A DNA stretch of 64,000 nucleotides, taken from the NCBI RefSeq assembly GCF_002217655.1, contig NZ_NEWK01000001.1, forward strand, positions 320,001 through 384,000. The letters run 5' to 3'. Both the position numbers and the translations under genes were made by a program. This document shows positions 1 through 64,000 of this stretch, piece by piece (positions within the stretch are counted from its first letter, which is position 1; each line of letters opens with the position of its first letter). Under the pieces are notes generated by a model. That model searched no databases, was not told the DNA's origin, and saw nothing but the letters and a program-made list of their open reading frames with translations. Source of the stretch: Geobacillus thermocatenulatus. Its GTDB lineage: Bacteria; Bacillota; Bacilli; Bacillales; Anoxybacillaceae.

Positions 1-315
1 CAAACGATAGCTGGCTGTCGGCTCCATTGCTCCGATGCGGATGACGCCTCCTTCGCCCTCGATGCATTCTTTCAAGGTTTTTTGCAAGTGCTCGAAGCTT
101 TTTAGCAAAAACGCTCCTTTTTCGCTGAGCAATCGGCCTGCTTCGGTCAACTGAAACGATTTGCCCCGTTCGATGAGGGTGACGCCAAGCTCCGACTCCA
201 AGTTTTTAATATGGGTGGTAACGGTTGATTGGGCATAGTTCAATTCTTCAGCTGCTCGTTGGAAGCTACGGTGTCTCACGACCGCTTGGAATGTTCGGAT
301 GGTTCGTAAATCCAT
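1..315 (-). CDS. LysR-family transcriptional regulator, N-terminal part
   Basis: The reading frame starts at an ATG at 315 on the minus strand behind a GGAGGAAAC ribosome site and runs off the window edge, so about 105 N-terminal residues are visible. They form the LysR winged helix-turn-helix (MDLRTIRTFQAVVRHRSFQ, then AAEELNYAQSTVTTHIKNLE) followed by the linker helix and the start of the effector domain (GGVIRIGAMEPTASY). It lies downstream of an SsuE-like reductase on the same strand but behind a terminator, so it is probably a separate unit. Its target and ligand cannot be told from this part. Confidence 0.9.
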   Translation of the reverse strand, partial: MDLRTIRTFQAVVRHRSFQRAAEELNYAQSTVTTHIKNLESELGVTLIERGKSFQLTEAGRLLSEKGAFLLKSFEHLQKTLKECIEGEGGVIRIGAMEPTASYRL

Positions 316-350
316 CTTGTTTCCTCCTTGACGTTCTCTTTTTCCCTATA

Positions 351-384
351 AAAAAGGCAGATTGTCCGACAGGGGGCAATCTGC
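351..384 (-). terminator. Rho-independent terminator after the FMN reductase
   Basis: Read on the minus strand, an 8-bp stem GCAGATTG/CAATCTGC with a 12-nt loop is followed directly by a C and a run of six T. It closes the reductase unit before the LysR gene. Confidence 0.8.
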
Positions 385-417
385 TTGCACGATCAGGGTG
401 AGTGGGTGAAATCGTTC

Positions 418-966
418 TTACAACGAGCCGGAAACAGACAGATGAAGGGCGGAGCCCAATTCTGATAAGCTTTCATCAAGCCGGCGCTTCAATTCTTCAG
501 GCAGCGAGTAGCCCCCTTCCGGAAGACGGGTGACCCATTGATCGACAGCGTAGACGCCGCCCAACAAGTAGCGCGCTCCCAAGGCGGACAGAACAGGTTT
601 CAATCCGTAGTCTATCGCGAGCAAATGGGCAAGGGAGCCTCCGATGAACAACGGAAGGATGACTTTGTGCTGCAATCCCTTTTGCGGCAGCAAATCCAAG
701 TACGCTTTCAATATTCCTGTGTAGGCGGCTTTGTAAACGGGACTGGCAATGATGACGCCTTGGGCCTTCTCTACTTTTTGGTTGGCGGCTGCAATGGCGG
801 GGCTGTCAAAGCGAGCCCGCACCAAATCATCAGCCGGCAAATCGGCTACGTGAATTTGTTCGATGGCAAATCCCTTCTGCCGCAAAGCTCGTTCGGCATA
901 CTCAATGAGTCCATTGAGGCGGGACGTGGACGATGGGTTTCCGTTGAGAATAACGATATTCAGCAT
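418..966 (-). CDS. ssuE: SsuE-like NADPH-dependent FMN reductase
   Basis: The 182-residue protein has the flavodoxin-like fold of the NADPH-dependent FMN reductases. It shows the N-terminal phosphate loop (NIVILNGNPSSTSRLNGL), a central VIIASPVYKAAYTGILKAY segment, and LDLLP plus LSALGAR further on, all typical of SsuE. SsuE supplies FMNH2 to alkanesulfonate monooxygenases during sulfur starvation. No monooxygenase is visible here. A good sigma-A promoter lies upstream, with a small dyad between it and the gene that could be an operator. The start follows a GGAGAG-type site. The family call is firm; sulfonate use is inferred. Confidence 0.8.
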   Translation of the reverse strand: MLNIVILNGNPSSTSRLNGLIEYAERALRQKGFAIEQIHVADLPADDLVRARFDSPAIAAANQKVEKAQGVIIASPVYKAAYTGILKAYLDLLPQKGLQHKVILPLFIGGSLAHLLAIDYGLKPVLSALGARYLLGGVYAVDQWVTRLPEGGYSLPEELKRRLDESLSELGSALHLSVSGSL

Positions 967-985
967 GGAAACACTCTCCTCTATA

Positions 986-1042
986 ATTCATATAGGAATA
1001 CTTGGTTTTTGTTATCGTATCACGCGACAGATGATGTGTCAA
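986..1042 (-). promoter_or_regulatory. Sigma-A promoter and dyad upstream of the FMN reductase
   Basis: On the minus strand TTGACA (1042-1037) and TACGAT (1019-1014) are separated by 17 nt. Downstream, at 999-986, lies the dyad ATTCCTATATGAAT, just before the GGAGAG site. The dyad is placed like a repressor site; the regulator is not identified. Confidence 0.6.
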
Positions 1043-1228
1043 TCGTCTTTTTGCCAATTTCTCCATCTTGTGTGCAAAACGGTGATGGACATCTGTGCGC
1101 TGGAATGCGGCACCCGTTTTTCCCCTTCCGTTTGGCGTGCGGCCGCTTTGGTGTGAAAGGGATTCCAAATCGCCATGCTTCAAGGTAAACTAAATAAGGA
1201 ATAATCACAGAGGAAGGGGACGCATAGG

Positions 1229-2098
1229 ATGCTCGGAGCCATTGAAGCGGGAGGCACGAAATTTGTCTGCGCCGTCGGCGATGAACACGGCAACATCCAT
1301 GAACGGGCGGTGTTTCCGACGACGACGCCGGAGGAGACGATGGCGCACGTCATCGATTTTTTCCGTCCGCACCGCATCGAGGCGATCGGCATCGGGTCGT
1401 TCGGTCCGATCGATTTGCGCCCGGACAGTCCAACGTATGGGTACATTACGAGCACGCCGAAACAGGCGTGGGCAAATTTCGATTTTGTCGGCGCGATGAA
1501 GCGGCATTTTCCGGTGCCGATCGGCTTTGACACGGATGTCAATGCGGCGGCGCTTGGCGAACAGCGCTGGGGGGCGGCGCGGGGGCTTGACAGCTGCCTG
1601 TACATGACGGTCGGCACCGGCATCGGCGTTGGGGCAATCGTCGAGGGCCGCTTGCTGCATGGGTTGCTCCATCCGGAGATGGGGCATATTTTGGTCCGCC
1701 GCCATCCGGATGACACGTTTGCCGGCGTCTGCCCGTACCATGGCGACTGCTTGGAAGGGATGGCGTCCGGCCCGGCGATTGAGCGGCGCTGGGGGAAAAA
1801 GGGGGCGGAGTTGGCGGACCGCCATGAAGTATGGGAGTTGGAAGCCTTTTATCTTGCCCAGGCGATCACCAACTACATCCTTGTTTTATCACCGAAAAAG
1901 GTGATCACGGGCGGAGGCGTCATGAAGCAGACACACGTGTTGCCGCTTGTGCGCCGCCATGTGCAGAAATGGCTGGGCGGCTACATTCGGCATGAAGCGA
2001 TTCTCGAGAAGATCGATGAGTACATCGTCCCCCCAGCGCTTGGGGACAATGCCGGCGTGGCGGGTGCGTTGGCGCTCGCGGCGGTGGCAAATGAATAG
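1229..2098 (+). CDS. ROK-family fructokinase
   Basis: The 289-residue protein starts with the ROK ATP-binding motif (MLGAIEAGGTKFVCAVGD) behind a GAGGAAGGGG ribosome site. The middle carries TVGTGIGVGAIVEGRLLHG and the zinc-site pattern HPEMGH...CPYHGDCLEG, in which His and Cys residues are spaced as in bacterial fructokinases of the ScrK/GmuE type. GDNAGVAGALALA is the usual C-terminal motif. It phosphorylates fructose, and possibly mannose, in the cytoplasm. It stands alone with its own terminator, so no pathway can be read from the neighbours. Confidence 0.88.
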   Translation: MLGAIEAGGTKFVCAVGDEHGNIHERAVFPTTTPEETMAHVIDFFRPHRIEAIGIGSFGPIDLRPDSPTYGYITSTPKQAWANFDFVGAMKRHFPVPIGFDTDVNAAALGEQRWGAARGLDSCLYMTVGTGIGVGAIVEGRLLHGLLHPEMGHILVRRHPDDTFAGVCPYHGDCLEGMASGPAIERRWGKKGAELADRHEVWELEAFYLAQAITNYILVLSPKKVITGGGVMKQTHVLPLVRRHVQKWLGGYIRHEAILEKIDEYIVPPALGDNAGVAGALALAAVANE

Positions 2099-2100
2099 CA

Positions 2101-2147
2101 AAAACGGCCGTTTACCGTCTTTGTTCAGGCGGTGGGGCCGTTTTTTG
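2101..2147 (+). terminator. Terminator after the ROK kinase
   Basis: AAAACGGCC and GGCCGTTTT form a stem around a 26-nt loop, ending in a T run, immediately behind the kinase stop codon. Confidence 0.8.
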
Positions 2148-2164
2148 TTTGAAGGCAGGGATTT

Positions 2165-2278
2165 TGACCATTTGTTCAAAAAAACTTAGCGAAAAACCGA
2201 CCTGTTGGTCAAAAAATATCGTTTTTGAGTTGCGAATCTTTATAACATTGGTTTATAATTAGTTTGACCATTTGGTCA
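2165..2278. promoter_or_regulatory. Cluster of three TetR-type operator palindromes
   Basis: Three related dyads lie in 115 bp: TGACCATTTGTTCA (2165-2178), GACCTGTTGGTC (2199-2210) and TGACCATTTGGTCA (2265-2278). The last is a perfect 6+2+6 palindrome, 24 bp before the first ATG of the TetR/exporter operon. The GACC/GGTC half-sites suit a TetR/AcrR autoregulator. That they bind the adjacent TetR protein is inferred from position. Confidence 0.65.
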
Positions 2279-2301
2279 TGATTGATATGGAGGCGAGGAC
2301 A

Positions 2302-2442
2302 ATGATCCGTGTTCGACGGTTGGTGGAATGGCTGCAACAACAAGGTGTGCGCGCTGATTTGGTGAAGCCGCGCGCGGTGTTGCCGTCGTACCGGCAATGG
2401 ATGAGGGCGAATGGGAAAGGAACGAGTGGCTGCCATGGATGA
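2302..2442 (+). CDS. Possible 46-residue leader ORF upstream of the TetR gene
   Basis: An ATG behind a strong GGAGGCGAGGA site opens a 46-codon frame (MIRVRRLVEWLQQQGVRADL...) that overlaps the start of the TetR gene by 32 bp in another frame. The peptide is rich in Arg and Gln and has no domain I recognise. Its ribosome site is better than that of the TetR gene itself, so translating it would bring ribosomes across the regulator start. Whether it is a real peptide or a coupling device is unknown. Confidence 0.4.
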   Translation: MIRVRRLVEWLQQQGVRADLVKPRAVLPSYRQWMRANGKGTSGCHG

Positions 2443-3358
2443 GCGGCGCACTCAATTTATTGAGGTGGCATTGAAATTATTTGCTGAAAAAGGGTATCAC
2501 GCCACTTCCATTCAAGACTTGGTCGAGGCGTGGGGGATTTCCAAAGGAGCGTTTTATCACCATTTCGCCTCAAAGGAGGAGTTGTTGCTTTCGGTGCTCC
2601 GCTACTACAGCGAAAAAATGGTCGCGGACTTCATGGCGGACGGCGGGAAAGGGACGGAAAAAGAGCGGTTTGTCCGCCAGCTGGCTGCTCATTTTTCTCA
2701 CATTCGCCAGTACAAAGACTTTTTGCGCATGATCATGTCGGAGCAATTGCCGAAAGTCAATCCGGAAGTGGAGCGGTACATGTTCCGCCAGCATGGGCGC
2801 CTTTTTTTATGGTATTGCACGCGCCTAACGGAGGTCTATGGCGAGGCGGTTGGTCCGTATGTGTATGATGTGGCCATGATGACGAACGGCATCATCCGGC
2901 AATATTTGTTTTATTTCTTTTTTCGCGAGGAGGAGTTTGATGCAGACGAGGCGGCCCGTTTTCTTGTGCGCCGCATTGATGCGATTGTCGCCAGCTTCAC
3001 GGTTGATGAGCGCCCGCTTTTGACCGAGGAGTCGTTTGCGCCATGGATGAAACTGGAGGAGCGCGAGCGCGAGCGCCAGCGGGAGCGGCTGGCTTCCGCG
3101 TTCGACGCCGTCCGGGAGGCCGTCAACGGACTCAATCCGAAGCAGGCAAGCGATGTGCTGGAAGCCGTAGCGGCGCTGGAGGAAGAGCTGCTTGGGCGCA
3201 ATGAGCCGCCGCGTGCCTATATCGTCGAAGCGCTGCTGTTGTATTTGCGGCATCAACAAGCGCCTCAACTGGCGTCGGCTTTGGATGCATTGGTCAAAGA
3301 AATGGATGAATACCAACGACAAAACGGATGGGAGAGAGAAGTATGGAAAAAGCGATAG
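2411..3358 (+). CDS. TetR/AcrR-family transcriptional regulator
   Basis: The N-terminus is a typical TetR helix-turn-helix (RRTQFIEVALKLFAEKGY, then SIQDLVEAWGISKGAFYHHF and SKEELLLSVL). The protein is 315 residues, about 100 longer than usual. The extra C-terminal third is helical and charged, with an Arg/Glu-rich segment (KLEERERERQRERLASAF). Possible starts are 2411 and 2435; both keep the DNA-binding domain. The 3' end overlaps the exporter gene by 16 bp, so the two are co-transcribed. It probably represses the operon through the GACC/GGTC sites upstream. The ligand is unknown. Confidence 0.88.
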   Translation: MGKERVAAMDERRTQFIEVALKLFAEKGYHATSIQDLVEAWGISKGAFYHHFASKEELLLSVLRYYSEKMVADFMADGGKGTEKERFVRQLAAHFSHIRQYKDFLRMIMSEQLPKVNPEVERYMFRQHGRLFLWYCTRLTEVYGEAVGPYVYDVAMMTNGIIRQYLFYFFFREEEFDADEAARFLVRRIDAIVASFTVDERPLLTEESFAPWMKLEERERERQRERLASAFDAVREAVNGLNPKQASDVLEAVAALEEELLGRNEPPRAYIVEALLLYLRHQQAPQLASALDALVKEMDEYQRQNGWEREVWKKR

Positions 3359-4959
3359 CAGTGCCGACGAGCACTATTCGTCACCGCTCGCTGTTGATCA
3401 CCGGGCTCATTATTGCCATGCTCTTTGCGGCGTTGGACGGAACGATTGTCGGAACGGCCATGCCGCGCATCGTCGGGGAACTTGGCGGACTCGGCGTCAT
3501 GACGTGGCTGACGACGGCGTACATGCTCACGTCAACGACGGTCGTGCCGATTGCCGGCAAGCTCGCTGACTTATTGGGCCGGCGGATTGTCTATGTGAGT
3601 GGGTTGGTCATTTTTATGGCTGGTTCGGCGCTTTGCGGCATGGCGAACGATATGACCGAGCTCATCCTTTACCGCGGCATTCAAGGGTTAGGCGGCGGGA
3701 TTATGATGCCGATGGCCATGGTTGTCATCGGCGACGTCTTTACCGGCAAGGAGCGGGCGAAATGGCAAGGGGTGTTCGGCGGCTTGTACGGCCTTGCTTC
3801 GGTGCTCGGCCCGCAAATCGGCGGCTTTATCGTCGATCACTTGAACTGGCGCTGGGTGTTTTACATCAACTTGCCGGTTGGCATTCTCGCCACGGTGCTG
3901 ATTGCCATGGGGTTAAGCAAATATAAAGCCGAGGGGCCGGTGAAATTTGACATCGCCGGGATGGCGACGTTGACCGTGGGCGTCGTCAGCTTGCTGTTGG
4001 GCCTGACGTTTGGCGGCGACCGATATCCGTGGGGGTCGTGGCAAATCGTCTCGCTGTTTGTGGCGTCCGCTGTCTTTTTCGCTTTGTTCGTTTGGGCGGA
4101 AAAGCGAGCTGAAGAGCCGATCCTTCCGCTTTGGCTGTTTGGCAATCGGACGTTTACGCTGCTCAATGGCATCGGCTTTTTCATGAGCGTCGGCATGTTT
4201 GGCGCGATTATGTTTGTGCCGTTTTTCATGCAAGGCATCATCGGCGTGAGCGCCACCCAGTCCGGGACGATCATGACGCCGATGATGATCACGATGATCA
4301 TCGGCAGCGTCGTTGGCGGCCGTTTGGTATATCGAATCGGGGTGAAAACGCAACTCGTCGCCGGCATGATCATTATGGCGTCCGCATTTGGGCTCCTTGG
4401 CACGATGGATGTCGATACGTCCAAATGGACGGCGACGATGTATATGATTATTCTCGGTCTTGGCACCGGGCTTGTGATGCCGATTTTGACGCTCGCCTTG
4501 CAAGAAAGCTTCCCAAAATCGGAGCTTGGCGTCGTGACCTCTTCGAGCCAATTTTTCCGCTCCATTGGGGGGACGTTCGGGATGACGGTGCTTGGCGCCA
4601 TCATGAACCATCGGTCGAGCGTCTTGCTTGACGAGCGGCTCATGCCAAAGCTTGAAGCGCTGCCGGCGCAGGCGAAGGGGCTTGTCGACCGCTTCGCCGA
4701 TATGATTCACACCGACCCGCAAGGCTTGTATTCCGTCTTGCTCAGTCCGGAAGCGATGGCGAAAATTCCAGCGCCGCTTCGAGACATGTTCGTGCCGGTG
4801 CTGAAGCAGTCGCTTGTCGATTCCCTGCAAGCCGTCTTTTGGTTCGGGCTCGCGTTTATCGCGGTCGGCTTGCTTTTCGTGTTCGGCTTGAAGCGGATCG
4901 TCTTGTCCGATCGGGCGGAGGCGATGAAGCCGTTGAAGCAAGGAACCGAGACCGAGTGA
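3343..4959 (+). CDS. DHA2-type MFS multidrug exporter
   Basis: The 538-residue membrane protein has the motifs of 14-helix drug:H+ antiporters (EmrB/QacA/LmrB type): the LDGTIVGTAMPRI segment in helix 1, GKLADLLGRR (motif A), LYRGIQGLGGGIMMP (motif B) and GVFGGLYGLASVLGPQIGG (motif C). I start it at 3343 because GGGAGAGAAG lies at good spacing; an in-frame ATG at 3328 is possible. It overlaps the TetR gene and probably exports a compound sensed by that regulator. The substrate cannot be predicted. Confidence 0.9.
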   Translation: MEKAIAVPTSTIRHRSLLITGLIIAMLFAALDGTIVGTAMPRIVGELGGLGVMTWLTTAYMLTSTTVVPIAGKLADLLGRRIVYVSGLVIFMAGSALCGMANDMTELILYRGIQGLGGGIMMPMAMVVIGDVFTGKERAKWQGVFGGLYGLASVLGPQIGGFIVDHLNWRWVFYINLPVGILATVLIAMGLSKYKAEGPVKFDIAGMATLTVGVVSLLLGLTFGGDRYPWGSWQIVSLFVASAVFFALFVWAEKRAEEPILPLWLFGNRTFTLLNGIGFFMSVGMFGAIMFVPFFMQGIIGVSATQSGTIMTPMMITMIIGSVVGGRLVYRIGVKTQLVAGMIIMASAFGLLGTMDVDTSKWTATMYMIILGLGTGLVMPILTLALQESFPKSELGVVTSSSQFFRSIGGTFGMTVLGAIMNHRSSVLLDERLMPKLEALPAQAKGLVDRFADMIHTDPQGLYSVLLSPEAMAKIPAPLRDMFVPVLKQSLVDSLQAVFWFGLAFIAVGLLFVFGLKRIVLSDRAEAMKPLKQGTETE

Positions 4960-4970
4960 AGAAAAGGAAA

Positions 4971-5017
4971 CGGCGGACCGCGCCTCGTTCGACCAGGCGG
5001 CGGGCCGCCTTTTTTGT
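4971..5017 (+). terminator. Terminator after the exporter
   Basis: GCGGACCGCGCC pairs imperfectly with GGCGGGCCGCC and is followed by seven T, 12 bp behind the exporter stop codon. Confidence 0.7.
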
Positions 5018-5166
5018 GGGCGGCCATGAACAAAACGCCCGCGGAGCGATGAGACATCCAGAGGTAGGCGGCGGCTTGCTTTGTGCCGCCCATTTCGCCA
5101 GGTGGTTTCACCTAAACGCGATGCCCGGCGCCTGGCGGCTTCACGGTGACGATCGGCAACGGGCGG

Positions 5167-5526
5167 CTACGGCGCGCCCGCATCCGCGCTTTGGCCGAAG
5201 ACGCGCGAGCGGGTGAGAAAGCGAACGCCTTCCGGGCCTTCGAGGGAAAACATGCCGCCGCGACCCGGAACGACGTCGATGATGAGCTGCGTATGCTTCC
5301 AATATTCGTATTGCGCCTTAGCGATGTAAAACGGGCAGCCGCCGATTTCGCCAAGCAACACGTCGGAATCGCCGACGATCAGCTCGCCGAGCGGATAGCA
5401 CATCGGCGAGCTGCCGTCGCAGCAGCCGCCGGATTGATGGAACATGAGCGGGCCGTACTTGGCTTTCAGCTTTTCGATTAACGCTAACGCTGCTTCCGTG
5501 GCGATGACTTTCGGTTCTTCAGCCAT
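5167..5526 (-). CDS. DUF779 family protein
   Basis: The 119-residue protein (start MAEEPKVIATEAAL) contains the Cys-rich HQSGGCCDGSSPMCYP segment and the PFYIAKAQYEYWKHTQL segment of the DUF779 family. A longer start eight codons upstream (MNAKEGHP) is possible, but GGAGGGACA best serves 5526. It is the second gene after an aldehyde dehydrogenase, the usual setting of DUF779 genes. Its biochemical role is not established; a helper role in aldehyde or alcohol oxidation is inferred from context. Confidence 0.82.
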   Translation of the reverse strand: MAEEPKVIATEAALALIEKLKAKYGPLMFHQSGGCCDGSSPMCYPLGELIVGDSDVLLGEIGGCPFYIAKAQYEYWKHTQLIIDVVPGRGGMFSLEGPEGVRFLTRSRVFGQSADAGAP

Positions 5527-5635
5527 TGGGTGTCCCTCCTTTGCATTCATGCATTTCGTTCTTTTTCGGTATGGACGGTCGATCGGCGGCCCGCCGCTTG
5601 GCGGAGAATGAGTGGACAACAGCGGCGTCGTCAAG

Positions 5636-5669
5636 GCAAAAGAGGGTGTCCCGAACGGACCGGGACACC
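5636..5669 (-). terminator. Hairpin between the aldehyde dehydrogenase and DUF779 genes
   Basis: On the minus strand GGTGTCCC and GGGACACC form an 8-bp stem followed by CTCTTTT. The short T tract suggests partial termination that would lower DUF779 expression relative to the dehydrogenase. Confidence 0.55.
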
Positions 5670-5733
5670 TTATCAACATGATGGGCTCTTCACCTCAAAA
5701 CGAGGAGGCGATGAAAGAGCGGGTGGGTGAGTA

Positions 5734-7254
5734 TTAGAACAAGCCCAGTTTTTTCGGTGAATAGCTCACGAGCAAGTTTTTCGTTTGTTGGTAATGGTCA
5801 AGCATCATTTTGTGCGTTTCACGGCCGATGCCGGACATCTTGTAGCCGCCGAACGCCGCATGGGCCGGATAGACGTGGTAGCAGTTCGTCCAGACGCGGC
5901 CGGCTTGGATGCCGCGGCCGAAGCGGTACGCGGTGTTGATGTCGCGCGTCCAGACGCCGGCGCCAAGGCCGTACAGCGTCTCATTGGCGATGGCAAGCGC
6001 TTCATCATGGTCTTTAAAGGTGGTGACGGCTAAAACGGGACCGAAAATTTCTTCTTGGAAGATGCGCATCTTGTTATGTCCTTTGAAAATCGTCGGCTTG
6101 ACGTAATAGCCGCCTGCGAGCTCCCCTTCCAGCATGTTCCGTTCCCCGCCGATCAAAAGTTCGGCGCCTTCCTGTTTGCCGATGTCGATGTATGACAAAA
6201 TTTTCTCGAGCTGTTCAGAGGAGGCTTGGGCGCCGATCATCGTTTCGGTGTCAAGCGGGTTGCCTTGTTTAATTTGTTTGACGCGTTCAAGCGCCCGTTC
6301 CATAAAAGCGTCGTAAATCGACTCATGGATGAGGGCGCGCGACGGGCATGTGCACACTTCGCCTTGGTTCAGAGCGAACATCGTAAACCCTTCAAGCGCC
6401 TTATCGAGAAACTCGTCATTGTTGTCCATCACATCAGCGAAGAAAATGTTCGGGGACTTGCCGCCAAGCTCAAGCGTGACCGGCACGATGTTTTGCGAGG
6501 CGTACTGCATGATGAGCCGTCTGGTCGTCGTTTCACCGGTGAACGCCACTTTCGCCACGCGCGGGTTCGAGGCGAGCGGCTTGCCGGCTTCTAAGCCAAA
6601 GCCGTTCACAACGTTGACGACACCAGGTGGAAGCAAATCTTCGATGAGTTCGATGAGGACGAGGATCGATGTCGGTGTTTGCTCTGCCGGTTTCAAGACG
6701 ACGCAGTTGCCGGCTGCGAGCGCTGGCGCAAGTTTCCACGCCGCCATGAGAATCGGGAAGTTCCACGGGATGATTTGCCCGACGACGCCGAGCGGTTCTT
6801 TGAAATGATAGGCGACCGTGTCGTGATCGATTTCTGAAATCGTGCCTTCTTGCGCGCGGATGCAGCTGGCAAAATAGCGGAAATGGTCGATGGCAAGCGG
6901 AATGTCAGCCGCGAGCGTCTCGCGGATCGGCTTGCCGTTTTCCCACGTTTCGGCGACGGCCAGCATTTCCAAATGTTCTTCCATCCGATCGGCGATTTTG
7001 TTCAGCAAACGGGCGCGCTCCGCTGGAGACGTGCGTCCCCAGGCGTCTTTGGCCGCGTGGGCGGCGTCAAGCGCCAGTTCGATGTCCGCCGCTTTGGAGC
7101 GCGGCACTTCGCAATACGGCTGTCCGGTGATGGGCGTGATGTTTTCAAAATACTCGCCGTCGACCGGCGGCACCCATTTGCCGCCAATGAAGTTTTCGTA
7201 GCGCTTTTTCAATGTGACAAGCGCGCCTGGCTGGCCTGGTTGTGCGTAAATCAT
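5734..7254 (-). CDS. NAD-dependent aldehyde dehydrogenase (ExaC/AcoD type)
   Basis: The 506-residue protein is a full-length aldehyde dehydrogenase. [11 protein letters not shown] carries the catalytic Glu and [13 protein letters not shown] the catalytic Cys; the CTCPSRAL form is typical of the acetaldehyde/ExaC-AcoD group. [18 protein letters not shown] and [10 protein letters not shown] form the NAD site. I start at 7254 behind GGAGGAGGAAT; an in-frame start six codons upstream would lie inside that ribosome site. It probably oxidises acetaldehyde or similar aldehydes to acids. A sigma-A promoter and an inverted repeat precede it. Confidence 0.92.
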
Positions 7255-7298
7255 CCCCGATTCCTCCTCCATTTGAGTTTTTTGTATTCGCTTACAAA

Positions 7299-7361
7299 GG
7301 AAAGAATATTATAAAAATTCTTTCCAATGAATACAATATCATGACTGGACAATACTGTCAA
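7299..7361 (-). promoter_or_regulatory. Promoter and 9-bp inverted repeat before the aldehyde dehydrogenase
   Basis: On the minus strand TTGACA (7361-7356) and TATTGT (7338-7333) are 17 nt apart. Downstream, GGAAAGAAT and ATTCTTTCC (7325-7299) form a perfect 9+9 inverted repeat around 9 A/T bases, starting 7 nt past the -10 box, that is over the transcription start. This placement suits a repressor site. Confidence 0.65.
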
Positions 7362-7459
7362 ATCGAAAATATCCATGCAGCCGTATAGATGAAAAGGCGC
7401 CCCGCTGCGTTTGGGGCGCCCTTGGTTGGCTTCAAGGACTTGAATCGACGGTTCGGCCA

Positions 7460-8020
7460 TCAATCGACTTCCAAGCCTTCCAGCCAGCGGCTTGCGTAGA
7501 CGCTGCAAAGATGATGGAACACTTCGATCGCCTCGTTCGGATCGGCGGCGAAAAAGACGCTCGCGGCCGTTTCGTTTTCTTCGCGGACGAACTCAAGCAA
7601 AAAGTCGGTGGCGATCCGGTTGAACAAAAGAAGCGCGCTGTAGGAGCGCTCAAGTTGGCGTTTCCGCTCGAGCGGATCGTCGATGGATAAAAACGGCCGC
7701 TCATAGCGGGCTGTCATCTCGGACAGCCGGCGCTGGATCTTGCGCTGGGCGTCCGCGAGCATCGCCTCGATCGTCTGTGGCGATAGAAAGGTTTGCTCGC
7801 GCAGCATATAGCCCCAAATTTGCTTGAGCGCATGGGCCGATTCACTCGCAAACGCGATGTTGTTGAGCAGATCGGCAACGTATTGCTCGTCGTCATCGGC
7901 TTGAATGCGCAGCTTCATAATGATTTCGAGCACATCGGAATGAATTTTTTCTTTCCGCCACGATTTCGTCAGTTCATGAAGCAAGACGGAAAGCGAGCGT
8001 GCCAATTCTTCTTTCGTCAT
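7460..8020 (-). CDS. Conserved-looking cytosolic protein of unknown function
   Basis: The 186-residue protein (MTKEELARSLSVLLHELTK...) is mostly helical, without signal peptide or membrane segment. I do not recognise a domain. It has charged amphipathic helices, for example RKIQRRLSEMTARYERPF. The start at 8020 follows GGGAAAGGAC; the frame stays open 14 codons upstream. It is preceded on its strand by a mobile-element copy and followed by the aldehyde dehydrogenase promoter, which points the same way. No function is proposed. Confidence 0.6.
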   Translation of the reverse strand: MTKEELARSLSVLLHELTKSWRKEKIHSDVLEIIMKLRIQADDDEQYVADLLNNIAFASESAHALKQIWGYMLREQTFLSPQTIEAMLADAQRKIQRRLSEMTARYERPFLSIDDPLERKRQLERSYSALLLFNRIATDFLLEFVREENETAASVFFAADPNEAIEVFHHLCSVYASRWLEGLEVD

Positions 8021-8156
8021 GATCAGACAGTCCTTTCCCAGCAACATCATTCTCTTTCCCATTGTATCATGACGGCTGTCTGGATAAAGGAGATCCGTTA
8101 TGTTTCCGAATGGACTTAGAAAAACAGCGGTTGGGGCGAAGACCGGGAGCCCATCG

Positions 8157-8564
8157 TTTCATCCTATTTCGCGCAGGAGACTCCCACTTCAACGACCAAA
8201 AGGAGTAAGTGGGAGAGGAATGCGCGTTCCCCCTTTCTTTTGTGTATGATCGAATAAAGACGTGGAGAAAACCGTTCAATAAAGGCACTCCAATAACTGC
8301 TACTCGATGTATGGAGTTAGTTACAGGAAATGTTGTAACCGTAAAACATCGAGCGTAGGTCCGTCTGTTGTGTGTGGAAGCCAAGTACTGCCAACAGACA
8401 CACCGAGAGAATCGGTAACGATGCAGGCATGACCGGCGTCGTTGGGTAGTCGTCAACCTGCCCCCTGATGCAACCTCAAGTCAAGGAAGGAGGACGACGT
8501 CCGTTTGCACTTCTGGGGAGTTGCAAGCCCCCACTTCAAGCGTTAGCTAAGTGGGGGCAGTTGA
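8157..8564 (+). mobile_element. ORF-less IS200/IS605-like element with structured interior, copy 1
   Basis: A 408-bp stretch is repeated at 61073-61474 at roughly 85-90% identity by eye. Each end has an imperfect hairpin: CTCCCACTT/AAGTGGGAG on the left and GCCCCCACTT/AAGTGGGGGC on the right, as IS200/IS605 elements have. There are no terminal inverted repeats and no credible ORF. The interior has conserved stems (for example GTCTGTTG/CAACAGAC) and a GGAAGGAGGACGACG ribosome-site-like stretch with no gene behind it. My best reading is an IscB-type element that kept its ends and its guide (omega, HEARO) RNA but lost the nuclease gene. Confidence 0.6.
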
Positions 8565-8911
8565 CAGACGATGCATAGGTCTAAAAGGGATGTCGCTTCG
8601 CTGTCCACTGCTGGTGATCGAGGTGCCAGTTGCTCAATGAAAAGAGTTGACGTATGATGGAGTCAAAAACAGCGGCATATGTCTGAAGAGAGGAAAGAAG
8701 GCAGCGTCAAAAGTTGGATGAAAACGCCATACAGACGATTCCATTGAGGATTCGCCCTTGACCGCCCCCATCAAAGGTGCGAAGGGTTCGCCCAGGACGA
8801 CGGGGGCAAAAAAGAAAGCGATCGAAAAGCCGTCGTTCCCATCTCCAAATGTTCACTTCGACACGGTTCGGTTGGTCAAAGGTCATCCGGAAAAAAGGAA
8901 GGGGAGAAAAG
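8565..8911. other. Intergenic region without a recognised gene
   Basis: I see no credible gene in these 347 bp. A short inverted pair, GCCCCCATC (8764) and GACGGGGGC (8800), could form a weak hairpin. The last 20 bp hold the AAGGAAGGGG ribosome site of the DUF1284 gene. Confidence 0.5.
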
Positions 8912-9346
8912 ATGAAACCGGTTCGTTTGCGCGGCCATCATTTGCTTTGTGTGCACGGATTTCGCGGCATGGGCTACAGCCCGTCGTTTGTGGAAAAAAT
9001 GTGGGAGATCGTGGCCCGCATTCGCGATGAACACGACGATTTCCCGATTGAAGTCGTCGCGGCGCTTGACGAGGCTTGCCTCGCCTGCCCTCATCATGGG
9101 GAGACAACGTGTGAAGCCGGCCCGAATTCGGATGCTCACGTCCGTTCGCTTGATGGAAACGTCATTCGCCATTTAGGCTTGGAACCGGGCAATGTGTATT
9201 GGAAGTCCGAACTGATCCGGCGGACGGCGGAACGAGTCAAGCCGGATGATTTGGACGAGTTGTGCCGCAACTGCTCGTGGCTGCCGTACGGCGTCTGCAA
9301 AGAAGGAATCGCCAACGTCCGCCGCGGCAATGTGGCACAAACGTGA
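8912..9346 (+). CDS. DUF1284 domain protein
   Basis: The 144-residue protein begins KPVRLRGHHLLCVHGFRGMG, the hallmark of DUF1284. Six conserved-looking Cys residues follow in two groups (CLACPHHGETTC and LCRNCSWLPYGVC), suggesting a metal or iron-sulfur site. The start at 8912 follows AAGGAAGGGGAGAAAAG. The biochemical role of the family is not known to me. It is a single-gene unit between a mobile element and aspartokinase. Confidence 0.85.
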   Translation: MKPVRLRGHHLLCVHGFRGMGYSPSFVEKMWEIVARIRDEHDDFPIEVVAALDEACLACPHHGETTCEAGPNSDAHVRSLDGNVIRHLGLEPGNVYWKSELIRRTAERVKPDDLDELCRNCSWLPYGVCKEGIANVRRGNVAQT

Positions 9347-9384
9347 GGCAGAGCGGCCGTTTTCGGAAACATCAAGGAGGAACG

Positions 9385-9540
9385 ATGGAAAAACGGCGTT
9401 GCGCTGAACCAGCATTCGTTCGTCAAGGCGGGGGATCTGTGGCAGCGCCGCCTTTCCGACATGGCCTCATCTGTTTGATGGGGAATCATGGCCGGCGATG
9501 GCGGCGGTTTTGGACGTTGGCGGAAATTTCTAAAAAGTGA
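9385..9540 (+). CDS. Small ORF of 51 codons, possibly a frameshifted remnant
   Basis: An AAGGAGG ribosome site precedes ATG 9385, and the frame encodes a very basic 51-residue peptide (MEKRRCAEPAFVRQGGG...). The composition is odd. Dropping one A from the A5 tract at 9389-9393 gives a different 30-residue frame (MENGVALNQHSFVKAGDLWQ...) with a more protein-like composition. Either a small protein with an indel or the stub of a lost gene is possible. Confidence 0.35.
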   Translation: MEKRRCAEPAFVRQGGGSVAAPPFRHGLICLMGNHGRRWRRFWTLAEISKK

Positions 9541-9612
9541 ATAGTTCCATGGGCGGAAAAATGTGATATGATAAACAATTATAGAGACTTTCGACAGAAA
9601 GGGTCATGAACG

Positions 9613-10989
9613 ATGAAAGTAGCCAAATTCGGTGGAAGTTCGGTGGCGAGCGCCGCGCAATTCCGCAAAGTGGCCGATATCATCAGCTCCGATATCGAGC
9701 GCCGCATCGTCGTCGTGTCGGCGCCGGGGAAACGGTACAAAGACGATGTCAAAGTGACCGATATGCTCATAAAGCTGGCTGAACAAGTTGTGGCTGGCGA
9801 GCCGCATGAGGAAACGATGGAAGCGATCGTGAAGCGGTATGCGGACATTGCCAATGAGCTGGGGCTGGAAGCTGACGGCTTTTTGGCCGAGCTTGTCGAT
9901 GATTTGCAGTCGAAAATCAGCGCCTATCGAAGCGAGCCGCCTCGATTGTTTGACGCCATAAAAGCAAGCGGCGAAGATCATAACGCAAAGCTTATGGCGC
10001 TCTATCTGCAAGATCGCGGGCTTGAGGCGAGCTACGTCAGCCCGCTTGAAGCCGGCATCATCGTCACCGATGAGCCGGGCAACGCCCAAGTGCTGCCGGA
10101 GTCGTATGACAAACTAAAGCAGCTTCGCGAACGCCGCGGTGTGCTCGTAATCCCGGGCTTTTTCGGGTATTCCCCGTCCGGCCATATCGTCACGTTCCCG
10201 CGCGGCGGGTCGGATATTACGGGCTCGATCGTCGCCGCGGGCGTCAAAGCGGACGTGTACGAAAACTTTACCGACGTCGACTCGATTTATTGCGTCAATC
10301 CGTCCATCGTTGCCGATGCCCGCAAGCTGAAAGAAATCACGTACCGCGAGATGCGCGAGCTGTCGTATTCCGGTTTTTCCGTCTTCCATGACGAGGCGCT
10401 GGAACCCGTCTATCGCGCCGGCATTCCTGTCTGTGTGAAAAACACGAACAATCCGGCTGCCCCAGGCACATGGATCGTTGCCAAGCGCAACCACATCGAA
10501 GAACCGGTTGCCGGCATTGCGAGCGACACGGGCTTTTGCAGCATCAACATCAGCAAATACTTAATGAACCGCGAAATCGGCTTTGGCCGGCGCGTGTTGC
10601 AAATTTTAGAAGACGAAGGCATCTCCTACGAACATACGCCGTCCGGCATCGACAACATGTCGATCATTTTGCGGGCGGATCAGCTTGCGGAGGGAAAAGA
10701 GGAGCGCATCCTCGCCCGCATCCGCGAAGAGCTTGCCGTCGATGAGGTGACGATTGAGTACGGCTTGGCGCTCATTATGGTCGTCGGCGAAGGGATGGAA
10801 AAAACGATCGGGATGGCGGCGAAAGCCACGACCGCACTTGCTGATGCCAACATCAACTTGGAGATGATCAACCAAGGCTCGTCCGAAGTGAGCATGATGT
10901 TCGGCGTGAAGGAAGAAGTCGTCAACGAGGCGGTTCGCGCCTTGTACAACGCCTACTTCCAACAGGCAGCCGTCAGCCCCCTTTCTTAA
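9613..10989 (+). CDS. Aspartokinase (class III, YclM/ThrD-like)
   Basis: The 458-residue enzyme phosphorylates aspartate, the first step towards lysine, threonine and methionine. MKVAKFGGSSVASAAQF is the kinase start, FPRGGSDITGSIVAAG the nucleotide site, and two ACT domains form the C-terminal third (ending near INLEMINQGSSEVSMMFGV). The undivided length and lack of an internal start place it with the YclM/ThrD aspartokinase III rather than the LysC alpha/beta type. A TATGAT -10 box lies upstream at about 9567. I see no lysine riboswitch in the leader. Confidence 0.9.
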   Translation: MKVAKFGGSSVASAAQFRKVADIISSDIERRIVVVSAPGKRYKDDVKVTDMLIKLAEQVVAGEPHEETMEAIVKRYADIANELGLEADGFLAELVDDLQSKISAYRSEPPRLFDAIKASGEDHNAKLMALYLQDRGLEASYVSPLEAGIIVTDEPGNAQVLPESYDKLKQLRERRGVLVIPGFFGYSPSGHIVTFPRGGSDITGSIVAAGVKADVYENFTDVDSIYCVNPSIVADARKLKEITYREMRELSYSGFSVFHDEALEPVYRAGIPVCVKNTNNPAAPGTWIVAKRNHIEEPVAGIASDTGFCSINISKYLMNREIGFGRRVLQILEDEGISYEHTPSGIDNMSIILRADQLAEGKEERILARIREELAVDEVTIEYGLALIMVVGEGMEKTIGMAAKATTALADANINLEMINQGSSEVSMMFGVKEEVVNEAVRALYNAYFQQAAVSPLS

Positions 10990-10996
10990 TGTGAAA

Positions 10997-11040
10997 CAGG
11001 CGTCCGAAACTCGGGCGCCTATTTTTTATGAACCGAGAAG
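10997..11040 (+). terminator. Aspartokinase terminator, tail duplicated 60 bp downstream
   Basis: AGGCGTCCGA and TCGGGCGCCT form an imperfect stem followed by ATTTTTT. The distal part of the hairpin, the T run and the next 14 bp (CCTATTTTTTATGAACCGAG) recur exactly at 11078-11097 without a proper stem. Confidence 0.75.
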
Positions 11041-11431
11041 CTCGTCAGCCCGACAAATCCGCAGAATGACAAACTGGCCTATTTTTTATGAACCGAGAAG
11101 CCCCCATTTTCGCGCGATCAGCGGAAGGGGGAATCCATCAGCATCTTCCATCACGGATGTTCCCCAACGCTCCCAAAGTGTCTTGAAAGAAGGATTTCGT
11201 TGGGACAGCCAAACCGCAGGGACAGACGGGGATGGTCTGGCTGGCAGTCTGCCTTATGGCAGGTGTCCCCGAGAATCTCCCGCCTCTAAGCGTTTGCGTA
11301 GAGGGGAGAGCGTTCAAGCGCTCTAAGCCGGGCTTTCTTCTTTATTTTCGCTCATTGGCGTACATAATAGCGGTGTGTTCGGAAAATACTACCAATGTAT
11401 GCCGAAGAAAGCGAAAGGGAGGAAAGAATGG
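11041..11431 (+). repeat. Terminator-tail repeat and IS200/IS605-type right-end scar
   Basis: The first 60 bp carry the second copy of the aspartokinase terminator tail. At 11277-11308 a hairpin CTCCCGCCTCT/AGAGGGGAG is followed by AGCGTTCAA, very like the scar at 51785-51833. Upstream is a small hairpin CTGCC/GGCAG (11249-11262). This looks like the 3' tail of a TnpB-type IS605 element whose gene has gone. No coding sequence is credible here. The ribosome site of the next gene lies at 11418-11422. Confidence 0.5.
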
Positions 11432-12331
11432 ATGCGGCAGTGGCTAGGAATGGTCGTGATGGTCGCCGTTTTCGCTTCGTTTCCAGCTGGAGCGGCCGCC
11501 ATCAGCCGAAGCGAGCTGGAGCAGTACGCTCGAAGCGTCGGCTGGACAGTGAGCGACTTGTTGGACTATTTGGATCGATACGGCTTGACAGCCGCCGATT
11601 TTCGCACGATGGATGAGCTGAAGCAATGGCTCGGCACGCCCATAACCGACGAGCGGCTTCACGCCGTGCTGCGCCGGCACGGACTGACGGTCGAGGAGCT
11701 CGAGGCGCTGCTTGGCCAGTTTGGTGAAACAGTGCAAGACTACCCATTTGTCGAAGACTTGGACCGGGCCATCCGTTTTTACTCACAGCACAACGCCGCC
11801 ATGCAGCAAATCAACGACTTGCTTGGGGCCATGGGGATGACGGAACAAGAAGTGCGCGCCCTCACCCGTCATATCGCCTCGCTTGACGGCCCGCAGGTAG
11901 CGGGGGGGCTTTTGGCGCTTCGTGAGCGGCTGCGCCCGTTTGCGGAGACGGAAGGGCCGTGGACGGATAAAGAGCGCCGCCAACTGCGGGAGATGTGGGA
12001 AGAGGGGCTTCGCCTGCTTGAACTTGAGGCGGACGTGCCGGACATCAAGACGGCCGGAGCGGCGCCGATCCATGTTCGCTTGTACACCCGCCAAGGCGAG
12101 AAGGTCGCCGATATCGCCATAACGCGCGAGATGCTCGCATCAGGCTACATCATCCGCGCTGGGGAGAAAGGCATTGACGCCGGGCTGCTGGCTGTTGAGA
12201 TGAAAGGAAAGATGTATGGAGAAAAACTGCCGGAGACGGCGTCGCCGTATTTGGCCTATACATGGGCCGGGCTGCTGCTCGCTTCTGCCGGGTTTCTTCT
12301 TTACCGGTGGGTCGGGCGGCTGAAAGGGTGA
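11432..12331 (+). CDS. Processed acidic surface protein with LPXTA sorting signal
   Basis: The 299-residue protein has a signal peptide (MRQWLGMVVMVAVFASFPAG, cut near AAA), a helical acidic body with repeated units (YGLTAADFRTMDELKQWLG, HGLTVEELEALLGQFGE), and a C-terminal sorting signal: LPETA, a hydrophobic span (LAYTWAGLLLASAGFLLY) and the basic tail RWVGRLKG. It matches the acidic surface proteins with an LPXTA motif known in Bacillales beside a dedicated sortase, and the sortase follows 6 bp downstream. The start at 11432 is chosen for GGAGG at 9-nt spacing; longer in-frame starts exist. The final location is probably the cell wall. Confidence 0.85.
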   Translation: MRQWLGMVVMVAVFASFPAGAAAISRSELEQYARSVGWTVSDLLDYLDRYGLTAADFRTMDELKQWLGTPITDERLHAVLRRHGLTVEELEALLGQFGETVQDYPFVEDLDRAIRFYSQHNAAMQQINDLLGAMGMTEQEVRALTRHIASLDGPQVAGGLLALRERLRPFAETEGPWTDKERRQLREMWEEGLRLLELEADVPDIKTAGAAPIHVRLYTRQGEKVADIAITREMLASGYIIRAGEKGIDAGLLAVEMKGKMYGEKLPETASPYLAYTWAGLLLASAGFLLYRWVGRLKG

Positions 12332-12337
12332 AGGAAC

Positions 12338-12967
12338 GTGAACGGCAAGCCCACGCGGTTTTCGTGGGGGCGCCGGGCCGCGCAATGGGCGGCGCTTTGG
12401 GCGATCGTCGTCGGGGCGGCGACAGCCGGCTGGAACGGCTATTGGTACACCGTCGGCCGGATGGCGGTCAAGCGTGATGCCCCTCAGCCTTCCCCACCGC
12501 CGACCGCACCCCCTCCAACGGAACGCTCGACGCAAAAAGACGCGCCGCTTGGCGCCCGCCTTGGCGAACTCGCCATTCCGAAGCTCGGGGCGGTGATTCC
12601 GGTGTATGAAGGCGTCCGTGAACAAGAATTGCGTCGAGGTGTCGGCCATTACCCAGCGAGCGATTGGCCAGGGGAAAAAGGGCATGTTGTGCTATCTGGG
12701 CACCGCGATACTGTGTTCCGCCGCTTTGGCGAGCTCAAGATCGGCGATGCGCTCGTCATTCGGACGGATCGCGCGGCCATCCATTACCGCATCGTCAACA
12801 TCCGCATCGTCGATGACGACGACCGGACCGTTTTGGTTGACAAAGCGCGCCCAACGCTGACGGTGACGACGTGCTACCCGTTTCGCCTCATCGGCCGCGC
12901 TCCGAAACGCTGCATCGTCACCGCCCGCCCGGTCCGGGTCGAGGCCCTGGCGTTTCCAAGAGGATGA
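12338..12967 (+). CDS. Class D sortase
   Basis: The 209-residue membrane-anchored transpeptidase has an N-terminal membrane helix (AAQWAALWAIVVGAATAGW), a Pro-rich linker, and the sortase fold with the catalytic His in HVVLSGHRDTVF and the catalytic Cys in TLTVTTCYPF; an Arg follows near FRLIGRAPKR. The start is GTG at 12338. It is co-transcribed with the LPETA protein, its likely only substrate nearby. Class D is inferred from the partner and the TLTTC-type motif. Confidence 0.88.
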   Translation: MNGKPTRFSWGRRAAQWAALWAIVVGAATAGWNGYWYTVGRMAVKRDAPQPSPPPTAPPPTERSTQKDAPLGARLGELAIPKLGAVIPVYEGVREQELRRGVGHYPASDWPGEKGHVVLSGHRDTVFRRFGELKIGDALVIRTDRAAIHYRIVNIRIVDDDDRTVLVDKARPTLTVTTCYPFRLIGRAPKRCIVTARPVRVEALAFPRG

Positions 12968-12998
12968 TCCATTTGCCTGCCGGAAGGCAAACAAACAA

Positions 12999-13026
12999 GG
13001 CTGGAAAGCACGCCCTCCAGCCTTTT
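12999..13026. terminator. Bidirectional terminator between sortase and YwpF
   Basis: GGCTGGA and TCCAGCC form a stem with TTTT on the plus side. It serves the sortase unit and may also act on the convergent ywpF gene. Confidence 0.65.
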
Positions 13027-13465
13027 ACCTCTTCCGTTCATGCGGCGCCTTGGCATCGATTCGCTCATGCATTTGCTGGCGAAACTCTTGAAGCAGCGCT
13101 TCGCCTTGCAGCCCTTTCTTGACAAGGCCGGCCAGCACGACTTCCGCCAAATGGGTGCGCCGCGGGATCATGAGCCCTTCCATCAAGACGCTGATATGGC
13201 CATTCATTTTCGTGATCGAACGGACGGCGACGAGCATGTTGGCCGGGTCGTTGCTTCTGTGGGTGATCGTCACTTGCAGTTGAAACTCCGCACGTCTCTG
13301 CAAGCTCACAAACATCGGCTCATAGTCATCATCCAAATACGCTTCCACAAGCCAGCGGTTTTGCCCGTCTTCCTTATTGATGATCAATCCGTCAATAAAC
13401 GGGATGTCTTGGCGGTGCATGTCGTCATCGATGACGGAGAGCCCGACAAGCTTGAACGTTTTCAT
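13025..13465 (-). CDS. ywpF: YwpF family protein
   Basis: The 146-residue protein ([15 protein letters not shown]...) resembles YwpF of Bacillus, a small cytosolic family of unknown function. In Bacillus ywpF lies next to ssbB (ywpH), and here too it is divergent from an SsbB gene, which supports the call. The start at 13465 follows GAGGTGG; a GTG three codons upstream is possible. The last third is polar and helical ([18 protein letters not shown]). Confidence 0.7.
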
Positions 13466-13584
13466 CTCGTCCACCTCGTTCTCACGGTCTTATCCAAGAT
13501 TATACCACAGGCGGACGAGAGAAGAAAAACGGGATGCGGCTCCTGATGTTGAAAAACGATTTATATGTTTTCCGTCGGATGGCA

Positions 13585-13681
13585 AAAACGCCATTTTGCT
13601 CCGCCATTGTCGACGGAGATTTCGCCTTTTTCGCTGGATTCCATCCATAGAATGTAGAAAAAATGCAAAAATCGCGATTTT
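13585..13681. promoter_or_regulatory. AT-box-like dyads upstream of ssbB
   Basis: AAAACGCCATTTT (13585-13597) fits the ComK AT-box AAAA-N5-TTTT exactly, and AAAATCGCGATTTT (13668-13681) is a perfect 14-bp palindrome of the AAAA-N6-TTTT form. The 83-bp distance is larger than known ComK box pairs, so they may not work together. ssbB is a ComK target in Bacillus subtilis, which is why I list them. Confidence 0.35.
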
Positions 13682-13745
13682 ACGACCTAAAACGAGATTC
13701 GTTATCATAAAGGTGCGGTGGAGGAAAGGGGGGATGCGCCAACAC

Positions 13746-14093
13746 ATGATCAATCAAGTCGTGTTGGTCGGCCGATTGACGAAAGACCCTGAGCTTCGCT
13801 ATACGGCCGAAGGGGCTGCCGTCGCGACTGTCACGCTGGCGGTGGCGAGAAATTTTCGCAACGCGGAAGGAGGGATTGACGCCGATTTCGTTCCGTGCGT
13901 TTTATGGCGGAAAACGGCGGAACATACCGCCAATTATTGCCGAAAAGGTTCGATGGTGGCGGTGACTGGGAGAATCCAGACGCGCCGCTACGATAAAAAA
14001 GACGGTCAACGCGTCTATGTCACCGAAGTCGTCGCGGAGTCCGTCCAATTTCTCCACTCTGGCAAGAAACCAGAATGGCCAGAGCACGTATAG
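13746..14093 (+). CDS. ssbB: Single-stranded DNA-binding protein, SsbB type
   Basis: The 115-residue protein is a short SSB: an OB fold ([55 protein letters not shown]) with no acidic C-terminal tail. That is the form of the competence-related SsbB rather than SsbA. The start is 13746 or, with better ribosome-site spacing, ATG 13734 (four more residues). It binds ssDNA during transformation in Bacillus. Position next to ywpF supports the identity. Confidence 0.85.
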
Positions 14094-14167
14094 TCGTTTC
14101 CCCATCCATGCCTTTCAAAGCGAATCCCCAAGAGAAAGAACGTGTCCCCAAACACTCCCCCAACGGA

Positions 14168-14198
14168 TGGCGCTAGCACGTCGTTGTTAGCGCTTTTT
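14168..14198 (+). terminator. Terminator after ssbB
   Basis: GGCGCTA and TTAGCGC form a stem around GCACGTCGTTG and are followed by seven T. Confidence 0.8.
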
Positions 14199-14214
14199 TT
14201 CAGCATGAGGGGAG

Positions 14215-14622
14215 CTACATGAGCTCGGCGCACTCTTTCACGATCGTCACGATCATCGTTTCGACATGTTTCCGCTTTTTATCCGGCAGCTTCGCGAGCG
14301 CGTACACCGCTTCGCTCATCTCCCGGTTCTGAAGCAAGTAGTCCAACGCCGCGAGCGCTGTTTCGTGCACGTCCGCTGTTCCGTATATGTCCGTTACTTC
14401 GCGCAGCAGCTCGCGCTGGCGTGTTTCGCCGCCAAGCAAAAAATCGGCGCTGACGCCAAACAACTGGCAGAGCTTCTCAAGCGACTGCACATCCGGAAGC
14501 AAGCTGCCGTTTTCCCATTTGCTGATTTGCGAACGCGACACGTTTAGCTGCTCGGCCAGCTGTTCCTGTGTCCAGCGCCGTTCTTTTCGCAATCGTTTGA
14601 GCGTTTCCCCAAGGTTTGTCAT
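14215..14622 (-). CDS. XRE-family transcriptional regulator
   Basis: The 135-residue protein begins with a Cro/CI-type helix-turn-helix (LGETLKRLRKERRWTQEQLA, then VSRSQISKWENGSLLPD and LEKLCQLFGVSADFLLGG). The C-terminal half is helical with no known sensor domain, and ends LPDKKRKHVETMIVTIVKEC. It is a single gene in no obvious operon; its target is unknown. Confidence 0.88.
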   Translation of the reverse strand: MTNLGETLKRLRKERRWTQEQLAEQLNVSRSQISKWENGSLLPDVQSLEKLCQLFGVSADFLLGGETRQRELLREVTDIYGTADVHETALAALDYLLQNREMSEAVYALAKLPDKKRKHVETMIVTIVKECAELM

Positions 14623-14830
14623 CGTTTGTCACCACGCTTTTCATCATTACTCTTTAAAGATAGAAAAGCGCGGAGGCAATGGTTGTTCCTTTTTGGACCA
14701 TTTCTTTATTCGTTTCCAAATTAGAACATATTTGTCGATTATTCTGTCGTTCGGCCTCTTTTTTGCCCAGGAAGCACATAGTACAATTAGTTAAAAATGG
14801 GAAATTTATAAGCAAAAAGAGGGGGTCAAG

Positions 14831-15340
14831 GTGAACATTTATCTTGCCGATTTTGTCATTTGTGAACGAAACGGGCACAAGCATACGCAAAAACTGTACC
14901 ATATCTATATTAAGGAAATGAAAAATCCGTTTTCCGTTCGGCTGAAAACGATCGCCCCGGCCAGTTTCACCGATTCGCTGCGCTCGCTGAAAAACGAAGG
15001 TGGACGGATGCGATTTTCGTCTGAAGGCGAGGCGCTGTTTCGCACGATCACGTGCTCGTCCGAAGCTCAGCTCTATTTTGTGTTTAAATGCACGAGCCAG
15101 TTGTACATGTTTATCGTCAAGCTCGACCTTCGCCAAAAAAAGTTTACCGTCGCCCTCTACGAGTGGAACGAACCGAAGCAAAAATACATCCCGATCCGCG
15201 TTGACGAATGGCTGGCGATGGAAAAACAGCTCATTTATGAAGTGCTGCAGTCGATTTACCTTGTCGATGATCGGCGTGTGTCGCACTTGTTCGCCAATCT
15301 GTCGCGTCCGAAACGGGGAACACCCCATTCCGGTTCATGA
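14831..15340 (+). CDS. Protein of unknown function, 169 residues
   Basis: The start is GTG at 14831 behind AGAGGGGG. The sequence MNIYLADFVICERNGHKHTQ opens a mixed alpha/beta protein with no signal peptide or membrane span. It contains FSVRLKTIAPASFTDSLRSL and YFVFKCTSQLYMFIVKLDL. I recognise no family. It lies 157 bp before a cell-wall endopeptidase on the same strand. Confidence 0.6.
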   Translation: MNIYLADFVICERNGHKHTQKLYHIYIKEMKNPFSVRLKTIAPASFTDSLRSLKNEGGRMRFSSEGEALFRTITCSSEAQLYFVFKCTSQLYMFIVKLDLRQKKFTVALYEWNEPKQKYIPIRVDEWLAMEKQLIYEVLQSIYLVDDRRVSHLFANLSRPKRGTPHSGS

Positions 15341-15497
15341 TCTTCTTTCTTCTCCCAATGGAAAAAAGCATTTCCTTTCATGGCTTTCATACGATATACT
15401 GAAAATAGAGAACATTGCCGCACCTCATCTTAAACATCCATTTCAGGACAAGATGACAACAAACGAAAGAAGCGGCGAAGGGAGAGAGGACGCATCC

Positions 15498-16853
15498 GTG
15501 AAACCGAATCACGCCTTCTTTGCCGCTGCTATGGTTTCGTCCTTTTTTCTTGCCCCGGATGACAGCCAGGCAGCGGAATGGAAAACAGGCATGAGTTCCC
15601 CCGAGATTGCACAAATTCAGCAGCGTTTAAAAGAACGAGGCTTTTTTACATACCCAAACGCGACCGGCTACTTTGGCGCCATCACTGAAGAAGCGGTCAA
15701 AGCGTTCCAACGGGCGATGCATTTGCCGGCCACCGGCATCGTCGATGACGCCACCTACCTGAAACTCCAAAGCGCGCCTGCGTCAAACGACGAGTTGGCA
15801 GTCGGGTCCCACGGCGCGGCCGTCCGCGATTTGCAGCACCGGCTGAAACAGCTCGGCTATTTTCGCTATCCGCAAATCACCGGCTACTACGGCGTCGTGA
15901 CCGCCGATGCGGTGAAGCAGTTTCAGCGGGCGAACGGGCTTCCTGCCACAGGCCGGGCGGATCGTGGGACGCTTGAACGGCTGAAGCAAAAAGCAACAAG
16001 TCAGCCAGCCGAGTCAACTGACACGCTGACGATCGGTTCGCGCGGCGACGGCGTCCGCAAGCTGCAGCAACTGCTCAAACAACTCGGCTACTTTACCTAT
16101 TCGGACATCACCGGCTACTATGGGGTGCTGACGGCCGACGCGGTCCGCCGCTTCCAACGCGACTATGGCTTGCCTGCAACCGGCGCCGTTGACCGCCAAA
16201 CCGCCGCCCGCCTCGCGAGCGCGGCAAAAGCGAAAACAACTCCGCCTGCACCGACCAAAAGCGAGCGTCAAGCGGTTCGCTTCTCAATCGGCGCGCTCGG
16301 CGACGACGTCAAGCGCATTCAGACGAAGCTGAAAGAGCTCGGCTACTTTGACGAGGGCATCACCGGCTACTACGGCGCCGCCACCGCCGATGCCGTCCGC
16401 CGCTTCCAGCAGGCGGCCAAACTCCCCGCAACCGGCGTCGTGGACGGCGAAACATATGAGCGCCTGCTTGGACAAGCCCCTGCGGCGAAGCTGGACGTCA
16501 TCGAACTTGTCGCCGATGCGGCCGAACTGCTCGGCGCCCCGTACGTTTGGGGCGGCGAGACGCCGGAAGAGGGATTTGACTGCAGTGGCTTCATTTTCTA
16601 TCTTTTCCAGCAACAAGGCGTCACCGTGCCGCGCACCGTTGCGTTGATGTGGAATGCAGGGACATCCGTTTCCAGCCCGGAAGTCGGCGACATCGTCTTT
16701 TTCGCCACGACGACCAACGGCCCGTCGCACGCCGGCATCTATATCGGCAACGGCCAGTTCATCCACAGCGGCGCCTCGACCGGAGTGACGACGAGCCGCC
16801 TCGACCAGCCGTATTGGGAACAGCGGTATTTGGGGGCGAAGCGGCTGTTTTAG
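15498..16853 (+). CDS. NlpC/P60 cell-wall endopeptidase with four peptidoglycan-binding repeats
   Basis: The 451-residue protein starts at GTG 15498 behind GGAGAGAGG and has a signal peptide ending near DDSQAA. Four PG_binding_1 repeats follow (around residues 33-95, 103-165, 179-240 and 263-325), each with a form of LGYF...ITGYYG..TADAV..FQ...LPATG. The C-terminus is an NlpC/P60 domain with the catalytic Cys in EGFDCSGFIFY and His in GPSHAGIYIG and QFIHSG. It should cleave peptide stems of peptidoglycan (D,L-endopeptidase). It precedes two other exported proteins. Confidence 0.92.
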   Translation: MKPNHAFFAAAMVSSFFLAPDDSQAAEWKTGMSSPEIAQIQQRLKERGFFTYPNATGYFGAITEEAVKAFQRAMHLPATGIVDDATYLKLQSAPASNDELAVGSHGAAVRDLQHRLKQLGYFRYPQITGYYGVVTADAVKQFQRANGLPATGRADRGTLERLKQKATSQPAESTDTLTIGSRGDGVRKLQQLLKQLGYFTYSDITGYYGVLTADAVRRFQRDYGLPATGAVDRQTAARLASAAKAKTTPPAPTKSERQAVRFSIGALGDDVKRIQTKLKELGYFDEGITGYYGAATADAVRRFQQAAKLPATGVVDGETYERLLGQAPAAKLDVIELVADAAELLGAPYVWGGETPEEGFDCSGFIFYLFQQQGVTVPRTVALMWNAGTSVSSPEVGDIVFFATTTNGPSHAGIYIGNGQFIHSGASTGVTTSRLDQPYWEQRYLGAKRLF

Positions 16854-16895
16854 CATACAACACTGACAGCGAAACGCAAAAGGAGGAACCAGAAC

Positions 16896-17675
16896 ATGAC
16901 ACGACCATTCCACATGGCGGCTGCCGTCTGCCTCGCCGCCGCCATCGCCCTCGGAGGAAATGGGCAAACGGCTGCCGCCGCCGTCCAATGGGGGCAAGTC
17001 CAATGGAAGCAAGGCATGATCGGCAAAGTCGTCATTTTGCGCGACACGCCCCTATACCGCCTAAACGGAGCCTCATGGCAGTCCGCCATGACGGCGAAAC
17101 AAGGGCGCGAGTATCGCGTCTACAGCCAAAAACGGGCAGGTGGCGCCGTTTATTACAGCCTCGGCGGCGGACTGTACGCCAAACAAGGGGGTGCCATCCA
17201 ATACGTGCCGTTCACAAAAGACGAGCTTCTCTCCCTTGTCGCCCGCTCATTGAAAGGCCAGTATACGGTGCAGGCGGGAACACAATCCGTCCCGTTCGTC
17301 ATCGAGCGGCAAAAAGGAAATCGTCTGTTCGGCTGGTACTTATACGGCCAAAACATGTCATTGCCGCTTGAAGGCCGCTTCGACGGCGCCTCGGTGACGC
17401 TCTCCATTTATTTCAACGACAATGCCGACGCGATCGCCGACTCGATCTCGTATTTAAAAGCATACAACGTGCCGAAGGAAGAGATCGAAAAAATCGCCCA
17501 AGAGCTTGCCAACAGCGGCGATTACGCCATGCAGCTGCAATTTTCCATCACCAACAGCCCGGAACAATTCGCCGGACAGTTCCGCTTTCTCGATTTGTAC
17601 TTGAATGATCGCTATGACGTCGTCAAAATGGCGCTCGGCCAACCGATGAGCGTCACGGTGAAGAAAAACGATTGA
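16896..17675 (+). CDS. Exported protein with an N-terminal SLAP-like module
   Basis: The 259-residue protein has a signal peptide (MTRPFHMAAAVCLAAAIALG, cut near TAAAA). Residues about 31-108 form a module whose pattern (VQW, WKQGMIGK, LYRL, GREYRVYSQKR, YYSLGGGLY) recurs at the C-terminus of the nucleotidase at 49030. It resembles S-layer-associated (SLAP) wall-binding repeats. The rest (KDELLSLVARSLKGQY...) is a soluble domain I do not know. It follows the NlpC/P60 gene by 42 bp, so the two may be co-transcribed. An envelope role is inferred. Confidence 0.7.
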   Translation: MTRPFHMAAAVCLAAAIALGGNGQTAAAAVQWGQVQWKQGMIGKVVILRDTPLYRLNGASWQSAMTAKQGREYRVYSQKRAGGAVYYSLGGGLYAKQGGAIQYVPFTKDELLSLVARSLKGQYTVQAGTQSVPFVIERQKGNRLFGWYLYGQNMSLPLEGRFDGASVTLSIYFNDNADAIADSISYLKAYNVPKEEIEKIAQELANSGDYAMQLQFSITNSPEQFAGQFRFLDLYLNDRYDVVKMALGQPMSVTVKKND

Positions 17676-18047
17676 TGTTTTTGCACAAAATGTTTGCCAA
17701 TCAAAACCATCAAACTTCCAAAATATTGTTCTAAATTTCTGTTATAGGCATATTCATATCAATGTCGCCATCAATGGAAATCATTTCAATGGCATATTCT
17801 CTAAAAAATTTGTATTTAGGGCTAGAATTTAGAAGAAAAATGTATTATTATAGGAGACGTGGAGCATTAAGGAATGATGTGAAAGTGCTAGCACTGGATG
17901 ATAGACTTGCTAATAAGTCTACCATCTGGACACACAGGATGATGTTGGTTCATGTTAGCACCTTTTAGGCAATGAATCTACTAAACGGCCGCCGTTTAGG
18001 GTCATTGCCCTAAAGTTTCATAAAAACGAAGGGGGATTTTAGGCTTT
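17676..18047 (+). promoter_or_regulatory. Long leader of the S-layer gene with a 16-bp nested hairpin
   Basis: This 372-bp stretch has no credible gene; a 68-codon frame at 17762 has no ribosome site. It holds AGTGCTAGCACT (17884-17895), the hairpin GACTT/AAGTC (17904-17919), and a strong nested stem at 17968-18009: GGCAATGA and CTAAACGG pair with CCGTTTAG and TCATTGCC around a CCG loop. There is no T run, so it is not a terminator. GAAGGGGGA follows 12 nt before the ATG. Long structured leaders are known to stabilise S-layer mRNAs. Confidence 0.6.
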
Positions 18048-20759
18048 ATGGACAAGAAGAAAGCAGTCAAACTCGCCACAGCCAGCGCTGTAGCAGCGAG
18101 CGCTTTCGTCGCCGCCAACCCGCACGCTTCCCAAGCGGCAACGGACGTGGCGACGGTCGTGAGCCAAGCGAAAGCGCAATTTAAAGCAGCGTATTATGCG
18201 TACAGCCACGCGGTAACGGAAACGGGCAAACTCCCGAACATCAGCGACGTATATGCCGCCTACAACAAAGCAAAACAAGCATATGCGAACGCGGTCGCTG
18301 TCGTGAACAAAGCCGGCGGCGCGAAAAAAGACGCGTATTTGGCTGACTTGCAAGCTACATACGAAACGTATGTATTCAAAGCTAACCCGAAATCGGGCGA
18401 AGCGCGCGTGGCTACGTACATCGACGCTTACAACTACGCAGTCAAACTTGACAGCCTGCGTCAAGATCTGGCGAAAGCTGTCGAAGCAAAAGACTTGGCA
18501 AAAGCCGAAGAGCTCTACCACAAAATTTCGTACGAGCTCAAAACGCGCACGGTCATTCTCGACCGCGTCTACGGCCAATCGACGCGCGATCTGCTTCGTT
18601 CGCAATACAAAAACGAAGCGCAAAAACTGCGCGACAGCTTGATCTACGACATCACGGTTTCGATCAAAGCGCGTGAAGCGCAAGACGCCGCTAAAGCCGG
18701 CAACCTAGACAAAGCGAAAGCCGCACTTGACCAAGTCAATCAATACGTATCGAAAGTAACGGATGCGTTCAAAGCACAGCTGCAAAAAGCAGCCCAAGAC
18801 GCCAACGCGGCGTATGAAGCGGCGCTGCCTCCAAAAGTGGAAAGTGTAACAGCCGTTAACGCCAAAACGTTGGAAATCAAATTCAACAAAGCGGTCGATG
18901 CTGCAACGGTAATCGACAACAAAGGAACAAGCGATACGTCCGATGACGTCGTGAAAGCGAGTGCTATTACACTCACAGCGATTGACAGCCAAGGACCGGT
19001 TTCCACCGTGAAAGCATCGTTGAGCGATGATAAGAAAACGCTGAAATTGGTGGCTGATGGCAGTCAATTTTTCACGAAACGTTATGTAGTCGACATTAAA
19101 AATGTCAAGACGTTGGATGGCAAAGATGTTCCATCCTACACGACGACGATTGACACAACAGATTCGGTACGTCCGAGCGTTCTGTCGTCCTCTTACGCCG
19201 ACAACGGCTTGACACTGAAAGTGAAGTTCTCTGAACCTCTTGCCAGTGTCGGAACAGTAAAACTGTACGACGGAACAACCGAGATTTCCGTTTCTCCGAA
19301 GTTCACGGCTGGCGACGATGAAATGACGATCAATCTCGCATCTTCATCTGTGCCCGTGAATAAAGACTTGACATTGAAAATCTTCGGTGCTGTCGACTAC
19401 AACGGTAATGTCATCAATCCGAACCCAGCTGAATTGACTGTCAAAAAGACAACGGTAGATACCACGAAGCCGACGGTTCAAAACATCGAAGCGGTCAATA
19501 CGAAAACAGTGAAAGTAACGTTCAGCGAAAAATTGCTGAGCAATCCGACCATCAAAATCGGTGGCCAAACAGCATCTGTTTCGGTTGATTCGACCGGCTT
19601 AGTCTACACGGCAACGTTGGCTAATGCTCTGTCGGAAGGTGTGTATGCAGTTGAGGTAAGTGATTATAAGGATTTGGCGGGTAATGCTGGGGATACGTAC
19701 ACGAAAGTTGTTCAGCTGAAGGCAGATACCACAGCGCCGAAATTCGTCAGCAGCCAAGTAGTAAAAATTGACGGCGTCGAGCATCTTGTCTTGACATTCG
19801 ACGAAGAAGTCACGACTGGCAGCAACGTTACAATCGTTCAAACGAGCGATAAGTATATTGACGAAAACAACGTACTGAAACAGGTCGGCACATCTTTGAC
19901 AACAACTAGCGACAATTTCAAATTATATCTGCCGACAGATGGAAAATCGAAATCCGTTGCATTGAATATTTCTTCCTTGCCAAAAGGCACGTACACCGTG
20001 ACGCTGCCGAAAGGTTTAGTAAGCGATTTGGCTGGCAATTCATATGCTGAGCGTAAACAAATTACGTTCGTTCGCGGCTCTGACAGCTTAACGACGAAGC
20101 CAGCTCTTGATACAAACTATGACGCCAATGGTGTTAAAGCGGACAACAACAACGAATTAGTATTTGCGTTCACGCAAAATCTGGACGCTTCTGCATTGAA
20201 CTTGTCCAACTTCAACATCAACGGATTGACTGTCACGAAAGCCGTCTTTGATGTTGATACGAAACACATTCGCGTGACGCTCGCCCCGGGAGCAAATACG
20301 TGGACGGGTACACACGTCATTACCATCAGCAACATTAAGAATACGTCTGGGCTCGTCATGGATACCGTGACCGTGAGCGAATTTATGAAAGAAAACGTGG
20401 CTCCGACGTTTACGGCGACCTTAACCAGCGCAGACGTCATCCGTGTCGACTTTAGCGAACCGGTGGCAAATGCGACGATCAATAGTCCACTTTCTGCTAA
20501 CAACTTTACCGTAAAAGTCGATGGTAATGTTGTCACTGTATCTAGTGTTTACGAAGACAACAATGCTAATACCGGAGTACAGGGTTCGAAAGGGTACAAA
20601 ACGGTTTACCTGAAATTGCAGTCTCCTGTGAGCGACTTGTCCAAACCGATTACGCTGTCCGCAAAAGACATTGTGGATGTGGATCAAACAGGTGCGATTA
20701 ATAGTAATAATGTAGTTGGCAACAATGTTTCCGATGCTGTTGTAAACGTGGCAAAATAA
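18048..20759 (+). CDS. S-layer protein, SbsC type
   Basis: The 903-residue protein has the signal peptide and N-terminal domain of the Geobacillus stearothermophilus SbsC group (MDKKKAVKLATASAVAASAF, then ATDVATVVSQAKAQFKAAYY and VATYIDAYNYAVKLDSLRQD). This helical region, about residues 32-260, binds the secondary cell-wall polymer; there are no SLH domains. The remainder is a chain of Ig-like domains with repeated forms such as DTTKPTVQNIEAVNTKTVKV. It is shorter than SbsC (about 1,100 residues). It assembles into the outer lattice. The glycan locus downstream suggests it is glycosylated. Confidence 0.93.
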   Translation: MDKKKAVKLATASAVAASAFVAANPHASQAATDVATVVSQAKAQFKAAYYAYSHAVTETGKLPNISDVYAAYNKAKQAYANAVAVVNKAGGAKKDAYLADLQATYETYVFKANPKSGEARVATYIDAYNYAVKLDSLRQDLAKAVEAKDLAKAEELYHKISYELKTRTVILDRVYGQSTRDLLRSQYKNEAQKLRDSLIYDITVSIKAREAQDAAKAGNLDKAKAALDQVNQYVSKVTDAFKAQLQKAAQDANAAYEAALPPKVESVTAVNAKTLEIKFNKAVDAATVIDNKGTSDTSDDVVKASAITLTAIDSQGPVSTVKASLSDDKKTLKLVADGSQFFTKRYVVDIKNVKTLDGKDVPSYTTTIDTTDSVRPSVLSSSYADNGLTLKVKFSEPLASVGTVKLYDGTTEISVSPKFTAGDDEMTINLASSSVPVNKDLTLKIFGAVDYNGNVINPNPAELTVKKTTVDTTKPTVQNIEAVNTKTVKVTFSEKLLSNPTIKIGGQTASVSVDSTGLVYTATLANALSEGVYAVEVSDYKDLAGNAGDTYTKVVQLKADTTAPKFVSSQVVKIDGVEHLVLTFDEEVTTGSNVTIVQTSDKYIDENNVLKQVGTSLTTTSDNFKLYLPTDGKSKSVALNISSLPKGTYTVTLPKGLVSDLAGNSYAERKQITFVRGSDSLTTKPALDTNYDANGVKADNNNELVFAFTQNLDASALNLSNFNINGLTVTKAVFDVDTKHIRVTLAPGANTWTGTHVITISNIKNTSGLVMDTVTVSEFMKENVAPTFTATLTSADVIRVDFSEPVANATINSPLSANNFTVKVDGNVVTVSSVYEDNNANTGVQGSKGYKTVYLKLQSPVSDLSKPITLSAKDIVDVDQTGAINSNNVVGNNVSDAVVNVAK

Positions 20760-20785
20760 GGCTGGAGTGTATAGCAAGGCAGCAA

Positions 20786-20830
20786 CCCTCCCATGAAAGT
20801 GGTGAACTCACTTTCATGGGAGGGTCTTTT
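20786..20830 (+). terminator. Strong terminator of the S-layer gene
   Basis: A perfect 15-bp stem CCCTCCCATGAAAGT/ACTTTCATGGGAGGG with a 9-nt loop is followed by TCTTTT, 27 bp after the stop codon. Confidence 0.9.
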
Positions 20831-20885
20831 GTGAGATTCTTTTTCAAATGATGTATCATCAGGGAAACAACTGAATTTTAAAGGT

Positions 20886-21022
20886 TTTCATCAAAAGTTG
20901 TACTTGACTGCCTCAGAATAGGTCTTGCTTGCGTCTGTAAGGAAAAATCCGTAAATGAATAGCTGTGATGCGTGATGATTCAAACGATGTCGTGCTTGTC
21001 AATTACATGTTGTGGTGATGAA
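20886..21022 (+). mobile_element. MITE family 1, copy A
   Basis: A 137-bp element whose ends read TTCATCAAAAGTTGTACTTG on the left and GTCAATTACATGTTGTGG (then TGATGAA) on the right, imperfect inverted repeats shared with the copies at 26654-26803 and 55609-55737. No ORF. No target duplication is visible for this copy. It makes up most of the gap between the S-layer terminator and the TPR gene. Confidence 0.6.
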
Positions 21023-21143
21023 CCACTTTTAGCAAAAAGCTGCTCTGTTGCCGTTTCAACCACCTATTGCTTTATAGGGCAAAATGCACTAAAATTTACA
21101 AGTGGGAGGTTGTCGATTTTTGCAGAATGAGGAGAATTTACTC

Positions 21144-21629
21144 ATGCATGGAAAATGGGACCGATACGTGTTTCTTAGTCTGCTAGTCTTGATTTTATCG
21201 GGAATCAGCTATGCTCACTGGAAAGGCCAACAACAGGACGAGCAGTTTCTAAAAGACTATACTGAGTATCAACAGGCGGTTCAGTTGATGCAGCAGGGAC
21301 GGGCAGAGCAGGCTTTGCCGTTATTGCGGTCGTTGCTGGGCAAATACCCGGATCGTTACAACATCATGCGCACACTTGGTTTGGCGTATGCGATGAAAAA
21401 TGATTTTCAGAAGGCTGCTTTTTATTACGAAAAAGCGATTAGAAAAAGGCCGTTCTTGCAACAGGATCCGATTTTCACGTTGCAATTTGGCGAGATTCTG
21501 TATTACAACGGTGAGTATGCGAAAGCGAAAGCATACTTGGAGAAAAGCAAACAGTTGCCTGGATCAGAAACGTATCATGCTAGAATCGATGAACTGTTGT
21601 CTCAAATCCAGCATCAAAAATCATCATAA
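21144..21629 (+). CDS. Membrane-anchored TPR protein
   Basis: The 161-residue protein has one N-terminal membrane helix (RYVFLSLLVLILSGISYAHW) and then about three TPR-like helical pairs (YNIMRTLGLAYAMKNDFQKA, FQFGEILYYNGEYAKAKAYL-type motifs). The start at 21144 follows TGAGGAG. It is 14 bp upstream of a ligase-like gene, and TPR proteins often partner O-antigen ligase-type glycosyltransferases; in some members the TPR is fused to the ligase. A scaffold role in protein or wall glycosylation is inferred. Confidence 0.7.
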   Translation: MHGKWDRYVFLSLLVLILSGISYAHWKGQQQDEQFLKDYTEYQQAVQLMQQGRAEQALPLLRSLLGKYPDRYNIMRTLGLAYAMKNDFQKAAFYYEKAIRKRPFLQQDPIFTLQFGEILYYNGEYAKAKAYLEKSKQLPGSETYHARIDELLSQIQHQKSS

Positions 21630-21643
21630 GGTGAGAAGCGAAC

Positions 21644-23242
21644 ATGTCTGATTGGTATAAATATTTAAATATTGAACGTGATGAACATGAGGACCAACTG
21701 GATATGGAACGGGTCGATGCGATATTGTTTTGGGGGCTGGCATTCATTGTACTGGCCATTCCATTGATCGCAAGAGTGCATATTGGCGACTTTATCAGCC
21801 CGTCGATTACCCAAACCGATGTATTGGACACAGGAAAAAAAGCGGATGTATTTACATACTATAAATTTATCGTGTTTCTTGTCTCTACAGCGTTTCTCAG
21901 CCTTGTTTTTCTATATAAAGTATTCGTGTTGAACTACCAGATTCCGAAAACAAAAATCAACATCGCTCTAGCAGTTTTAGCTGTCTGTTTGACGTTGTCA
22001 GCTGTTTTGGCGCCCTATAAAACATTGGCCTTGTACGGAATGTATGACCGGCATGAGGGAACGATCACGTATTTATGCTACTTGATGTTGTTTTTCATTG
22101 CGTCTAATATACGCTACACCCTAAGACGCATCCAATGGCTCATTTATTGCTTCACTCCATTTGTCATCATGAATGCGATATTGGGGATCGTCAATTTCTT
22201 TGGTTATGATGTATTAAAGCTCCATTGGGTGCAAAACCTGCTGTATTCCAGTCTCCCAGAAGGAGCAAAACTAGCTCAAGGCTCCCGCTTTCTCGCTACG
22301 ATCAACCACGGAAACTATGTGAGCGGGATTTCAGCTTTTTTCATCGCTCTTTTCTCATATTTGACGATTTTCGAAAAAAGACTGTGGCGAAAAATCGTCA
22401 ATGGTCTATTCGCCTCATTAGCGTTTGCCATGCTTCTTTCTTCGCTTGCCAGCAGTGGTTTTGTCACGCTAGTGTTGATGAGTCCGTTGTTCATTTATAT
22501 GTTTGTGAAGGCTGAACAGAAAAAAACAGCGGTTCTTTCGAGCTTGGTATTGGTTGTCGCCTTTGTTGCCATTTACATTCCTTTTGTGAAACACAATAGC
22601 CGTGTTTGGGATGAGACCATTGGCTTCTTCATCCCGTACAATCCGTTTCAACAGCATCATCAGCAAGAAGCAGCATTGGATGAAGCGATAATGGATATCA
22701 AGCAAATAGCAGGAAATATCACGAAAAAGGTTGTAAGCGGCTCATTGGCCTATGCCGATGAGCAGGAATACAAACTTCCTGAGCTCCCGGGACCGGGGAT
22801 AGCACCGGGATCAGGTCGGGCCTTTATTTGGGAAAAAGCGTTAGAACTTATTTCTGAGAAGCCGTTTCTAGGATATGGACTAGATACATTTCCGTATTTC
22901 TTTAATCAAGATGATCCGGAAAAAAATTCGAATTTAGGTGAAGGATATAGTGTGATTGTCGATAAGCCCCACAATATGTATATCGGTATGGCATTTGGAG
23001 CAGGGATCGTAGCATTATCTGCCTTAGTAGTTGTGATAGCGGGGGGCCTCATACAGTTGCTGCGTTCTGTCCACGTACGCCTCAATGCATATGTTGCAGC
23101 GCTTTCCGCGGGTCTGATGGCTTATGCCATTCAAGGCATGTTTAACGATTCCATTATTGGAACTGCTGTATTCTTTTGGGTGGGACTAGGTGTTTCCATC
23201 GGATTTTCACGCATAACAACCAAACAAATCAGTCAAAGGTAG
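21644..23242 (+). CDS. O-antigen ligase/polymerase family membrane protein
   Basis: The 532-residue protein has about 12 membrane helices and a large extracytoplasmic loop containing GSGRAFIWEKALELI and FLGYGLDTFPYFF, and later DKPHNMYIGMAFG, the Wzy_C (O-antigen ligase) signature. In the Geobacillus S-layer glycosylation loci a protein of this class (WsaB) transfers the finished glycan to the S-layer protein. The position one gene after the S-layer gene suggests the same job, though a polymerase role is possible. Confidence 0.75.
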   Translation: MSDWYKYLNIERDEHEDQLDMERVDAILFWGLAFIVLAIPLIARVHIGDFISPSITQTDVLDTGKKADVFTYYKFIVFLVSTAFLSLVFLYKVFVLNYQIPKTKINIALAVLAVCLTLSAVLAPYKTLALYGMYDRHEGTITYLCYLMLFFIASNIRYTLRRIQWLIYCFTPFVIMNAILGIVNFFGYDVLKLHWVQNLLYSSLPEGAKLAQGSRFLATINHGNYVSGISAFFIALFSYLTIFEKRLWRKIVNGLFASLAFAMLLSSLASSGFVTLVLMSPLFIYMFVKAEQKKTAVLSSLVLVVAFVAIYIPFVKHNSRVWDETIGFFIPYNPFQQHHQQEAALDEAIMDIKQIAGNITKKVVSGSLAYADEQEYKLPELPGPGIAPGSGRAFIWEKALELISEKPFLGYGLDTFPYFFNQDDPEKNSNLGEGYSVIVDKPHNMYIGMAFGAGIVALSALVVVIAGGLIQLLRSVHVRLNAYVAALSAGLMAYAIQGMFNDSIIGTAVFFWVGLGVSIGFSRITTKQISQR

Positions 23243-23248
23243 GAACGG

Positions 23249-24193
23249 ATGATGGATGAAACGATTAGCTTGCGAGAACTCATCGAAACGATATGGAGAG
23301 GAAAATGGATCATTGCGTCTACAACGATTGTAGCGCTAATGCTTTCCGCGCTGGCTAGTTTTGTATGGATCAAACCAACATACTCAGCCAACGCTACGGT
23401 ATCCGTGAATAATGGGATCGTGCCCGGAAAACAATTCGATGAAACGGATAGTTATTTCAATGAGATTATTACGCCCTCGGCCTATATGGAGCGTGTGCAA
23501 TCCCTTTCTGTGATCGAAGAGGGGATCAAAAACGCGCATTTGCAAGGAAAATATATGGCGGAACAAGTCAAAGGGAGTTTAAGCGTTGAAAATGTGCCGA
23601 ATACCAATTTGGTCCGTGTCACCCTCAAGGCGGCCAATCCCTCTGACACCAAAAAGCTGTTGGACGGGATTTTAAACGCTGTGAACCAATCTATATGGAA
23701 AGATATTCAAACAGGTGTTGAGAAAGATCTCCACCACTTCATGAAACTGAAACAAAAAGAGCATGTTCAACTGCAGCAAACCATCAAACGTTATCGTCAG
23801 GAAGCAGCGTCTTTGAAGCTGCCGCCGTCCCTTTTGCTTGATGCAGTGATTTCCTATAATAACCAATATATCATGACCTTAGACTCAGACCACCTACGTA
23901 ATATTTCATCTCTTTCGGAAAAAGAGTTAATTGCTTTAAATGAGTTGAGCAATCAAATCAAATCGTTGGCTGACCGTTACCGTCAATACGTCAATAAGGA
24001 GCAGCAGTTGCGGGATTTTATACACACATTTTCCATTGGAAATAAAATCTTAACCATCTCTGCTCCCGTCGTTCCCCAAGCACCCGACAGCCCGAAACCG
24101 CTCTTGAATATGGCGATTGCTTTTGTGGCGGGCGCCATGATTGGAACAGGAATGGTCTTTTTCCGCCGTTATTGGGAGGAATCGGGGCGATAA
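23249..24193 (+). CDS. Wzz-like chain-length determinant protein
   Basis: The 314-residue protein has the Wzz layout: a short cytoplasmic start (ISLRELIETIWRGKWIIAST), TM1 at about residues 20-40, a long periplasm-side helical domain, and TM2 near the end, preceded by VPQAPDSPKPLLNMAI, the Pro-rich motif of the family. No kinase domain follows. It sets polysaccharide chain length. It is 6 bp behind the ligase-like gene, so TPR, ligase and Wzz form one operon. Confidence 0.82.
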   Translation: MMDETISLRELIETIWRGKWIIASTTIVALMLSALASFVWIKPTYSANATVSVNNGIVPGKQFDETDSYFNEIITPSAYMERVQSLSVIEEGIKNAHLQGKYMAEQVKGSLSVENVPNTNLVRVTLKAANPSDTKKLLDGILNAVNQSIWKDIQTGVEKDLHHFMKLKQKEHVQLQQTIKRYRQEAASLKLPPSLLLDAVISYNNQYIMTLDSDHLRNISSLSEKELIALNELSNQIKSLADRYRQYVNKEQQLRDFIHTFSIGNKILTISAPVVPQAPDSPKPLLNMAIAFVAGAMIGTGMVFFRRYWEESGR

Positions 24194-24873
24194 CGAAAAG
24201 GAACAGCTCATTCGAGAGAAGGATGCTTGCATAGATGGAACAACTTGATGCACTCACTACCTGCGTTTGTTTTGGGCATCATGAGGAAGCAGGGAAAGAT
24301 CGATGGTTCTAGAGAACTGGTAAAAAACGGCCAATTTCGCTGAGCCTGTTGCCTTCAGCCGAAAGAGAAGCGCCGATTTTCCAAATCTTCTCCGTTTGAG
24401 AAAAGAGTTCGTTTCTTGTGATTTTTCACTAAATCGCTAGGCCTTCTAGGAGAATGGTGAAAAACGACCGATTCCGTGGAATCCATTGCTTTCGGTTGAA
24501 AGAGGGACGTTGATTTTACAGGACTCCTCAATTTGAGAAGAGTCGGCTTTTCCCAAATTTCCACTACATCACCGACTTTCTAGGCTTTTTCGCGGAAGTT
24601 GTCTGATCCGTCCCTTTTGAAAAAAGGTCGTGCATAGAGGACAGCTGTGGGTTGGCTGGCCCATCTAAAAGAGAAAAGATGGCGGTGATGTCTCCTTACC
24701 GTTATCAATGGAGGCACTCGGCCATGCCGTGGGTGGGGACGATGACGGTCCTAGCACCTTAGACGCCCGTCGTCGAGGGTGTGGCGTGAGGGCGGGTTCG
24801 ATGCCCGATCTAACTGATTTTGTTTCTATGTGCTTCACTGGCCATGCTATAATCAGAGCAGGGAGGTGAAGCC
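24194..24873. repeat. Non-coding region with two decayed tandem repeats
   Basis: At about 24315-24455 and 24456-24600 the same ~140-bp pattern occurs twice, diverged. Markers are GGTAAAAAACGGCC versus GGTGAAAAACGACC, CTTCAGCCGAAAGAG versus TTTCGGTTGAAAGAG, and CGCTAGGCCTTCTAGG versus CGACTTTCTAGG. No ORF runs through them. A TATAAT box lies at 24848-24853, before the ribosome site of the next gene. Nothing else is recognised. Confidence 0.5.
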
Positions 24874-25296
24874 ATGAGCCAGGAGCTGAAAGAATTGCTT
24901 CGTTCCGTCTTGCAAGAAGAACTGAAACCAGTCCACGACAGGCGCGAGCGGTTGGAAGGCACAGTCGGACACCTTCGTCAAGACGTATCGCAGCTGCAGC
25001 AAGACGTATCACAACTTCAGAAGGATGTCACCCAACTGCAAGAAGGTCAGAAAGCATTGCAACGTGATGTCACCCAGCTGCAACAAGGCCAACAAATATT
25101 AGAACACGAGATGGTCGGCATGAAGCAGATGCAAGAGCGAATCCTCGAAGAGCTGCACATTTCCAAACACAATCAAGCCCTCATGTTGAATGATGTCACG
25201 AGCATCAGAAAATCCGTCGATGTCACCGTCTCGTACTTGCAGCGTCGATCCGATGTGATGTTTGACAAACTGATCGATCATGAAAAAGAAATTTGA
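24874..25296 (+). CDS. Coiled-coil protein of unknown function
   Basis: The 140-residue protein is almost wholly coiled coil, built from degenerate 7- and 11-residue repeats (QDVSQLQQDVSQLQKDVTQL, then LQRDVTQLQQGQQILE). It has no signal peptide. The start follows GGGAGGTGAAGCC, a very good site, with TATAAT 26 bp before the ATG. Such proteins occur widely in Bacillaceae beside mobile or repeat DNA; no function is known to me. Confidence 0.65.
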   Translation: MSQELKELLRSVLQEELKPVHDRRERLEGTVGHLRQDVSQLQQDVSQLQKDVTQLQEGQKALQRDVTQLQQGQQILEHEMVGMKQMQERILEELHISKHNQALMLNDVTSIRKSVDVTVSYLQRRSDVMFDKLIDHEKEI

Positions 25297-25321
25297 AATC
25301 TAAAATCACGGATGCCAAATT

Positions 25322-25404
25322 AAGTCCCAAAAAGGGGCTGTTTTTTATGCCCATATGCATCGGCGCATCGGCGCAACGGCGGTTGCACCGATGCGCGAGG
25401 GCAT
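25322..25404 (+). promoter_or_regulatory. Terminator plus long GC-rich hairpin in the galU leader
   Basis: AGTCCC/GGGGCT followed by TTTTTT (25322-25346) ends the coiled-coil gene. Immediately after it, 25347-25404 folds into a long stem: ATGCCC pairs with GGGCAT, and CGCATCGG-C-GCAAC pairs with GTTGC-A-CCGATGCG around GGCG. It has no T run and lies 35 bp before the galU start, so it may act on the galU leader. Confidence 0.6.
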
Positions 25405-25438
25405 AGGGGCCAACTATACATAGGGGGTTACGTACTAC

Positions 25439-26320
25439 ATGAAAAAAGTGCGCAAAGCGATCATCCCAGCCGCGGGCTTAGGCACGCGCTTCCTCCCGGC
25501 GACGAAGGCGATGCCGAAGGAGATGCTGCCGATTGTCGACAAGCCGACGATCCAATACATCGTCGAAGAAGCCATCGCCTCAGGGATCGAAGACATCATC
25601 ATCGTCACCGGCAAGGGAAAACGCGCCATCGAAGACCATTTCGACATCGCTGTTGAGCTTGAACAAAATTTGATGGAAAAAGGAAAATATGACTTGCTGG
25701 AAAAAGTGAAAGAGCCGTCGAAAGTCGACATTCACTACATCCGCCAGAAAGAGCCGAAAGGGTTGGGACATGCCGTCTGGTGCGCGCGCAACTTCATCGG
25801 CGATGAACCGTTCGCTGTGCTGCTTGGCGATGACATCGTCCAAGCCGACCCGCCGTGCCTCAAGCAGCTCATCGACCAATACGAACAAACATTGAGCTCG
25901 ATCATCGGCGTCAAACAAGTTCCAGACCACGAAACATACCGCTACGGCATCATCGACCCGCTGGAGCAGCACGGACGCCGCTATCAAGTCCGCCAATTCG
26001 TCGAAAAACCAGCGCCAGGCACCGCGCCGTCCAACTTAGCGATCATGGGACGATACATCCTCACGCCGGAGATCTTCTTATTCCTTGAAAAACAAGAAGC
26101 CGGCGCCGGCGGGGAGATTCAACTGACCGATGCGATTCAAAAGCTGAACGAAATTCAGCGCGTCTTTGCGTATGAATTTGAAGGAAAGCGGTACGATGTC
26201 GGGGAGAAGCTCGGGTTTATCAAAACGACGATTGAGTTTGCGGTGCAGAATGAGGAGTTGCGGAAGGAACTGATCCCATTTATGGAACAGTTATTGGAAA
26301 GTGTAGCAGAGAAGGTGTAA
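25439..26320 (+). CDS. galU: UTP-glucose-1-phosphate uridylyltransferase
   Basis: The 293-residue enzyme makes UDP-glucose from UTP and glucose-1-phosphate. The N-terminus has the nucleotidyltransferase signature ([20 protein letters not shown]), then [18 protein letters not shown] and the metal-binding region [27 protein letters not shown] and [16 protein letters not shown] are typical of GalU/GtaB. It probably feeds glycan and teichoic-acid synthesis. GC content is normal for the host, unlike the AT-rich genes that follow. Confidence 0.92.
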
Positions 26321-26424
26321 GAGAAAAAGAAAGAGTGGAATAGAAGTTGACGAAGCTGGGAGGGACGGCAACAATCGAAGCTGCCTACCGCCAATGATAA
26401 CGCCAATGATAAGAAAGATGCTGA

Positions 26425-27068
26425 ATGGCCAAGCGAATCATGGACATCTACGGGGCGATCATCGGACGGATTTGTTCGTATCTGTTTCTCATCGTCGCGA
26501 TCCTGATTACACTTGAAGATCCGAAAGGTCCCGTCTTTTTTAAAACAATTAAAATAATGATTAGACCGAATAGCGCTTATTAAGAAAGAGGTTAATTCTT
26601 ACATGTAACAAGCTCTGATCCCCCCCTAAATTGACCAGTGCATCATTAATAAGATTCATCACCAAAAGATGTACTTGGCTCTTAAAGACAAACATGATAA
26701 CAATGTTGCTCAAAGAGATGTGTGGTATAAAAAGGAAAAACACGGTTTTGATTTTCTTTATCATGACCGTCTTTCTTTGCCAAGTACACTTTGTGGTGAA
26801 GAGTCATTAATAAGGAAAAATAGGTTTTATTGGAAAGGAACTAGTGATCGAGGAAGAACTAAAAAGTTATAAAATGGGAGTTTTAAAATTCTTATCAGTC
26901 AAGCCAAGAATTACAGGCTATTGGAAGGTAAGCGGAAGAAGAGAGGTTAGGTATCCTGAGAGAGTAGACGTGGAATTATTTTATGTATATAATCAATCGT
27001 TGTTTTTAGATATAGTGATTCTCGTAAAAACAGTGTTCATGGTCCTTTTAAGAAAGGGAGCTTATTAA
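26425..27068 (+). pseudogene. Broken initiating sugar transferase (WcaJ/WbaP family)
   Basis: At 26425-26583 an ORF encodes the start of a bacterial sugar transferase (AKRIMDIYGAIIGRICSYLF, then LEDPKGPVFFKT). From about 26878 another frame encodes its end (LSVKPRITGYWKVSGRREVR, then YPERVDVELFYVYNQ). The middle is missing or decayed, and a 150-bp MITE lies at 26654-26803 between the halves. An intact gene of this family at 40050 probably replaced it. A change from GC-rich to AT-rich sequence falls within this pseudogene. Confidence 0.75.
26654..26803 (+). mobile_element. MITE family 1, copy B, with an 11-bp target duplication
   Basis: The 150-bp element starts ATTCATCACCAAAAGATG (then TACTTGGC) and ends GCCAAGTACACTTTGTGG (then TGAAGAG), imperfect inverted repeats of about 25 bp. 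It is flanked by the perfect direct repeat TCATTAATAAG (26643-26653 and 26804-26814). An 11-bp duplication suits mobilisation by an IS4/IS231-type transposase. It has no ORF. Confidence 0.85.
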
Positions 27069-27118
27069 TGTTTAATGCCGTAGCTTAAGCTATTCATGAT
27101 TTCAGAGGGAGAGACGTA

Positions 27119-28000
27119 ATGAGTACCAATATTTCCGTTTTGATTAATACATTCAATGAAGAAAAAAATATTCGCAACTGTTTAGAATCTGTTAAATGGG
27201 CAGATGAAATTATTATTGTGGATATGTATAGTGACGATAGGACGGTGGAGATTGCACGAGAGTATACAGATAAAATTTATATGCATGAGCGCCTAGGATA
27301 TGTTGAGCCAGCAAGACAATTTGCTCTTGAAAAAGCCTCAAATGAATGGATATTAGTTGTTGACGCAGATGAGATAGTTCCGATTGAGTTGAGGAACAAG
27401 CTTATTGAAATTGCTGAATCTGGAGAGTATGATGCTGTTTTCATCCCGCGTATTAACTATTTTTTTGGATATAGAATGAAAGGTTCAGGATGGGGGCCAT
27501 TACAAGATATGCAGTTGCGTTTTTTTAAGAAAAAATTTATGAAGTATGGGACTAGGATTCATAAGGGTTCAAATCTCGATCTGTCAGCGCGTGTTTACAA
27601 ATTAAAAGATGAATCATTGGGATTTATCCATTTTAACTATATTGACGTTGAGCATTTTTTAGAGAAGTTAAACAGGTATACAACGATTGAAGCGAAAAAT
27701 GCTGTTGATGCAGGCGAAAGATTTAGTATAGCAAAGCTTCTTATAATTATGTTCAAAGAGTTTATTAATCGATTTATTAGGAAAAAGGGTTATGCCGACG
27801 GTTTCCAAGGTTTTGGGCTATCGATGCTTATGGTGACTTATAGATTGAGCGCATACTTAAAGCATTATTTGATCGAAAAATATTCATCTGACCAGACTAA
27901 AGAAAAAATATTAAATCAATATACCCAAATAGCTAGTAATGAAATAAAAAAATATTTAAATGAAGAGGATGTAAAAATTGCTAAAAAGACTTCTTCTTAA
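27119..28000 (+). CDS. Glycosyltransferase family 2 protein
   Basis: The 293-residue protein opens with the GT2 fold (NISVLINTFNEEKNIRNCLE, ADEIIIVDMYSDDRT) and has the DXD motif in WILVVDADEIVP. It resembles the KdtX/WaaE-like GT2 group in layout, with a helical C-terminus that may touch the membrane. It adds one sugar of the surface glycan; donor and acceptor cannot be told. The sequence is AT-rich compared with galU. It overlaps the flippase gene by 23 bp. Confidence 0.85.
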   Translation: MSTNISVLINTFNEEKNIRNCLESVKWADEIIIVDMYSDDRTVEIAREYTDKIYMHERLGYVEPARQFALEKASNEWILVVDADEIVPIELRNKLIEIAESGEYDAVFIPRINYFFGYRMKGSGWGPLQDMQLRFFKKKFMKYGTRIHKGSNLDLSARVYKLKDESLGFIHFNYIDVEHFLEKLNRYTTIEAKNAVDAGERFSIAKLLIIMFKEFINRFIRKKGYADGFQGFGLSMLMVTYRLSAYLKHYLIEKYSSDQTKEKILNQYTQIASNEIKKYLNEEDVKIAKKTSS

Positions 28001-29267
28001 GGTTAATAAACAAGTGTTAAAAAATGTTATATCTTTATCAATACTACAAGGTTCTAATTATATTTTACCGTTAATTACTTTTCCTTATCTTGTTAGAGTA
28101 TTGGGTAGCGAAAAATATGGAACAATAGCTATAGCTACTGCTGTTGCTCAATATTTAAGTGTTTTTGTTGATTTTGGATTTAATTATACAGCTACTCGCG
28201 ATGTAGCACTACATAAAAATGATTCAGAAAGATTAAATAAAATAATTTCCAATGTGTATTCAGCTAAGTTAATTTTTTTATGTATAGCACTTGGTTTTTT
28301 AACAGTCATTGTTATTCTTATTCCAATTTTTTTTAAGTATTATCCAATATATTTTATCTTTTTTATGATAGTTATAGGTAATGCATTATTCCCTACGTGG
28401 TTTTACCAAGGGGTAGAAAGAATGAATTATATAACCGCAATTAATATCAGTATAAAAATATTGTCTGTTGTTCTTATTTTTTTATTTGTAAAGGAGAAAG
28501 ATGATTATATAACTGCTTCAATTATTCAAGCATCAGGGATATTGATTGCGGGTTTTATAGGATTTTCAATGTTACAAATTAAGTTTTCAATAAGTGTAAG
28601 AAATCTAAAGTTAAATTTTAACTTTAGGCATTTATTACAGGAAATAAAAGATAGCAGTAATGTTTTCATATCCACTCTAGCGGGAAATGTTTATGGCCAA
28701 GGGGCTGTTATCATAACTGGCATTTTTGCTGGAAACAAATATGCAGGTTATTATTCTATAGTTCAAAAAATTGCAAGTGCCATTGTAGGGCTATCTCAAC
28801 CTTTTGCTCAAGCTATTTATCCATATTTATGCAATGTATATGTTAATAATTATAAAAGGTTTAATGAAATCAAAAAGAAAACAGCATTTTTGGTCATAGC
28901 TTGTTCTTTTACAATTAGTGTAATCAGTTTTTTTTCCTCAGCGATTTTCATTAAATGGGTAACCGGTGATAAAAATTATTATATTACTAACATGATGAGA
29001 TTTTCTTCAATTATGATTGGGTTTACTATTTGCAATGTATTGCTTAATCCATTTATATTAGCTATGAAAAAATATGTACAAATGAGAAAAATGTATCTTA
29101 TTACATCAACACTGTTTTTAATTCTCTCCATTCCTGTTACGTATTCTTTAAAAGGAATTGGAATAATGGTTTGTATGATTTTTGTGGAGATTAGTATATT
29201 TGTGGGGAGTATTTTTATAATGATGATCAATAAACAGTATAAAAAGTTTTTTAGTTTATTATCATGA
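27978..29267 (+). CDS. wzx: Wzx-type polysaccharide flippase
   Basis: The 429-residue protein has about 12 membrane helices and the MATE/Wzx start ILQGSNYILPLITFPYLVRV, followed by LGSEKYGTIAIATAVAQYLS, typical of Wzx flippases. It starts at TTG 27978 within the end of the GT2 gene, behind GAGGATG. It should move lipid-linked repeat units across the membrane, for polymerisation by a Wzy protein. The sequence is very AT-rich, a sign of acquisition. Confidence 0.85.
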   Translation: MLKRLLLKVNKQVLKNVISLSILQGSNYILPLITFPYLVRVLGSEKYGTIAIATAVAQYLSVFVDFGFNYTATRDVALHKNDSERLNKIISNVYSAKLIFLCIALGFLTVIVILIPIFFKYYPIYFIFFMIVIGNALFPTWFYQGVERMNYITAINISIKILSVVLIFLFVKEKDDYITASIIQASGILIAGFIGFSMLQIKFSISVRNLKLNFNFRHLLQEIKDSSNVFISTLAGNVYGQGAVIITGIFAGNKYAGYYSIVQKIASAIVGLSQPFAQAIYPYLCNVYVNNYKRFNEIKKKTAFLVIACSFTISVISFFSSAIFIKWVTGDKNYYITNMMRFSSIMIGFTICNVLLNPFILAMKKYVQMRKMYLITSTLFLILSIPVTYSLKGIGIMVCMIFVEISIFVGSIFIMMINKQYKKFFSLLS

Positions 29268-29328
29268 CAGGTGCTTAATACGTTAATTTAAAGTAGTTTA
29301 GCAGCATATGGATTAGGAGAAGATATGT

Positions 29329-30216
29329 ATGAAAGGCATCATCTTAGCCGGCGGGAGTGGTACCCGCCTTTATCCGTTAACAAAAGCAGTATCTAAACAA
29401 TTATTGCCTGTTTATGATAAGCCAATGATCTATTATCCGTTATCTGTTTTGATGTTAGCTGGTATTCGAGACATTTTGATTATTTCTACTCCTAGTGACA
29501 CACCTCGTTTTAAAGAATTGCTAGGAGATGGCTCAGACTTAGGAATCTCATTATCCTATGCCGTGCAACCTTCTCCGGATGGTCTTGCACAGGCATTTAT
29601 TATTGGTGAAGAGTTTATTGGTGACGATAATGTTGCGCTGATTTTAGGAGACAATCTTTTCTACGGTCATGGTTTAACTCAGTTGTTGCAGAGAGCGGTT
29701 GAGCGCAAAACTGGGGCAACGATTTTCGGCTATTATGTCAATGATCCTGAACGTTTTGGCGTTGTAGAGTTTGATGAAAATGGCAGAGCCATTTCGATTG
29801 AAGAAAAGCCTAAACATCCGAAGTCCAATTATGCGGTGACAGGGTTGTATTTTTATGATAACCGGGTTGTTGAATTTGCGAAAAGCATTAAGCCTTCCGC
29901 ACGTGGCGAGTTAGAAATTACCGATGTGAACAAAAAATATTTGGAGCTTGGCGAATTGCATGTGGAGATTTTGGGGAGAGGTTTTTGCTGGCTGGATTCC
30001 GGCACGCATGAATCTTTGCTGGAGGCTTCGCAGTTTATCGAGACAATCGAGAAACGGCAAAGCTTAAAGGTTGCTTGCCTAGAGGAAATCGCTTATGTGA
30101 AAGGATATATTACGCGGGAACAATTGTTAAAGTTAGCGGAGCCGTTAAAGAAAAACCAGTACGGCCAATATTTAATAGATATCGCAAATCAGAAAAAGAA
30201 ACCAATCTATTTATAA
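29329..30216 (+). CDS. rmlA: Glucose-1-phosphate thymidylyltransferase
   Basis: The 295-residue enzyme makes dTDP-glucose, first step to dTDP-L-rhamnose. Signatures are [54 protein letters not shown] and [15 protein letters not shown]. The start follows TAGGAGAAGAT. It heads a tight rmlA-rmlC-rmlB-rmlD set. Rhamnose is the main sugar of known Geobacillus S-layer glycans, which supports the role of the locus. Confidence 0.95.
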
Positions 30217-30234
30217 AATGGCGGGGTGCTTGTG

Positions 30235-30792
30235 ATGAAAGTGATCGAGACTTCACTGCCCGGTGTGTTGTTGATTGAACCGAAAGTATTCGGCGACCAT
30301 CGGGGTTTCTTTATGGAAAGCTACAACAAAAAGCTGTTTGTGGAATATGGGCTTGATCTTGATTTTATTCAAGACAATCATTCATTGTCAAAACAAGCGG
30401 GAACGTTGCGAGGCCTTCATTATCAGTTAAACCCAAAGGCACAAACGAAATTAGTTCGCGTGACGCGTGGGGCGATTTATGATGTCGTTGTCGATATTCG
30501 CAAAGGTTCACCGACATTTGGAAAGTGGCAAGCGTTTATTTTAAGTGCGGAGAATAAACGGCAATTGCTTGTACCAAAAGGGTTTGCGCATGGTTTCTGT
30601 ACGCTAGTGGAAAATACGGAAGTACAATATAAAGTGGATGAATACTATTCTCCAGAACATGACCGCGGCATTCTTTGGAATGACCCAGCGTTAGGCATTG
30701 ATTGGCCGACAGCGAATCCAATTCTTTCTGACAAAGATACGAAACATCCATTATTAGCCGATGCCGAAATCAACTTTGAGTGGGAGAGATAA
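30235..30792 (+). CDS. rmlC: dTDP-4-dehydrorhamnose 3,5-epimerase
   Basis: The 185-residue cupin has the RmlC pattern: PKVFGDHRGFFMESYN, FIQDNHSLSKQAGTLRGLHY with the catalytic His of RGLHYQ, and PKGFAHGFCTL. It performs the third step of dTDP-rhamnose synthesis. I start at ATG 30235; a GTG three codons upstream is possible. It ends 2 bp before rmlB. Confidence 0.94.
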   Translation: MKVIETSLPGVLLIEPKVFGDHRGFFMESYNKKLFVEYGLDLDFIQDNHSLSKQAGTLRGLHYQLNPKAQTKLVRVTRGAIYDVVVDIRKGSPTFGKWQAFILSAENKRQLLVPKGFAHGFCTLVENTEVQYKVDEYYSPEHDRGILWNDPALGIDWPTANPILSDKDTKHPLLADAEINFEWER

Positions 30793-30794
30793 TA

Positions 30795-31808
30795 ATGAAT
30801 CTTTTAGTCACAGGCGGAGCAGGTTTTATTGGCAGCAACTTTGTCCGTTACATGCTTGAGAAATATCCAAATTATAAAGTAGTCAATTATGATTTATTAA
30901 CCTATGCCGGCAATCTTGAAAACTTGAAGGATGTCGAAAATCATCCTAATTATACGTTTGTGAAAGGCGATATCAATAACCGTGAGTTAGTCGATTATCT
31001 TGTGAAAACCCATAAGATTGACGTTATCGTAAACTTTGCGGCGGAATCGCATGTCGACCGCAGCATTGCAGACCCTGGAATTTTCGTAAAAACCAATGTA
31101 TTGGGCACGCAAGCGTTATTAGATGTGGCGAAAGCCAACCATATTAAGAAATATGTGCAAATTTCAACGGACGAAGTGTATGGTACACTTGGGGAAACGG
31201 GGTACTTTACCGAAGAAACGCCATTAGCGCCAAATAGCCCTTATTCGGCAAGCAAAGCTGGCGGAGATTTGCTTGTAAGGGCGTATCATGAAACGTACGG
31301 TATCAATGTGAATATTACGAGATGTTCCAATAACTATGGGCCGTATCACTTCCCTGAAAAACTGATTCCGCTCATGATCACGAACGCGTTGGAAGGAAAA
31401 GAGCTTCCGATTTACGGTGACGGCCAAAATATTCGCGACTGGCTGCATGTGAAAGACCATTGCGCGGCGATTGATTTAGTCATTCATAAAGGCAGACCGG
31501 GGGAAGTATACAATATCGGCGGGCATAATGAACGAACCAATAATGAAATCGTGCATATAATCGTTGAAAAACTCGGAGTTTCGAAAGAGTTAATTAAATA
31601 TGTGGCCGACCGTCCGGGGCATGACCGCCGTTATGCGATTGATCCAACGAAAATTATGACAGAACTTGGCTGGAAGCCGCAATATACCTTTGAAGAGGGC
31701 ATCGAAGAAACGATCCAATGGTATATCGACAACCAAGAATGGTGGAAAAATATGAAATCCGGTGAATACATGAACTACTATCAAAAACAGTATGGTGACA
31801 AGCTATGA
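30795..31808 (+). CDS. rmlB: dTDP-glucose 4,6-dehydratase
   Basis: The 337-residue short-chain dehydratase has the NAD-binding start NLLVTGGAGFIGSNFVRYML, the catalytic segment ISTDEVYGTLG, and the YSASKAGGDLL motif with Tyr and Lys. IRDWLHVKDHCAAI and RPGHDRRYAIDPTKI are RmlB hallmarks. The start at 30795 follows GGGAGAGA. It overlaps rmlD by 4 bp, so translation is coupled. Confidence 0.95.
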   Translation: MNLLVTGGAGFIGSNFVRYMLEKYPNYKVVNYDLLTYAGNLENLKDVENHPNYTFVKGDINNRELVDYLVKTHKIDVIVNFAAESHVDRSIADPGIFVKTNVLGTQALLDVAKANHIKKYVQISTDEVYGTLGETGYFTEETPLAPNSPYSASKAGGDLLVRAYHETYGINVNITRCSNNYGPYHFPEKLIPLMITNALEGKELPIYGDGQNIRDWLHVKDHCAAIDLVIHKGRPGEVYNIGGHNERTNNEIVHIIVEKLGVSKELIKYVADRPGHDRRYAIDPTKIMTELGWKPQYTFEEGIEETIQWYIDNQEWWKNMKSGEYMNYYQKQYGDKL

Positions 31809-32650
31809 AAGTAGTTGTAACAGGTGCAAAAGGCCAGCTTGGCACAGATTTAGTCGATGCGCTCGCTGATCGAGGCTTTGAAGTGTATGGGTATGGACGG
31901 GAAGAGTTAGATATCACAAACTTTGACCTAGTGAAACAGGTTATTGCGGAAGTTCATCCTGATGTTGTCATACATGCCGCTGCATACACAAAAGTCGATT
32001 TAGCCGAATCCGAGCCAGACCAAGCGTTTTTAATTAACGCATACGGAATGAGAAACGTCGCTGTCGCATCAGAAGCGGTAGGAGCAAAACTTGTTTATAT
32101 TAGCACAGACTACGTTTTTGACGGAATGGCAAATACCCCGTACAACGAATTTGCGCCGACGAATCCACTTAGCGTGTATGGTAAAAGTAAGCTAGCCGGT
32201 GAGCAGTTTGTGCGCGACTTGCATTCGAAGTTTTTTATCGTCAGAACGTCTTGGGTCTATGGGAAACATGGAAATAACTTTGTCAAAACCATGTTAAAGC
32301 TGGCTCAAGAACGGGATGAATTGATGGTTGTCCATGATCAAGTCGGATGTCCAACTTACACAGTAGATTTAGCCAATTGCATTTTGGAACTGATTCAAAC
32401 GGAAAAATACGGCGTTTACCATGTTTCTAATTCTGGGCATTGTTCTTGGTATGAGTTTGCGAAAGCAATTTTTGAGGAAGCTGGGATAAAAGTCAAGGTA
32501 AATCCTTGTACAACAAAAGACTTCCCAAGACCAGCGCCAAGGCCTACTTACTCCGTGTTTGAGCATATGGCGCTTAAGTTGAATGGATTTAGTGGCATAA
32601 GAAATTGGCGAGAAGCATTGAAAGAATTTATGATAAGAATTAAACTATAA
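31805..32650 (+). CDS. rmlD: dTDP-4-dehydrorhamnose reductase
   Basis: The 281-residue reductase has the NADPH motif VVTGAKGQLGTDLVDAL, the segment YISTDYVFDGMANTPYNEF, and YGKSKLAGEQFV with the catalytic Tyr-Lys pair. RTSWVYGKHGNNFVKTML is typical of RmlD. It completes dTDP-L-rhamnose. Its overlap with rmlB shows one operon, and a rhamnosyltransferase candidate follows. Confidence 0.95.
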   Translation: MKVVVTGAKGQLGTDLVDALADRGFEVYGYGREELDITNFDLVKQVIAEVHPDVVIHAAAYTKVDLAESEPDQAFLINAYGMRNVAVASEAVGAKLVYISTDYVFDGMANTPYNEFAPTNPLSVYGKSKLAGEQFVRDLHSKFFIVRTSWVYGKHGNNFVKTMLKLAQERDELMVVHDQVGCPTYTVDLANCILELIQTEKYGVYHVSNSGHCSWYEFAKAIFEEAGIKVKVNPCTTKDFPRPAPRPTYSVFEHMALKLNGFSGIRNWREALKEFMIRIKL

Positions 32651-32664
32651 GGTAGTGATAGCAC

Positions 32665-33588
32665 TTGAAGCGAGTAACGGATAAAGATGTTGCGATTATT
32701 ATTTTAAACTGGAACGCTTATGACGATACGTTTGAATGCTTAAAGTCGCTAGAGCACTTAACGTACCCTTATTTTCACGTGTTTTTAGTAGATAATGCCT
32801 CACAAGATGGCTCATTTGATAAACTTCAACAAGATTACAACGATGGGAAATTTCATTTATCCATTACATTCATTCAAACCGGAGAGAATTTAGGGTTTGC
32901 TGGTGGAAATAACGTCGCAATCAGAGAAGCGTATAAGCAAGGGTATCAATATTTTTGGCTCTTAAATAACGATACAGTAGTAGATCCAAATGCACTCACT
33001 CCATTGGTAGAAACGTTAGAAAACGACAAACAAGTAGGGATTGTTGGTTCCAAGATTTACTACTACGGGACGAACAAAATCTGGTTTGCGGGGGGCAAGG
33101 TCAATACCTGGACAGGGAAGACAAAGCATATAGGAATTAAAGAAGAGGATGTAGGGCAGTATGATCAAGTAAAAGAAGTGGATTATATAACGGGGTGTAG
33201 TTTGGGGTTCAGGAGAGAGGTGCTGGAAACGGTAGGGTATATGTGTGAGGATTATTTTTTGTATTATGAAGAGACGGATTGGAATGTTAGAGCTAATCAA
33301 TATGGATGGGAAATTAAATATGTTCCGCAATCTCGCGTACATCATAAAGTATCGGCATCTTCAGGTGGAGAAAAAAATCTATCTCCAATTGTAGCCTTTT
33401 ATGATATTCGGAATGGGTATTGGTTTGTCAAGCGGACTCAAAAAAGAAAATTGAAGACTTTTACGGCTTTCTGTTATGCATACTATAAGGCATTAAAAAA
33501 ACTCTTAAAAGTATTTATTATGAATCAGAATAAAAAGTGGAGAAGATTATTGTATATCCATCGAGCGTTAGTCAATATCGGTAAATAA
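32665..33588 (+). CDS. GT2 glycosyltransferase, probable rhamnosyltransferase
   Basis: The 307-residue GT2 enzyme has DVAIIILNWNAYDDTFECLK, VFLVDNASQDGS, NLGFAGGNNVAI and YFWLLNNDTVVDP (DXD-like), followed by ITGCSLGFRREVLE and FLYYEETDWNVRANQYGW. This is the form of the rhamnosyltransferase-like GT2 group. It starts at TTG 32665 behind AAGGTAGTG, 14 bp after rmlD, so it is likely to use dTDP-rhamnose. The donor is inferred from position. Confidence 0.82.
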   Translation: MKRVTDKDVAIIILNWNAYDDTFECLKSLEHLTYPYFHVFLVDNASQDGSFDKLQQDYNDGKFHLSITFIQTGENLGFAGGNNVAIREAYKQGYQYFWLLNNDTVVDPNALTPLVETLENDKQVGIVGSKIYYYGTNKIWFAGGKVNTWTGKTKHIGIKEEDVGQYDQVKEVDYITGCSLGFRREVLETVGYMCEDYFLYYEETDWNVRANQYGWEIKYVPQSRVHHKVSASSGGEKNLSPIVAFYDIRNGYWFVKRTQKRKLKTFTAFCYAYYKALKKLLKVFIMNQNKKWRRLLYIHRALVNIGK

Positions 33589-33611
33589 CCGTTTTTTATG
33601 CAATTTTTGAT

Positions 33612-33714
33612 CCTTTACCAAAAGTTGTACTTTGACTATTCCAGAACATACCTTCCTTGCACTCACAAAGAAATTTGGATGTGAATCTATGTTAGTGAAT
33701 TTGTTTCACTACAG
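33612..33714 (+). repeat. Composite scar of two MITE families
   Basis: The left half (CCAAAAGTTGTACTTTGACT...) matches the left end of MITE family 1, and the right half (ATGTTAGTGAATTTG...CTACAG) matches the right end of the family 2 element at 34950-35141. The two are joined without their other ends, so this is a recombination or deletion scar. It fills most of the gap before the Wzy candidate. Confidence 0.5.
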
Positions 33715-33827
33715 TAAATGATATTTGGAAGAATGGTTTGAACTTTTTTCTCTCCTGTCAACCTTGGTGATTTGATGTTGTTTCAAATACGTTTTTGATA
33801 CAAGCATTATTGGAAGAGGATAAAATT

Positions 33828-34901
33828 ATGAAACATCTTAACAGTGCCTCTAAAAGAGATTATTTTTTATTTTATTCACTATTATTTTTTTTATTAGGGT
33901 TGTGTTTTCCTCTTAAACTTGAGATGTATAAGATTTTTTCTGAAAAATATTTTTATGACTCTTATAAAATTTTATATTTAATGCGTTCCGGGGTTAATTT
34001 AGGTGATAAGGCTTTCGATTTCAGTGCTAAATTTTACAATTTTTTAAATATATTTAATATTTATATCTGGGATGTATGGGCCTTAATTCTAACTTTTATA
34101 ACCGTATTTATTCTTTTATTATCAATGTCTTTCATAAGAATACCAAGAATGGATTTGCTTTTGGCGTTTTGGTTGCCAATGTCAATAGTATTATTGGTGA
34201 TTTATGTTACTCATATTAGTAAAGAGTGGATTACATTTCTATTCTCCCTCCTGTTTTCAGTGGTCTTAAAAAAAATGAAGAGTAAAAAATTGTTTTTGGT
34301 CCTGTGTATTTTGATATTTTTATATTCTTATTTTTTTCGAACTTATTTCGGGTTGGTTTTTATATATTTTTGTATCTTCTTTATGTTTTTCAATCATAAA
34401 AAATCTAGACTTTGGATAGCATTAATTGTGATTTTTATTTTAATTGTGGTTCCAAATAAATATTTGTTCGGAATATTCTACATTAGAGAAGATTTAAATT
34501 ATTATCGAATGGGTTCTGTAGATGCTCAAACTATAATATCAGATGTGCTCATTTCAAATAATAATTTTATAATGTTTTTTAATTATTTACTAAATATCTT
34601 TAGATTGCTATTTCCTTTAGAGATAATGTTTGTGTCGCTAAATATAAAATATGTTTTTTTTGTCATATATATGTTATTAAACTCATACATTATTTTCTTC
34701 AATATTAAAAACTATAATAAATTGTCAACAACACAAAAAAATATACTCATTTTTTTGCTAAGCATAATTGCTGTCCATGGTATTTTCGAACCTGATTATG
34801 GCTCGTATATAAGGCATTTTATATCATACTTCTTTATTATCTATCTCAATGTTTTAATTTATATTCATTTGAAGTTTAATAAGATTAATTTGAGAGATTG
34901 A
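33828..34901 (+). CDS. Polytopic membrane protein, candidate Wzy polymerase
   Basis: The 357-residue protein has about 10 membrane helices, very AT-rich coding, and a Wzy-like layout with a loop that carries YIREDLNYYRMGSVDAQT. EPDYGSYIRHFISYFF near the C-terminus resembles motifs of oligosaccharide repeat-unit polymerases. No other gene of the locus fits Wzy better apart from the ligase-like gene at 21644. I start at ATG 33828 behind GGAAGAGG. Confidence 0.55.
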   Translation: MKHLNSASKRDYFLFYSLLFFLLGLCFPLKLEMYKIFSEKYFYDSYKILYLMRSGVNLGDKAFDFSAKFYNFLNIFNIYIWDVWALILTFITVFILLLSMSFIRIPRMDLLLAFWLPMSIVLLVIYVTHISKEWITFLFSLLFSVVLKKMKSKKLFLVLCILIFLYSYFFRTYFGLVFIYFCIFFMFFNHKKSRLWIALIVIFILIVVPNKYLFGIFYIREDLNYYRMGSVDAQTIISDVLISNNNFIMFFNYLLNIFRLLFPLEIMFVSLNIKYVFFVIYMLLNSYIIFFNIKNYNKLSTTQKNILIFLLSIIAVHGIFEPDYGSYIRHFISYFFIIYLNVLIYIHLKFNKINLRD

Positions 34902-34949
34902 TATAGGTAGAGGCTTTTACGCTAAGCAATAGAGCCTTTATATAAGTTT

Positions 34950-35141
34950 CTGTAGATGAGCATTTTTGATTACAATAATTTCCATGTTCTGAGAGGCAAA
35001 CAGGGTACCCCTTAGGCGACATGGAGCTGTTTTTTGATCACATCAATGGGAATATCTTGCCTATTTTACCCAAGGAGTCCGGTTCATGTCTCCTTTTTTG
35101 TTTGGTTGTCAATTTATGTTAGTGAATTTGCTCATCTACAG
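34950..35141 (+). mobile_element. MITE family 2: deletion derivative of the IS at 58114, with a 7-bp target duplication
   Basis: The 192-bp element begins CTGTAGATGAGCATTTTTGA and ends AGTGAATTTGCTCATC (then TACAG). It is flanked by the perfect direct repeat TAAGTTT on both sides. Its first ~85 bp and last ~65 bp match the two ends of the IS at 58114-59442 (shared AAACAGGGTA and GGAGCTGTTTTTT on the left, GGTTCATGTC and CTTTTTTGTTTGGTTG on the right). It lacks the transposase and presumably moved with the help of the full element. Confidence 0.9.
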
Positions 35142-35164
35142 TAAGTTTGAAAATTAATCTATAT

Positions 35165-35290
35165 ACCCGTGGTGCTAGTTGAGTCTTAACGCTCAACTAG
35201 CCCAAGAACAACAAGCGAGTAAGCCAGTAAAATACCATCCAGTGCCGTTTCAAATCCAGAAACCGAGTTCGCTCGAATCTCGGTGATCCG
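35165..35290 (-). mobile_element. IS982 end remnant
   Basis: It begins with the IS982 terminal repeat ACCCGTGGTGCTAGTTGAG. On the minus strand it encodes the last ~34 residues of an IS982 transposase (IRANSVSGFETALDGI, then LAYSLVVLGLVER). It stops abruptly where an IS630 fragment begins. Confidence 0.8.
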
Positions 35291-35301
35291 AATCAAAAAA
35301 C

Positions 35302-35841
35302 TTGATCACCAAGGAGACAGAAGATGCCGTTCTTCTGTACATCGATGAAACCCATATCCGCTCTTACCATGTCTTGCGGTCCACATGGTCGGAAGTCGGC
35401 CGCCAAAAACAAGTGCCGGCGTTCGGCCATCATGCCCACGTATCGCGGTTTGGCGCGGTCAACATCCACGATGGTGAAACGGTGCTTCATCCAACGACCG
35501 CTGCCCATGCCGCGACGTTCTTGGATTTCTTGAGAATGCTTAAAGAGCGCGATCCAGACCGTCTCATCATCTTGGTGTTGGATCACGCCCGCATTCACCA
35601 TGCCAACATGGTCAAGGAATTTTGGCGGGAAGAAGGGCCGTGTTTTCACTTTCTTTCCCTTCCTCCCTATTCGTCACAGCTGAACCCGATTGAACGCTTA
35701 TGGAAATGGCTGAAAGACACCGTGATCGCCAATGTGTTTCACCAAAATCGAGACGATATCGTCCAGGCCATTGCTCGGTTTGTGGACGACATCCACGAAC
35801 GTCCGGAGGAAGTGCTGCAGCGCTTAGGATGTGCAGGATAA
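35302..35841 (+). pseudogene. IS630-family transposase, 3' part
   Basis: The frame encodes the C-terminal ~180 residues of an IS630 transposase. YIDETHIRSYHVLRSTW has the first catalytic Asp, IILVLDHARIHHANMV the second and NPIERLWKWLKD the Glu. The N-terminal helix-turn-helix half is absent; the left neighbour is an IS982 scrap. So the DDE domain is intact but the protein is truncated. Confidence 0.8.
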
Positions 35842-35919
35842 CGGAAAGGCTAACTCTTCATGTTGTATGTATATAATTTTGGGTAACCAACACTCGTGAT
35901 AATTAACAGGTGAATAAAA

Positions 35920-37026
35920 ATGAACATTTGTCTAATTTGTATTAATTCCTCGAGGAGTGCAATAGGAGATTCTTTTAAAAGTCTATGTAATAATTTATCA
36001 GAAAAAAAGAACATCTATATAATTAAAAGCTTTTGTTACAACGATTCAGAATTTGATTACGAAAGTCACAGAATACTAAGTGTTAATTTTGATAAAAGAG
36101 ACAAGAATATTTTTAAAAAAATTGATTCATTAATAAAAATCAAAAGATTTATCAAAGAAAATGATATTCAGCATTTATTCTTTTATTCGGATAATCCTTT
36201 TAATTCTTTGGTCAAGATATTGAATAATAAAATTGATTACAGTTTTTGGTGGCACGATCCCAAACCTCATACAGGTGTTAAATTATTAAATAAGATCTTG
36301 TTTAAAATCAATGAAAGTGTGTTGTTAACAGGTAAAAGGCTTAATAATATATTTGTAGCTAGTAACTATCTAAAAGAATTGGCAGAAGAAAATCCTTTGA
36401 CTGATTCGAAAAAGATAAAAGTAATTTACCTACCTTATATGGAAGAAATAACATCGTTAGTTCAGGAGGAAGTACCATATGATAAAAGGTATTATGATTT
36501 TATATTTTTTGGTCGAATTGAGCAATACAAAGGATTGGATGTACTAGAGCAAGCTTTGTATAAGTTACATATAAACGGAATTGATTATAAAGCATTAATT
36601 GTTGGTCCTGGAAATCTTAACAATTGTACCAATGGTCTTCTCATGAAATTAAAAGATAAAGTTGAAGTTATTAATAAATATGTATCTAATGATGAGTTAG
36701 CTAAATATATTCTTAATAGTAGAGTTGCTGTGTTTCCTTATAGGGATTCGACAGGTACACAAACAGTGCAAACTGCTATATATCTCGGATGTATTGTAGT
36801 AGCAACTGATACAGGTAGTTTTAAAGAGTACCTTTCAGTGAAAAGTCCTATATTAGGATATGTAATAAAACCTAATGATAGTAATGAGTTATATGAAGTT
36901 TTACTTAATTTTTTAGAGAATGATATGACTTGCGGGAATAACAAAAGTACCATCGATGAATTTTTTCATCCTAAAACCATGGCATGTAATTTATACAGTG
37001 CCATTCATAACAAAAATAGGGATTAG
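35920..37026 (+). CDS. Glycosyltransferase family 4 protein
   Basis: The 368-residue protein has a GT-B layout. The C-terminal half shows the donor-binding region IFFGRIEQYKGLDVLEQALY and AVFPYRDSTGTQTVQTAIYL, in which the usual E-x7-E segment is modified (STGTQTVQTA). The start follows AACAGGTG. It is AT-rich like the flippase. It adds a sugar to the glycan; the donor is unknown. Confidence 0.78.
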   Translation: MNICLICINSSRSAIGDSFKSLCNNLSEKKNIYIIKSFCYNDSEFDYESHRILSVNFDKRDKNIFKKIDSLIKIKRFIKENDIQHLFFYSDNPFNSLVKILNNKIDYSFWWHDPKPHTGVKLLNKILFKINESVLLTGKRLNNIFVASNYLKELAEENPLTDSKKIKVIYLPYMEEITSLVQEEVPYDKRYYDFIFFGRIEQYKGLDVLEQALYKLHINGIDYKALIVGPGNLNNCTNGLLMKLKDKVEVINKYVSNDELAKYILNSRVAVFPYRDSTGTQTVQTAIYLGCIVVATDTGSFKEYLSVKSPILGYVIKPNDSNELYEVLLNFLENDMTCGNNKSTIDEFFHPKTMACNLYSAIHNKNRD

Positions 37027-37410
37027 ACGGTCTCTGTGTGTTTGGTTGGTGAAGAGACCGAACGAATGAATGTTAGAACAAGGGTGCGCGGTACATTGAT
37101 GATCGGAAGATCATCGATCTGAAGTTTCCAGTACGGTTTTTGGATGGATTCGTCTGAGCTCTCGAGATTCAACAATTTTCTCAATATCACACCAATCAAA
37201 TATACAATCAAGCAAATAGTCTAATCAATGAGGCAACAAAGCTTGTTATCCCTTTGTTTTGGATGCTAAGTGTGTGACTGCTTTAGTGATGGCTGGAAAC
37301 GACGGCAGTGGCAAGCTTTTTTGCGTTTAGCCGTTGAAACTCAAGGGAAAATCGCGAGTGTAGAGGATAAACTTTTGACAATGCCACATTTCTAGAGGAA
37401 GGGTGAAAAA
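37027..37410 (-). other. Gap with a possible transposase tail
   Basis: On the minus strand 37023-37211 has an open frame (MIVYLIGVILRKLLNLESSD...) whose KPYW segment recalls the end of IS4-type transposases, but the match is weak. The rest (37212-37390) shows no gene. The region ends with the GAGGAAGGGTG ribosome site of the next gene. Confidence 0.3.
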
Positions 37411-38541
37411 TTGGAGAAGGTAAGACTACTATATATATGTGAAGCTATGGGTGGAGGAGTGCGGAGACATCTTTTGGATATTATTAAAAATATTGATTTA
37501 GGTTCGTATGATATACATCTAATTTATGGAAAAAAAAGAGCTGATAAAGTATTTTTTGATAACATTCCAAATTTAAAACGAAAAGGTATCCATCTGTATG
37601 AACTTAAGGAATTAGATCGAGAAATATCGATCAAAAAAGATAGCAAGGCATTAATAAAAATAATGAAAATAATTAATCGGATTAATCCTGATATTGTTCA
37701 TTGTCATAGTTCGAAAGCTGGAGCATTAGGTAGAGTTGCAGCCTACTTATGTGGCATTAAAAATATAATTTATACTCCACATGCGTATATAGCACAGTCA
37801 CCGAATCTTTCCCAAACAAAAGTAAAGTTTTACGTGGGGTTAGAAAAAATATTTGGTAAAATCACAAAAGTAACTATAAATGTTTCTGAAGGGGAAAGAC
37901 AGTTTGCCCTACAAAGTGGAATAGTTACAACTAGCAATAGTATGGTTATTTATAATGGCATATCTAAAAAAGATAGATCAAAAAAAATTCAGAAAAAAAA
38001 CAGAATAATTATTGGGACAGTTGCAAGACTGTCCGAACAAAAAGATCCTATTACATTCTATAACATAGCTAAAAATATAGTGTCTAAATATGACTCTGTG
38101 GATTTTCGGTATGTAGGAGATGGACCTTTTTATGAAATATTAAAGAATAAAATTGAAAAAGATAATCTTCATAAAAGAATTCAATTGGTTGGCTTTAAAA
38201 ACAATATTTCTGGTGAACTAGCAGAATTTGATATTTTTATTACAACTTCCTTATATGAAGGGATGCCATATGCACTTATTGAAGCACTTTCCCAAGGATT
38301 ACCTATTGTTGGTACTAATGTAACCGGAAATAACGAAATAATTTTCCATGATATAAACGGTTACTTATTTAATATTAAGGATGTCAATGGAGCAGTTCAG
38401 ATTTTAGAATTTCTAATTAATAATCCACAAAAAATTAAAAGTTTAGGTGAGCAGAGTTATAAAATTTATATAGAAAAGTTTACTATAGACAAAATGATAG
38501 AAAAACTAGAAAAAACGTATGAACAATTTAGAAGAAGGTGA
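37411..38541 (+). CDS. Glycosyltransferase family 4 protein
   Basis: The 376-residue GT-B enzyme starts at TTG 37411 (MEKVRLLYICEAMGGGVRRH). It shows HCHSSKAGALGRVAAY, then IIGTVARLSEQKDPITFYNI and FITTSLYEGMPYALIEALSQ with the E-x7-E motif of GT4 retaining enzymes. It has the form of capsular GT4 enzymes that take an early lipid-linked acceptor. The stop codon coincides with the start of manC. Confidence 0.85.
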   Translation: MEKVRLLYICEAMGGGVRRHLLDIIKNIDLGSYDIHLIYGKKRADKVFFDNIPNLKRKGIHLYELKELDREISIKKDSKALIKIMKIINRINPDIVHCHSSKAGALGRVAAYLCGIKNIIYTPHAYIAQSPNLSQTKVKFYVGLEKIFGKITKVTINVSEGERQFALQSGIVTTSNSMVIYNGISKKDRSKKIQKKNRIIIGTVARLSEQKDPITFYNIAKNIVSKYDSVDFRYVGDGPFYEILKNKIEKDNLHKRIQLVGFKNNISGELAEFDIFITTSLYEGMPYALIEALSQGLPIVGTNVTGNNEIIFHDINGYLFNIKDVNGAVQILEFLINNPQKIKSLGEQSYKIYIEKFTIDKMIEKLEKTYEQFRRR

Positions 38542-39918
38542 ATGCTGATGAAGATAATTTTACTTTCCGGCGGCTCGGGCAAACGCCTTTGGCCCCTATC
38601 GAACGACGCACGTTCAAAGCAATTTTTAAAAGTGCTAGAAAATCAAAATGGTGAGTTACAATCAATGGTGCAGCGCGTATGGGGACAATTAACAAATGTC
38701 GGCCTAGCTGATTCCGCTGTGATTGCGACAAGCAAATCCCAAGTGGATATGATTCAAAGCCAATTAGGACAAGATGTCCCGATGATCATTGAACCGATGC
38801 GGCGCGATACGTTTCCAGCGATCGCGTTAGCATCGGTTTATTTGTATAGCGTTGAAGGAATTGGTTTAGATGAAGTCATTGCGGTGTTGCCTGTCGATCC
38901 GTATGTTGAGGATCGTTTTTTTGATAGAGTGAAAGATTTAGAGGAAACTGTGCTCACGAGTGGGGCTGATTTGGCGTTAATCGGTGTCGAGCCAACGTAT
39001 CCATCAGCGAAGTACGGTTATATTGTTCCCGCTTTTAAATCTAGTGATGGTCATTATTTAAAAGTGATCCATTTTACAGAGAAGCCAACCGAAGAAAAAG
39101 CAGCAGAGTTAATCAAGCAAGGTGCGCTTTGGAACTGCGGGGTGTTTGGGTTTCGGTTGGGTTATGTGATTTCGTTATTGAAGGAGAAGGGATATTCTGT
39201 TCAATATGAGGAATTGTTGGTGCAATACAATGAACTGCCGAAAATCAGCTTTGACTATGAGATTGTTGAAAAGACGAAGCATATTGTCGTGTTGCCGTAT
39301 GATGGGTATTGGAAAGACCTTGGCACGTGGAATACGTTAACCGAAGAAATGGGGACCAACCAAATCGGCAAGGGGATTGTGGTGGAGTCGGAAAACACCC
39401 ACTTGATTAATGAGCTTGACATTCCTGTCGCTGTGCTGGGAGTGTCCAACGCCATTGTAGCGGTAAGCCCGGACGGAATTTTAGTCGCCGATAAAGCAAA
39501 AAGCCCGAAGATTAAAGACCTCGTCAATGGGTTTGATCAACGTCCGATGTATGAGGAACGCCGCTGGGGCTGGTATCGGGTGCTGGATTATACAAAATTC
39601 GAAGACGGTCGGGAAGTATTAACAAAACGGATTGGCGTGGCGGCAGGAAAAAATTTAAGTTATCACATGCATCGCTATCGAAGGGAAGTATGGACGATCA
39701 TTCGAGGTGAAGGGGAATTTGCGTTGAATGGTGAAATTCGCCGCGTGAAGTCGGGGGATGTGCTTGACATTCCAGTTGGCATGAAACATGGGATGAAGGC
39801 GATTACGGACTTAGAGTTGATTGAAGTGCAGATAGGAACACCATTAATGGAGGAAGATATTATTCGCATTTTTATGTCATGGGATGAGATTGAGCAGTTT
39901 TGTCGTTATGCGAGGTGA
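38542..39918 (+). CDS. manC: Mannose-1-phosphate guanylyltransferase
   Basis: The 458-residue protein has the GDP-mannose pyrophosphorylase start KIILLSGGSGKRLWPLSNDA, then the central FTEKPTEEKAAELIKQGALW and WNCGVFGFRLGYV. A C-terminal cupin-like mannose-6-phosphate isomerase domain follows (NLSYHMHRYRREVWTIIRGE, with the metal His residues). It supplies GDP-mannose, so the glycan may contain mannose or a derivative. It follows the GT4 gene without a gap. Confidence 0.9.
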   Translation: MLMKIILLSGGSGKRLWPLSNDARSKQFLKVLENQNGELQSMVQRVWGQLTNVGLADSAVIATSKSQVDMIQSQLGQDVPMIIEPMRRDTFPAIALASVYLYSVEGIGLDEVIAVLPVDPYVEDRFFDRVKDLEETVLTSGADLALIGVEPTYPSAKYGYIVPAFKSSDGHYLKVIHFTEKPTEEKAAELIKQGALWNCGVFGFRLGYVISLLKEKGYSVQYEELLVQYNELPKISFDYEIVEKTKHIVVLPYDGYWKDLGTWNTLTEEMGTNQIGKGIVVESENTHLINELDIPVAVLGVSNAIVAVSPDGILVADKAKSPKIKDLVNGFDQRPMYEERRWGWYRVLDYTKFEDGREVLTKRIGVAAGKNLSYHMHRYRREVWTIIRGEGEFALNGEIRRVKSGDVLDIPVGMKHGMKAITDLELIEVQIGTPLMEEDIIRIFMSWDEIEQFCRYAR

Positions 39919-40049
39919 TTTTTTAATAAAATGTCGAAAATTGCTATATCTTAATTGCCAACTTGTGATAAAATAAAGAGAGAAATTAACTTTACTACTA
40001 TGAATTTCAATTTTCTGTTGCAATTTGGTCGGGATATGGGGGAATCGTT

Positions 40050-41456
40050 ATGATTCGAGGACGAGAACGATTTTTGACAAAGGTTTATGCTTCGATGGAT
40101 TTTGCGATCGTTCAGTTCGCATTTATTCTATCATGGGTGATAAAGTTTCATCTATTTCACGATGGGACTGATGCCCATTTGCCATTGAAAAATTATTGGT
40201 TTTGGAGCCTCATTTATGGTGCGATTGCTGTTTTAGTGGGATATCTTATAGAATTGTACAAATCGAAACGAAAGCAGAAGTTTTTGAATGAATTAGCGAA
40301 AGTATTGCAAGTACATACGCTGAGTATGTTTCTATTATTAAGCGTATTGTTTACGTCGAAAACGGTTGATATCTCAAGGATATTTCTCTTGCTGTATTTT
40401 ATATGGAACGTCACGCTTGTCTCGACATATCGCTATATAGTGAAGCAAAGTCTTCGTCAATTACGAAAAAAGGGGTATAATAAGCAATTTGTCCTAATTG
40501 TTGGAGCAGGATCGATCGGAAGGAAGTACTTTGAAAATCTCCAAATGCATCCGGAATATGGGCTTGAGGTCGTCGGGTTCTTGGACGACTTTCGGACAAA
40601 GCATGAGCCGCGCTTTGCTCACTATAAACCTATTATTGGGAAAGTATCGGATTTGGAACATATTTTGATCCACCAGTTAATTGATGAAGTGGTTGTGGCG
40701 CTCCCGTTGCAAGCCTATCCCAAATATCGAGAGATTATATCGGTTTGCGAGAAAATGGGAGTGCGTGCTTCGATTATTCCTGATTTTTATGATATCCTTC
40801 CAGCTTCGCCTCATTTTGAATTGTTTGGCGATTTGCCGATCATCAATGTGCGGGATGTGCCGTTGGATGAATTGCGAAATAGAGTGCTGAAAAGATTATT
40901 TGATATTCTGTTTTCACTGCTGGCTATTATCTTAACGGCCCCGCTGATGATTGCCATTGCCATTGGAATCAAGCTGACTTCGCCAGGTCCAATTATTTTT
41001 AAACAAGAGCGGGTTGGATTGAATAGAAGGACGTTTTATATGTATAAATTTCGTTCCATGAACCATATGCCTCAGTCCGTTTCCGATACTCAATGGACAG
41101 TCGAAAACGATCCGCGTCGGACGAAATTTGGAGCGTTTTTGCGGAAAACAAGCTTAGATGAGTTGCCTCAGTTTTTCAATGTCTTGAAAGGAGATATGAG
41201 TGTAGTTGGCCCACGGCCTGAGCGTCCTTATTTTGTTGACAAGTTTAAAGAAGAAATTCCGAAATATATGATTAAGCATCATGTCCGTCCAGGGATCACT
41301 GGCTGGGCTCAAGTGTGCGGCTGGCGTGGTGACACATCGATTCGTGCGAGAATTGAACATGATCTTTTTTATATAGAGAACTGGAGTTTATGGCTAGATA
41401 TTAAAATCATTTTACGTACGATTACAAATGGTTTGGTGAATAAAAATGCCTATTAG
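40050..41456 (+). CDS. Initiating sugar-phosphate transferase (WcaJ/WbaP type)
   Basis: The 468-residue protein has about four N-terminal membrane helices, a Rossmann-like middle domain (FVLIVGAGSIGRKYFENLQM) and the C-terminal bacterial sugar transferase domain: LKRLFDILFSLLAIILTAPL, GPIIFKQERVGLNRRTFYMY, KFRSM, SLDELPQFFNVLKGDMSVVG, PRPERPYF and RPGITGWAQVCGWRG. It should load hexose-1-phosphate on undecaprenyl phosphate and start the glycan. It replaces the broken transferase at 26425. Confidence 0.9.
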   Translation: MIRGRERFLTKVYASMDFAIVQFAFILSWVIKFHLFHDGTDAHLPLKNYWFWSLIYGAIAVLVGYLIELYKSKRKQKFLNELAKVLQVHTLSMFLLLSVLFTSKTVDISRIFLLLYFIWNVTLVSTYRYIVKQSLRQLRKKGYNKQFVLIVGAGSIGRKYFENLQMHPEYGLEVVGFLDDFRTKHEPRFAHYKPIIGKVSDLEHILIHQLIDEVVVALPLQAYPKYREIISVCEKMGVRASIIPDFYDILPASPHFELFGDLPIINVRDVPLDELRNRVLKRLFDILFSLLAIILTAPLMIAIAIGIKLTSPGPIIFKQERVGLNRRTFYMYKFRSMNHMPQSVSDTQWTVENDPRRTKFGAFLRKTSLDELPQFFNVLKGDMSVVGPRPERPYFVDKFKEEIPKYMIKHHVRPGITGWAQVCGWRGDTSIRARIEHDLFYIENWSLWLDIKIILRTITNGLVNKNAY

Positions 41457-41612
41457 GATTCCCGTGAACGGGTGTACTTATGTGATTGGTGACAATCCAT
41501 TGAAGAAAGTCAACATTATACTCCCCGCCGCGAAAGTTAGGCAATACTTGTTTTGGTGGCAACATCAAAACGCATTGCCTATCATCAGTCGCAGGGAAAG
41601 GGATGGACAGCT

Positions 41613-42539
41613 ATGCAGGTATACGTGGCGAGGCAGCCGATATTCGATGTTGAACGGAATGTGGTGGGGTATTGTTTTATCGAAGCGGCATTTACGATGG
41701 ATTGAATGGCGATCAAGCCACATTGGAAGTGCTGATTAACAGTTTTATGAACATTGGGATTGAGAAGTTGACCAATGGAAAGCCTTGTTTTGTCAACTTT
41801 ACAGAGAATTTGTTGAAATAGGAAGTGCCATTGCAATTCCCACCTTCTGTGATTCTAGTGGAGATCCTTGAGACGATTCCGATGTCGAATTGGCTTTTGC
41901 GAATGTGCCGCAAGCTGAAGTCCCGTGGATACACGATCGCGCTCGACGATTTTGTTTTAGACCGTTCTTATCTCTCTTTGTGTCCGTACGACGATTTCAT
42001 TAAAGTGAATCTTTCTCGTGTTTCTGTGCAGGACGCATCATCGTTCATGAAGATATCCAACTTTTTCAGAGTTAAATGGCTGGCGGAAAAAGTGGAGCTG
42101 AAAAAATGGATCTCCGTATTGGCCTTGCAAGAGTTGTACAATCTACATGCTCGAGATGGGCAAAAGCATCTGTATGAAGAAATTGTCACATTGTCCTTTA
42201 ATTAGAGGGAAAGCTTGTGAATTGCTTGGGGGAGCTGTTTGGCTATGAGCAGGACAAGGCAAGTTTGTTTTTAATGGGGTTTGTTCGCTGCTGGACGTTC
42301 TTTTGCATCAATCATTGCCGCAAATTTTAGACGAGCTGAACATTCATGATGAATATACAAGCTTGTCTTTTGCATAACAAGTGTCGCTTTTGTGCTGTCT
42401 ATGACCTCGTCTGGTGTATGGAATGAGGAGATTGGGAACAAATGACGCGTTTGTAGACGCTTGGGCCTGATGGAGGATGCTGCTGTTGCGTTATCAGGGA
42501 GCGATTGAGTGGGCCGTGTGGGTACAGAGGGATTTGTAA
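41613..42539 (+). pseudogene. Decayed copy of the EAL-HDOD gene
   Basis: The sequence closely follows the intact gene at 44436-45677 but has frameshifts (already after VARQPIFDVERNVVGY), a stop where the intact copy reads LLKYEVPL, and an internal deletion of about 320 bp that joins KWLAEKVE to LKKWISVLALQEL. The region before the start is also similar to that before the intact copy. So a duplication was followed by decay of one copy. Confidence 0.88.
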
Positions 42540-42615
42540 CTCGCTTCACAAGACTCGGCGAATGGCATAGCCAGAGGACTTTCATCAGAAAGAAGTTTTA
42601 GGGGGGAGTTTTTTT

Positions 42616-43881
42616 ATGAGAAACTTTAAAAAGATATTTTCTTTTTTCTCCGTTCTTGCCATTATTCTCACTATCCCATTTCTGAAAACGAATACGGCAT
42701 TCGCCAGTTCAGCGACAGACCTGCCGTTCGATACATCCGTTTCTGGATACATTACTGATACTGATGATCAACAAATCTATGCGATAAATTTAGAGAAAGC
42801 TGGAAGAATTACAGTTAAACTCAACTCCTATATAGCTGCGGTGAATATAAAATTGGAAGATTCAGATGGAAATGAAGTATTCAGGAAATATGTTTCTGAA
42901 GGCAATTCGGCGAATCCAGCCAAGTGGTCAGGCTGGGTGGATCTTGAAGCAGGGACATATTATATTCAGGTTTATAAAGAATATACTTATACAGGGAAAT
43001 ATGATTTAAAAGTGAGCTACCAAGAAGCCAATAACAATGAAATTGAACCCAATGATGGAACAGTACAAGCTCAACCACTTAAGGTCAATAGCCAAACAGT
43101 AACCGGATTGATTAGTTGGAATGACAGTGCGGATGTTTACAAGGTTGATTTGTCGAAAGCGGGCCGGGTAACGGTTAAGCTGGATTCTTATATAGCTGCG
43201 GTGAATATAAAATTGGAAGATTCAGATGGAAATGAAGTATTCAGGAAATATGTTTCTGAAGGCAATTCGGCGAATCCAGCCAAATGGTCAGGCTGGGTGG
43301 ATCTTGAAGCAGGGACATATTATATTAAAGTTTATCAAGAAAGCTCTTATACGGGGAAATACACACTTAACGTCCAATGCCCTGATTTATTGCCTGCACC
43401 GCCAACTGTAAATTTAGTCAGCAATAAGAGCAATGTTGTAACGGGAAAAACAGTACCAAATGGAACGGTTTCTGTAAAAATCAATTCAAAAGTATATAAC
43501 GGTAAAAGCGACAGCAAAGGTTTGTTCAGTATCAAGATTCCAACACAAAGCGCAGGAACAAAACTTTATATTATGGTAAAGGATAAGTTCGGCGATACAA
43601 GCAAGGAGCGAGTCGTTGTTGTAGTAGACAGAATTCCTCCCACTGCTCCAATTGTAAATAGTATTACTAGTAAATCTAAAGTGATTACAGGTAAGGCGGA
43701 AGCGAACTCCACAGTCATTGCATATGTGGCAAATCAAAAGATTGGTAGTGCTAAAGTGGATCAGTATGGAAACTATGTGATGAAAATTAAACCGCAAAAA
43801 GCAGGAACTCTCATTCGAGTCATTTCGGTTGACAGGGCTGGAAATAAGAGCACTGCAGAAGTTGTAAAAGTGAAAAAGTAA
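42616..43881 (+). CDS. Secreted protein with two PPC-like and two Ig-like domains
   Basis: The 421-residue protein has a signal peptide (MRNFKKIFSFFSVLAIILTI, cut near AFA). Two PPC-like (pre-peptidase C-terminal) beta domains follow at about residues 37-137 and 141-256, each with IAAVNIKLEDSDGNEVF and WSGWVDLEAGTYYI. Two Ig-like domains (residues ~262-342 and 344-421) have ITGKAEANSTVIAYV-type motifs. There is no sorting signal. It could bind the cell surface or glycan. The two PPC units share a 138-bp stretch with one mismatch. Confidence 0.75.
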   Translation: MRNFKKIFSFFSVLAIILTIPFLKTNTAFASSATDLPFDTSVSGYITDTDDQQIYAINLEKAGRITVKLNSYIAAVNIKLEDSDGNEVFRKYVSEGNSANPAKWSGWVDLEAGTYYIQVYKEYTYTGKYDLKVSYQEANNNEIEPNDGTVQAQPLKVNSQTVTGLISWNDSADVYKVDLSKAGRVTVKLDSYIAAVNIKLEDSDGNEVFRKYVSEGNSANPAKWSGWVDLEAGTYYIKVYQESSYTGKYTLNVQCPDLLPAPPTVNLVSNKSNVVTGKTVPNGTVSVKINSKVYNGKSDSKGLFSIKIPTQSAGTKLYIMVKDKFGDTSKERVVVVVDRIPPTAPIVNSITSKSKVITGKAEANSTVIAYVANQKIGSAKVDQYGNYVMKIKPQKAGTLIRVISVDRAGNKSTAEVVKVKK

Positions 43882-43945
43882 AAAGTAGTTTGGGTGCAAC
43901 AGCGATACTATGTCTTTTGACTTTTGTTGGAGACGGATCTTGCAA

Positions 43946-43995
43946 CTCACATTTTGTACCCTCCCGCTTTTTGGTGGGAGGGTGTGAAATGTGAG
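43946..43995 (+). terminator. Long hairpin after the PPC protein gene
   Basis: CTCACATTT and ACCCTCCC pair with GGGAGGGT and AAATGTGAG around a 10-nt loop. An outer pair GACGGA (43933) and TCCGTC (44022) could extend it. There is no T run directly after, so termination is uncertain; a transposon end is also possible. Confidence 0.45.
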
Positions 43996-44179
43996 ACATA
44001 AAAACAAAATACAGAGTCTCCTCCGTCTTTCCATATCCTAGGAGTAACAGAAGAAGATCGCTCCATTGCTTCCCCGCCCATTCATGAACACCGGCAGCCG
44101 ACGGAATCCCCTCTGTCAAGAATTAGTACTGTCCTCCTAACCCCAGAAAAAGAGAAAAATGGTACAATAAAAAAGAAAA

Positions 44180-44338
44180 CTGAATCCTTGATAAAGATGC
44201 GTGTAAAACTGCCAAGAAAACCTTGTTAAATCAACAAATATGGCCCTTGGGGGTTCTTCTCCTAATAGAAATGAAGTTGAACCTCGGGATGATTGGGTTT
44301 TTCAGCATTTTTTTGATACGCTTCTGTCATGGATTCAG
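44180..44338 (+). mobile_element. MITE family 3, copy 1
   Basis: A 159-bp element starts CTGAATCCTTGATAAAG and ends CTTCTGTCATGGATTCAG, imperfect inverted repeats. It matches 63523-63692 in reverse orientation (shared CTGCCAAGAAAAC, GGGGTTCTTC, GATTGGGTTT). No target duplication is visible for this copy and no ORF is present. Confidence 0.7.
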
Positions 44339-44435
44339 GTAGAGAGACAAGCCAGCCAGCGCTGGCTTTGAGCAGAACTAAGGGAACAAATGGGCTCCGT
44401 CTTCATCAATTGCGCAGGGGGAGGGATGGACAGCC

Positions 44436-45677
44436 ATGGAGGTGTACGTGGCGAGGCAGCCAATATTCGATATTGAACGGAATGTGGTGGGGTATGAACT
44501 GTTTTATCGAAGCGGCAAACGCAATTTTTACGATGGATTGAATGGCGATCAAGCCACATTAGAAGTGCTGATTAATAGTTTTATGAACATTGGGATCGAG
44601 AAGCTGACCAACGGAAAGCCGTGTTTTGTCAATTTTACAGAGAATTTGTTGAAATACGAAGTGCCGTTGCAATTCCCGCCGGCTGCGATCGTAGTGGAAA
44701 TTTTGGAGACGATCCCGATGTCAAACTGGCTTTTGTCCGTGTGTCGCAAGTTGAAGTCTCGAGGATACACGATCGCGCTCGACGATTTTGTTTTAGACCG
44801 TTCCTATCTTCCGTTATTTCCATATGTCGATCTCATTAAAGTCGACCTTTCCCGCGTGTCCATGGAGGACGCATCGTCGTTCATGAAAATATCGAAAACG
44901 TTGGGCGTTAAATGGCTGGCAGAGAAAGTGGAAACGTATGAACAATTTTGGCGGGCTGCTGACATGGGATTCATGTATTTCCAAGGCTTTTTCTTCAGCA
45001 AACCTGTGATTTACGGGGACAAAGCCCTCCCGTTTGGTTCCCATCCATCTTATTGGGCGCTGTTGGGGTGTTTGAGCGAGGATGATCCGAATATTCACGA
45101 AATTGCCGAGATGATTGAGCGTGATCTGGCGCTCACGTACCGATTGTTGAAATTGGCCAATTCCATGATCGTGTCACATCGCCCGAAAATTAAGTCGATC
45201 CGTCATGCGATCATGTTATTGGGCATCAATGAATTGAAAAAGTGGATCTCCGTATTGGCCCTGCAAGAGTTATACGATCTGCATGCTCAAGATGGGCAAA
45301 AGCATCTGTATGAAGAAATTGTCACATTGTCTTTTATTCGAGGAAAAGCTTGTGAATTGTTGGGGGAGCTGTTTGGCTATGAGCAGGACAAGGCGAGTTT
45401 GTTTTTAATGGGGGTTTGTTCGCTGTTGGACGTTCTTTTGCATCAACCATTGCCGCAAATTTTAGACGATCTGAATATTCATGACGATATACAAGCCTGC
45501 CTTTTGCATAAAACAGGTCGTTTTTGCGCTGTCTATGACCTTGTTTGGTGCATGGAGCGAGGGGACTGGGAACAGATGATACGGCTATGCGGACAATGGG
45601 GCTTGGCGGAGGATGAGGTGTTGTCGCGCTACCAGGAAGCGATTGAGTGGTCGGTGCGGGTGCAGGGGATTTTGTAG
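44436..45677 (+). CDS. EAL-HDOD domain protein (YuxH-like)
   Basis: The 413-residue protein has an EAL domain (residues ~1-200: EVYVARQPIFDIERNVVGYE, NFTENLL, VVEILETIP, GYTIALDDF, IKVDLSRV) and an HDOD domain (~205-400: LTYRLLKLANSMIVSHRPKI, IRHAIMLLGINELKKWISVL). The EAL signature itself reads EIL and several metal ligands of active phosphodiesterases appear missing, so it may not degrade c-di-GMP. YuxH-type proteins have this order. A decayed duplicate lies 1.9 kb upstream. Confidence 0.87.
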   Translation: MEVYVARQPIFDIERNVVGYELFYRSGKRNFYDGLNGDQATLEVLINSFMNIGIEKLTNGKPCFVNFTENLLKYEVPLQFPPAAIVVEILETIPMSNWLLSVCRKLKSRGYTIALDDFVLDRSYLPLFPYVDLIKVDLSRVSMEDASSFMKISKTLGVKWLAEKVETYEQFWRAADMGFMYFQGFFFSKPVIYGDKALPFGSHPSYWALLGCLSEDDPNIHEIAEMIERDLALTYRLLKLANSMIVSHRPKIKSIRHAIMLLGINELKKWISVLALQELYDLHAQDGQKHLYEEIVTLSFIRGKACELLGELFGYEQDKASLFLMGVCSLLDVLLHQPLPQILDDLNIHDDIQACLLHKTGRFCAVYDLVWCMERGDWEQMIRLCGQWGLAEDEVLSRYQEAIEWSVRVQGIL

Positions 45678-45889
45678 GGATGAGAAGTTAACTCTTTATG
45701 TTGCATGTAATATAACGTTAGAATGAGGAGCTAATAATCATACGGAGAGAAATCTCTGTGGGGCTTTTCTTTTTGCCCAAATCTGTATCAAGCATGATTT
45801 CAAATATATATTATGATTTTGAGCCTATAGTCTAGTGCCTCAATTCCTTTTGGGGAATTGGGGCTATTTTTGTTTTAGGAGGGAAAGGG

Positions 45890-46330
45890 ATGAGCAAGTA
45901 CCAAACCGTTAACCACCAGCAACTGGAGTTGCTAGAAAGAGAGGTATCTGTCAAGTAGCCAGCGAAGCGCATCAACATCGTGAGCCTGAAGCTCGTTCGA
46001 GAGTCTAGCGTGCTGTACAAGGAGCGGCAAATCAAATCCCCAGAGGATGCGTACAAGTTGTTGAAGCTATTCCTTGCTGAAGCCGACCGCGAGAAGTTTG
46101 TCGTTGTCTGCCTTGACACGAAAAACCAGCCGACTGCCATTAACGTCTGCCATGTCGGAAGCCTGAACGCTAGTATCGTGCATCTGAGGGAGGTGATGAA
46201 GGCTGCCATTCTCTCCAACTCGGCTTCCATCATCGTAGCCCATAATCATCCCAGCGGTCATTGCGAGCCGTCGAGGGAAGACATTGAAGTGACAAAAAGG
46301 CTCGTGGAGGCAGGAAGGATCCACTCGAGG
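45890..46330 (+). pseudogene. RadC-family (JAB/MPN) gene with an early stop and lost 3' end
   Basis: ATG 45890 behind AGGAGGGAAAGGG opens a frame (SKYQTVNHQQLELLEREVSV) stopped by TAG at 45956. The same frame then continues as a RadC-type JAB domain (LVRESSVLYKERQIKSPEDA, VVVCLDTKNQPTAINV) with an intact metal motif AHNHPSGHCEPSREDIEVT. After RLVEAGRI the family sequence ends and unrelated residues follow. A GTG at 45980 could still start a short protein. RadC-like genes of this type travel with mobile elements. Confidence 0.78.
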
Positions 46331-46503
46331 ATTAATCGAAACAGAGAAACATTGGTTGGGCCTCTATTTTTTTCATTCATATGCAGGAGTTTGCTTGTTT
46401 TTGTTGAAAGAATCCTTTGATGATGCATGAACGGAGATTGCTCGTCATTTTGTTGGGGGCAGATGAGCCTGTTGCAAATATGACAAAAAAGGGGGGAGAA
46501 AAG

Positions 46504-46926
46504 GTGAAGATGTTTGAGTACCGCTTTGCCATTGCACCTCTGTTTCACTTCATTGCAAGCAAATCGATGGAAGCAGGCTTGCATGTATGTGATGGCCGTG
46601 GAAAGCAAACCGTGCAGTTGTTTATGAATGATGCCGCTTCTGAGAAAGGGAAGAAACGCATCGGGGCCATACAATATGAAGGAAGCAACGATTACGCAAT
46701 GAAAGAGCCTTACATTGTCAGCTGGAGGTTCGAGCGAGCGCTGCTTCCGGATGGCCTCAAACAAGACTTGGAGGCGATCACGGCGTTTCGCAGAGATCGA
46801 AAAGAAGGGACGGCCATCAATCCAAACGCCCAGTCGATTGCTTTTAAGTTTGAAGCGTTGACGGATGCCGCCAAAGAAACGATTGAGGCGATTACGGCTG
46901 TTCTTCAGAGGCATGCCAGACGTTGA
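46504..46926 (+). CDS. Protein of unknown function, about 140 residues
   Basis: I start at GTG 46504 behind GGGGGGAG; ATG 46510 is equally possible and the frame is open further upstream. The protein (MFEYRFAIAPLFHFIASKSM...) is cytosolic, mixed alpha/beta, with WRFERALLPDGLKQDLEAIT. I recognise no family. It is 81 bp upstream of the EVE/PUA-like gene on the same strand and may be its partner. Confidence 0.55.
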   Translation: MKMFEYRFAIAPLFHFIASKSMEAGLHVCDGRGKQTVQLFMNDAASEKGKKRIGAIQYEGSNDYAMKEPYIVSWRFERALLPDGLKQDLEAITAFRRDRKEGTAINPNAQSIAFKFEALTDAAKETIEAITAVLQRHARR

Positions 46927-47007
46927 AACGGTTGCGCGACTGGCGCTTTTCGATGGATGGGGCGGTTTGGCTAAGACAGAGATGGAAAGGGAAACGAGGG
47001 ATTAGGA

Positions 47008-47472
47008 GTGGCGCATGTATTTCAAATGAAAACGAAGCCGCATGGGTTTCAGCGGTACGACGAATTCATTCGCGATCAGGTCATTGGGATTGGCTGGCCG
47101 CTGATTGGCAATTTGAACGGCATAAGCAAAGATGAACTGAGAGAACGACTGCGCAATGTGTACCATTATTCAGGGGCGAAGCTTGGCAACGCTCTTGGGG
47201 CGATCTGGACGTTTGTCCATACGATGGAACAAGGGGATGTCGTGTTGGTTCGCCATGGTGCATGGCTCAGCATCGGCATCATTGGCCCCTATCGCTATGT
47301 GAAACATCTCGACAATGATATCGATGGGTTTTGCCACCAGCGATCGGTGGAGTGGAAGATCATCAATGAAAACGTTCGGTTGTATAATGAGAAGGTGCAT
47401 GAAACATTGCGGAGCCCGGGAGTTGTGACAAAAAGCAAATATCCTGTACACGAGCTTCAACTAGGGATTTAA
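47008..47472 (+). CDS. EVE/PUA-like domain protein
   Basis: The 154-residue protein starts at GTG 47008 (GAGGG 7 nt upstream). Its pattern (GIGWPLIGNLNGISKDELRE, then GNALGAIWTFVHTMEQGDVV, VRHGAWLSIGIIGPYRYV, and HQRSVEWKII) recalls the PUA/EVE-like domains found alone or fused to Mrr- or McrB-type restriction proteins, where they may read modified bases. No nuclease is attached. The identification is by pattern only. Confidence 0.5.
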   Translation: MAHVFQMKTKPHGFQRYDEFIRDQVIGIGWPLIGNLNGISKDELRERLRNVYHYSGAKLGNALGAIWTFVHTMEQGDVVLVRHGAWLSIGIIGPYRYVKHLDNDIDGFCHQRSVEWKIINENVRLYNEKVHETLRSPGVVTKSKYPVHELQLGI

Positions 47473-47563
47473 TGGTGAACTAGGAACGTTTGAGGCATAT
47501 ATGAAATGGTTCAAAGGTCGAAAATAGTCATTTCGTCTCGCTTCCTTGCGAAGAAAATCATGG

Positions 47564-47683
47564 TACAATCATGATAAAGGTACAGCTAAGGAAACTTAGC
47601 GTCACAAAGCTACAGGGGCTAAGGGGAAACCTATGCCAGCCAGCTGCCATTACCAAAAAATATAAAAGAAGGAATTGGTAATG
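47564..47683 (+). ncRNA. Cyclic-di-GMP-I (GEMM) riboswitch with a start-codon anti-helix
   Basis: A TACAAT -10 box at 47564-47569 precedes an aptamer at about 47576-47656. It has the GEMM core: AGCTAAGGAAACTTAGCG hairpin with its GGAAAC loop, TCACAAAGCTACAGGGGCTA, then CCTATGCCAGCCAGCTGCC. The P1 3' strand lies in CATTACC (47648-47654), which can pair either with GGTA (47579-47582) or with GGTAATG (47677-47683), which contains the start codon. If P1 forms on ligand binding, the start is freed, so an ON switch is inferred. Confidence 0.82.
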
Positions 47684-48407
47684 TTAAAGAAAGGATGGCC
47701 GATTTTGGTGGCGTCGATGCTCGTTGCCTCTCCGGCGTGGGCGGCCGCCAAGCCTGCGGGCAAAGCGCATGAGCGCGAAACGATGGTGAAGAAAGTGGAA
47801 GTCGTCGTCAAGAAGAAGACGGAGCCAAAGGAAACAGAGGCGAAGAAAAAACAGGAATCGTCCAAGCAACAAAAATGGCTTGCGCAAAAGTTGGCGCAGT
47901 TACATAAAAAAAGTGAGCCAAATTGAAGAACGTTTAGACAAAGTGACCGCTCGCATTCAAGCATTGAGTGAAGCCGAACCGGCGACGGATACGCAAACCT
48001 CGTCGACGCCTGCGGATTCGGCGTCAACGGGCGAGTCGTCCGCTTCTCAACCGACAGAAGCCACAGTGGCAACTGACGCTCCGAGCGGACAAGCCGTAGC
48101 CGCTAATGACGCTGCAGCTCCGGCGTCCAGCGGGCAAACAGTAACGGAGGCGCCGTCTCCGACTTCTCCACAACCTGTTGGTGAAGACCAAGAGGAACTC
48201 GATGAAGAAAAAGAAGAGCAAATTGTTGGCCTCATCGGCCAGCTCATTGCCCTGTCCAACCAGCTGCGGGCGGTGACGAATGACATTCGCGCTCTTGAAA
48301 AGAAAGTCGGCGCCAACAACGCAGACATTCAGAAGGTAAAAGAAAAAGTCAAGGCGTTGAACGACCAAGTGCAAGCGAACAAAAAGGCGTTGCTCAATTT
48401 GCTATAG
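47681..48407 (+). pseudogene. Exported coiled-coil protein, out of frame at an A7 tract
   Basis: ATG 47681 behind AAGAAGGA encodes a signal peptide (MLKKGWPILVASMLVASPAW, cut near AAA) and a Lys/Glu-rich region. The frame ends at 47926, just after the A7 tract at 47906-47912. With six A it would run on as VSQIEERLDKVTARIQALSE, a Ser/Thr/Ala/Pro-rich acidic linker and a helical end (LSNQLRAVTNDIRALEKKVG), 241 residues in all. It is a c-di-GMP target by its leader. It is either phase-variable, read by slippage, or broken. Confidence 0.75.
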
Positions 48408-48415
48408 AAATAAGG

Positions 48416-48440
48416 AAGGGCGCCAGTGGAGGGCGCTCTT
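48416..48440 (+). terminator. Terminator after the riboswitch-controlled gene
   Basis: GAAGGGCGCC and GGGCGCTCTTC form a stem around AGTGGA, followed by a weak T-rich stretch. The following 280 bp (to 48725) show no gene. Confidence 0.6.
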
Positions 48441-48725
48441 CGTTGTGTTGCAATGGTGATTTTCTATTTTTGTTTGGGTTGCTTCTTTTCCTGCACTTTT
48501 AGAAAAGACATTCCTTCGAGGCATATTCTCTTTGCGGATAATGGATTATTTGAACAGCTTTTCTGCTTCCTTATCTACTCCTCTTAACGATGCGCGTCAC
48601 TCCTTTAATGTTGGCTGTCATTCTTTCTAATGTTGAGCTGTCAATCGCTCTTCGGACGGAGGTTTCAATGATAATATACAGCATGAATGTAGAAAAGAAG
48701 ATTGAAAAGATCAACCATCCTCAAC

Positions 48726-48851
48726 CGGATCACCGACATTCGAGCGAATTCCATTGCCGGGTTTGAAGTGGCACTCGATGGCATCTTGTTGGCGTATTTC
48801 CTGGTCACACTAGGGCTAGTTGAGCGCTGACGCTCAACTATCACCACGGGT
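48726..48851 (+). mobile_element. IS982 3'-end remnant
   Basis: The frame from 48726 encodes the last 34 residues of an IS982 transposase (IRANSIAGFEVALDGI, then LLAYFLVTLGLVER) and ends TGA at 48830. The terminal repeat ATCACCACGGGT closes at 48851. The rest of the element is absent. Confidence 0.82.
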
Positions 48852-48964
48852 TTCCTCTATTTCTTTTTGTTTGTTTTTTCCGTGAAAATGCAGGACTGAC
48901 GCATGATTTTCATCCCTGGGTGGAGGGCAAAGCGCGCTGCCCATGGACCTTTTCTATCAAAATT

Positions 48965-48992
48965 TTGTTGCTTTTATGGTAATATGTATAGA
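48965..48992 (+). promoter_or_regulatory. Promoter of the nucleotidase gene
   Basis: TTGTTG (48965-48970) and TATAGA (48987-48992) are 16 nt apart, 38 bp before the TTG start. Confidence 0.55.
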
Positions 48993-49029
48993 GATGAGAA
49001 TGATTTGATCTGAGTGAGGGGGATGGGCA

Positions 49030-51366
49030 TTGAAAAAACGGAACAAATACGCGGCGGCGAGCGTGGTGTTGGCGTTGGGGCTGCTTGCTCCGGCTGTGTC
49101 GCCGACCGCAGCGGGCGCGGAAGACCGAGATGTCGTCAAGCTGCGCATTTTAGAGACGACGGACGTACATATGAATCTTGTCAACTACGATTATTTCAAA
49201 GATAGTCCAACGAATGAGTTCGGGTTGTCGAAAACGGCACGTTTGATCGAGCAGGCGCGCGCTGAACAGCCGAATACGCTTCTGTTTGACAACGGGGACT
49301 TGATTCAAGGAACGCCGCTTGGCGACTATGTGGCCAAAGTGAAGCCGCTGCAAGACGGAGAAGTGCATCCAGCGGTGAAACTGTTGCATTTGTTGAAGTA
49401 CGATGCGGCAACAGTCGGGAACCATGAGTTCAACTACGGCTTGGATTTCCTCAATGAAGTGTATGACGATGCCAAGCTGCCGATCGTGAATGCGAACGTG
49501 TACCGTGACGATCATGATCAAAATCCGGATAACGATGTCAACTATTTCACGCCGTATCAAATTTTAGAGAAAGAAGTCGTTGATGAAGACGGGGAGAAAC
49601 ATACGCTGAAGATCGGCGTCATTGGCTTTGTGCCGCCGCAAATTATGGATTGGGACAAAGCGAATTTGCAAGGGAAAGTGATTGCGAAAGACATTGTGCA
49701 GTCGGCGCAAAAGTATATTCCAAAAATGAAAGCGGAAGGGGCCGATTTGATCGTTGTGCTATCGCACTCGGGCATTGAGACCGGCGGAAACAGCCCGAAT
49801 ATGGAAAATGCATCGTATTATTTGACGCAAATTCCGGGGGTCGACGCCGTGTTGACCGGCCACCAGCATAAAAAATTCCCGGCCCTTCCAGGCACGACAC
49901 CAGATTTTCCGGACGGAAACGGAATCAACAATGAAACCGGCACGATTAACGGTGTTCCTGTGACGATGCCGGGTTCATGGGGCGATACGCTCGGCGTGAT
50001 CGACTTGACGGTCGAGCAAGTCGACGGAAAATGGAAAGTGACGCAAGCGAAAGCCCAACTCCGTCCAGTGTATGACAAGGCGACGAAAACGCCGCTTGTC
50101 GACAGCGACCCGGCTGTTGAGCAGGCGATCCAAGCGGAACATGAAGCGACGATTCAGTACGTCCGCAGCCCGGTTGGAAAAACAACGAGTCCGATCAACA
50201 GCTATTTTGCGCTTATCAAAGACGATCCGTCCGTGCAAATCGTCACGAATGCGCAAAAATGGTATGTCGAAAAGATGTTGAAAGGGACGAAATATGAAGG
50301 TCTTCCGGTGTTGTCGGCCGGCGCTCCGTTCAAAGCCGGCGGACGCGGCGGGGCGAGCTACTATACCGACATCCCGGCAGGGGAAATCGCCATTAAAAAC
50401 GTTGCTGATTTGTACTTGTATCCGAACACGGTGTATGCGCTGAAAATTACGGGAGCCGAGTTGAAAGAATGGCTTGAGTGGTCGGCGGGGCAATTCAACC
50501 AAATCGACCCGAACAAGACAGACGTTCAGCCACTCGTCAACAACGACTTCCCGACGTACAACTTTGACATTATGGATGGCGTGACGTACGAGATCGATGT
50601 CACCGAGCCGGCGAAATACGACAAAAACCAAAATGTGATCAATCCGAATGCGAACCGGATTAAAAACTTGAAATTCGAAGGCAAGCAAGTGACGCCGAAC
50701 ATGGAATTTATCGTCGCAACGAACAACTATCGGGCGACGACAAACCGGATCATCAATCCGGGCGGGAAAAACACGATTTTGGCTGCGCCGGATGAAAACC
50801 GGCAAGTGATCATCGATTACATTCGGGAAAACGGAACGATCAACCCGTCGGCGGATGGCAACTGGCGGTTTGCGCCAGTGAAAGGGAAAGCGCCGGTGAC
50901 CGTCACGTTTGAATCGTCGCCGGAAGCGCAAAAATACTTGCCGCAAGACGGTAGCATCCGCTATGTCGCCGCCTTGCCGAGCGGATTTGCCCAATATGAA
51001 TTTGCCTTGCCGCTTTGGAAGGAAGAAAAGCCCAACCCGCCCAAGCAGCCCGAGAAGCCAACCACTCCTCCAAGCCAAGTGAAAAAAGTCTACTGGGATG
51101 GCGTGGAGTTGAAAAAAGGACAAATCGGCCGCTTGACAGTGCAAAAGCCGATCAATCTATGGAAACGGGCGAAGGATGGGCGCCTTGTGTTCGTCCGCAT
51201 CTTACAGCCTGGGGAGGTGTACCGCGTCTACGGGTATGACGCGCGCTTCGGCGGGCAGTACGCGGTCGGCGGCGGGTATTACGTGACCGACATCGACACG
51301 CACATCCGCTACGAAACGCCGTCGCATCTTACAGCCTGGGGAGGTGTACCGCGTCTACGGGTATGA
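49030..51366 (+). CDS. Secreted 5'/3'-nucleotidase (cyclic-nucleotide phosphodiesterase type) with a SLAP-like tail
   Basis: The start is TTG 49030 behind GAGGGGGA. The 778-residue protein has a signal peptide (cut near AAGA), a calcineurin-like phosphoesterase domain with metal motifs LETTDVHMNL, FDNGDLIQGTPLGDY, TVGNHEFNYGLD, VLSHSG and LTGHQHKKFP, then the 5-nucleotidase C domain (near FKAGGRGGASYYTDIPAGE). A Pro-rich linker leads to a module (VYWDGVELKKGQIGR...GEVYRVYGYDARFGG) shared with the protein at 16896. A 127-bp duplication shifts the frame, so the last residues are HLTAWGGVPRLRV instead of KEKLKLVNGQ. Confidence 0.9.
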   Translation: MKKRNKYAAASVVLALGLLAPAVSPTAAGAEDRDVVKLRILETTDVHMNLVNYDYFKDSPTNEFGLSKTARLIEQARAEQPNTLLFDNGDLIQGTPLGDYVAKVKPLQDGEVHPAVKLLHLLKYDAATVGNHEFNYGLDFLNEVYDDAKLPIVNANVYRDDHDQNPDNDVNYFTPYQILEKEVVDEDGEKHTLKIGVIGFVPPQIMDWDKANLQGKVIAKDIVQSAQKYIPKMKAEGADLIVVLSHSGIETGGNSPNMENASYYLTQIPGVDAVLTGHQHKKFPALPGTTPDFPDGNGINNETGTINGVPVTMPGSWGDTLGVIDLTVEQVDGKWKVTQAKAQLRPVYDKATKTPLVDSDPAVEQAIQAEHEATIQYVRSPVGKTTSPINSYFALIKDDPSVQIVTNAQKWYVEKMLKGTKYEGLPVLSAGAPFKAGGRGGASYYTDIPAGEIAIKNVADLYLYPNTVYALKITGAELKEWLEWSAGQFNQIDPNKTDVQPLVNNDFPTYNFDIMDGVTYEIDVTEPAKYDKNQNVINPNANRIKNLKFEGKQVTPNMEFIVATNNYRATTNRIINPGGKNTILAAPDENRQVIIDYIRENGTINPSADGNWRFAPVKGKAPVTVTFESSPEAQKYLPQDGSIRYVAALPSGFAQYEFALPLWKEEKPNPPKQPEKPTTPPSQVKKVYWDGVELKKGQIGRLTVQKPINLWKRAKDGRLVFVRILQPGEVYRVYGYDARFGGQYAVGGGYYVTDIDTHIRYETPSHLTAWGGVPRLRV

Positions 51367-51450
51367 CGCGCGCTTCGGCGGGCAGTACGCGGTCGGCGGC
51401 GGGTATTACGTGACCGACATCGACACGCACATCCGCTACGAAACGCCGTC
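51197..51450 (+). repeat. 127-bp tandem duplication at the end of the nucleotidase gene
   Basis: 51197-51323 (starting GCATCTTACAGCCTGGGG) is repeated exactly, as far as I can read, at 51324-51450. The unit is not a multiple of three, so the gene now stops at 51366 in the second copy. The original stop lies at 51484, after the second copy. Confidence 0.92.
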
Positions 51451-51491
51451 AAAGGAGAAGTTGAAGTTGGTGAATGGGCAATAAAGTGAAA

Positions 51492-51546
51492 TAGCTGTCT
51501 TAGCCGTCAGGGATGTATGCCTGTTTCGGCTAAAGGCAGCTTTTTT
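51492..51546 (+). terminator. Terminator of the nucleotidase gene
   Basis: AGCTGTCTTAGCCG pairs with CGGCTAAAGGCAGCT and is followed by six T. It lies behind the original stop codon (51484), not the present one. Between 51547 and 51784 I see only a TATAAT box at 51753-51758. Confidence 0.85.
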
Positions 51547-51784
51547 CCTTCAAGTGGAGTGGATGACGTTTTCATGAGTGAAAGCGTTCGATATGAAGTG
51601 TGAACATAACGGTAGGAATTTCACTTATTATCAGAATATAGTAATAAATGCATGCATTCAGATAAACAGAGGAATATTCTGTGGATTTTCCCGATAAATT
51701 CTTGACTGACTCATCAATTGAATTTTTGTGTGATAATGTACAATGAAAATGGTATAATATGTTTAAAGAGTTCCGCTTTATCAT

Positions 51785-51833
51785 CTCCCGCCTCGAACGC
51801 CTCGAAGCGTAAGCGTAGGTGGGAGAGCGTTCA
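51785..51833 (+). repeat. IS200/IS605-type right-end scar
   Basis: CTCCCGCCTC and GGTGGGAG form an imperfect hairpin followed by AGCGTTCAA, matching the scar at 11277-11316. It lies directly before the VapB-like gene and 0.75 kb upstream of a TnpB fragment. Confidence 0.5.
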
Positions 51834-51852
51834 ATGAAAGGAGCGAAGAAGC

Positions 51853-52095
51853 ATGGATTTTGTGAGAGTAATAAAAAACAGCAATGATCTAGAAAAGTTC
51901 ATAGATATACCTGAATCATTAAAAAATAGGAAAGTGGAAGTCATTATCCTTCCCTATGTAGACGAAGAAAATTCAGAACAATCAGAAAGAAAGAGCTTAA
52001 GAGGGGCTCTGTCAAAATACAAAAATGAGGATTTGCAGGCTCAAGAAAGCGATGCCTGGTCTCAAGCTGTGGTGGATCAATATGAAAATCATTGA
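51853..52095 (+). CDS. VapB-like antitoxin
   Basis: The 80-residue protein (MDFVRVIKNSNDLEKFIDIP...) has an AbrB/MazE-like N-terminus with VEVIILPYV and a charged flexible C-terminus, the usual layout of small antitoxins. It starts behind AAAGGAG and overlaps the PIN toxin gene by 14 bp. It should bind and neutralise the toxin and repress the pair. The DNA-binding fold is inferred; the pairing is clear. Confidence 0.72.
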   Translation: MDFVRVIKNSNDLEKFIDIPESLKNRKVEVIILPYVDEENSEQSERKSLRGALSKYKNEDLQAQESDAWSQAVVDQYENH

Positions 52096-52450
52096 TGCAA
52101 ACATTATTCTAAGATACCTGCTTAATGATCATGATGATTTGTCGGCTAAAGCGGCAACGATTATTGAAAATAACAAGGTGTTATTGCTAAAGGAAGTAGT
52201 CGTTGAAGTTATCTATGTTCTTGAAAAAGTGTACAATGTCGCAAATGCTGAGATCAGCGATACTCTTTTAGAACTGTTCAAATACGATAATATCGACGTG
52301 GATGATATCGAGATAGTAGAGGAAGCGCTCATTCTGTTTGGCAGAAGACGACTGGACTTTGTGGATGCCCTTTTGTACGCCTATCATAAAGTAAAGGGAT
52401 ACGAGGTATATACTTTTGATAAGAAGCTGAACAAGGTACTTGAGGAATAG
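52082..52450 (+). CDS. PIN-domain toxin (VapC-like)
   Basis: The 122-residue protein is a PIN domain ribonuclease. MKIIDANIILRYLLND has the first Asp, VVVEVIYVLEKVYNV the acidic residue of helix 3, and RRRLDFVDALLYAYHKVKG the C-terminal Asp pair; TFDKKL follows with a fourth. All catalytic residues are present. The start at 52082 lies inside the antitoxin gene, so translation is coupled. Targets may be tRNA, as in other VapC proteins. Confidence 0.85.
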   Translation: MKIIDANIILRYLLNDHDDLSAKAATIIENNKVLLLKEVVVEVIYVLEKVYNVANAEISDTLLELFKYDNIDVDDIEIVEEALILFGRRRLDFVDALLYAYHKVKGYEVYTFDKKLNKVLEE

Positions 52451-52588
52451 ACATCATGATATACTTGTTACAGACCCGCGAGTGGGAAAGCTTACTCCTT
52501 TAGGGGTGGGATGAAAGTGAGTCGTTTTACTAATATTGAATAATTATAAAAACATGGTATCATGTCATCGCTAGAAGGAGGTGAATCC

Positions 52589-52812
52589 ATGCCGACGATC
52601 ACGCTAAGGCTGGAACTGCACAAGCCGACGAAAGCCAAACAAGACATGTACGAACGGATGACAGAAGTGAATACCGCGTTTGCGAATTGGCTGTTGAATC
52701 ATCCCAAGCTGAATCAAGCGACGAGCAAATTATTTAAAGCGTTTTCGTCGCAGCGGTTTCCTTCCGCCGTCGTGAATCAGACGATTCGAGAAGTGAAGTC
52801 CCAAAAGAAAAA
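52589..52812 (+). pseudogene. TnpB (IS200/IS605) N-terminal fragment
   Basis: ATG 52589 behind GAAGGAGGTG opens a TnpB-like start (TITLRLELHKPTKAKQDMYE, MTEVNTAFANWLLN) that breaks off after about 74 residues, near VKSQKKN, where IS1182 sequence begins. Upstream at 52477-52515, CCCGCGAGTGGGAAAGC and GGGGTGGGATGAAAG may be the element's left end. No RuvC motif remains. Confidence 0.72.
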
Positions 52813-53050
52813 CCCGCTCAGAGTGGTCGAACCAATACGAGAGCAGCATCAGGCGAAGCAGCCGTTCCGGATCCGCCGCCGGGCGACCCGTTTTTTCCGT
52901 GTACAGGGGAGCCACCCAATCGTGAATGACGGAAAAGTCAACCGCTTCGTTGATTTGGCGCAAGATATGATGTGGAGGAACCAGTTCTTCCATGTCGATG
53001 ACTTGAAACAGACGAGGCTGAGTCGAAGGGTTTTTGGGGGCTTTCATGGA
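52812..53050 (-). pseudogene. IS1182-family transposase N-terminal fragment
   Basis: On the minus strand the frame encodes LFQVIDMEELVPPHHILRQI, NEAVDFSVIHDWVAPLYTEK and GRPAADPERLLRLMLLSYWF, the N-terminus of an IS1182 transposase. It ends at the junction with the TnpB fragment (after DHSER). The upstream join with the IS256 fragment lies near 53135. Confidence 0.75.
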
Positions 53051-53134
53051 TCCGCTCACGCTCCATTCCAACGATTTTTCTTCCTTTTTCGACATAAGCC
53101 CCCTAAATCCCTGCCTTGGCGTGTACTTTTTCAC

Positions 53135-53493
53135 CAGCCTTCTAGAATTCGTTCGATAAACTTGCCAATTTCCCGTGTACTCATGCCACTTTGATACATC
53201 CTAATGATGGCTTCCTCGAGCCTGCCGGTGTGGCGTTGATAAGGGGCAAACAGCTGCGTTTGAAATTCTCCGTTTCGGTCTCTAGGGACCAAAAGCCCTT
53301 CAATCCGGCCATATTGTGTATCTAGATTTCGTTGATAGTAGCCGTTTCTCATATTCGATGTTCCGGCCTGTTCGATTTCGAGGAAATGTTTGATTTCTTC
53401 CCGCATGATCCGTTCTAATTTTTCCTTCACAAACTGACGAATGACACTTTCCAGTTGATTGGCCCAGTCGACATTCGGTATACTTTTAGACAT
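53135..53493 (-). pseudogene. IS256-family transposase N-terminal fragment
   Basis: The first ~118 residues of an IS256 transposase are present (WANQLESVIRQFVKEKLERI, MRNGYYQRNLDTQYGRIEGL, VPRDRNGEFQTQLFAPYQRH, MYQSGMSTREIGKFIERILE). The sequence then breaks off, so the first catalytic Asp and the rest are missing. ATG 53493 is followed upstream by GGAGAACCCT, its own ribosome site. Confidence 0.82.
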
Positions 53494-53641
53494 AGGTAGG
53501 GTTCTCCTTTCTCTGGAATGTTTGGGTTCAATCAGAGAATACCCTACCTTTTTTATTTTGATCTAGTAAAATGCTTTACACAAAATTTTATACATCATCA
53601 AAAAACCTCGAAAGGCTTATAGCCAATCGAGGTAATATAGG

Positions 53642-54109
53642 TTACAGCTCACGTTTAACTAAATCTAATAAGAAATCCCCGAAATCATTTGCAATTATTT
53701 CATACTTTTGTTTGTCTAAGTCAACTCCTGGAAAAAATGAAACAACCTTAGGTTCATTATTATCAATCTTGTTAAAGTCTAAACAAAAAACTTCATCACT
53801 TCCTGTATCGTAAATGATTAATAAATTACTTGGCAAATTACCCTCTCTTCTCTCTGTTAAAGTATACCATATTGCATCTGGAACTGAAGAATTTTCAAAA
53901 TCGCTACTAATTATCCCAAAAATCTCTTGAGAACCAAAGTTACCCGCACCAAAAGACAACAGAAAATCCAAATATGAACCTGTGAACTTTAACCCAAGTT
54001 TTTCTTCTGCTTGAATAATTAATTCTCTTGAGCGAGGACCCACAAAATCACTTAGTTCTGCATTAGACAAAATAATTTTTTTAGCTTGATTATATGCTTC
54101 CATACTCAT
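53642..54109 (-). CDS. SMI1/KNR4 (SUKH) family immunity protein
   Basis: The 155-residue protein has the SUKH layout: a helix (SRELIIQAEEKLGLKFTGSY), LDFLLSFGAGNFGSQEIFGI, and the later PSNLLIIYDTGSDEVFCLDF. SUKH proteins neutralise nuclease toxins of polymorphic systems. It starts 17 bp behind the LHH toxin gene on the same strand behind GAGGAGGG, the normal toxin-immunity order. It probably binds that toxin. Confidence 0.83.
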   Translation of the reverse strand: MSMEAYNQAKKIILSNAELSDFVGPRSRELIIQAEEKLGLKFTGSYLDFLLSFGAGNFGSQEIFGIISSDFENSSVPDAIWYTLTERREGNLPSNLLIIYDTGSDEVFCLDFNKIDNNEPKVVSFFPGVDLDKQKYEIIANDFGDFLLDLVKREL

Positions 54110-54126
54110 ATTTTTCCCTCCTCGAA

Positions 54127-54480
54127 CTATTTAAAATCACTAACTCTATGTTTCCAATAATCTTTGCGCCATTTATCAAATTCATTCCTGTTAATCCCAC
54201 TAGGGATAGTATTAGGATTAATGTGGATTATCTTACTATTTTCTTTGTGAAATGTTTGTGTAACCTCAGCAATAGAACTTTCATTTCTTTGTGTCATGTG
54301 ATGGAGATTTATAGGCTTTCCATCTGAACCTAACGGTGCTAACCCCTTTTCCATTCTTTCAAGATTAGTTCTACCACGCGCATCTTTCATATGTGGGTCT
54401 ATAATATCATCTCTCTGATAAACTTTCACGTTCTTATATACGGTTGTCACCCGTGGTGCTAGTTGAGCTTTAGCGCTCAA
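54127..54480 (-). pseudogene. LHH nuclease toxin tip cut off by IS982
   Basis: On the minus strand, from the IS982 edge (54448) to the stop, about 106 codons encode a C-terminal toxin domain: VYKNVKVYQRDDIIDPHMKD, ARGRTNLERMEKGLAPLGSD, INLHHMTQRNESSIAEV and FDKWRKDYWKHR. The LHH motif and the GRTNLERM segment mark the HNH/Endo VII-superfamily LHH toxins. The nuclease domain looks complete. The trafficking and N-terminal parts of the toxin are gone. An in-frame ATG inside the IS end (54480) could still start a short product. Confidence 0.8.
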
Positions 54481-55451
54481 CTAGCCCAAGTGTAACCAGG
54501 GAATAGGCTAACCATATACCGTCTAACGCCACTTCAAATCCGATGATCGAATTGGCTCGGATCCCCGTGATGCAATATTGGTCAACCAGAACCGAGAACA
54601 CTGTCTCGATCACGTTGCGTTTTTGTTGGATCCACGGCTCCCATGTCTCAGACGCACGATGTTTCTGGTTTTTTCGAGACGGAGTCCAAAGCGCCATTTG
54701 GTATTCTTCGTACAGCCTTTTTTGCAAGTTACGGCTGATGAATCCTTTGTCCCCAAAGTTATAGGGGTGAGGAATTTGGGTCATGACGCTTTCGGCTGCC
54801 ATTCGATCGTGGCAAGATGCTTCCGTCACCACGTATCCCATCGGCAGCCCTTGATCGGTCACTTGAAGGTGCAGCTTAAACCCGTAGTACCATTGCTTTT
54901 TCGAAGTACAATACCCGATATCGGCGATTCCTTGAAACCGTTTGACCCGGTTCATTCTCACGGCATGACATAACTCGATTGGCAAGCTATCCACCACAGC
55001 GTAGGCATGGTGCTGCCCGCGTTTCGCCAATTCATGGCGAATCCATTTGATCGCAAAACGCAGTGATCGACAACGACGATGATACCGGGAACGTTCCAGA
55101 AATTTCTCCTTTGGGAACAAGTTCCCGATCACAAAGCGATGCCACGCCCGTTCAGAAGTAAAACCGAGCAGCTTTCCTAAAAGATGAATGGCGATGATGA
55201 CAGCGTCCTCTTGCTTGACCAAATGGCGATTTCGACGATGAAGATGCACCTGAATGCATGAAAGTTGGGCAGAAACAAAAACGAAAATGGCGGCATATTG
55301 CTTTTGAATCTTGGACCGATCTGTAGTAAAATGAAAGTGCTCTTGCATGGGGATTCTCCTTTCGAATGGTAGGTCGCACTTTCATTCTACAGGAGATCCG
55401 CCAGGCAAGGGCTATTTTTATGCTTGTCTGATTTTATCTAGCACCACGGGT
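54449..55451 (-). mobile_element. IS982-family insertion sequence, complete
   Basis: The element is 1,003 bp, with terminal repeats ACCCGTGGTGCTAG and CTAGCACCACGGGT. It contains one intact transposase gene. No target duplication is visible (flanks CGGTTGTC and TAAATCTA), and the sequence beyond its right end does not continue the toxin frame. It therefore marks a deletion or recombination rather than a simple insertion. Confidence 0.88.
54470..55348 (-). CDS. IS982-family transposase
   Basis: The 292-residue DDE transposase has the IS982 pattern: AYAVVDSLPIELCHAVRMNR with the first Asp, YGFKLHLQVTDQGLPMGYVV, NFGDKGFISRNLQKRL with the second Asp, and KRNVIETVFSVLVDQYCITG with the Glu. It has no frameshift, so it may be active. 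Its C-terminus is nearly the same as the two IS982 scraps at 35165 and 48726. Confidence 0.93.
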   Translation of the reverse strand: MQEHFHFTTDRSKIQKQYAAIFVFVSAQLSCIQVHLHRRNRHLVKQEDAVIIAIHLLGKLLGFTSERAWHRFVIGNLFPKEKFLERSRYHRRCRSLRFAIKWIRHELAKRGQHHAYAVVDSLPIELCHAVRMNRVKRFQGIADIGYCTSKKQWYYGFKLHLQVTDQGLPMGYVVTEASCHDRMAAESVMTQIPHPYNFGDKGFISRNLQKRLYEEYQMALWTPSRKNQKHRASETWEPWIQQKRNVIETVFSVLVDQYCITGIRANSIIGFEVALDGIWLAYSLVTLGLVER

Positions 55452-55531
55452 TAAATCTATATAAATGCACGTTGAAACTTTAACATTTTTCTTTTTGATG
55501 GGGTACTCGTTATTTTTCGACTGTCGGGTGA

Positions 55532-55584
55532 CCGAACAACACCGCTCCCAGACAAATTTGTCTGGGAGGCGGCTCGTTGTTCGG
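55532..55584. repeat. Nested palindrome, 22-bp perfect core
   Basis: TCCCAGACAAATTTGTCTGG (then GA) is a perfect palindrome (55546-55567), flanked by CCGC/GCGG with one bulged G and then by CCGAACAAC and GTTGTTCGG. It lies between the IS982 copy and a MITE in a region without genes. A bidirectional terminator or a transposon end are both possible. Confidence 0.5.
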
Positions 55585-55608
55585 TTCTCTGTCACACTAA
55601 ATATTGGA

Positions 55609-55737
55609 CTCTTCACCACAACATATACTTGACAAGCAATGTGGTTTCCTGACAAGGATAGGCAAAAAGTGCTGATGTTCCCTCACAAGCGTAAATAGGG
55701 GATGTTCAGAAAAAATCAAGTACAACTTTTGGAGAAG
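55609..55737 (-). mobile_element. MITE family 1, copy C
   Basis: A 129-bp element in reverse orientation: CTCTTCACCACAACATATAC (then TTGAC) on the left and TCAAGTACAACTTTTGGAG (then AAG) on the right, the family 1 ends. No target duplication is visible. Confidence 0.65.
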
Positions 55738-55902
55738 ATCCGAATTTTACACTATATTACAATTTATGTAACCTTTTTTGGGAAAAATAGGTATTTTCCA
55801 CAATTAAATTTGCGGAAAATACGGATGTTTTTCCTCTCTTATTCTGATACAATCAAGTGGTGAAGCCGGCTGGCTTAATACAAATATAGGGAGATGTTAA
55901 TA

Positions 55903-56679
55903 GTGTAAAAAAAATCCATTACCAGCCTTACTTTAGGGTTAATGCTTTTATTTGCAACTGGAGTATATGCTAAGGGTTTGGAAGAAGATAAAATTGATAT
56001 TGTAGAAAAAAGCAACCAAAAAGTTATTGTAGAAAAATCTGATGGTGAACGGATTATTATAAACGTAGATAGGCCAGATTTTAAAGATAGACTTAGTGAT
56101 AATTTGATCAAAGATATAGCTGAGCAAGTGGACATTAGTGACAATGTAACTATTCATGATATTATTGAACCGTCTTTTTGTATAACAATCCCAAACGATG
56201 TGGGATTTCTAAATTCTAAAAAAAATCGATTCTCATTCTCTCTTAATGCTGCTCAGCCGGAAAGTTTGCTTTATCGATACGAGGTGACAAAGAAATATAC
56301 TGATAGGTCTCCGCTAGCTGCACAATTGATTATAAGTGTTGCTTATGGTAAAACAGCAACTTTAAAATCTTCAATAACTGTTACTAATTCTGCTACTATT
56401 AGTGGGGCGACTAAACTGCCGGACGAAGGACTTGCAGAGCTAAATGCATCCCTAAATGCGTCAGTCACTTATACTTATGAGAAAGGTAGAACTTTTTTAG
56501 GTCCTTCAAAAGGGTACACAAGTAGACAATATTATTCAACTAGATTTCATGATAGAGGAAATTATATTGTTCGAAAAATAAATCGCATAACGGGCAATGT
56601 ATCAGAAACCTACACTGGTACTTATGGAGAACCTAGTTTACAGGATCCAATTGTAAACTGGTCTAGAGATATCAAATAA
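55903..56679 (+). pseudogene. Exported protein gene with a stop right after the start codon
   Basis: GTG 55903, behind AGGGAG, is followed at once by TAA. Then the same frame runs to 56679 and starts like a signal peptide (KKSITSLTLGLMLLFATGVY, then AKGLEED). An ATG at 55942 inside the signal peptide gives 245 residues but lacks the basic start and a good ribosome site. The mature part (VEKSNQKVIVEKSDGERIII...TSRQYYSTRFHDRGNY) is beta-rich and unknown to me. Confidence 0.6.
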
Positions 56680-56685
56680 ATTACG

Positions 56686-56710
56686 CTTTAGTGATTTTGC
56701 TCATCTACAG
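56686..56710 (+). repeat. Solo right end of MITE family 2
   Basis: TTTAGTGATTTTGCTCATC (then TACAG) matches the right end of the element at 34950-35141. The rest of the element is missing. The following 147 bp show no gene. Confidence 0.5.
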
Positions 56711-56857
56711 TTAGTGATTGAACGAATTAGCTTTAGATAAAGAGAGCAACAGTTTTTTACGATTGAGAATGCGCTACAGACTTTCTTTTATTACAAAAAC
56801 ACTATAGTTCAAAACTTTGAATTGTAAATGCAAACACATAGAGAGGAGAAATGAGTT

Positions 56858-57091
56858 TTGAATAATTTTATTGAAAAAGGATTTATGTACGGTTTTGTCA
56901 TAGGAATCACTTTAGCATTGATATTTGTCCCCTATAAAACAGTAACATATATGTCAGGAGGGGTGACAACAACGGGGTATAAAGAAATAACTGAATATAT
57001 TATAAATGTACTTAGAGTGAGTTTTAGCAGCGGAGTGATTGCCTCTACAATTAGTCTGGCTTTATATAAAAAAAGAAAAACTAAAAATTAG
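56858..57091 (+). CDS. Small two-helix membrane protein
   Basis: The 77-residue protein (MNNFIEKGFMYGFVIGITLA...) has two predicted membrane helices (residues ~8-26 and ~50-68) and ends in a basic tail (YKKRKTKN). It starts at TTG 56858 behind GAGAGGAG. No family is recognised. It could be an immunity or helper protein for the exported proteins nearby; that is a guess from position. Confidence 0.55.
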   Translation: MNNFIEKGFMYGFVIGITLALIFVPYKTVTYMSGGVTTTGYKEITEYIINVLRVSFSSGVIASTISLALYKKRKTKN

Positions 57092-57101
57092 CACGGTTGT
57101 T

Positions 57102-57405
57102 GATGATTGTCAAGGCCGATTATTTTTTCCCCAAAATCGCCGGTTTAAAATTCCCCAGAAGGACCTTTCACTGATCCTTCTGTTTTTCTTGTTGGAGCCT
57201 CTTTTCCCGTAATCGATAGCTTTCCCCCTTTAGGGGGACCGGCTCTTTGGCGTGCGCAAAACCGGAATTGGGAGCAGGAAGTCCTGCTCGTCTTCCCATC
57301 CTTTGGCGCCAAATGGCGGGGAGAATGGCCTCCAAAATTCGACATGTGGGAAGTCTATGCCCCATTAATTCACCGGCCTTCTAGAATGGACATCTTGGCG
57401 GGCTG
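57102..57405. mobile_element. Possible IS21-type end remnant
   Basis: The stretch starts TGTTGATGATTGTCAAGG and continues with CCCCAAAATCGCCGGTTTAA, which recalls the terminal repeats of IS21-type elements. It is GC-rich against AT-rich flanks on both sides. No complete frame is present. From 57406 to 57600 I see no gene. Confidence 0.35.
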
Positions 57406-57645
57406 CGGACCGCAGTAGCTATGGTGAAAGAGCACATAAAGGAGTACTGCATTACGGTGTTTCTGCGTTTTATTTTGGTCAAGGTTCTTTGTAATGAAAT
57501 TTTACAACAGCGTCTCTTTATTGAAAAAATATGTCGAAAAATGTCTAAAATAAAGATAAAATTGTCAAACGATTTTTCTTTTTTTTTAAGAGTCAAGACT
57601 TATAATTGGGGTAGAGGATGTTTACTTTGATTTAGGGGGATGAGT

Positions 57646-58050
57646 ATGTCTATTATTACGAAAAGGATGTCAAAAATCATTGGAATGTGTGTAATTGGGT
57701 TTGGTGCGTTAATGTTTGCAGTAGCAGTTTTTGCCTATAATGGTCCGTATTCATATGATGCCATTGTTCCTAGCTTTGGAATTCCAAATTGGTATAGTGC
57801 ACCAAAACCTGCATCAGGTTCTAAACAGTATAATACTGTATCATCTATTGGTGGAGGTTATGACGGAGACATTAGTGGATGGATCTCTGATGGAAATGGC
57901 AATGCAATTTCATCCTCTTATGATCTTTATTCCGGTAAAACTTATTATTATAATACCAGCGCAACTAAAGGTTCTAAAGTTGAATTGTCGATGGATACAC
58001 ATATCTGGGTTCCAGTGAATGTCGAAGTAAGAGGGTTTTGGGGATCTTAA
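57646..58050 (+). CDS. Small exported protein, DUF2712-like
   Basis: The ~134-residue protein has a signal peptide (ITKRMSKIIGMCVIGFGALM, cut near VFA) and a mature Gly/Ser/Tyr-rich part ending in VNVEVRGFWGS. The pattern of repeated Tyr and Ser and the final Gly-aromatic-Trp recalls the small exported DUF2712 group; this is a resemblance only. I prefer ATG 57646 behind AGGGGG; ATG 57640 is possible. An ABC exporter operon lies 1.5 kb downstream, across an IS. Confidence 0.55.
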   Translation: MSIITKRMSKIIGMCVIGFGALMFAVAVFAYNGPYSYDAIVPSFGIPNWYSAPKPASGSKQYNTVSSIGGGYDGDISGWISDGNGNAISSSYDLYSGKTYYYNTSATKGSKVELSMDTHIWVPVNVEVRGFWGS

Positions 58051-58113
58051 TCCTCTAGTTCGGATTGGGGTCCGTTGCGGAGAAGTGTGGCATGTTTGAT
58101 CTTTACTTGAGAA

Positions 58114-59442
58114 CTGTAGTTGAGTAATTTTCATTACAATAATTACCACTAAAAAAGAGACAAACAGGGTATCCCTTATGCCACGTGGAGCTGTTTTTTA
58201 AATGAACTCCACAAGGCTATGTCCTTTTCTCTTGCGCAGGAGATCGAGCCCGTCGGAAAAATCGCTGTTCGACTCGAGCATGCTATACACATACGCCAGT
58301 TGTACCAAAATCCAATACTGTTTCACCGCCCGACGCCCGCGAACGCGGTATCCATCGAGCTTCAGCTGGTCTTTCGCTTGTCGAAAAAAGCATTCGATCG
58401 ACCAGCGTTGGGCATAGCAGCGCAAGATGTCTTCATCGCTTAGCTCCCAGTCGGTGCTCAAGACGCAGTGAAGATGTTCCGATTTCATCGGCTGATGGGC
58501 TTTCCAAGCGAGCAGCACCACCGCATGGTCGAGACCGTTGAGCGCGCCTTCGTAACGATAGACACGATAGCGCTCTTCTCCCACTGTGACGAGGCGAGTG
58601 TCATTCGGTTCGATGGAGCGGGCCAACTGCTTCGCTTGGACGGCGGCGCCGTTCGGATCGAGAATCCGGTTCGTCTTGAGCATCGCAATCACGTGGAATC
58701 CTTTTTTCAGACAAGCTTTCACGAGCGCTTTCGATGGATGCCACGAATCCATCAGCCCATAAACGGGACGGCGTACATTCAGCGAAGAGAGCATCTCGAT
58801 CGCGAATTCCCCTTTGCTTTTTCCCGCCGTCTTGTCGTAGAGGCGGAAGATAAAGGGGAACGCCTAGGTTGCAGTATGAACCATGAGCCAAACAAGAGAA
58901 TGGCCCCAAATCGTTTTTTTTTCTCTGTGTGAGAGTAGTGCCAATCACATCCCTGAATCGCGTGTGTTGCCCGTGACGAAGGTTTCGTTTTTTGGCCAAT
59001 CGTATCATCGATCGAAACAAACAAGGGTTGATTCTCCTGTTTGGCGATGCGTTCGACACGACGAAGGATCCACTGCTGGAGTTTGCGAAGCAATGTTTCT
59101 TCCTCCCACGGACTTTTCGTGAAAAAATGGCTGAGTGTCGTGCGATGGTTCGGATGAAAGTTCTCATGATGAAGGTCGGTCAATGTTCCCGAAAAACCCT
59201 CCGTGATCATCGCATCCACGAGATGAACGAGATGCTTCATAACAGGTTTCGAGAAATAAAGGGCCAACCCTAACATCGTGAAAAACTGGTGGATTCCTTG
59301 ATGATGTGCTAATCTATTCATGAGACATGAACCTCCTTGTGTGAATGGTTTGTTGGCACATCTATTCTAACTAAGGAATCGGGTTCATGTCCCCTTTTTT
59401 GTTTGGTTGTCAATTTATGTTAGTGAATTTACTCATCTACAG
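58114..59442 (-). mobile_element. IS4-superfamily insertion sequence with a 7-bp target duplication
   Basis: The 1,329-bp element has imperfect terminal repeats CTGTAGTTGAGTAATTTTCA and TGAATTTACTCATCTACAG. It is flanked by the perfect direct repeat TTGAGAA (58107-58113 and 59443-59449). It carries one frameshifted transposase gene. It is the parent of the 192-bp MITE at 34950. Confidence 0.9.
58198..59321 (-). pseudogene. Frameshifted DDE transposase with YREK motif
   Basis: The first frame (MNRLAHHQGIHQFFTMLGLA...) contains the first Asp in PLFVSIDDTIGQKT. After FILQP, near 58865, the frame changes, and the protein continues as AFPFIFRLYDKTAGKSKGEF with the second Asp in YGLMDSWHPSKAL and the motif Y-x2-R-x3-E-x6-K in YAQRWSIECFFRQAKDQL. 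That motif marks the IS4 superfamily (IS701-like members). One indel separates the halves; programmed frameshifting is possible but no slippery run is seen. Confidence 0.8.
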
Positions 59443-59519
59443 TTGAGAAGCGATTCTAGGAAGATGTTGTTCTCTAGTAATCACCAGCTTTCTAGATATC
59501 TCAATAGTGAAAGTGGGTG

Positions 59520-60377
59520 ATGGTTCGCATGTTTCGAACAGAATTCTATCGATTGCTACGTCGTTGGCAGCTGGCTATAGGAATGATTGCGCTAGTGGGC
59601 TTTATGCTCCAAGGATTTTACAGCTATTACACGAAACCTCCTTATTTCTCTGGACAGTACAGTGCGTATATGTCATACATTTCAGCATTGGGCACAGGTA
59701 GTGGAGCTTTTTGGATTGTCGTGTTGCCATTGATATCCTGCTTAGTAGCTGGTGATAGCTTGGCCTGGGATCGAAGGACGGGAGCAATTCGCTTCATGTT
59801 GATACGGTTATCGAGAAAACAGTACATACTTGGCAAAATTTTATCCTCTAGTATGTTTACAATCCTGTTTGTATCGATAGGTCTTATCTTATCTTTTGTG
59901 ATCGCATCAATTTTGTTTCCTTTAAAGCTTCCGCCGTGGAGGTTTGTGAATGGAACGGCCACTTTTTCAGTGCCAGGAGTGCCAAAGAGCGAAATTTTCT
60001 TATTTCCAACGTTTATGCACAATTTTTTCTTTGAACATCCTTTCACTTATATACTTTTGGTAACTGGAATTGTGGTTTTATCCGCCGTGGTATGGACAAA
60101 TATTGCACTATTGGCATCTCTATTTACTACCAATATTTATCTTGTTATGGGCATTCCTTGGTTGATTTACATTATCGTTTCTTTTATTATGATGATTCCG
60201 TTGGTCGGGTTGCCTCACTATTCTCCTTTAGTGTTGTCAGGTCCGTTCATGGAAAGTGGTCCTGGGACAGGGCCTTCAGCATTATCGATCCCTATTTTTT
60301 GGATGGTGGTGATCCTACTAATAAACACCTTATCTTATATAATTTTCCTTCGAAAAGGAGGAGAAGTTCTTGACTAG
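59520..60377 (+). CDS. ABC-2-type permease
   Basis: The 285-residue protein has six predicted membrane helices and begins RMFRTEFYRLLRRWQLAIGM, the usual start of ABC-2 exporter subunits; DSLAWDRRTGAIRFMLIRLS is the cytoplasmic coupling region. I start at ATG 59520. It overlaps the ATPase gene by 8 bp. The IS at 58114 lies only 78 bp upstream and separates it from the small exported proteins. Confidence 0.8.
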   Translation: MVRMFRTEFYRLLRRWQLAIGMIALVGFMLQGFYSYYTKPPYFSGQYSAYMSYISALGTGSGAFWIVVLPLISCLVAGDSLAWDRRTGAIRFMLIRLSRKQYILGKILSSSMFTILFVSIGLILSFVIASILFPLKLPPWRFVNGTATFSVPGVPKSEIFLFPTFMHNFFFEHPFTYILLVTGIVVLSAVVWTNIALLASLFTTNIYLVMGIPWLIYIIVSFIMMIPLVGLPHYSPLVLSGPFMESGPGTGPSALSIPIFWMVVILLINTLSYIIFLRKGGEVLD

Positions 60378-61029
60378 TTTTTCTGATTACGCAATTGAAG
60401 CAAGTGGCATAGAAAAGACACTTAGAGGAACCCTGGTTTTAAAAGGCATTAACCTTAGCGTTTCTTATGGAGAGATTGTAGCGATTGTTGGGGCGAATGG
60501 TTCCGGAAAATCGTTATTATTCCGCATCTTGGCTGGCTTGGTTTATCCAGACAAGGGAAAGATTACGATTGGTGGGAAACCACTACAACCAGGATTATTA
60601 GGTCCCCTTGCCGACATTGGCTTATTAATTGAAACACCTGGTTTTCTTCCTTATCTTTCGGGAATGGACAACTTAAGGCTGCTTGCAATGCTGCGTCGGC
60701 GGATTACAGATGAAGAGATTGCCGAAACAATGCGCAAGGTTGGGCTTGAACCAACCGATCGACGTCCCGTAAAAGCCTACTCATTGGGCATGAGACAACG
60801 TCTCGGCATTGCCCAGGCCATAATGGAACGGCAAAAAATCCTTTTACTAGATGAACCTACAAACGCATTGGACCCAGAATTTACTGATGACTTTTTGAAG
60901 ATGCTTTCTGATCTTCGGAATAATCAATTTGCCATTGTTATGACGTCCCATGATTTACATGAAGTTAAGGGGCTTGCAGATCGAATACTTCTCATGAAGA
61001 ATGGCATCTTAACTAACTATGAGATTTAG
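60370..61029 (+). CDS. ABC transporter ATP-binding protein
   Basis: The 219-residue ATPase starts at TTG 60370 behind AAAGGAGGAG. Walker A is VGANGSGKSLLFRI, the signature YSLGMRQRLGIAQ, Walker B ILLLDEPTNAL and the switch His lies in VMTSHDLHEV. It is of the short exporter type (bacteriocin or antibiotic export/immunity class). With the permeases on either side it forms one exporter. Confidence 0.92.
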   Translation: MTSFSDYAIEASGIEKTLRGTLVLKGINLSVSYGEIVAIVGANGSGKSLLFRILAGLVYPDKGKITIGGKPLQPGLLGPLADIGLLIETPGFLPYLSGMDNLRLLAMLRRRITDEEIAETMRKVGLEPTDRRPVKAYSLGMRQRLGIAQAIMERQKILLLDEPTNALDPEFTDDFLKMLSDLRNNQFAIVMTSHDLHEVKGLADRILLMKNGILTNYEI

Positions 61030-61052
61030 GAATGATGGTGGAGATTAAACTG

Positions 61053-61076
61053 ACGCCTCATTCGAGGCGTTTTTTC
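61053..61076 (+). terminator. Terminator after the ATPase gene
   Basis: ACGCCTC and GAGGCGT form a stem with the loop ATTC, followed by six T. The mobile element copy 2 starts within the T run. Confidence 0.82.
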
Positions 61077-61474
61077 ATCCTATTTCGCGCAGAAGACTCC
61101 CACTTCAATGACCAAAAGAAGAAAGTGGGGGGAATGCGCGTTCCCCTTTCTTTTGTGTATGATCGAATAAAGACGTGGAGAAAACCGTTTAATAAAGGCA
61201 CTCCAATCACGGCTGCTCGATGGATGGAGTGGGTTGCAGCAAACGTTGCAACCGTCAAACATCGAGCGTAGGTCTGTCTGCTGTGTGTGGAAGACAAGCG
61301 CTGCCAACAGACACACCGAGAATCGGGAACGATCAGGCATGACCCAGCGACGTTGGGCAACGGTCAACCTGCCCCTTGATGCTACCCCAAGTCAAGGAAG
61401 GAGGACGACGTTCGTTTGCACTTCTGGGGAGTGGCAAGCCCCCACTTCAAGCGTCAGCGAAGAGGGTTAGTTGA
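61073..61474 (+). mobile_element. ORF-less IS200/IS605-like element with structured interior, copy 2
   Basis: The 402-bp element matches 8157-8564 along its whole length, from TTTCATCCTATTTCGCGCAG to AGTTGA. The left hairpin CCCACTT/AAGTGGG and the interior are kept; the right hairpin has decayed (GCCCCCACTTC against GAAGAGGGTT). It interrupts the ABC exporter operon between the ATPase and the next permease. Confidence 0.6.
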
Positions 61475-61522
61475 TGAAAACGAATTTGCACGTTGATTCG
61501 TGATGTGAGAGGGGTTTCCACA

Positions 61523-62341
61523 TTGTATTGGCGAATGGTTTGGATGAATTCATTGGCGATTGTAAGAAACGCTCGTTGGTGTGTTGTTCCTTTATTTGCC
61601 CTGGCAATTTTGGGGATTTCTGTTTCCGATATTGTGTATTATAGCGGGGGGCGGTTGCATGATGCAAATGAGTGGGACATCCTATTAGAAATGTTTAATG
61701 ATCCTTTCAAAGTTGCTGTGCTTCTGCCTGCTGTCTATTTTACTATGATTGCTGATACAGCCACTCGTGATTTGGACGGCTGGGGATATATGATTTGGAA
61801 TCGAGGAATGTCAAGAGCCCAATGGTGGTGGAGCAAGATTGGAGCACTTTGTGTGACAACGTTCATTTATACGAACATCTTATGGCTGGTGGCGTTATTT
61901 GCAAGCTTATTCTTGGTTCGGTTTGAATCGCATTGGAGCAAATTTGTCTTTTTGTCGCATTGGTCATATCAAGGCGGTCTTACCGTTCATCAGTTGCTTG
62001 TTCCTCCACCAATTATCATGCTTAAAATATGGGGATTAATCACCATTGGGCTATACGCTCTTAGTGTTTGTGTTGTATTGTTGGCATTTGTTTTTCATCA
62101 TGCTGGAATTGCATGGATGATTGGGGCTGCAACCAGTATCATATCCTATGGAATTTGGGTCAAGATCCCACAAGCTTCTGCTTGGGCACCTACACTGCAT
62201 TTAGTTTTGTTAACTCATTACGGTTTCTCTTCCAAAGCTCCTGCTTACTTTTCTTGTATTTTTTCGATTGTTGGGGGATTCCTTCTTATCATCATAATTG
62301 GTGCTATTGGACATTTGCTCGTATTGAAAAGGGAGTTTTAA
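61523..62341 (+). CDS. ABC-2-type permease-like membrane protein
   Basis: The ~272-residue protein has about six membrane helices. The start is uncertain: TTG 61523 has AGAGGGG at 8 nt, TTG 61493 has no ribosome site, and ATG 61535 is also in frame. ADTATRDLDGWGYMIWNRGM and SRAQWWWSKIGALCVTTFIY resemble the coupling region of the permease at 59520. The mobile element copy 2 lies just upstream and may have displaced its original start or promoter. It ends 2 bp before the next permease. Confidence 0.72.
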   Translation: MYWRMVWMNSLAIVRNARWCVVPLFALAILGISVSDIVYYSGGRLHDANEWDILLEMFNDPFKVAVLLPAVYFTMIADTATRDLDGWGYMIWNRGMSRAQWWWSKIGALCVTTFIYTNILWLVALFASLFLVRFESHWSKFVFLSHWSYQGGLTVHQLLVPPPIIMLKIWGLITIGLYALSVCVVLLAFVFHHAGIAWMIGAATSIISYGIWVKIPQASAWAPTLHLVLLTHYGFSSKAPAYFSCIFSIVGGFLLIIIIGAIGHLLVLKREF

Positions 62342-62343
62342 CT

Positions 62344-63171
62344 ATGGGCAAGACTCGAGAACATATAGTTGGTTTGAGGCTAGTTGGTGCAGAACTTTGC
62401 ACGTTTGTTAGGCGAAAGAGATCGTTACTATTTTTTTTGCTTATAGGCGTCTATGTGCTCGTGTCAGAAATCAATTTTCTTTATGGATTCGGGGTCAACA
62501 AATCTTCTTTAAATTCTTGGCAATTGATTGTAGCGGTTTTGGAAGGGCCCTCGCTTCATCCACCTATTTTTCAAATCATAGGATGGTTAGTTTTACCCAC
62601 AATTTTCGTTCTAGGTATGGGTGAACCATTTTCCTTTTTCCAGTTGCAACGGGTGAAAATTCTGTTATCCAGAATTCCAACACGATGGGATTACTGGTGG
62701 GGCAGATTAATAGCTTGGTATGTGTTGGGTGTATTGTTTGTGGCCTTTGTATTAGTAATTAGTATACTTCTGAGCGGGATGGTCGTTTCATCAGATCATT
62801 GGAAGATTCCTAGGGCATTGATTTTAAACCAAAAGACACAGCCTTTTCAAACGGTTATCATTTGGAGCTCTTTTAATCTTTTAACAACGATATGGTGGTA
62901 TATAACGATCCTTGTCATCTTCTCTATGTTTTTTTCCCATTCAGGGATCGCCACTATAGTCACCTTAGTTGCTGGCTGTATATTGACTTTCATAGGTGCA
63001 AACGATGAGCAATTTATACCATTTTTGCGCCCCTTGTTAGGGGCAAAACTGAATGGTTTATCAGATAACATAATAGATTCGAACTCTTTTATGCATCTAG
63101 TTTACAGTAGTTGTGCTTGGTTTCTGCTCAGTATTGTCGGTTATGTAATTTTTCGCTGCAAAGATTTATAA
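62344..63171 (+). CDS. ABC-2-type permease-like membrane protein
   Basis: The 275-residue protein has about six membrane helices (RSLLFFLLIGVYVLVSEINF in the first). LQRVKILLSRIPTRWDYWWG matches the cytoplasmic coupling region of the two other permeases in place and form. It starts at ATG 62344 behind AAGGGAG. Three permease-like genes and one ATPase suggest an exporter of a peptide or lipid-like substrate, with self-protection as an alternative. Confidence 0.75.
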   Translation: MGKTREHIVGLRLVGAELCTFVRRKRSLLFFLLIGVYVLVSEINFLYGFGVNKSSLNSWQLIVAVLEGPSLHPPIFQIIGWLVLPTIFVLGMGEPFSFFQLQRVKILLSRIPTRWDYWWGRLIAWYVLGVLFVAFVLVISILLSGMVVSSDHWKIPRALILNQKTQPFQTVIIWSSFNLLTTIWWYITILVIFSMFFSHSGIATIVTLVAGCILTFIGANDEQFIPFLRPLLGAKLNGLSDNIIDSNSFMHLVYSSCAWFLLSIVGYVIFRCKDL

Positions 63172-63189
63172 TTTTAACACGAGTGTTGA

Positions 63190-63500
63190 TTATCCAAAAT
63201 TAGACATACGCCTTCCATCAATTTGGGCATACTCAAACAAAGCAGCGGCCATCCCGGATTTCCAATCGAGAGGAAGCGGCCCAGAGAAAAAACGGCGAAC
63301 AAACGAAATGAAGGAAAGAGAGACGTTCGTCCGTTTTTGGGTTGGATCGTAAAGCCATCGCAACAACACATACGCAATGAACGCCGCAAACAGTTGATTG
63401 TATACCGCATTTTCCGTCGTGCCAAACAAGGTCGGGACATTCCGATATTGCTTCACCCAACGGAAAAAGATTGTTTAGTGCAAAATAAGGGTCTTTACCA
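63190..63500 (-). pseudogene. IS4-family transposase C-terminal fragment
   Basis: On the minus strand the frame encodes the end of an IS4-type transposase (LFGTTENAVYNQLFAAFIAY, VLLRWLYDPTQKRTNVSLSF, GMAAALFEYAQIDGRRM). The catalytic parts are missing. The N-terminal side stops near MITE family 3 copy 2. Confidence 0.75.
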
Positions 63501-63522
63501 TTTTCTGTGATTTTCACTCAAT

Positions 63523-63692
63523 CCTGAATCCGTGACAGAAGTGCATCAAAAATGCTGGGAAACCCAATCGTGTCGAGACTTCGACTCCATTTCGAATGTT
63601 CACCTATTAGGTGAAGAACCCCGAGTGCAATATTTTGTTGATTGATCAAGTTTTCTTGGCAGCTTTGAACGCGTCTTTATCACGGATTCAGG
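63523..63692 (-). mobile_element. MITE family 3, copy 2, with a 5-bp target duplication
   Basis: The 170-bp element has ends CCTGAATCCGTGACAGAAG and CTTTATCACGGATTCAGG and is flanked by the perfect direct repeat TCAAT (63518-63522 and 63693-63697). It matches 44180-44338 in reverse orientation. It has no ORF. Confidence 0.85.
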
Positions 63693-63785
63693 TCAATCCC
63701 AGAAACATGTTAGCTGGATGAAATAGGTTCATCAGTCAGGATGTAAATTATCATTTTATTTCAGCACAAAACTCCCGTTTTTTTG

Positions 63786-63831
63786 CACATTCTTTCAGAA
63801 AGCCCTCTCCCCTTTTCTGAAGGAATGTGCT
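63786..63831. repeat. Hairpin upstream of the last gene
   Basis: GCACATTC with CAGAAA pairs with TTTCTG and GAATGTGC (mismatches in between) around GCCCTCTCCCC. It lies 65 bp before the start of the last gene and may be a transposon end or a terminator. Confidence 0.45.
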
Positions 63832-63895
63832 AAATTTTTTGTGAATTGTTTCGGATGAAGATTTCCATTCGTTTCAAGGAGAGGGGGGAGGAAGT

Positions 63896-64000
63896 GTGAT
63901 CCAGTTTCACGACTTTGGCATTGACATTCAAACGTATACGGATCGTGGGAAAGGGAACGATTTTCCCGACGTGAACCAATGCCCGCACTGTCCATCCCGC
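63896..64000 (+). CDS. Start of a Cys-rich protein, possibly DUF6431/transposase-related
   Basis: GTG 63896 behind GAGGGGGGAGG opens a frame that leaves the window after 35 residues (MIQFHDFGIDIQTYTDRGKG...CPHCPSR). The CPHC pair suggests a zinc ribbon. It resembles the start of DUF6431-type, transposon-related proteins, but too little is visible to be sure. Confidence 0.5.
   Translation, partial: MIQFHDFGIDIQTYTDRGKGNDFPDVNQCPHCPSR

Follow-up and report, generated by a model that had tools for sequence, protein, structure and literature searches.

Results

Borders and insertion of two gene-less elements

The window, a stretch of 64,000 nucleotides from Geobacillus thermocatenulatus (contig NZ_NEWK01000001.1, positions 320,001 to 384,000), contains two copies of a short element without a gene. 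Their features are as follows.

8158..8162, plus strand: TTCAT target pentanucleotide (host DNA) and predicted TAM, constant in scored copies and seen in both empty sites (G009, G003)
8163..8565, plus strand: copy 1, gene-less element of 403 bp with right end TTGAC, bounded by empty-site alignment
8181..8215, plus strand: left-end subterminal hairpin
8215..8241, plus strand: second left-end hairpin with a T-rich tail, terminator-like
8245..8250, plus strand: -10-like box TATGAT, preceding the structured RNA
8263..8415, plus strand: structured domain in place of tnpB, supported by pair counts and by covariance model matches in three other families
8263-8267/8288-8292, plus strand: P1, with double changes
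8303-8309/8347-8353, plus strand: P2, with double changes
8319-8325/8334-8340, plus strand: P3, with double changes
8363-8370/8392-8399, plus strand: P4, without double changes
8403-8406/8412-8415, plus strand: P5, with double changes
8417..8565, plus strand: predicted TnpB reRNA scaffold (right-end RNA), starting with hairpin P6 (8417-8427/8433-8443)
8528..8557, plus strand: right-end subterminal hairpin, 8 nt ahead of the guide, from sequence and predicted fold
8566..8585, plus strand: predicted guide of copy 1 (right flank), starting directly after TTCAT in the empty sites
61074..61078, plus strand: TTCAT target of copy 2, beside the T-tract of a terminator-like hairpin
61079..61475, plus strand: copy 2, element of 397 bp whose terminal TTGAT and right-end stem look decayed
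61328..61475, plus strand: predicted reRNA scaffold of copy 2, from alignment, with P6 and the right-end stem altered
61476..61495, plus strand: right-flank sequence predicted as the guide of copy 2 from the arrangement in copy 1

The first-pass annotation of this DNA had noted the same unit at 8157 and 61073. Both units are real and are 89% identical over positions 1-399 of the 408-bp query. The whole genome (3.56 Mb in two contigs) yielded 11 unit matches, six of them full or nearly full-length and five partial. Searching with the joined flanks, we found empty sites for copy 1 in the relatives G009 and G003 at base resolution: the TTCAT of the left flank runs straight into the right flank AGACGATGCAT. 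Copy 1 therefore spans 8163-8565 and the right flank would be its guide. It is inserted 3' of TTCAT without target duplication, like IS200/IS605 elements. The same search found no empty site for copy 2, whose borders were set from the shared end sequences. The starts given earlier include the target site and the ends fall just short of the right border. TTCAT is found on the left of 69/69 and TTGAC on the right of 67/67 scored gene-less copies, each count covering only copies whose alignment reaches that end, with window copy 2 (TTGAT) outside the 67. Identical ends occur in five of the five tnpB elements for which both ends had matched. Given its TTGAT end and altered right-end stem, copy 2 looks decayed. 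It sits at the T-tract of a terminator-like hairpin (window 61052-61078), and a T precedes TTCAT in 44 of 69 copies, so terminator tails may be favoured insertion sites.

As proposed earlier, there is a hairpin near each end (8181-8215 and 8528-8557); complete tnpB elements have a left end with 86-92% identity to that of the unit (query 1-65). The earlier statement that the unit is without an ORF holds in the sense that it contains no plausible gene. Its longest ORF encodes 129 aa on the minus strand, and we rejected it as a gene: the frame is open in 16 of 40 aligned copies, the product has no Pfam match, and substitutions by codon position (409/371/444) show no bias. A second coding interpretation, the middle as the C-terminal tail of another TnpB, was also rejected; the 41-aa ORF in question matched only two homologous elements and, by chance, plasmids, and indels of 4 and 10 nt together with the lack of codon bias contradict it. 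The unit is a gene-less element of the IS200/IS605 type. Like a PATE, it combines subterminal hairpin ends and borders common to gene-bearing relatives with the lack of a gene inside.

A predicted TnpB-type guide RNA in the right half

Comparison with full TnpB elements, which had been suggested as a check, revealed same-ended tnpB elements that share both the left end and the right-end RNA. The right 148 bp (query 261-408) are 87-95% identical over 129-148 nt to 15 tnpB loci, and the homology begins at the tnpB stop codon and runs to the right end. For the tnpB locus of the same genome (L042), in which the right end is present and a left end is not recognisable, identity over this stop-to-right-end region is 91.9%. 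The locus encodes a TnpB of 372 aa without stops that matches the NCBIfam model guided_TnpB with 217 bits (cut-off 100 bits) and resembles solved TnpB and Cas12f chains.

According to PMC8612924, the RNA used by the ISDra2 TnpB comes from the right end and takes its guide from the right flank, and the motif at the insertion site serves as TAM. PMC10278001 adds that TnpB trims the 5' end of its RNA and that a right-end hairpin lies within about 10 nt of the guide. In copy 1 the hairpin ends at 8557 and the guide starts at 8566, and in the empty donor sites of both relatives TTCAT is directly followed by the guide AGACGATGCAT. Since RNA position and right-flank guide match the usage of ISDra2 TnpB, the RNA appears to be of the TnpB reRNA kind with the guide on the right. 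Judged from sequence, the elements contain the RNA that TnpB elements have at their right end. The guides had been sought in the left flanks, just before each unit; the empty site of copy 1 instead places its guide in the right flank, from 8566, and by analogy that of copy 2 would start at 61476. The GGAGGACGACG stretch, previously taken for the ribosome site of a deleted gene, lies downstream of the tnpB stop in the part common to tnpB loci and is thus better explained as reRNA scaffold. It is predicted to form a small hairpin in the tnpB locus of the same genome, and the predicted fold differs in the window copy.

We compared scaffolds with TnpB loci leaving out the end hairpin. The scaffold of the window copy is 92-93% identical to two Geobacillus-type TnpB loci and 74% to that of G038, whereas the scaffold of the copy in G037, which belongs to the same genus as G038, is 95% identical to the G038 locus and 77-78% to the two Geobacillus-type loci. 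From these identities the reRNA scaffold appears to follow the TnpB lineage. Full-length TnpB proteins with at least 68% amino acid identity are encoded in 11 of 20 carrier and 4 of 21 non-carrier genomes (p=0.025, uncorrected for kinship). Nine of the 20 carriers are without a TnpB at this level, including G037, G020 (13 matches to the middle) and G006 (8 matches). The only Y1 transposase match in the genome of the window is split over two frames. The family has 121 TnpA matches, and in the 30 of these loci that we retrieved no TnpA had these ends. L238 and L239, and by its right end L236, were considered as mobilising TnpA and rejected because they represent a different IS605 with other borders.

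A structured domain in the middle

Between the left end and the reRNA lies a domain of about 150 nt. It is absent from the tnpB and iscB elements examined here, and the idea that the middle is part of same-ended tnpB elements was dropped: apart from a short similarity at P1 there was no BLASTN match. We assessed its pairing in alignment A2, which comprises 38 distinct sequences (41 rows with identical ones merged; truncated L080 left out). In A2, 97.2% of the P1-P6 cells form standard pairs and 7 pairs are changed on both sides, with 36 such cells compared to 12.1 in shuffles and at most 3 when the structure is slid. Some rows have an interrupted P2, a helix that RNAalifold by itself does not predict; it does predict P1, P3, most of P4, P6 and a P5 variant. 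When the distant copies of G150 and G084 were included in a plain MAFFT alignment (A4), double changes appeared in P1 (2 pairs), P2 (4 pairs) and P3 (1 pair), in total 17 cells compared to 4.2 in shuffles and at most 6 when slid. Alignment A3 with the same two genomes, which was fitted to the covariance model and so leans to its structure, gave double changes in P5 (2 pairs) and P6 (8 pairs). Many of these double changes come from two related distant rows and therefore represent few independent events. The GTCTGTTG/CAACAGAC stem described in the first-pass annotation is present as P4 but shows no compensatory changes. An ACTCC/GGAGT pseudoknot was considered and left out of the counts, as the double changes belong to P1 with CTCCA. 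When 4227 Rfam families were scanned against the two copies, seven matches with E<=10 were obtained, the best with an E-value of 1.5 and all far below the gathering scores; neither copy matched an Rfam group I intron, which an IStron would contain.

Upstream of the domain, the -10-like box reads TATGAT in copy 1 and TATAAT or TATACT in copies of other families (alignment A1; L268-L270, L276). A two-hexamer promoter scan of both copies found nothing, so that a promoter at this box is putative. The second left-end hairpin has an unbroken stem of at least 8 pairs in 8 of 11 rows and is weak in copy 1; a consensus scan scored it in copy 2 but not in copy 1. As same-ended iscB elements also have a T-tailed hairpin, it is perhaps only a feature of the left end.

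Distribution

At least a piece of the unit is found in 13 of 14 genomes of the genus (own included). The middle alone (window 8222-8416) gave 99 matches, some of them partial, in 20 of 41 genomes and 4 of 9 genera of the family. An exact pattern derived from the middle occurs in 41 stretches among 84,980 species genomes, all in records of Geobacillus, Anoxybacillus or Parageobacillus, and being exact it is blind to distant copies in other families. With a covariance model, 9 of 299 genomes of the order had matches, six from the same family and three from other families: G150 (87 bits), G084 (81 bits) and G223 (31 bits, two copies). These four distant copies have TTCAT, the left hairpin, the TATAAT/TATACT box, P1 with a conserved loop, P6, a longer reRNA and the right hairpin. 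P6 is mismatched in G223, which also is without P2-P3, and none of the four has P4 at the expected position; three copies end with TTGAC and one (L270) with TTGAT.

A phage collection searched with the window middle and the L276 element gave no match. Separately, a full copy with TTCAT and TTGAC borders (L282) is located on the minus strand of the viral contig IMGVR_UViG_2630968389_000004 at approximately 4100-4500, so phages or prophages can carry the element. On plasmid NZ_AP022558.1 of Geobacillus subterraneus, a fragment at approximately 106069-106252 (L059/L197) consists of the left hairpin and the middle without the right end and is positioned directly upstream of a gene for an N-6 DNA methylase, of which it may form the leader.

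Comparison with IscB elements

The first-pass annotation regarded the units as IS200/IS605-like elements that had kept their ends and guide RNA and lost iscB. Gene-less IS200/IS605 elements with ends and a guide RNA is an adequate description, but this RNA is of the TnpB right-end type rather than a HEARO RNA of IscB. Scanning with the Rfam HEARO model (RF02033), one of the checks proposed at the time, gave no match in the window, on either strand of the two copies (E<=10) or in the genome. As a positive control, the same model gave 50 matches in 10 of 41 family genomes, 46 of them over the cut-off in 9 genomes; among the copies of the middle listed for these relatives, none overlaps a HEARO match. 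G017 and G020 account for 18 and 14 HEARO matches, and the other eight matching genomes have 1 to 5 each.

Alignment to full iscB elements, likewise proposed, showed that the ends are shared and the interior is not. Six of eight iscB/HEARO loci, hand-picked from family genomes, are complete elements with both the TTCAT and the TTGAC end, as listed here.

L284-L286 and L289-L291 (in G007, G013, G011, G027 and G023): same-ended iscB/HEARO elements of 1529-1534 bp, except L284 with 3162 bp and a further ORF of 418 aa

NCBIfam names two scanned proteins of same-ended elements IscB with 393-395 bits. In these elements iscB and HEARO are on the opposite strand and HEARO starts at the TTGAC border, so that here, too, the guide would be the right flank. 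When seven gene-less elements were compared with six iscB elements (E<=0.01), only the ends matched, that is, the last 19-60 nt and in some cases parts of the first ~110 nt; in the L054-type element the first 76 nt are 92-99% identical to iscB elements. The three kinds of element, with tnpB, with iscB and without a gene, thus have their ends in common, and those without a gene carry RNA of the TnpB kind.

Discussion

We consider these units most probably (with a probability of about 0.7) to be non-autonomous IS200/IS605 (peel-and-paste) elements that act as mobile stand-alone reRNA genes using TnpB in trans. The borders, the TTCAT/TTGAC ends, the insertion of copy 1, the homology of the right 148 bp and the compensatory changes are the part of this explanation that can be read from the sequence. 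Transcription would start at approximately position 8256 and proceed past the right end into the flanking DNA. A TnpB from elsewhere, for which the genome offers the uninterrupted 372-aa protein, could then trim and load the RNA. The resulting RNP would cut the empty allele (TTCAT plus right flank) that is left after excision, and repair would copy the element back. In this way every copy would function as an independent gene for a guide RNA and depend on TnpB and Y1 transposase supplied in trans. Speaking against this explanation are the nine carriers without a close TnpB, the split Y1 match and the lack of a same-ended TnpA among the loci retrieved, the unrecognisable left end of the tnpB locus in this genome, the negative promoter scan, the weaknesses of P2 and P4, the small number of independent double changes, the fact that stem conservation fits ssDNA as well as RNA, and the decayed look of copy 2.

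The ISDra2-type TnpB reRNA, as described in PMC8612924, is likewise a right-end RNA with its hairpin just before a guide from the right flank and a motif directly 5' of the target. Compared with it, the gene-less elements are without tnpB in cis and have a -10-like box and the ~150-nt domain in addition, upstream of the reRNA. Resemblance to IscB/HEARO elements of the same bacterial family extends to the TTCAT/TTGAC borders and similar end hairpins, but those elements carry both iscB and HEARO on the opposite strand, whereas the gene-less ones have neither. In the openly licensed literature that we searched the gene-less element is not described, which does not in itself establish its absence from print.

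A broader view, which we hold tentatively and rate at slightly less than even odds, is that of an old lineage of RNA-only mobile elements in at least four families of one order. These would be self-transcribed guide-RNA genes whose dedicated 5' domain recruits a TnpB from elsewhere or stabilises loading into it, and hence a parasite of the nuclease that secures its own retention without coding for a protein.

Alternatively, the units could be plain PATEs or MITEs, derived from tnpB and iscB elements by internal deletion or recombination and moved by Y1 transposase, with reRNA and middle as functionless remnants and P1 as leftover tnpB coding sequence. The first ~50 nt of the middle are collinear with tnpB codons ~236-258 apart from a 25-nt deletion, with 16/16 nt identical in the G037 copy, and three of 24 pairs of gene-less and tnpB elements (the G037 copy with L042 and with L211, and L054 with L211) scored better than all 200 shuffles; in the other 21 pairs the similarity was weaker or not significant. 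A remnant of tnpB may indeed have been the starting point of the domain. For Alicyclobacillus, PMC10278001 reports that cleavage is inhibited by a segment of the tnpB mRNA close to RuvC-II. The iscB-like first 76 nt of the L054-type element look like a recent recombination of ends, and a close TnpB is absent from nearly half of the carriers. PATEs are known, among them the Halanaerobium PATE, an ends-only IS200/IS605 derivative that, according to PMC7290912, also kept the right end and the 3' end of tnpB. However, the elements described here differ from that PATE by their many copies in several families and by an interior with compensatory changes, which are found in the middle as well as in P6. 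Functionless remnants also fit poorly with the order of left end, -10-like box, P1, P6, reRNA and right end being kept in other families of the order, and with a scaffold that seems to track the TnpB lineage. We therefore regard this explanation as unlikely, yet as the most serious competitor of a stand-alone reRNA gene.

That the middle is structured single-stranded DNA required for transposition of an ssDNA circle, and not RNA, seems very improbable. Conserved stems by themselves do not distinguish RNA from ssDNA, and IS200/IS605 elements transpose in single-stranded form, but the same-ended tnpB (5/5) and iscB (6) elements inserted without the middle, and the -10-like box precedes it on the strand of the reRNA. 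Still less credible is the original idea of an orphan HEARO guide RNA with its guide in the left flank: the complete same-ended iscB elements of relatives, with their well-scoring IscB proteins, fit it as far as the ends go, but a model that finds HEARO readily in those relatives finds none in the copies or the genome, the interior is not shared and even the iscB elements take their guide from the right flank.

If the elements indeed rely on TnpB supplied in trans, the guide RNAs of OMEGA nucleases are able to turn into selfish genes in their own right, which would represent a step from transposon-bound guides toward separate guide loci as in CRISPR. Guide RNAs kept on mobile DNA without a nuclease gene have reportedly been seen before, in non-autonomous IStrons (by Zedaveinyte et al. 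in 2024) in an IS607/group I intron setting and in stand-alone omega RNA loci (by Altae-Tran et al. in 2021) in an IscB setting. The ISGst elements of Geobacillus stearothermophilus, thus of the same genus, are said to comprise TnpB and IscB systems of the IS200/IS605 type (Meers et al. in 2023). The domain ahead of the reRNA, which matches no Rfam family, would offer a new handle on the making of TnpB RNPs. A direct test is feasible in thermophilic hosts that have several natural guides, with tnpB, iscB and gene-less elements sharing the same ends.

Elsewhere in the window, an epsC RNA (24683-24807, 117 bits) and a c-di-GMP-I riboswitch (47569-47651, 70 bits) were found, both over their gathering scores. 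Two regions approximately 2.8-3.1 kb apart within 41590-45579 are mutual repeats with 83-93% identity in pieces, perhaps the result of a gene duplication, and positions 51196-51449 hold a perfect tandem duplication of 127 bp.
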